The notes below the pieces were generated by a model, which was given only the letters and a program-made list of their open reading frames with translations, was not told the origin of the DNA and ran no database searches. Positions 1-22,992 of a stretch of 22,992 nucleotides of DNA are shown piece by piece. This DNA is from a virus: positions 1-22,992 of IMG/VR virus record IMGVR_UViG_3300017753_000119; one strand, given 5' to 3'. Within the stretch, counting starts at the first letter, position 1. Each line of letters opens with the position of its first letter. Position numbers and translations under genes: made by a program.

Positions 1-1290
1 GGCTTTACGGCTGGTGATTCATTGTATGGTAGAAATAGCACAGAAGGTGTAGAAACTACTGACATCACTAAAGGTTTATATGGAGCAGGTAGATTTGGTT
101 ACTCAATCAATGAAACTTCTTCAGTATTACCTCAACAAGCTGGTGCCGCTAGCACAACTGCTGCTACCACAGCCTCTGCTGATTTTACAGGTATTTTAAA
201 CTTAGATACTGAATTCTCTGCTTCTAAAGTAGGAGACTTTGGTGCTATTGGTGGTAAAAAAGTAGTAACGTTATCTTTCCCAACTGCTTCGTTAGTTGAT
301 TTTGATCCTGAAGGTGTAAGAGCATTTAAAGTAACTGCTGCTAGTAACTTACCTGCTGCTAATACATTCCCACAATTTACTAGAATAAATGGTGGTCAAA
401 TTGAATTTGTAGTAGAACAAACTGCTGCAGATACTACTTTAGGTGATGTCACTGTTACTTACCAGAAGGGTCCAGATAACCTCAATGATAGAGGCGATTT
501 TGAAGACCAAAATGGTGCTACTGACGGTGTTTCTGGCCTTGATATCCCTTCAATTGATGTTAAACTGAACAGTGATACTGTTACAGCGAAAACACGTAAA
601 TTAAAGGCTCAATGGACACCAGAATTCGCTCAAGACTTGAATGCTTACCACAGCATTGATGCTGAAGCGGAATTAACGTCTATTCTTTCTGAGTACATCT
701 CAATGGAAATCGATCTCGAAATCCTTGATATGTTGATTAGAAATGCCGATACTACTGAAAGATGGAGTGCTAAAGTTGGTCGTGAAGTAAATTCAGCTGG
801 TGCCTTTACTCAAGCTGCTGAGAACGAATACTACACTAAAATGTCTTGGTTCCAAACTTTAGGCATTAAGCTCCAGTCTGTTAGTAATAAAATTCACCAA
901 AAGACTCTCCGTGGAGGTGCCAACTTTATGGTTGTTTCTCCAACGGTAAGTACAATCTTGGAATCAATTCCTGGATTCGCTGCTGACTCACCTGGTGACT
1001 CTAACAAGTACGCTATGGGTGTACAGAAGATAGGTGCTATTAACTCACGCTACACTGTTTATAAGAATCCTTACATGACAGAAAACGTGATTTTGATGGG
1101 TTACAAAGGAAACCAGTTCCTCGAAACAGGTGCTGTATTCGCTCCTTATATTCCATTAATTATGACACCACTTGTGTACGATCCAGTTTCCTTTACTCCG
1201 CGTAAAGGAATCATGACTCGTTACGCAAAGAAAATGGTTCGCCCAGATTTCTACGGAAAAGTCCTCTGTGCTGATCTTAACTTAGTATAA
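1..1290 (+). CDS. gp23: Major capsid protein, T4 gp23-like (5' end outside window)
   Basis: The frame is open from base 1, so the gene starts upstream of the window; 429 residues are visible, against about 520 for T4 gp23. The C-terminal half is characteristic of the T4-type major capsid protein (HK97 fold): the stretch from about 240 to the end contains ENEYYTKMSWFQ, GGANFMVVSP, the NPYMTENVILMGYKG segment, FAPYIPL and a TPRKGIMTRYAKKM-type end. In this family the protein forms the hexamers of the head and is usually processed by the prohead protease; the processing site would lie in the missing N-terminal part. The first visible third is rich in Ala, Thr and Gly and looks like an insertion or surface domain. 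A strong terminator follows the stop codon, so expression ends here. Identification is by recognition of the family, not by a search. Confidence 0.9.
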   Translation, partial: GFTAGDSLYGRNSTEGVETTDITKGLYGAGRFGYSINETSSVLPQQAGAASTTAATTASADFTGILNLDTEFSASKVGDFGAIGGKKVVTLSFPTASLVDFDPEGVRAFKVTAASNLPAANTFPQFTRINGGQIEFVVEQTAADTTLGDVTVTYQKGPDNLNDRGDFEDQNGATDGVSGLDIPSIDVKLNSDTVTAKTRKLKAQWTPEFAQDLNAYHSIDAEAELTSILSEYISMEIDLEILDMLIRNADTTERWSAKVGREVNSAGAFTQAAENEYYTKMSWFQTLGIKLQSVSNKIHQKTLRGGANFMVVSPTVSTILESIPGFAADSPGDSNKYAMGVQKIGAINSRYTVYKNPYMTENVILMGYKGNQFLETGAVFAPYIPLIMTPLVYDPVSFTPRKGIMTRYAKKMVRPDFYGKVLCADLNLV

Positions 1291-1314
1291 TAGAGTTATT
1301 ATTATAATAATAAG

Positions 1315-1341
1315 AAAGGGCCGCGAAAGCGGCCCTTTTTT
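1315..1341 (+). terminator. Rho-independent terminator after capsid gene
   Basis: A 10-bp perfect stem (AAAGGGCCGC with GCGGCCCTTT) closes a GAAA tetraloop and runs into a T tract at 1336-1341. It lies 24 bases after the capsid stop codon. The core GCCGCGAAAGCGGC recurs in the next terminator at 1641. Confidence 0.93.
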
Positions 1342-1359
1342 ATATGTATGATTGTATAA
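1341..1359 (+). promoter_or_regulatory. Putative phage promoter, ATATGTAT motif, copy 1
   Basis: ATATGTAT at 1342-1349 directly follows a terminator T tract and lies 36 bases before the ATG at 1386. Aligning the five copies (1342, 1667, 5708, 10368, 14284) gives roughly ATATGTATNWTWGANNAA. The promoter role is inferred from position and recurrence only. Confidence 0.5.
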
Positions 1360-1385
1360 AACTTAACCCCTAAAAATTAAATATT

Positions 1386-1619
1386 ATGGCTGAATTATCT
1401 AAAAAGATGTTAACATCAAAACATGTAACCAACAAGCAAACAAATTCCGCTTTTAAAAACCTGATTGATAGTGTGCAACTTTTATCCCCAGGAGAAAATA
1501 CACTCCCTACTTCAGACCCAGCAGTAGCTGGAAATCTATTCATTACAGGTTCAGCAGGAGCTAATCTAGGCGACATTACAGGTAGTGGATTTGCATTACT
1601 TTGTGTATCACAAGGATAA
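1386..1619 (+). CDS. Small head-fibre/decoration-like protein (77 aa)
   Basis: The product has a Lys-rich, probably helical N-terminal half (residues 1-30) followed by LPTSDPAVAGNLF at about 39-51, a Gly-rich stretch and the end FALLCVSQG. The pattern LPTSDP.VAG.L with a closing VS-G resembles C-termini of phage head-fibre and capsid-decoration proteins, and the position directly behind the capsid gene fits a head surface role. This is a family-pattern inference; no function is proven. The ATG at 1386 is the only sensible start; the leader is A-rich and has no Shine-Dalgarno sequence. The gene is isolated between two nearly identical terminators and has its own promoter-like motif, which suggests an expression level independent of both the capsid gene and phoH. 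Confidence 0.75.
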   Translation: MAELSKKMLTSKHVTNKQTNSAFKNLIDSVQLLSPGENTLPTSDPAVAGNLFITGSAGANLGDITGSGFALLCVSQG

Positions 1620-1640
1620 TATTTGTTTAAATTTAATTTA

Positions 1641-1666
1641 AAAAGCCGCGAAAGCGGCTTTTTTTT
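1641..1666 (+). terminator. Rho-independent terminator after the 77-aa gene
   Basis: A 9-bp stem (AAAAGCCGC with GCGGCTTTT) closes a GAAA loop and is followed by a run of eight T (1659-1666). The core is identical to the terminator at 1315. Confidence 0.93.
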
Positions 1667-1684
1667 ATATGTATAATAGACAAA
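1666..1684 (+). promoter_or_regulatory. Putative phage promoter, ATATGTAT motif, copy 2
   Basis: ATATGTAT at 1667-1674 begins directly after the T tract of a terminator and continues as AATAGAC. It lies 30 bases before the phoH start codon. A gene that follows a strong terminator needs a promoter, and this is the only recurring motif in the gap. Confidence 0.5.
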
Positions 1685-1704
1685 CGTTTTAAAAACTAAT
1701 TAGC

Positions 1705-2370
1705 ATGGCTAAAACAAATATTGAAAAAACCCCACCTAAAGGGGCAGTTAGGTTTTCTATTTCTCTTTCAGAAGAGCAAAAATTAGCTAAAGACCAAATT
1801 CTTCAACATCCTTTTAACTTTATTATTGGGAAAGCTGGTAGTGGAAAAACTTTATTAGCAGTGCAAGTAGCATTAGATATGTTTTTTAAACGAAACGTAA
1901 ATAAAATTGTTATTACACGTCCTACTGTATCTAATGAAGATAATGGTTTTTTACCGGGTTCATTAGAAGAAAAATTAGAACCTTGGTTAATCCCCATTCG
2001 TTCAAATATGCGTAAAGTATATAATAAACCTGATATTTTAAGTAAAATGGAAAGTAATGAAGATATTGAATTAGTATCACTTACTCATTTTAGGGGAAGA
2101 ACATTTGAAAATGCTGTGTGTATTATTGATGAATTCCAAAATTTATCCAAACAACAATTAAGTATGTGTTTATCTCGTTTAGGTAAAGGTTCAACAATGA
2201 TATTCACTGGTGACAGCCAACAAATTGATTTAAAATTTAAAAACGATTCAGCTATACATGAGGTAGCTAAAGTTCAAGGATCAGATTTTGTAAATAAAAC
2301 CATACTTAAAGAAAACCACAGACACGAAGCTTTAGATTCAATATTTGAGTTATTAAAAGATTACAGTTAA
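1705..2370 (+). CDS. phoH: PhoH-like P-loop ATPase
   Basis: The 221-residue protein has a Walker A motif, GKAGSGKT, at residues 42-49. The PhoH signature follows: TRPTVSNED-GFLPGS at about 71-86, HFRGRTFENA at 128-137, Walker B CIIDEFQN at 139-146, and the FTGDSQQID segment at 167-175. PhoH-family proteins are cytoplasmic ATPases related to the helicase N-terminal domain. They are very common in marine phages, but their role in infection is unsettled (RNA or phosphate metabolism have been proposed). The length fits the single-domain phage form. The start at 1705 is the first ATG in frame and has no Shine-Dalgarno sequence. It is an enzyme gene sitting between capsid and neck genes, separated from the capsid side by a terminator. 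Confidence 0.93.
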   Translation: MAKTNIEKTPPKGAVRFSISLSEEQKLAKDQILQHPFNFIIGKAGSGKTLLAVQVALDMFFKRNVNKIVITRPTVSNEDNGFLPGSLEEKLEPWLIPIRSNMRKVYNKPDILSKMESNEDIELVSLTHFRGRTFENAVCIIDEFQNLSKQQLSMCLSRLGKGSTMIFTGDSQQIDLKFKNDSAIHEVAKVQGSDFVNKTILKENHRHEALDSIFELLKDYS

Positions 2371-2383
2371 TTGTATCTTTTTA

Positions 2384-2401
2384 TATTTATAACCAAATAC
2401 T
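2384..2401 (+). promoter_or_regulatory. Possible variant promoter motif TATTTATAA
   Basis: TATTTATAA at 2384-2392 differs at one base from the TATGTATAA core found at 1668. It lies 17 bases before the gp13-like start codon. It is also the reverse complement of the classical T4 late element TATAAATA, so orientation is uncertain. Evidence is weak because the gap is short and AT-rich. Confidence 0.25.
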
Positions 2402-2408
2402 AATATTT

Positions 2409-3563
2409 ATGGCATCTATTACTATCTGGCCTGGCTCTGCTTCATTTTCTAATACAACAAACCCAACACCTTTTGGGTTTTACGATACTGATACAGATTT
2501 TACATCTTCTGCTGACCAAGTAGCAACATGGTGCGCACAAAGGTTAGGATACCCCATAGTAGATATCGAACTACAAGCGGTTAATTTCTTCACAGCGTTT
2601 GAAGAGGCTGTAACTACATATGCACAATATGTTTATCAATATAAAATAATTGAAAACATGGGATCCCTTGAAGGATCCACTACAGGTAGTAATTTAAATG
2701 ACCAATATATCCAACCTAATTTAGGTAATACAATTGCTATTGCTGAACAATATGGAACTGAAGCAGGAACGGGTGGAAGTATAGAGTATAAAAAAGGCAA
2801 TATAAGCATATCACAGGGTCAACAAGAATATTCACTCACAGATCTATGGACAAATATAAGTGAGTCGGGTAACCCCATAGAAATTAAAAAAATATACCAC
2901 TATGCCCCACCAGCTATTTCAAGATATTTTGATCCTTATGCTGGTACAGGCACAGGTATTCAATCTTTAATGGAAACATTTGGGTTTGGTAATTACTCTC
3001 CTGGTGTAAACTTTATGTTAATGCCTACTTATTATGATGTTTTAAAAGTACAAGCAATCGAATTAAATGATCAAATTCGTAAATCAGCATATAGTTTTGA
3101 ATTAATTAGTAATAGTAAATTAAAGCTATTTCCTATACCTAATAGGAATGAAACTTTATATTTCGATTATGTTGTTAAAGAAGACAGAAATAATCCTGTA
3201 AGAAATACTAGTAAAGGATTAGTTACTAATATATCTAATGTACCATATTCCAATATAAGTTATACTACTATTAATACCCCAGGAAGACAATGGATATTTA
3301 GGTATACACTAGCCCTTTCTAAAGAAATGCTTTCTAGTATTAGAGGTAAATATTCATCAGTTCCTATTCCAGGTTCTGAAATTACCACCAATGCCGGGGA
3401 ATTAAGGAGTGAAGCAGCTAATGAAAAAACTGCACTTATTGATGAATTAAAAGCAATGCTTGAAGAATCATCAAGAGTTAAGTATATGGAAAGAGATGCC
3501 CAAATAGCACAAAATGCACAAGATACTTTTACAAAAGTTCCTTATCCAATATATATCTACTAA
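2409..3563 (+). CDS. gp13: Neck / head-completion protein, gp13-like
   Basis: The 384-residue protein has an N-terminal segment FGFYDTDTDFTSSADQVATW (23-42), then an acidic/aromatic helix region IELQAVNFFTAFEEAV (53-68). Near the C-terminus is IRGKYSSVPIPGSEIT (311-326), followed by a helical region rich in Glu and Lys. The IRGKYS-IPIPG stretch matches my recollection of the neck protein gp13 in marine T4-like phages, and a gp14-like and a gp15-like gene lie just downstream, as in T4 (13-14-15). In that family gp13 joins gp14 to close the filled head and bind the tail. T4 gp13 is about 309 residues, so this one is longer. The stop codon overlaps the next start (TAATG), suggesting translational coupling. 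The gp13 label rests partly on gene order. Confidence 0.68.
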   Translation: MASITIWPGSASFSNTTNPTPFGFYDTDTDFTSSADQVATWCAQRLGYPIVDIELQAVNFFTAFEEAVTTYAQYVYQYKIIENMGSLEGSTTGSNLNDQYIQPNLGNTIAIAEQYGTEAGTGGSIEYKKGNISISQGQQEYSLTDLWTNISESGNPIEIKKIYHYAPPAISRYFDPYAGTGTGIQSLMETFGFGNYSPGVNFMLMPTYYDVLKVQAIELNDQIRKSAYSFELISNSKLKLFPIPNRNETLYFDYVVKEDRNNPVRNTSKGLVTNISNVPYSNISYTTINTPGRQWIFRYTLALSKEMLSSIRGKYSSVPIPGSEITTNAGELRSEAANEKTALIDELKAMLEESSRVKYMERDAQIAQNAQDTFTKVPYPIYIY

Positions 3564-3919
3564 TGATTAAACTAAAAAACATATTAGCTGAAGCCCTTAA
3601 CATATATTCAGTAGATATCATAATAGTATCTGATAAAGATGCTAATATTACAGATGTATTTGATGGAATGAGAGCTATTAGACGTATTACTATTGTAAGG
3701 AGTAATACTTCAGATGAACGTGAAGCTAAAAACCGCAGTAGAACTGATGGTAAAGAAGTTCACACAGCAACAATTAAATTTGTAGCAGGTCAAGATCCTA
3801 AACAAGATTTAGAATTTTTTAAAACCACTATGTTACAAAGTGATAAAGGAGACCCTAACAAGAGAATCCCAGGTTTACGCCATGTAGTGTTTAAACCCGA
3901 ATCTTTAACTAAATTATAA
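3563..3919 (+). CDS. Small conserved-type protein of unknown function (118 aa)
   Basis: I do not recognise a named family. The sequence begins MIKLKNILAEAL, a short amphipathic leader seen on many small proteins of marine T4-like phages. It continues with alternating strand and helix segments: VDIIIVSD, VFDGMRAIRRITIVR, TATIKFVAG, QDLEFFKTTML, and RHVVFKPE. This beta-alpha-beta/beta-alpha-beta order would suit a ferredoxin-like fold. It starts within the stop codon of the gp13-like gene and ends in the same way with the gp14-like gene (TAATG at both joints), so it is made with the neck proteins and may be a minor neck component or an assembly factor. That role is inferred from context only. 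Confidence 0.8.
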   Translation: MIKLKNILAEALNIYSVDIIIVSDKDANITDVFDGMRAIRRITIVRSNTSDEREAKNRSRTDGKEVHTATIKFVAGQDPKQDLEFFKTTMLQSDKGDPNKRIPGLRHVVFKPESLTKL

Positions 3920-4476
3920 TGCCATTATTTGGAGGAAATAGAGATATATCCCTATTCAGAACAATGAATAAAGAACTGATTAATGATATTATTCAGACTG
4001 AAATAGGCTTTTATAAATTTGTATTACAAGATTCTGATTCTAATATATATGGTGAATCAGAAAATAAAGTATATTATGAACCTATGTTGATTCCTTCTTT
4101 AATTACTAGAGAAGACCAAACATGGAATGAAACTGATTTTGGTCCTGACTCTACTCAACAAATGACATTTGCTTTTTTAAGAGCAACTTTAGTAGAAAAA
4201 AATTTAGTACCTGAAATTGGTGATATAGTATTATTTAATAATGATTATTTTGAATTTAATAATATTATAGAAAACCAATTCTTTTCAGGCAAAAATCCAG
4301 ATTACTCAATGAATAAAGACACAGATAATTTTGGTGTTTCATTATCTATTATATGTAAATCTTCTAAAGTAAGAACAGAACAACTTAAAACAGTTCCATT
4401 AAAATCAGGAATATACCCATCTACAGTTAAAACTGAACAAACTATTGCTAATCCTAGGAATCAACTATATAGCTAA
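3919..4476 (+). CDS. gp14: Neck protein, gp14-like
   Basis: The 185-residue protein opens with a short leader, then SLFRTMNKELINDIIQTEI (about 11-29). The gp14 hallmarks follow: NIYGESENKVYYEPMLIPSLI (42-62), a TDFGPDSTQQMTFAF segment (71-85), LVPEIGDIVLFNNDYFEFNN (95-114) and NQFFSGKNPDY (118-128). In T4-like phages gp14 acts with gp13 at the head-tail junction, making the filled head competent to join the tail. T4 gp14 is about 256 residues; shorter forms are usual in marine relatives. Both ends overlap neighbours by one base (TAATG), so it belongs to a coupled neck operon with the gp13- and gp15-like genes. Confidence 0.8.
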   Translation: MPLFGGNRDISLFRTMNKELINDIIQTEIGFYKFVLQDSDSNIYGESENKVYYEPMLIPSLITREDQTWNETDFGPDSTQQMTFAFLRATLVEKNLVPEIGDIVLFNNDYFEFNNIIENQFFSGKNPDYSMNKDTDNFGVSLSIICKSSKVRTEQLKTVPLKSGIYPSTVKTEQTIANPRNQLYS

Positions 4477-5708
4477 TGAATAATAGAATAACAAAGAAGC
4501 CTAAAGTTAATAGACAATATCAATTATCTCAACAAGCTATAGTTGATAATGCAATAGACCAAGGGGGATCACCTGAAATCCCAGCACTTGCTTTGGGGCC
4601 AGACATTAGACCTAACCAAAATAGAGGCAACATAGTTAGTAAAAACGATTCAAAAACTAATTATAACTTTAATTTAGGATTAGAATCTATAGATGAGTCT
4701 ATATTTTATTATTTTGAAAACATTATAAAACCCTCAGTTTTATCAAATGGGGATTTAATAGATGTACCCGTTATTTACGGTTCAGGAGAAAGATGGAAAT
4801 TAGCTCAAAAAGATGGATTTTATAGAGATAAAAATGGTAAAATTCAAACACCCCTTGTTATGCTTAAAAGGGAAAGTATTGAAAAACGTAGAGATTTAGG
4901 AAACAAATTAGATGCTAATTCTCCCCAATTATATATTACCCACCAAGAAAAATATACTAGAAAAAATTCATATGATAGGTTTACATTATTAAATAATAGA
5001 ATCCCTAAAAAAGAATTTACAGCTACGGTAGTACCTGATTACATTAATTTAACATATAATGGTATTATATGGACAGATTATATTTCCCAACTTAATAAAA
5101 TCATTGAAGCAGTAAACTATGCTTCTGATTCATATTGGGGGGATCCCGAAAAATTTAAATTTATGGCTATGATAGATTCATTTAATAATATTAATGAATT
5201 ATCAAATGATGATGGAAGAATAGTTAGAGCTAATTTTAGTTTAAAACTTCAAGGGTATATTGTTCCTGATAATGTTCAGAAAAAACTAAAAGAACAAAAC
5301 ACTAGATATTTTAGTAAAGCTCAAATTATTTTAAACCAGTCTACAACAATTATTGATGAACCTGGAAAGAAACTCCAATCTGTAAAATCCACAGGTGGAG
5401 GTGGGGGCAGTATTACTAAAACAACTATTAATAATACTAATGTAGGGCAAGATGATGATTGGACAACAACATCTGAACTTTTAGTTAATGGAAACAACAG
5501 AAACGTCCAAATTAATAATGCTTATTTAACAGTTGATATAGGAAATACTAAAACTGAAGATATTTTTATAATTAAAAAAAATAATGAAGCCCAACTTACA
5601 GTAAATAATAACGGAATTTTATCTTTAAAAAACTTTGATAGCTTTCCTGATGTAGTTCCTGAAGGAGGATTTTTAATAAAAAATAATGAGTTCTATGTAG
5701 GAGTTTGA
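4476..5708 (+). CDS. gp15: Tail completion / sheath-stabiliser, gp15-like, with fibre-like C-terminal extension
   Basis: Residues about 65-267 resemble T4 gp15: DESIFYYFENIIKPSVLSNG (73-92), IDVPVIYGSGERWK (95-108), FTATVVPDYINLTYNG (181-196), an EKFKFMAMIDSF segment (225-236), and the closing RIVRANFSLKLQGYIVPD (248-265). T4 gp15 is about 272 residues and caps the tail at its head-proximal end. This protein is 410 residues. After the core it has a charged helix (268-283), a Gly-rich linker at 307-312 and a C-terminal domain at about 330-410. That domain has fibre-like strands (AQLTVNNNGILSLKNF) and the end PEGGFLIKNNEFYVGV, a pattern common at the ends of phage appendage proteins. The extension suggests an added surface domain at the neck. 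The gene starts inside the stop codon of the gp14-like gene. Confidence 0.78.
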   Translation: MNNRITKKPKVNRQYQLSQQAIVDNAIDQGGSPEIPALALGPDIRPNQNRGNIVSKNDSKTNYNFNLGLESIDESIFYYFENIIKPSVLSNGDLIDVPVIYGSGERWKLAQKDGFYRDKNGKIQTPLVMLKRESIEKRRDLGNKLDANSPQLYITHQEKYTRKNSYDRFTLLNNRIPKKEFTATVVPDYINLTYNGIIWTDYISQLNKIIEAVNYASDSYWGDPEKFKFMAMIDSFNNINELSNDDGRIVRANFSLKLQGYIVPDNVQKKLKEQNTRYFSKAQIILNQSTTIIDEPGKKLQSVKSTGGGGGSITKTTINNTNVGQDDDWTTTSELLVNGNNRNVQINNAYLTVDIGNTKTEDIFIIKKNNEAQLTVNNNGILSLKNFDSFPDVVPEGGFLIKNNEFYVGV

Positions 5709-5725
5709 TATGTATTATAGAATAA
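5708..5725 (+). promoter_or_regulatory. Putative phage promoter, ATATGTAT motif, copy 3
   Basis: ATATGTAT at 5708-5715 overlaps the last base of the gp15-like stop codon and continues as TATAGAATAA, close to the copy at 1667. It lies 21 bases before the ATG at 5737. It argues that the small gene starts at 5737 and not at the in-frame ATG at 5710, which lies inside the motif. Confidence 0.45.
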
Positions 5726-5736
5726 AACTCCTAGTT

Positions 5737-5973
5737 ATGTCTACATTTAAAGAAATAAAAAATAAACTAAAATTTACTCAAAACGATCACTTCCAGGATA
5801 TTCCACCTTCACCAAAGGTTAAAGAAAAAACAACAGATCAAATATTTGAAATAGAAGAAGCACGATATATGTTAAATTTAATAGCAAATAGTGATTTTAA
5901 AGGACGTGATATACAAGTTGTATACGATATAGCTTTTAAGCTTCAAAATATTTTACAAACTATAAACGATTAA
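5737..5973 (+). CDS. Small helical protein, paralogue of the product at 10399 (78 aa)
   Basis: I choose the ATG at 5737 (MSTFKEIK) over the in-frame ATG at 5710: the extra nine residues (starting MYYRIKLLV) overlap a promoter-like motif and look non-coding. Residues 1-35 are polar and basic. Residues 38-75 form a predicted helical pair around IANSDFKGRDIQVVYDIAFK (48-67). The product of the gene at 10399 has the same pattern (MGKDAHVVSSLLKKFEDKL), so the two are likely paralogues. Similar short helical proteins with a KG-D--VV signature occur in other phages, but I know no function. It is followed after five bases by an NWKK-type fibre gene, the same neighbour as its paralogue. A fibre assembly or regulatory role is only a suggestion. 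Confidence 0.75.
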   Translation: MSTFKEIKNKLKFTQNDHFQDIPPSPKVKEKTTDQIFEIEEARYMLNLIANSDFKGRDIQVVYDIAFKLQNILQTIND

Positions 5974-5978
5974 GATAA

Positions 5979-8426
5979 ATGGCAAATTGGAAAAAAGTAT
6001 TAGTCTCAGGCTCAGCAATTGAAGTCAGAAACATAACTGCTAGTGGCCTTCCCGAAAGTACTGCAGGCTCAGATAAAATAGTAGTAATTAATACTACAAC
6101 AGGTCATTTATCATTTACATCTTCAGCTGCGGGTGGTGGTAGTGGAGTATTTGTAGACCAAGGGGATTTTGCTAATACCGGGGATGGCAATGAAAAAAGT
6201 ATCTACATAACAGGATCTGTTTTACAATCCTCTCCGGATACAGCCCCTACTGAAATAAGAGGAGCCTCTTCTACAAATACAAATTATGCCCTAATTGTTA
6301 GCCAATCTGCATATTTTAGTAATCATAATGTTGGCCACCCAAATAATTTAGCCTGGCAATCTAATTTAGCAGGATCTATATTTAACAACTATGATGCTAA
6401 TACTGATGTAGCAGAAATTTTAAGGACATTTGCAGGACTTATTAGTTCTTCTAATAGTGATTTAGTTGCTTCTCCTACTGCTTTAGCTACTAAATATACG
6501 GGATATAATAGTGAAGCTGAGTCACTACCTAGTGATAGTAGTACTTTTGATAATGTATTCCTTCCTGTAGGGTTTACTGAAGAAAATGCCGCTTACTTAA
6601 ATTTAAAAGGATTTAATGGGGGTGCGGGTACAAGTATGTTTAGTGAAGTAGCTAGTTCAAATAGACGCACAGAAGTTACAACCGCTAATTATGGGGTTAG
6701 AATAGATTTATTAGGGGGTGGTGTTGCTGATACTGAATTTGATGCTGGATCTAATAGTAATAACTTTACTGTATTTGCTAAAGTAACTCAAAGTTTTAGT
6801 GATACACAAAGTGAAAATGATCCGAGTCCTACTAGTAATACATTTAATACTCAATCTAGATTTGAATTTACATTAACCCCAGGAAACGCTGGTGTAGTAA
6901 TACAGGGAGGACCTAGTAATACTATTGATTTAGAAACAATAGCAACGGGTAACCCAACAGTTATTCCACCCCAGTTTAAAAAAGCTAATGGTGCTAACAT
7001 ACCTTTACAAACATCTTTAAGACATAAAGCTTCTGGTGAAGATTTCACAGATATTTCCTCAAGTGGATACTATAAATACCAAGGTATATTAGCAGGTGTA
7101 GCCACAGGTAGTACCCAAACAGAAGCTGAAGTTATTTTTGGTAGTTTACAAAGCCCTGGATCACAAACTAATGTAAATACATCTATATTCCAGTCCCCAC
7201 TACAAATTAGTGATATAACGGATACTGCTGCTACCTTTGTAACTAAATTTGCTTCTTCAAGTTTTACTTCTAGAAGTTTATCAGGAGCCCCATATTTAAA
7301 TGCAGCTACTTATACAACTGAAGTTACCGCGAGTAATGTATTCAAACCTTTATATAGAGCTAACGCTACTATAGGTAGTGCGGCTGTTAGCAGTACTAGT
7401 TTAACGTTTGCTGGTGATACTACCCAAACCGCTACTATTCAATCTGATGGTGACGTTGGTACTGCTAATACAATTTATAATGGAGAGGCAGTAAGATCAA
7501 TTAATGATAACCCAGGTATAGATGATACAGTTAGATTAGCTGAACAATATACTTTTGGTGCTAGTGATGATAATGAAACTAATATGGGTGAAGGGGCTTT
7601 CCCAGGTAGTCAGGATACTACTTTCACATACACAGCTACTATAAAAGACTTTGCTAATAATGCTGAAACTGATGCTAGTAATATAAATTACCACACAGCA
7701 GGAGCATTTGATCAACCTTTAGCTAGTGGTTCTTTAGCATACTTTATTTCAGATGATGGTGGTGCTGGTGGTGCTACAGCTACTAGCGAAACTTTTAAAG
7801 GTGAAGTTTATAGAAGAACTATTAGTGATTCAACTACTTTAACAACAGCGTTTAATTCCAGTTCAAGATTAACATTAGGAGATGGTGGTGACTTACAAGT
7901 TAAACCTGGTTTCCTCGTTAACCCAGAACATAATGGTACTGATGTAAGTAGTGCAGGTGCCGGTTATTGGTACCCTACAGATAATTTTAACCAGGCCCAT
8001 TACAAGTGGTTCTTAAGAGAAGTTGACACTGGAGCAAGTAGTAATAAAAGTACTCTAACATTAAACTTTGCCCCAGATAGCAGCGGTGATTTTGTTACTT
8101 GGGATACTACTACTAATAACAAAATTTCAATCGGTGTTATTTTCCAAGCACAAAACTCTGATATATTTGATGCTGTTAAAGGTAATGGTACTTATGGAGG
8201 TAGTTTAAATGCACAATCAACTGGAAACAATAACCCCTTCACTGATAACGTAGATGTTATAGGTGATTTTTCATCATTTACAAATTCATCAGGAACATTA
8301 ACTTTAGGATTAAATAACTCTATAGGACAAACTATTAACGCTTCAAACTCTAAAATTTGGGTATTAATTAGATATAAAGGAGCTCCCGCTTCTACATTAA
8401 CAGGATTTACAGTATCCACATCGTAA
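5979..8426 (+). CDS. Tail fibre-like structural protein, NWKK class (815 aa)
   Basis: The N-terminus MANWKKVLVSGSAIEVRNIT is shared with the gene at 10643 (MPNWKKVIVSGS) and is probably an attachment segment. Residues about 14-50 lead into a Gly/Ser linker (AAGGGSG). The rest is a very long region rich in Ser, Thr, Asn, Asp and Gly, with few Cys, Met or Lys and no signal peptide or membrane segment, as expected for an extended beta-structured appendage. Aromatic-rich patches such as GAGYWYPTDNFNQAHYKWFL (about residue 660-680) suggest a globular C-terminal domain, and the protein ends in a strand, IWVLIRYKGAP. I see no S74 or HPT...LEGPEHG domain. The role as a tail fibre or other appendage is inferred from composition, context and the shared N-terminus. 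Confidence 0.8.
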   Translation: MANWKKVLVSGSAIEVRNITASGLPESTAGSDKIVVINTTTGHLSFTSSAAGGGSGVFVDQGDFANTGDGNEKSIYITGSVLQSSPDTAPTEIRGASSTNTNYALIVSQSAYFSNHNVGHPNNLAWQSNLAGSIFNNYDANTDVAEILRTFAGLISSSNSDLVASPTALATKYTGYNSEAESLPSDSSTFDNVFLPVGFTEENAAYLNLKGFNGGAGTSMFSEVASSNRRTEVTTANYGVRIDLLGGGVADTEFDAGSNSNNFTVFAKVTQSFSDTQSENDPSPTSNTFNTQSRFEFTLTPGNAGVVIQGGPSNTIDLETIATGNPTVIPPQFKKANGANIPLQTSLRHKASGEDFTDISSSGYYKYQGILAGVATGSTQTEAEVIFGSLQSPGSQTNVNTSIFQSPLQISDITDTAATFVTKFASSSFTSRSLSGAPYLNAATYTTEVTASNVFKPLYRANATIGSAAVSSTSLTFAGDTTQTATIQSDGDVGTANTIYNGEAVRSINDNPGIDDTVRLAEQYTFGASDDNETNMGEGAFPGSQDTTFTYTATIKDFANNAETDASNINYHTAGAFDQPLASGSLAYFISDDGGAGGATATSETFKGEVYRRTISDSTTLTTAFNSSSRLTLGDGGDLQVKPGFLVNPEHNGTDVSSAGAGYWYPTDNFNQAHYKWFLREVDTGASSNKSTLTLNFAPDSSGDFVTWDTTTNNKISIGVIFQAQNSDIFDAVKGNGTYGGSLNAQSTGNNNPFTDNVDVIGDFSSFTNSSGTLTLGLNNSIGQTINASNSKIWVLIRYKGAPASTLTGFTVSTS

Positions 8427-8443
8427 TACAGAAACTATAAAAC

Positions 8444-10315
8444 ATGGCATATAACTCACCCAATAGATCAGAAAGATTATTACAAGGTAGAAGATTTACT
8501 ACTGATGGTCTTACGTTAACTCAAGAAGCATTTACGGATGTATTTGATTTAGGGGCTAATGAAATATTTACAGATGATGGGTTAATCCCTACGGGGAGTA
8601 GCCAACTACCATATAGTGGTTCTAGTCAAGATGGATTAATAATTTCAGCCAGTTTAGTAAATCCTTCCACATATACAGAGGGAAGTGAAGATGATCTGCA
8701 AATTGTAAAATATCACTATAGAAAAAAATTAAAGGGTGCCGCAGATGCTACAAGAGAAATTTATTATTTTACTACTGATGATCCTGATACCCATGATGAT
8801 TATGTAACTTCTGACCAAATTATAGAAGCGGACCAACAAACTAATTTTGTATCTCCTAAATATATAATACCTGGACACTCTTCTAGAAATGCTGAATCTA
8901 TAACCCCTGGTTATAAGATAGCAATTTCTTATGGTAATGATGAAAACAACGTTACTGCAGCTACAGATGACCAATTTGTATTTGATTATAAAACAGGTGT
9001 TCTTACTTGGGTAGGTACTCCTCCTCATGATACAAATGACTTTGTATTTGCTACTACTTACCAATATGTTGGTAGAACATTAAGAAGCCAAATAGATGAT
9101 GGATCTATTGGGGGTAGTAATTTTACAGCAGCGGGAATATCGGGATCATTAGGTAATAATGCTACTTTAATTCGTAGCCTAACAGCAGCGGGAATATCAG
9201 GTTCATTTACTGCAACTAGTGCTTCTATAGCATCAGATATAGCAGCAAATTTAGCTTCCCAACTTACTATTGCTGGTCAAGACGATTCATTCACAGTAGG
9301 ACAAGGGGGTACTATTAATTTTGTTTCTGGATCCGCAGGGATAACTGTTTTAAGTGATAGTACTGATACAATTACAATTGGTGCTAGCACTGATAATGTA
9401 ACACTCAATCAAATTACTTCATCTATTGTAAGTGCAAGTGGTGGAATTACAGGTGATGTAACAGGTGATTTAACAGGTACTGCTACTGAAATAAATTTAA
9501 GTGCAGTAGCTGGTTCATCTACCGAATTACCTATTATATTATCAAAAGCAGAAACTCCTAATAATACTGTAGGATTTACTCAAACAGGTACCGGTATTAA
9601 ATTTACTTATAATCCTGGTGCAGGAGAAATTAAAATAGGTTCTTCTAACCTAGAAACCACTTATGGTTTTGCTGAAATCCAAGGTGGTAGTAATCTTCCT
9701 CTTGACAGATTTAAAATTAATACGGACGGATCGGCTATTACAAAAACTGAAATAGGTGCTTCTACTAGTGATGTTGTTTTTGGAGATGATGTGTATATTA
9801 GTGGTTCATTAAATGCAAGCACTGATTTAAGTACATTCGCTTTATTTAATACTAATACTACAACAATTAATTTTGGTGGTGCTGCTACAACTCTTAATAT
9901 AGGAAACGCTGCTGGTACAGTTAATATTGCAGGTTCAGCAAGTATTGCGGGTGATTTAACTGTACAAGGTACTGTTACTTCAATAGAAACTGAAAATCTA
10001 AATGTATCTGACCAATTTATCTTATTAGCTAGTGGGTCTACAGGTACTATAGATGGTGGTATTATTGTTCAATCAGGTAGTAATGGTGTAGGAACAGCAT
10101 TATATTTTGATGCAAATGCTAATAGATGGGCAGTTAATCCGGCAAATACAGTTAATTGGAATGATACCTCATTAACACCTAAACAATATGTTGTTTCAGT
10201 ATCTGCCTCTGCAGCAGCACCTCCATCAACACCTTTAGATTTTGGTGATAGTAGTGAATATTATGGTATGATGCACGTTAATACTGATAATGGAGAAATT
10301 TATATATATTCTTAA
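8444..10315 (+). CDS. Fibre-like structural protein, MAYN class (623 aa)
   Basis: Residues 1-215 form a distinct, more globular domain: it opens MAYNSPNRSERLLQGRRFTT, contains a mixed segment KYHYRKKLKGAADATREIYY (about 89-108), and ends near TYQYVGRTLRSQI. A 19-residue tandem repeat with TAAGISGS follows. Then comes a fibre region with the module GDLTVQGTVTSIETENLNVS at about 502-521. The same module (GDLTVSGTTTFIDTENLNVS) is in the gene at 14328 and in many cyanophage-type fibres. The C-terminal end YYGMMHVNTDNGEIYIYS is a common appendage ending. The N-terminal domain probably anchors to the tail or baseplate. Spacing to the previous gene is 17 bases, and a terminator follows. Confidence 0.8.
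   Translation: MAYNSPNRSERLLQGRRFTTDGLTLTQEAFTDVFDLGANEIFTDDGLIPTGSSQLPYSGSSQDGLIISASLVNPSTYTEGSEDDLQIVKYHYRKKLKGAADATREIYYFTTDDPDTHDDYVTSDQIIEADQQTNFVSPKYIIPGHSSRNAESITPGYKIAISYGNDENNVTAATDDQFVFDYKTGVLTWVGTPPHDTNDFVFATTYQYVGRTLRSQIDDGSIGGSNFTAAGISGSLGNNATLIRSLTAAGISGSFTATSASIASDIAANLASQLTIAGQDDSFTVGQGGTINFVSGSAGITVLSDSTDTITIGASTDNVTLNQITSSIVSASGGITGDVTGDLTGTATEINLSAVAGSSTELPIILSKAETPNNTVGFTQTGTGIKFTYNPGAGEIKIGSSNLETTYGFAEIQGGSNLPLDRFKINTDGSAITKTEIGASTSDVVFGDDVYISGSLNASTDLSTFALFNTNTTTINFGGAATTLNIGNAAGTVNIAGSASIAGDLTVQGTVTSIETENLNVSDQFILLASGSTGTIDGGIIVQSGSNGVGTALYFDANANRWAVNPANTVNWNDTSLTPKQYVVSVSASAAAPPSTPLDFGDSSEYYGMMHVNTDNGEIYIYS
9125..9207 (+). repeat. 57-base tandem repeat inside the fibre gene
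   Basis: Bases 9125-9150 and 9182-9207 match at 24 of 26 positions (ACAGCAGCGGGAATATC...). The 57-base offset encodes two 19-residue units, each holding TAAGISGS. It marks the start of the fibrous part of the protein. Confidence 0.75.
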
Positions 10316-10337
10316 GAACCATTTTAATATAAAAATT

Positions 10338-10364
10338 AAGCACTCCTATGGGGTGCTTTTTTTT
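10338..10364 (+). terminator. Rho-independent terminator after fibre gene 8444
   Basis: A 9-bp stem (AAGCACTCC with GGGGTGCTT, one G-T pair) closes a TAT loop and ends in eight T. It ends the transcription unit that started at the motif at 5708. Confidence 0.9.
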
Positions 10365-10366
10365 AT

Positions 10367-10385
10367 TATATGTATATATAACAAT
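10367..10385 (+). promoter_or_regulatory. Putative phage promoter, ATATGTAT motif, copy 4
   Basis: ATATGTAT at 10368-10375 follows the terminator T tract by three bases and lies 23 bases before the ATG at 10399. It is the third case of a terminator followed at once by this octamer. Confidence 0.5.
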
Positions 10386-10398
10386 TAAAATAATAGTT

Positions 10399-10554
10399 AT
10401 GGTACAAGTTAGATTAGAACCACAAGAATTACAATTTGCAATTGCCGCAATAAACCAAACCTCAATTATGGGAAAAGATGCCCACGTAGTCTCTTCATTA
10501 TTAAAAAAATTTGAAGATAAGTTAGAGTCTATTCAAGAAGTTAAAAAACCTTAA
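10399..10554 (+). CDS. Small helical protein, paralogue of the product at 5737 (51 aa)
   Basis: The start is set at 10399 (MVQVRLEPQELQF). The frame is open further upstream to an ATG at 10348, but those codons lie in the terminator hairpin and promoter-like motif. Residues 6-45 are predicted helical and align with residues 38-77 of the product at 5737, sharing the pattern E....I......GKD..VV....K...L. The longer paralogue has an extra basic N-terminal arm that is missing here. No known function. It again precedes an NWKK-type fibre gene, this time with an 88-base gap. Confidence 0.72.
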   Translation: MVQVRLEPQELQFAIAAINQTSIMGKDAHVVSSLLKKFEDKLESIQEVKKP

Positions 10555-10664
10555 TAGGTATCATAGAACACTATTGTTGGCTCTTAAATGTAGGGGAAGT
10601 AGGCGAATTGTTCGTATCTAACCGCGATAGAATTAGTATTGAATGCCAAATTGGAAAAAAGTAA
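10545..10664 (+). other. Open frame without start codon in the gap before the 10643 fibre gene; possible gene remnant
   Basis: The 88-base gap at 10555-10642 has more G and C than the other gaps. Frame 10545-10664 is open for 39 codons and reads protein-like: EHYCWLLNVGEVGELFVSNR, then DRISIECQIGKK and a stop within the next gene. It has no ATG, GTG or TTG in a sensible place. It could be a decayed gene fragment, part of an untranslated leader, or chance. I cannot identify it. Confidence 0.25.
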
Positions 10665-12685
10665 TCGTATCAGGGTCTGATGCGATTTTAAGCAGTATTA
10701 CGTCAAGTGCTGGGATATCATCCAGTGGGGATATTTATGCTCCCAATTTTATAGGTACTGCTTCAATAGCATCTGCAGTTACAGTTACCCCTCTAGGTTC
10801 TCCAGGATTTTTTGATGTATTATTTACTAATGGTAGTAATCTTTTCCTTACAGATGATAATGCTAATGATTTTGCTTATAATCCTTCTACTAATACCTTA
10901 TTAGTAGATAATCTTGTAGGTACTGCTTCATTAGCCACTACATCATCGTATGTAATATCTTCTAATGTATATGGCCCCCATGGATTTAATAGTATTTTAT
11001 CTTCATCACATGCTATAAATGCATCACATTCTATTAGCGCATCTTATGCTGAAAACGGCATAGATATATTAGGTAATGTTAATAATAGAGTATTCACAGC
11101 AACGGGTAATAATACCCTCCAAGGTGAAAGCAGTTTAACATTTGATGGTAGTACATTAAGTACAGCTAAACTTACCTTAAATGCTAATAATCCCTTAATA
11201 GTCTCATCACAAGCTGGCCAAGCACTTACAGTAAATGATGATGATCTTAATTTAATTAAAATAGGAGATATTGGTGGTGGTCAAAATGAAACTCTTTTTA
11301 CTGTAAATGATAGTGCAACAAAAATTACTTTCTATACAAATGGTATAAATAGTGAATTTAATCCTACAGGACTTAAAACTACAGGAAATATTACCTCTTC
11401 AGGTAATATAAGTGCAAGTGGAGACCTTTATGGACGTGATTTAGATGTTAGTCGCGATGTAAAACTAGGAAGAAATATTGTTGTTCCTATTAACGGTAAA
11501 ATTGGTATTCCTAGTGGTATAGACAGTAATGATGATTATATATTATTTGGTAATGATTCTGCCCGAAATATAAGCCTTAAATTCGATAATGGTGATTTAT
11601 TTAAAGTTGACTTTACTGAGGAATTAATATCACTTTTATCGCCAACTAAACATGGTACAATTTCATCCGATACCCACCAATTTACGGGTAGTGTTGATAT
11701 AAAAGGTAACACTAATATTGATGGTAATTTAATAATTGATGGCGACATAACCGCCCAACAATATATTATTAATTCCACAGTTACTAACGTAACAATGTCA
11801 TTTAGTAGTGGTTCCACCATATTCGGTGACTCAACAGATGACACGCATTTATTTACAGGTAGTCTAGATATAACAGGTAGTACTAATATAATTGGTCCAT
11901 TATCTCTTCCTGGATTTAATGATGTATCTGCCTCTTTAGCAAATTTAACTGCAGGGGGAGGTGCTGATAATTTAGGTGACCACACAGCTACTCAAGATTT
12001 AGACATGGCAGGATTTAATATTTCTGCTGGTTTAAATATAACAGCTTCAGGTAATATAAGTGCAAGTGGAAACCTTAATGCTGACCATTTAATTTTAAAC
12101 CCTAATACTACAACTACAGGTTCTAGTGATACTGATGCCGCAATTGATATTTCATTAGGTGAAGAAAGTTATAAAAGTGGTGTAATTAAAAGAGTATTTG
12201 ATTTTAGAGAAAACATTCCTTCAGCAGATACAATCAATATTAATGAACAAGTTATTGCAGATATAGGGGAATTTACAAAAGGAACATTTGAATTTTCTTT
12301 AGAATTAAAAGGAGTACGACACCCAGACTCAACATCAATTGTAGTAGAAGGCACTGGTAGTATACACCAATCTATTAATTTAAGTGGTCAGACAACTAAT
12401 ATATATGCTATTGGCAGCGCTATAGATGTAGTATATAGTGAAAGTGGTTTTATTGGAGACAGTGGCGTCGACGTATTAGCTGAAGCTATGTTAGATATAG
12501 GGACTAGTTTTGCCCCTAATCCCATAGGGAGTGGTCTTTCTGGGGCCGTTAATGCAACTCAACCACCCTTTTTAAAAGTAGATTCTAGTAAATTAAAATT
12601 TAATTTTGGTCAACCAGATAATGTAAATGTTCTTATTAGTGGATCTTTAGCGACTGTTTATTTAAATTATCAACTTTATAAATAA
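10643..12685 (+). CDS. Tail fibre-like structural protein, NWKK class (680 aa)
   Basis: The N-terminus MPNWKKVIVSGSDAILSSIT matches the gene at 5979. An extended region rich in Ser, Thr, Asn and Gly follows, with two copies of the ITASGNISASG-type module (encoded at 11390 and 12038), repeated FTGS-DI-G strands at about 350-420, and SLPGFNDVSASLA then GGGADNLGDHTA near 425-447. Residues about 505-680 form a different, probably globular end domain with VIKRVFDFRENIPSADTINI and FEFSLELKGVRHPD, ending YLNYQLYK. That domain is a candidate receptor-binding tip, but I do not recognise its family. The start codon directly follows an in-frame TGA, so no longer form is possible. Confidence 0.8.
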   Translation: MPNWKKVIVSGSDAILSSITSSAGISSSGDIYAPNFIGTASIASAVTVTPLGSPGFFDVLFTNGSNLFLTDDNANDFAYNPSTNTLLVDNLVGTASLATTSSYVISSNVYGPHGFNSILSSSHAINASHSISASYAENGIDILGNVNNRVFTATGNNTLQGESSLTFDGSTLSTAKLTLNANNPLIVSSQAGQALTVNDDDLNLIKIGDIGGGQNETLFTVNDSATKITFYTNGINSEFNPTGLKTTGNITSSGNISASGDLYGRDLDVSRDVKLGRNIVVPINGKIGIPSGIDSNDDYILFGNDSARNISLKFDNGDLFKVDFTEELISLLSPTKHGTISSDTHQFTGSVDIKGNTNIDGNLIIDGDITAQQYIINSTVTNVTMSFSSGSTIFGDSTDDTHLFTGSLDITGSTNIIGPLSLPGFNDVSASLANLTAGGGADNLGDHTATQDLDMAGFNISAGLNITASGNISASGNLNADHLILNPNTTTTGSSDTDAAIDISLGEESYKSGVIKRVFDFRENIPSADTININEQVIADIGEFTKGTFEFSLELKGVRHPDSTSIVVEGTGSIHQSINLSGQTTNIYAIGSAIDVVYSESGFIGDSGVDVLAEAMLDIGTSFAPNPIGSGLSGAVNATQPPFLKVDSSKLKFNFGQPDNVNVLISGSLATVYLNYQLYK

Positions 12686-12690
12686 TAATA

Positions 12691-14013
12691 ATGCCTAGTA
12701 TAAGAATACAACCCAATATTAGCTTTTATAGTTCAAGCGGATTAACTTTTAATCCTAATATTGATTCTATAATTAGCGGATCCGGGTATAGACTTGAGGC
12801 ATTTGATACGGGTAGTAATTCACCCCTCATTATATATAAGAAAAACTCGGGATCAATTAATCCTGAATATTTACTTAACATAAGTGGGTCTTCTCTTGAA
12901 CCTAGAATTGGATTTGGTTTCGGACCTACCGAAAAGTTTAATAATTCTTTTGAAATTAAATCCTCAAAAAACAGTGCTGCAGGTACTGAATTATCTCTTA
13001 AAAGTAGTCGCCTTACTTCAGGTGGAGATGTAGGGGATACAGCAGGTAAACTTAATTTTGTAATAGCTAGTGGTAGCTTTATTAAAGGAGATATTTCAGG
13101 ATCTATAGCAGATATAAAAAGTGTCGTAACAAGTATAGATAATGAAGGTGCTACCGGCGATTTAGTTTTTAGCACTGCTCAATCCACTAAAACTGCCCCT
13201 GTTGAAACTTTTAGAATCAGTAGAAATGGTAGTACAATTCAATCTTCATTACAAGTAGAAGGTTCTAATTTAACAGTTGATAATAACTTAATTAGTAACG
13301 GAAATAACCAGATGGGGTTAATAACCGCTAGTGGTGATATAAGCTCAAGTGGTAATATTTATGGTGCTAATTTAATAGGTAATAATTTAGGAACAACATT
13401 TTTTCCTAGTTCTGAAGGAAATGTTAGTAATGAAATTAGTTTTTTCAATAATAGTATAGATGATGATTTACTTAGCGCTATAGGTTTAGAATATTATGAA
13501 GAAACCTCATCCGCAGATTTTAAATTCTTTAGACAAGGAGAAGGAGGTTACACTGATAACTCAGCTTTAGAATTAACAGGCTCATTATTAGTTAAAGGAA
13601 ATACAACATTAAATGGTTCTTTAACGATTACAGGTTCTCAACTAATAACCGACGACATTACTTCAGACGGCACAATCCGTGCAAGGGTAAAGTCATTCGA
13701 TATACCGCACCCTACTCGCAAGAATAAGCGCCTAGTTTATGGTGCACTCGAGGGACCTGAACACGGTATTTATTGCCGAGGCGAATCTAAAGAATTAAAA
13801 GTTCTTCTTCCCCCAGAGTGGAGAGCAATGGTAGATAAAAAAGGAATTACTGTTCAAATTACCCCTATAGGTAATTGGCAACCCTTATATTTTGAAAAAT
13901 TACACAGTAACTGGTTATATTTTGGGTGTGGAGATAATAGAGAAAATGTTCATTTCTACTGGGAAATAAAAGGTGAACGAACAGATGTTCCTTCACTAGA
14001 AACGGTCCAATAA
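12691..14013 (+). CDS. Fibre-like protein with HPT...LEGPEHG C-terminal domain (440 aa)
   Basis: Residues 70-177 are an N-terminal module shared with the products at 17498 and 19795: PRIGFGFGP, GKLNFVIASGSF, ISGSIADI and a GATGDLVFSTAQSTKT stretch. A fibre part follows with one ITASGDISSSG copy (211-221). Residues 333-440 are a conserved C-terminal domain: VKSFDIPHPTRKNKRLVYGA, LEGPEHGIYCRG (353-364), LPPEWRAMVDKKGITVQITP (373-392), and YWEIKGERTDVP (423-434). This domain is common at the ends of tail fibres and other phage structural proteins of marine T4-like phages; its exact activity is unclear to me. It has invariant-looking His, Glu and Arg residues, so a processing or chaperone function comparable to S74 is conceivable but unproven. 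The start lies five bases after the previous stop. Confidence 0.85.
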   Translation: MPSIRIQPNISFYSSSGLTFNPNIDSIISGSGYRLEAFDTGSNSPLIIYKKNSGSINPEYLLNISGSSLEPRIGFGFGPTEKFNNSFEIKSSKNSAAGTELSLKSSRLTSGGDVGDTAGKLNFVIASGSFIKGDISGSIADIKSVVTSIDNEGATGDLVFSTAQSTKTAPVETFRISRNGSTIQSSLQVEGSNLTVDNNLISNGNNQMGLITASGDISSSGNIYGANLIGNNLGTTFFPSSEGNVSNEISFFNNSIDDDLLSAIGLEYYEETSSADFKFFRQGEGGYTDNSALELTGSLLVKGNTTLNGSLTITGSQLITDDITSDGTIRARVKSFDIPHPTRKNKRLVYGALEGPEHGIYCRGESKELKVLLPPEWRAMVDKKGITVQITPIGNWQPLYFEKLHSNWLYFGCGDNRENVHFYWEIKGERTDVPSLETVQ

Positions 14014-14014
14014 A

Positions 14015-14032
14015 TATTTATAACTAGTGGCA
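14015..14032 (+). promoter_or_regulatory. Possible variant motif TATTTATAA (weak)
   Basis: TATTTATAA at 14015-14023 lies in the 13-base gap before the GTG start at 14027. That is too close to drive this gene with a normal leader, so it may serve the 14328 gene or be chance. Confidence 0.15.
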
Positions 14033-14284
14033 TATAATAGAGATATAATAATAGAACCCCTAAGCGGATCCATAATATTCAGTGGATCTGCGGGGGCAAC
14101 CTTTTCTGAAATCGTTGTAGACGATAATGCTAATATTGATTTACAATTAAAAGATGGCAGCACGTTTACAGTTACTGGTTCAGTAAATATCTCAGGCTCA
14201 TCAGACATTTCTTTAAATGTTTCTGGTACTTTATCTACAGATGATATAATTTTAAGGGGGACACTTGATTTAGGAACTTTTTAA
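14027..14284 (+). CDS. Short fibre-like protein, MAYN class, GTG start (85 aa)
   Basis: The frame starts with GTG (GTGGCATATAAT), giving MAYNRDIIIEPL. This resembles the opening of the product at 8444 (MAYNSPN), and there is no later start that would keep the fibre-like pattern. Residues 14-82 are short beta-strand repeats rich in Gly and Ser (SGSIIFSGSAGATF, FTVTGSVNISGSSDI, LSTDDIILRGTLDLGTF). The end LDLGTF resembles the end VIDGGTF of the next gene. It may be a short fibre, a connector, or a remnant of a longer fibre gene. Confidence 0.65.
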   Translation: MAYNRDIIIEPLSGSIIFSGSAGATFSEIVVDDNANIDLQLKDGSTFTVTGSVNISGSSDISLNVSGTLSTDDIILRGTLDLGTF

Positions 14285-14301
14285 TATGTATATTTGATTA
14301 A
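14284..14301 (+). promoter_or_regulatory. Putative phage promoter, ATATGTAT motif, copy 5; overlaps a Bacteroidota-type -7 element
   Basis: ATATGTAT at 14284-14291 begins at the stop codon of the 85-aa gene and lies 36 bases before the ATG at 14328. It overlaps TATATTTG (14289-14296), a full match to the Bacteroidota -7 consensus TAnnTTTG, with a TTG at 14265-14267, 21 bases upstream. The following leader is CA-rich (AACAACAACAACACAC) and probably unstructured. Confidence 0.45.
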
Positions 14302-14327
14302 TCGAACAACAACAACACACATAAAAT

Positions 14328-15698
14328 ATGTCGCAAGTAATTAAATTAAAAAGAGGTGGTATAGAAGGAATTAACCTAACCACACCCTCTTCAGTACAAG
14401 GTGAATTACTCTTAGGTACTGGTTCATTTAGTAATGGTTTAACAGGATCCTTATTTATAGCCGAAACTGATAATAAGTTAAGGTTACCCTATACTAGAGT
14501 TGACTCTGTAAATGATGGAGCTGGTTTAGCCACTAATATAGGCTCAAATGCTGCATTTGATGGTTTACTTATTCACTCTGCTAGTGACAATAAATTTTAT
14601 CGTTATAATGGTTCAACCTTCCAAGAATTACAGGTTAGTGCGGGTTCAGCAGACAATGTTGCTAATTCCTTAACTGATGGTACTGGTATTGCTGATTTTA
14701 CTTTTGATGGATCATCCGCAGTATCAATAGCAACAGATGATAGTGCAATTGTACATGATAATTTATCTGGGTTTGTTGCAAATGAGCACATTGATCACTC
14801 AGGTGTATCGATATCAGCCGGTAATGGTTTAACGGGTGGTGGTGATATTACAACAGATAGAACCTTAACAGTACAAGCAACTCCTGGTAATGATACTATT
14901 ACTGTAGATAGTACGGGTATTAGGGTTAATACGGGTTCAATTGCCGCTTCTGCAACTAACTTAGTTGACTCAGATGCAATTAATAGTTTATCATCAAGTA
15001 TCGCTTCAGATATTGCAACTAACCTTTCAACATTAGATGGCCTTGGTACTATAGGTACTACTACAAACGCCTTAGAAGATGGCGATGGTATACAAGACTT
15101 TACATTTAATGGTAGTGCAGGTAGTGTAGTAGTTGCTGTTGAAGCCGCACAAACCACTATTACCTCTGTTAAACATAACAGTTTAGAAATTGGTAGATCA
15201 TCTGGAAATGACTTTATTGATTTTGGTACAGCTGGTGATATTCAAATAAAAACCGATAATACTGAACGTTTAGGTATTACAGACAGTGGAATAGATGTAA
15301 CAGGTAATGCTACAATATCAGGCGATTTAACAGTTTCAGGTACTACTACATTTATAGACACTGAAAACCTTAATGTTTCTAGCTCAGTTATAAGAGTTAA
15401 CTTTGGGGGTGGTGCTACAAAAGGCGGTATGGAAGCTACAGACGCTACTGGTGGTACAACAACTACGGGTTCGTTACTCTGGAATGGTACAAACGATTAT
15501 TGGGAAGCTGGCGGCGCCGGTTCTGAAAAACGAATTGTTTTATTTGATGCAACCAACCCACAAAATAATGGCTTTATTCACCTAGATGGTTCTGATAATG
15601 TAGTTTCTGTTGCTCAAGGTAGTGATGGAGCAATTCTTATGTCGGATGGTGATGGAACATTTACAGTATCTAACGTAATCGACGGAGGTACATTCTAA
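14328..15698 (+). CDS. Fibre-like structural protein, KLKR class (456 aa)
   Basis: The N-terminus MSQVIKLKRGGIEGINLTTP and the GELLLGTG that follows form the attachment-type segment seen on many cyanophage and pelagiphage fibre proteins; the gene at 15804 has the same type. The middle is a Ser/Thr/Asp/Gly-rich fibre with GNGLTGGGDI (about 165-174), a motif also found in the product at 19795, and SSSIASDIATNLS (about 222-234), similar to the product at 8444. The module GDLTVSGTTTFIDTENLNVS lies at about 332-351, followed by an SLLWNGTNDYWEAGG segment typical of this module. The end ILMSDGDGTFTVSNVIDGGTF closes the fibre. I see no S74 or other tip domain. A terminator follows. Confidence 0.8.
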   Translation: MSQVIKLKRGGIEGINLTTPSSVQGELLLGTGSFSNGLTGSLFIAETDNKLRLPYTRVDSVNDGAGLATNIGSNAAFDGLLIHSASDNKFYRYNGSTFQELQVSAGSADNVANSLTDGTGIADFTFDGSSAVSIATDDSAIVHDNLSGFVANEHIDHSGVSISAGNGLTGGGDITTDRTLTVQATPGNDTITVDSTGIRVNTGSIAASATNLVDSDAINSLSSSIASDIATNLSTLDGLGTIGTTTNALEDGDGIQDFTFNGSAGSVVVAVEAAQTTITSVKHNSLEIGRSSGNDFIDFGTAGDIQIKTDNTERLGITDSGIDVTGNATISGDLTVSGTTTFIDTENLNVSSSVIRVNFGGGATKGGMEATDATGGTTTTGSLLWNGTNDYWEAGGAGSEKRIVLFDATNPQNNGFIHLDGSDNVVSVAQGSDGAILMSDGDGTFTVSNVIDGGTF

Positions 15699-15720
15699 AA
15701 GAAATATATACAACTTTTGT

Positions 15721-15748
15721 AAAGAGCCTTGGTTTTCCAAGGCTTTTT
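15721..15748 (+). terminator. Rho-independent terminator after fibre gene 14328
   Basis: A 12-bp stem (AAAGAGCCTTGG with CCAAGGCTTTTT, one G-T pair) closes a TTTT loop. It lies 22 bases after the stop codon. Confidence 0.92.
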
Positions 15749-15750
15749 AC

Positions 15751-15776
15751 TATTTATAATAGCAGTACATACTGCT
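15751..15776 (+). promoter_or_regulatory. Possible variant promoter motif with adjoining inverted repeat
   Basis: TATTTATAATAG at 15751-15762 differs at one base from TATGTATAATAG at 1668-1679 and lies directly after a terminator, like three of the five main copies. A perfect 6-bp inverted repeat, AGCAGT ACAT ACTGCT, follows at 15761-15776 and could be an operator or a 5' leader hairpin. The ATG is at 15804. Confidence 0.35.
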
Positions 15777-15803
15777 AAGAAATCTTAAAAATAGACCATA
15801 TAT

Positions 15804-17495
15804 ATGGCGCAAGTAGTTAAATTAAAACGCAGTGCAGTTGAAGGAAAAGTCCCAACAACCGCTAACCTAGAGCTAGGAGAATTATCCATCAATACACATG
15901 ATGGTAGAATATTTTTTGAAAAGAACGATGGTTCTGATTCTATTGAACATATTATAACTACTAATAGCCAAACAACAGGTAGTATAGAAATAGTTGGTAA
16001 TATAACTGCGTCAGGCGGTATAAGCGCTAGTGGTGACCTATTTGCAAATATTTCGGATAATTCAGACACTACTTTTAAAACAGTTGTATATGACCCCACT
16101 ACGGGCCAATTTTTTAGAACTGGAAGTTATGGTGGTGGTGGAGGTGGTGGATCCGATAATTTAGGTGATCACACAGCTACTACAACCTTAAATTTAAATG
16201 GTAATAGTTTAATTAGCGCTAGTGCTATATTTGCACAGGGGCCAGTAACTTCATCAGTAACGGGTAGTACTAATCCTTCTGATTTTTTCCCTTCAAGTAT
16301 TGGAGGAACATATCAACCCGCTGCTCTAGAAAGTTCAGAAACTTCTACTGTTGCTACCTCAACTGTTGATGTTGCTTCGTTTGGTGTTTCCACTATAGGT
16401 CAGTGGCCCCCACCGAACCCATTTTTAGATGTTCCTTTCGCAATTCAGCTTCCCGCTGATCGTACTTCAAATACTGCTGTAAGAGTCACAGAAATTAGTG
16501 CTTCAGGAGATCTTGACGGGAACAATCATGATATTTTTAACCTTACTTTCCCTAATGATGTAATTGTTGTTAAAGAATTTGGTCGTGATTCAAATACCGC
16601 AGGAGGAAGTACATTTGTCCCTATTCTTGAGTTAGACACATCTACAGGTACTTTTGTTGCTGAAGATACAATTAACTCAAACGCTGACCTTTTTGCATAT
16701 GGGGATGGTATTGGGGATACTCCAGGGGATTGGACAACAATTTTCCCACAACAGATAAGTGGTAATAAAATTTTCTTTACACTAAGAGCTCAAGGTTTAG
16801 TAACCCCTAATCTTTCTTTAAAATTTAAATATGAATATATTACAGGAACAACTACCGTAGATAATACTCATACTATAGGTAAAGGGCTTAGTGTGGGAAA
16901 TTTACCCCATAATTATTCTAGTGTAATTTATAATTCACAGAGACAATCCCCAAACAGCGTCGTAGAAGATGCCCCTAAGGGCTTAGCAGTAACTCTAGCA
17001 AGTGGTTTTGGTCAACCCGATCCTAATAGTTCGTTTATAGATTTTTATATGAGTACTGGTTATTATTTTGATGGGGGTTTTGAGCCATCAACCTTAAATA
17101 AAGTAGGTGGTATATTTACTGTTGACTATAATTCTTTAGGTACTCCAGGGGGTATAATTTTAGGTAATCTTTCAGACAAAAGACTAAAAGAAAATATAAA
17201 ATACTCAGATAAAGGTTTAAATGAAATAAAAAAACTTAAATTAAGAAATTTTAATTGGAAAGGAACTAATGTTGAAGAAGATGTTAAATTAGGTTTTATT
17301 GCCCAAGAATTATATAAAGTTATACCTGAAGCAGTTAAGGTAGGGGCTAAAAAAGCAAAAGATGCTAAAAAAGATCCTTGGATGGTATCTGAAACTAAAA
17401 TAGTACCTTATTTAGTAGGAGCAGTACAACAGCAACAAAATATGATTGAGACTCTTCAAAAAGAGATAAAATTATTGAAAAAGAAAATTAAATAA
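15804..17495 (+). CDS. Tail fibre with S74 self-cleaving chaperone domain, KLKR class (563 aa)
   Basis: Residues 1-50 form the KLKR-type N-terminal segment (MAQVVKLKRSAVEGKVPTTA, then LELGELSINTHDGRIFFEKN). ITASGGISASG is at 67-77, a TFKTVVYDPTTGQFFRTGSY module at 90-109, and a Gly linker at 110-116. Residues about 140-450 form the fibre and probable receptor-binding part. The C-terminal 107 residues are a peptidase S74 intramolecular chaperone: the family motif SDKRLKENI starts at Ser457, with Lys462 five residues later as in the Ser-Lys dyad known from endosialidases, then GFIAQELYKVIPEAV and a coiled coil at the end. In this family the chaperone trimerises, helps fold the fibre and cuts itself off, here before Ser457 by analogy. 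Confidence 0.9.
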   Translation: MAQVVKLKRSAVEGKVPTTANLELGELSINTHDGRIFFEKNDGSDSIEHIITTNSQTTGSIEIVGNITASGGISASGDLFANISDNSDTTFKTVVYDPTTGQFFRTGSYGGGGGGGSDNLGDHTATTTLNLNGNSLISASAIFAQGPVTSSVTGSTNPSDFFPSSIGGTYQPAALESSETSTVATSTVDVASFGVSTIGQWPPPNPFLDVPFAIQLPADRTSNTAVRVTEISASGDLDGNNHDIFNLTFPNDVIVVKEFGRDSNTAGGSTFVPILELDTSTGTFVAEDTINSNADLFAYGDGIGDTPGDWTTIFPQQISGNKIFFTLRAQGLVTPNLSLKFKYEYITGTTTVDNTHTIGKGLSVGNLPHNYSSVIYNSQRQSPNSVVEDAPKGLAVTLASGFGQPDPNSSFIDFYMSTGYYFDGGFEPSTLNKVGGIFTVDYNSLGTPGGIILGNLSDKRLKENIKYSDKGLNEIKKLKLRNFNWKGTNVEEDVKLGFIAQELYKVIPEAVKVGAKKAKDAKKDPWMVSETKIVPYLVGAVQQQQNMIETLQKEIKLLKKKIK

Positions 17496-17497
17496 TT

Positions 17498-19798
17498 ATG
17501 GGGATAGTCACAACAAATAAAAGTATAGTTTTTATAAACCAATCAAATGGCCCTGTAACAGCATCTGGGTTCTCGTACACGGTACGACCTGATGCTGTAA
17601 TAGGTATTTTACAAGCAGAACCTACTAGTAAAGCTATCTCTTTCACTATTCCTGCAAGTTCTTCTGGAGCTGATTATGATAGTACCCCTTTATATATTAC
17701 ACAATCAGGAAATAACACGCGTGTAGGTTTAGGAACTAAAGGTCCTATAGGTTCTTTAGATGTTAGGTCCGATAGCTCTGACTCTCCTGCAGACATTACT
17801 TTAAGAACTAATGAAGATGGAATTATAACAGTAGGAGAAGAAACCGGTAGAATTCGTTTCTTAGTTGAATCATCTTCTTTTGGTATAAACAATATAACAA
17901 CGGCTATTAGTGGTGCTAGTGCAGAAATATTTTCTAGAGTTAATGAAGTTACTAGTCAAGGTGTTAAAGGTAGTATAGTATTTGCTTTAAGTAAAACTAC
18001 TACTACTGCTAGTATAGATGCTTTTGAAATAGGATACGAAGTTGGCTCTTCTGACTTATCTGATGGAGACATACATGCTGTCTTATCAGGTAGTATGGAA
18101 ATGCATGCTGAGGTTCCTAGATTATTATTACATAAACAGGATGGAACCCAACCACTAGTACAACTTGGTAGTGTAGATACTAATAATTTTGATCATGCTG
18201 CTCTTATATTAAGAGATGCAGCTGAGACGGATGATGGTTATTTTGTAATACGAAAAGATCAGCCTAGTTATTTATTAGGTAGTGGAAATCTTGGTATAGG
18301 AACAACTTCTCCAAGTGAAAAATTAGAAGTAGTAGGTAATATAAGTGCAAGCGCTGTAAGTGCAAGTAAAATAATAACAACCGATATACATAGTATCGGT
18401 TCTTCTCCTTCTACTCGTTTAGCATTAGGCACGGGTCAAATTAGAATGTTCGCTGGGGTAGGTACAAACGACACCTTCTCACAACTTGATATGAACACAG
18501 CACAAGGTGTTATATTAAATGAGGGGGGTAATGCGAATTTTGATTTTAGAGTAGAGAGTGATAATGATACTCATGCATTTTTTGTTGACGCAGGAGAAGA
18601 TAAAGTAGCAATAGGTACAGGGACCGTTAGTAATTCATTATTAACAGTAGATGGTGATATAACAACAACTCACATAACAGCATCAGGTGATATTAGTGCA
18701 AGTGGTAACCTATTTGCAGATGTACCCGAAAGTTCTGATACTAATTTTAAAACAGTTGTATATGATACTAGCACAGGTCAATTCCACCGAACAGGTAGTT
18801 ATAGTGCAGGAGGAGGAGGAGGAGGAGCATCCTCACAAGGAGCAAGTGGAACTATTCAACGTAGTGATGGTAGTGGGGGCTTTACAGGAGTATTTGATGA
18901 TATTTATTGGAACGACACCCTTCGTTATTTTGTTGTAGGGAGAGAAAGCCCACAACGTGGGCTTTGGTTTGGAAGACAACTTCAAGCAGATTATATTACT
19001 GTAAATAGTGTAAGCTCACAGTTTTTAAGTAGTAATATAGTTACGTGGAACGAAGGTCTTGTATTTTCAAAAGGATCAGACTTTCAAGAAAACTATGCTA
19101 ATTTTAATGGAAGTAATGGTAATTTTATATTATTTCCTACACATAAAATAGGTAACACTAGCACATCAAATACCCAAGCATACATGATGGGTCAAGGTAG
19201 TCCTGGAGAACTTATAGGATCTGCTAGATTACACGTAGTAGATGATAACACAAAAGGTCATGCTACTAAAATTTTAAATTTAGATGCAACAGGAGGAGGC
19301 GCTACTCCAGCAGGACTATTAATAGGAACTAAACTGGGTCCAACATCTGGGAACCAATTGAGCCCAGCGTTTCCATTTATAGATTTTCAAGTTCAATGTA
19401 GTGTTCACGGAGGAACTACTATAGGGGGAGTATATTACGATATTTATGGGACCCAATTTGGAGGTAATGCAAACAGTGTAACCTATGTAGGACAATTTGT
19501 ACAAGGCTCAGATAAAAAACTTAAAAAAGACATTATTGATACTGAAAAAGGTATAAAAGATATAATGTCTATGAAAGTTAAAGACTATAAATGGAAAGAT
19601 AATCCTTCAGAATCTCCTAAAGCTACAGGTCTTATAGCTCAAGAATTACAAGAAACTCATCCTGAATTAGTTTCTGATTTAAATGATACTTTAAATGTTA
19701 ATTATACTAATATAGTCCCCATCTTAATAAAAGCAGTACAAGACCAACAAAAACAAATTAATGATTTAAAAAATCAACTAAAAAATAATAAAAAATGA
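17498..19798 (+). CDS. Tail fibre with S74 self-cleaving chaperone domain (766 aa)
   Basis: Residues 71-178 are the N-terminal module shared with 12691 and 19795 (TRVGLGT, GRIRFLVESSSFG, ISGASAEI, GVKGSIVFALSKT). LGIGTTSPSEKLEVVGNIS (about 267-285) is a frequent fibre linker. ITASGDISASG at 393-403 and the TNFKTVVYDTSTGQFHRTGS module plus Gly linker match the previous gene closely. Residues about 450-665 are the probable tip. The last 96 residues are an S74 chaperone: SDKKLKKDI from Ser671 with Lys676, then GLIAQELQETHPELV and a helical end (DQQKQINDLKNQLKNNKK). Its start lies two bases after the previous stop, and its stop overlaps the next start by four bases (ATGA), so three genes are probably translated together. 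Confidence 0.9.
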   Translation: MGIVTTNKSIVFINQSNGPVTASGFSYTVRPDAVIGILQAEPTSKAISFTIPASSSGADYDSTPLYITQSGNNTRVGLGTKGPIGSLDVRSDSSDSPADITLRTNEDGIITVGEETGRIRFLVESSSFGINNITTAISGASAEIFSRVNEVTSQGVKGSIVFALSKTTTTASIDAFEIGYEVGSSDLSDGDIHAVLSGSMEMHAEVPRLLLHKQDGTQPLVQLGSVDTNNFDHAALILRDAAETDDGYFVIRKDQPSYLLGSGNLGIGTTSPSEKLEVVGNISASAVSASKIITTDIHSIGSSPSTRLALGTGQIRMFAGVGTNDTFSQLDMNTAQGVILNEGGNANFDFRVESDNDTHAFFVDAGEDKVAIGTGTVSNSLLTVDGDITTTHITASGDISASGNLFADVPESSDTNFKTVVYDTSTGQFHRTGSYSAGGGGGGASSQGASGTIQRSDGSGGFTGVFDDIYWNDTLRYFVVGRESPQRGLWFGRQLQADYITVNSVSSQFLSSNIVTWNEGLVFSKGSDFQENYANFNGSNGNFILFPTHKIGNTSTSNTQAYMMGQGSPGELIGSARLHVVDDNTKGHATKILNLDATGGGATPAGLLIGTKLGPTSGNQLSPAFPFIDFQVQCSVHGGTTIGGVYYDIYGTQFGGNANSVTYVGQFVQGSDKKLKKDIIDTEKGIKDIMSMKVKDYKWKDNPSESPKATGLIAQELQETHPELVSDLNDTLNVNYTNIVPILIKAVQDQQKQINDLKNQLKNNKK
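18945..18965 (+). other. Strong hairpin inside a fibre gene
   Basis: A perfect 9-bp stem (AAAGCCCAC with GTGGGCTTT) and a 3-base loop lie within the coding sequence, just after the Gly linker and the start of the variable tip. It looks like a terminator stem but lacks a T tract (GGTTTGG follows). Confidence 0.5.
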
Positions 19799-22700
19799 GA
19801 TTTATATCAGCATCCTTTATTAGATCCTCTTCATTTTTTTCAAGAGTTTCGGCATCTGTATCAGGGGGGTTAGTTTCATCCTCTTTTACATCTACTCTTC
19901 ATAAAAATTTAGGGGGGTTTGAAGGAAATTTTACTTCTAATAAAGTAGAATATTTAGTTCCTTCTCAATCTGCTGGTGGGAGTGATGATGTAAAAGTATT
20001 AATAATAAGTGCTTCAGGAGATAATCCTAGAGTTGGTATTGGGGTAGAAAATCCCCTTAGATCATTTGACTTTAAAGAAATTAGAGATGATGATAGAGGT
20101 GGTGAATTATTAATTAGAGGTTCTAGAACATTTAAAGGGGCTGAAAATAATGATGAAGTAGGTAGAATTAATTTTGCTATTGATAGTTCTAGTTTTGGAA
20201 AAATAGACATTTCAGGATCAGCAGCAGAAATAGTTGCTATTGTAGATGATATTGACACAACAGGGGTAGAGGGTAGTTTATCTTTAAGGGTAGCATCATC
20301 TAAAACAGAGGAGGCTGTGCAGAGGATAAAATTAATAGGTAATCCAAATAGTCCAGCTATAGAATTTACAGGTTCTGTAGAATTCGATACTGATGTTACT
20401 ATAGGAGATGATTTAACGGTAAATGATTTTGCTTTATTAAATGCCTTAAGAATAGGTTCTACAAATTTAGACCCAGGAGATGGAAGGTTATATGTTGAAG
20501 ATTATGGGGTATTTGTAGGTGGTTTAAAAGTTGGTAGCTCTGAAGATCCAGGTGCTAATAATTTAAAAATAGATGGTAATACTACAACTAATACCTTTAC
20601 AACAACAGGTAATGTACAATTAAGTGGATCATATATTAACCTTCCTACTCTTACTACACAAGCTTCAGTAGAAGTAGCTAATACTATATTACTACTTGAT
20701 GACGGTGTAGTAAAACAAGCTGCACAAACTGCTATGCCTTATGTAAAGATAGCGGATGGTGTTACCCCTACTGATAGTAAACTCCTTATGTTCACAGGAA
20801 GTGGTGGTACTAAAGAAGTCAATATGGCTAATGGAATATCATATAGTACTGCATTAGGGTGGACATTTAGTAGTGCTGGTACTATTTCTTCATTATCTAC
20901 TGACAATTTCTTTGCGACTTCTGTTACTACTACCCATGTATCAGCTTCAGGTAACATAAGTTCAAGTGGTAAGGTAACATCTAATACATTAGATTTAGAT
21001 CTGAACGGTACTATATCATTAGGAGGAGTTAATAGTATTGTTAATAATAATGGTACCATAACTTTTGGTAATAGTTCAAATGTAACACAAATTAGATCAT
21101 CGGCCCCCATTTCAATAGGAAGTATTATCACTACTAATATAACAGCCTCAGGTAATATAAGTGCAAGCGGTATTTTATCTATCCCTGGATTTACAAATGT
21201 ATCCGCTTCATTAGCCGCGGCTACAGGAGGAGGAGGAGGTGATATAACCGCAGTAACTGCAGGTAATGGTTTAACTGGAGGTGGATCTTCAGGTGATGTA
21301 ACTTTAACTGTAGGGGCTGGAACAGGTGTTACAGTCAACTCTGGTGATGTAGCAATAGGTCAAGATGTTGCAACCACAGCAAATGTTATATTCAACCATA
21401 TAACAGCTTCAGGTAATATAAGCTCAAGTAATACTACTCATACTAAATTCTTAAGACTCCCCCAAACTACAGGAAATGTTTCTGAAGGAGCCATATATTT
21501 TGGAAGTAGTTTATCCGATAATAATGGTTATATATACGATGATGGAAATAATTTACAATTAGGATATAACGATACTGATATTTTTCAAGTAAATGATAGT
21601 ACCCCACAGGTTGCAATTTCGGGAGACCTTAAAGTATTTGGGGGAGGTGCTGGTACTATAACTGCTACAGGCAATATAAGTGCAAGTGGTAACTTTTTAG
21701 GAGCCCAATTGAAATCCCATAACAAAATAGTAGGTTTATACCATGCTGGATCAGACACTGTAAGATTAGCAGATTCTTCAACCCCCACTAGAGTTTATGG
21801 AACTTCCATAAATTTAACTGAGGCTCCAGTAACAGCTTCGATTATAAGTTCAAGCGGCACAATTACAGGTAACTCAATAGTAGGTACTTTAGCAACAGCA
21901 GCCCAAACTAATATAACATCAGTAGGCATCTTAGGTTCATTAACCATGGGTGGTGATATTGATATGGATGGTAATACAGTTACCATGAATAGTGGCCAAG
22001 TAGATGGTGCCTCAGAAATCAGTTCAAACTCATTTAGAATGGGGGCTGGGGGGGAAACTACACCTTCCTTAGCCTTTACAAGTGATTCAAATACTGGACT
22101 TTATGGCATAAATGTTGATACATTAGGTATTGTAGCAGGTGGAACACAAAAAATATCTATAGGTACTACTACTACTGCTTTTTCTGATAATAAAGTATCA
22201 ATATCTGCGGCTGATGGTGATGGTGCTGCACTATCAGTAACTAACACTTATTCAGGAACTACTTCAGCTGATAGTTATGCTATAAAAGCTGTAGGAAATG
22301 CTGTAATAGGAATCCCAGGTGGGCAAAATCAAGCCTATGCAGGGCACTTTACCGCAGGTAATACAAATACAGCTAACCCTGACACAATAGCATTATTTGC
22401 TCAAGGTCATGAAGATGGTGCTCCAAATTCATACGCTGCTATATTCTCAGGCTCAGCAGGCGGTATTGTTGGTATTAATACTATGGAACCAACAGTTGAA
22501 TTAGATATTGTAGGAACTTTAGCAGCTACTAAAACTAAATTAGCAAAAACTACTACAGATGTTGCTAACCATAATGGTGAAGTAGTATTCTTTGGAGGCA
22601 CTACTAGTATGGATAATGGTAAAATTTACTATTATAACGGAAGTGGAGGATGGACATTAGCTAATGCAGATGCACTCGCAGATTCAAAAGGATTATTAGC

Positions 22701-22941
22701 AGTAGCATTAGGAGCGGCCTCTGATACTAACGGTATGTTAATTAAAGGTATGGTAACATTAGATCATGATCCAGGTGCTGTTGCAGATGTTTTATATTTA
22801 AGTACCACTGATGGGCAAGCATCATCTACGGCTCCTTCGGGCAATAACCACGTAGTTAGAATTTTGGGGTACTGTTTAGATGCTTCTGACGGACAAATTT
22901 ATTTTAACCCAAGTAACGACTTTATAGTAATAACAGCATAA
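19795..22941 (+). CDS. Long tail fibre-like protein (1048 aa)
   Basis: This is the longest gene in the window. It starts by a four-base overlap with the S74 fibre gene. Residues 1-60 are Ser-rich and unlike the other N-termini. Residues 78-181 are the shared module (PRVGIGVENPLRSFDFK, GRINFAIDSSSFGKIDISGS, GVEGSLSLRVASSKT). Four ITASG-type copies lie at about 382-632, with GNGLTGGG near 487. Later parts contain ITSVGILGSLTMGG, FTSDSNTGLYG and VGINTMEPTVELDIVGTLAA, all frequent in phage fibres. The last 120 residues (VANHNGEVVFFGG, GKIYYYNGSGGW, LLAVALG, LIKGMVTL, VLYLSTTDGQA, VRILGYCLDASDGQIYFNPS) form an end domain common on phage appendages, without an S74 dyad. Its stop overlaps the next start by one base. 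Confidence 0.85.
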   Translation: MRFISASFIRSSSFFSRVSASVSGGLVSSSFTSTLHKNLGGFEGNFTSNKVEYLVPSQSAGGSDDVKVLIISASGDNPRVGIGVENPLRSFDFKEIRDDDRGGELLIRGSRTFKGAENNDEVGRINFAIDSSSFGKIDISGSAAEIVAIVDDIDTTGVEGSLSLRVASSKTEEAVQRIKLIGNPNSPAIEFTGSVEFDTDVTIGDDLTVNDFALLNALRIGSTNLDPGDGRLYVEDYGVFVGGLKVGSSEDPGANNLKIDGNTTTNTFTTTGNVQLSGSYINLPTLTTQASVEVANTILLLDDGVVKQAAQTAMPYVKIADGVTPTDSKLLMFTGSGGTKEVNMANGISYSTALGWTFSSAGTISSLSTDNFFATSVTTTHVSASGNISSSGKVTSNTLDLDLNGTISLGGVNSIVNNNGTITFGNSSNVTQIRSSAPISIGSIITTNITASGNISASGILSIPGFTNVSASLAAATGGGGGDITAVTAGNGLTGGGSSGDVTLTVGAGTGVTVNSGDVAIGQDVATTANVIFNHITASGNISSSNTTHTKFLRLPQTTGNVSEGAIYFGSSLSDNNGYIYDDGNNLQLGYNDTDIFQVNDSTPQVAISGDLKVFGGGAGTITATGNISASGNFLGAQLKSHNKIVGLYHAGSDTVRLADSSTPTRVYGTSINLTEAPVTASIISSSGTITGNSIVGTLATAAQTNITSVGILGSLTMGGDIDMDGNTVTMNSGQVDGASEISSNSFRMGAGGETTPSLAFTSDSNTGLYGINVDTLGIVAGGTQKISIGTTTTAFSDNKVSISAADGDGAALSVTNTYSGTTSADSYAIKAVGNAVIGIPGGQNQAYAGHFTAGNTNTANPDTIALFAQGHEDGAPNSYAAIFSGSAGGIVGINTMEPTVELDIVGTLAATKTKLAKTTTDVANHNGEVVFFGGTTSMDNGKIYYYNGSGGWTLANADALADSKGLLAVALGAASDTNGMLIKGMVTLDHDPGAVADVLYLSTTDGQASSTAPSGNNHVVRILGYCLDASDGQIYFNPSNDFIVITA

Positions 22942-22992
22942 TGAGTGAACAATTAGACAATTTAATGAGAAGCCAAAGTTTATTGGCTGAAC
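22941..22992 (+). CDS. Start of a further gene (3' end outside window)
   Basis: The ATG at 22941 overlaps the previous stop (TAATG), as in the neck operon. The 17 visible codons read MSEQLDNLMRSQSLLAE, a polar and probably helical start. Too short to identify. Confidence 0.65.
   Translation, partial: MSEQLDNLMRSQSLLAE

Follow-up and report, generated by a model that had tools for sequence, protein, structure and literature searches.

A conserved structured leader RNA and two small helical proteins at the fibre locus of T4-related phages

Fibres set the host range of a phage and are the most variable parts of the virion, and to our knowledge little is known outside T4 about how their supply is controlled. 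The late promoters of T4 are of the gp55 type, with the consensus TATAAATA. Promoters of this type in T4 have been reviewed (PMC2988020). Folding of the trimeric T4 fibres needs gp57A, a protein of 79 residues that is absent from the virion and contains no aromatic residues, cysteine or proline (PMC3004832). The tail fibre assembly chaperone gp25 of Pam3 is larger (162 residues) and consists of a β-sandwich and a helical domain (PMC9608196). Here we describe a fibre locus at which a pair of small proteins and a folded RNA appear to have been kept while the fibre bodies changed.

The DNA analysed (the window, 22,992 bases) is a virus record with T4-type genes, among them a major head protein (match 2.6e-55), PhoH (4e-61) and a head-tail adaptor (2e-11). 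Several of the encoded proteins are fibre-like, and two of these carry a Peptidase_S74 chaperone domain. The two fibres named fibre1 and fibre2 below gave only weak scattered matches in PHROGs, Pfam and NCBIfam. The locus is made up of the following features.

4476..5708, plus strand: gene X, a 410-aa structural-type protein with the C-terminal end EGGFLIKNNEFYVGV; in relatives, the gene before fibre1
5708..5715, plus strand: ATATGTAT, late-type promoter before gene A; position the same in relatives L001-L008
5737..5973, plus strand: gene A, a 78-aa small helical protein (predicted helices 33-50 and 56-77)
5979..8426, plus strand: fibre1, opening MANWKKVLVSGS, 5 bases past gene A
8444..10315, plus strand: structural-type protein with the end GMMHVNTDNGEIYIYS; matches phrog_6002, virion structural protein (2.6e-08)
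10338..10358, plus strand: intrinsic-terminator-like hairpin with a T run, closing the preceding unit
10368..10375, plus strand: ATATGTAT, late-type promoter before gene B
10399..10554, plus strand: gene B, a 51-aa small helical protein and homologue of A (predicted helices 8-20 and 25-48)
10571..10630, plus strand: structured leader RNA, three-way junction (covariance model 61.5 bits, E 2e-13)
10643..12685, plus strand: fibre2, openings MPNWKKVIVSGS / MPNWKKVIVSGSDA, start codon 12 bases past stem P1 of the RNA

The initial annotation of this DNA had proposed two small genes encoding related helical proteins with a KG-D--VV pattern. Both genes are confirmed. A mechanical search for ORFs gives longer versions beginning at 5710 and 10348, but relatives support starts at 5737 and 10399, as does an excess of synonymous change in A and B (nonsynonymous/synonymous ratio 0.18–0.60), which also indicates that both code for protein. 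The relatedness of the two proteins, which had been set beforehand as a test, was borne out by profile-profile comparison (95% probability, score 36.4, 42 gapless columns), the highest score of the controls being 16.2 for 200 column shuffles and 8.9 for the reversed profile. These comparisons show A and B to be conserved protein-coding homologues under purifying selection. The pattern holds in its core, xG.D..VV, which is common to both; the leading lysine is not (KGRDIQVV in A, MGKDAHVV in B).

The two families were assembled by iterative search over all fetched loci and contain 60 A and 42 B sequences; for the search for loci narrower alignments of each family worked, the broad ones being too diverse. 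Six sequences are significant to both profiles, and the second match of the B profile in whole genomes is often A. AlphaFold2 gives a helical hairpin for both proteins, with a mean pLDDT of 95–97 over residues 41–70 of A and of 83 for B. A and B share this predicted hairpin, a conserved glycine and lysine, and a position beside an NWKK or IYIYS-tail fibre gene. Searches of PHROGs, Pfam and NCBIfam with A and B gave weak scattered matches and no family that names them; for 44 A and 29 B members, neither gp57A nor any other fibre-chaperone family was matched in Pfam at E up to 0.5. Cultured relatives are only distant, and tblastn of the window's A and B against GenBank phages therefore gave no useful match. 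Foldseek of the AlphaFold2 models against the PDB gave no informative one, and our literature searches found neither small protein described. In a profile search of PDB sequences the main matches of A were designed helical toroids, which we regard as spurious.

Scanning IMG/VR for the fibre opening alone gave 496 places, from which 80 loci were kept. An A- and/or B-type ORF lies upstream, on the same strand as the fibre, in all 78 fibre-seeded loci with more than 100 bases upstream, and in the A-seeded scan an IYIYS-type-tail protein precedes A in at least 42 of the 43 distinct loci; the loci come from related phages, so that neither these counts nor those given below represent independent events. 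Records that are complete or long contain one strong A site each, located at the fibre locus. The fibres are of two types, fibre1 opening M(A)xWKK and fibre2 opening MP(N/S)WKK, and the commonest gene order is X-fibre1-A-B-fibre2. In immuto, a cultured Flavobacterium phage, the genes are 215 (MATWKK), 216 (A), 217 (B) and 218 (MPSWKK). Many phages have A without B. In Microcystis phage Mel-JY01, too, the protein that precedes A (43 aa) has an IYIYS-type tail, with the end GEIYVDSSNGDVWIYA, but no NWKK fibre comes after A. The window belongs to a clade in which A precedes fibre1, and the IYIYS tail is encoded by a gene of its own (8444); in most relatives the GMMHVNTDNGEIYIYS tail is the C-terminus of fibre1 itself. 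Treated as a label, the order with A before fibre1 takes two changes on a weakly resolved A tree, on which either order may be ancestral.

The genomic comparison shows that A and/or B accompany NWKK fibre genes, and the A/B pair seems to lie nearly always beside two fibre genes in a large group of T4-related phages. Adjacency in other phages had been set as a test of the initial annotation, and homologues do adjoin NWKK-type fibres in the fibre-, A/B- and RNA-seeded searches. The tie between the small protein and this fibre class is thus well supported as a genetic association; the mechanism discussed below is inferred. The repeated cassette of promoter, small gene and fibre gene that had been suggested is present as a unit in the window's clade, but its promoter is a general one and the commonest layout is fibre1-A-B-RNA-fibre2. 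In the same way, the statement that each small gene is followed directly by a fibre gene opening M(A/P)NWKK is correct for A (5 bases) but not for B, where a non-coding stretch of 88 bases intervenes. With A and B homologous and the starts of the fibres alike, an old duplication of a small gene and fibre unit may have taken place.

ATATGTAT lies upstream of both small genes, as had been noted, ending 21 and 23 bases before their starts. It had been taken as a part of the cassette, but it is also located before phoH and two other genes:

1342..1349, plus strand: ATATGTAT before gene 1386, showing that the motif is general
1667..1674, plus strand: ATATGTAT before phoH (1705)
14284..14291, plus strand: ATATGTAT before gene 14328

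The five copies in the window all lie on the plus strand, which is the coding strand of the late genes that they precede. Each ends 21–36 bases upstream of a start codon, five placements that would arise by chance with a probability of about 4e-10 (by position). Since every copy precedes a gene, including phoH and two others, ATATGTAT reads as a general late-type promoter of the phage and not as something peculiar to the cassette. The copies at 1667 and 10368 come after terminator-like hairpins of the same strand, and the copy at 1342 comes after a GC-rich hairpin with a T run. The related ATATTTAT is found in other gaps of the window (before 2409 and before 14027), and TATTTATA is located before 15804, after a terminator.

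The 88 bases between B and fibre2, to which the initial annotation gave no feature, contain an RNA element that was recognised in all 56 distinct pre-fibre2 spacers (72–190 bases long), by eye and by covariance-model matches. Its consensus is UAUURUWGGCC[hairpin]GGAAGURGGC[hairpin]GUAWCYAACCRYAAUA, and its parts in the window are as follows.

10571-10577/10624-10630 plus 10579-10580/10622-10623, plus strand: stem P1
10581-10583/10594-10596, plus strand: stem P2
10597-10599, plus strand: J2/3, AAG
10600-10607/10611-10620, plus strand: stem P3

Altogether 157 distinct RNA sequences were pooled. The structure was derived from 31 sequences aligned without structure, and the fold given by RNAalifold was compared with one made by hand; the two are nearly identical and form a three-way junction of 19 pairs. 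Standard pairs occupy 97.3% of the cells, as compared to 83.8% upon shuffling. The covariation score is 0.469 against 0.207 for shuffled alignments (0 of 500) and falls to 0.06–0.13 (maximum 0.127) when the partners are slid, so that compensatory base-pair changes exceed both the shuffled and the slid controls. The result was repeated on 74 and on 48 distinct sequences aligned to the model. Columns 10:79 are A-U in 16 sequences and G-C in 15, and the pair R42:Y73 is G-C in 19 and A-U in 12; neither is ever broken. The junction contains the invariant unpaired bases AAG, A and UAW. Single-sequence folding of the window RNA was not unusual (z 0.16), and the case for a structure hence rests on comparison. 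None of the 4227 families of Rfam 15 matched at or above its gathering threshold; two copies of the RNA searched at E up to 10 gave nothing meaningful and no similarity to a ribozyme, and the element was found nowhere described in our literature searches. On this evidence it is a phage-specific family of structured RNA, apparently not catalogued before and absent from Rfam.

The RNA was also used as the only query. Scanning IMG/VR with its sequence gave at least 119 stretches, and among the matches listed 108 distinct copies were confirmed by the covariance model, those of the window, immuto and L298 included. In immuto (MW353176) stem P1 begins near position 137843. A gene opening MP[NSA]W[KRN] directly follows the RNA in 103 of these 108 copies (among the matches listed). 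In three others (L134, L206 and L223) the fibre lies 113–127 bases further down, and in L187 and L124 a GIY-YIG-like ORF (weak match) and an HNH ORF are located between the RNA and the fibre. A and/or B is found within 700 bases upstream in 98 of the 102 copies with at least 300 bases upstream; A is further away in L138 and L229, and no A or B was detected on the 71- and 47-kb contigs L189 and L226, which have the RNA and fibre2. Seeding with A or with B, the RNA was found downstream in 76 of 80 loci each time, and the loci that lack it are contig ends and one lineage. Twelve long records have one strong copy each. In the L395 lineage (a 171-kb record and two others), no convincing copy is present anywhere in the record (best 17.9 bits); this lineage keeps A, B and a fibre2 opening MSSWKR, with a leader of about 30 bases. 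When the RNA pattern was sought in bacterial genomes and 80 loci were scored with the covariance model, one real match was obtained, on a contig binned as Candidatus Pelagibacter, and the rest scored at chance level (19.4 bits or less).

The distance from the end of the last stem to the start codon of fibre2 is usually 11–22 bases. A direct effect on ribosome entry would not be universal, the RNA being more than 100 bases from the start codon in three phages. Upstream of the RNA, ATATTTAT is present in 61 of 105 stretches (2.2 expected), mostly starting 6–14 bases before the start of the RNA model, and TAT(T/G)TAT in 72 of the 105. As most lineages have this promoter just upstream, the RNA should form the 5′ end of a separate fibre2 transcript. 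The window has no such promoter between B and the RNA, which would place the RNA on a transcript that starts before B. The element keeps the same strand and place within the 5′ leader of a single gene, and the comparison of loci shows that the predicted leader of the fibre2 mRNA holds a conserved three-way-junction RNA.

Our data suggest a late-expressed fibre module of a T4-related phage in which A, B and the RNA have the following roles, a reading that we favour with some reserve. As helical hairpins, A and B would be small non-enzymatic assembly factors or adaptors of the NWKK fibres, with A tied to fibre1 and to proteins with an IYIYS-type tail and B tied to fibre2. The fixed strand, position and partner gene point to a role of the RNA in cis on the fibre2 mRNA, where it would most likely determine how well the message is translated, or how stable it is, late in infection; the start codon of fibre2 would be left in an open A/T-rich stretch. 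Proteins and RNA would then serve the same fibre supply as separable parts. The leader RNA is the most valuable part of the locus, a candidate for an overlooked control element of fibre production that can now be tested, and as immuto is in culture and has the whole module, function is directly testable there. The leader could even be an RNA switch of a new class, one that either responds to how far fibre assembly has gone or processes the transcript on which it lies, although we think this unlikely; the free small protein or a fibre subunit are examples of possible signals. In that case, throughout a large group of T4-related phages, fibre2 would be made in step with its assembly factors.

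Other roles for the proteins have to be weighed. B (or A) could be a repressor or activator that binds the leader RNA and so couples translation of fibre2 to assembly. Of the 102 distinct loci with enough sequence upstream, 98 do have B or A directly before the RNA, the C-termini of many B proteins are rich in lysine, and small helical hairpins such as Rop are able to bind RNA. However, A and B are retained in the L395 lineage, where the RNA is missing, L189 and L226 have the RNA and fibre2 with A and B not found, and where fibre1 and the RNA have parted A stays with fibre1, as in L229, in which genes are inserted between A and the RNA. These natural losses make it unlikely that A or B acts only through the RNA, and we regard such a regulator as doubtful. 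A and B could instead be minor components of the virion, adaptors between fibre1, fibre2 and the baseplate, and not chaperones absent from the particle. Their tight linkage to two consecutive fibre genes, with one site per genome, would fit, and we consider this a real if minority possibility; in immuto, however, A and B are annotated as hypothetical and their neighbours as structural (the basis of these labels was not found). Our literature searches found no proteome of this phage. Simple inertia of gene order after duplication and divergence of the block would account for the homology of A and B and for the NWKKVIVSGS common to both fibre starts. We judge it improbable that adjacency means nothing more, as these genes have remained neighbours through rearrangements of their order in different lineages, and purifying selection is seen on both A and B.

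The RNA, too, can be read in other ways than as a cis-acting control of fibre2. Its compact junction, in which many of the unpaired bases never vary (AAG, A, UAW), would suit a self-cleaving ribozyme or a processing signal that trims the fibre2 message, but with two copies showing no similarity to Rfam ribozymes even at E up to 10 we give this little credence. The endonuclease-like ORFs just past the RNA in L187 and L124, and fibre bodies that differ widely among relatives, bring to mind an element that works at the level of DNA, such as a site of recombination or homing that favours the exchange of fibres. However, changes in the stem pairs are compensatory and the element always points the same way relative to fibre2, as would be the case for an RNA, and an action as DNA seems very improbable indeed.

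Compared to the described systems, A and B are of similar size to T4 gp57A and the role proposed for them is alike, but A and B of the window contain phenylalanine and proline, and A also tyrosine, and they come as a pair whose genes lie between the fibre genes or next to them. Tfa, gp38 and Pam3 gp25 are likewise encoded beside a fibre gene, each dedicated to one fibre; A and B differ from them in being about 45–100 aa long and predicted to be all-helical. The promoter resembles the late promoters of T4 as a short A/T-rich element of −10 type before late structural genes, with the difference that the motif here is TAT(G/T)TAT(A). The RNA shares with the structured cis-regulatory leaders of bacteria and phages a fold that is conserved within the 5′ leader of a single gene, near the start codon; unlike the known ones, it matches no Rfam 15 family, is phage-specific and has one partner gene only.

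The leader RNA, a conserved three-way junction that usually lies directly before the fibre gene fibre2, shows a further base pattern in its alignment (A9). In most sequences, the unpaired column 71 (A or U) covaries with pair 42:73 of stem P3 (G-C or A-U); shared ancestry may explain this tracking, or the bases may form a triple. At L298 4293-4376 (contig NZIO01000021.1, titled Candidatus Pelagibacter MAG), a bacterial bin contains a true copy of the leader RNA, accompanied by an MPNWKK gene; this is probably a phage contig that was binned together with the bacterium. Three relatives (L395, L399, and L402; records of 171, 95, and 56 kb) have naturally lost the leader RNA and retain fibre2 and the small helical-protein genes A and B; their fibre2 opening is altered to MSSWKR.

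Endonuclease-like ORFs, one GIY-YIG-like (weak match) and one HNH, separate the leader RNA from fibre2 in L187 and L124 (2054-2130 and 12918-12990, respectively; coordinates of the reverse complement). The HNH ORF opens with ATGCCAAATT, as does fibre2. At L229 2561-6363, lectin-like genes lie in series, with A on one side and the leader RNA on the other; the last carries a confirmed Laminin_G_3 domain, and the run is possibly a receptor-binding array.

In the window, a strong terminator-like hairpin (15719-15758) is followed immediately by TATTTATAAT, ahead of gene 15804. Taken with 10338-10375 and 1640-1674, this site suggests that terminator-promoter pairs divide the late units.

Upstream of a complete MANWKK fibre gene, L006 carries a truncated MANWKKVIISGS ORF of 76 amino acids (3789-4019), which looks like the leftover of a duplicated fibre1. 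Judging from sequence likeness, tip domains seem to have moved among fibre genes. On visual comparison, window gene 12691 (12691-14013) has a C-terminal domain (HPTRKNK..YGALEGPEHGIY) that resembles the end of fibre2 (HPTKEGK..YGVLEGPEHSVY; L114 22204-23967) of the cultured Flavobacterium phage immuto.
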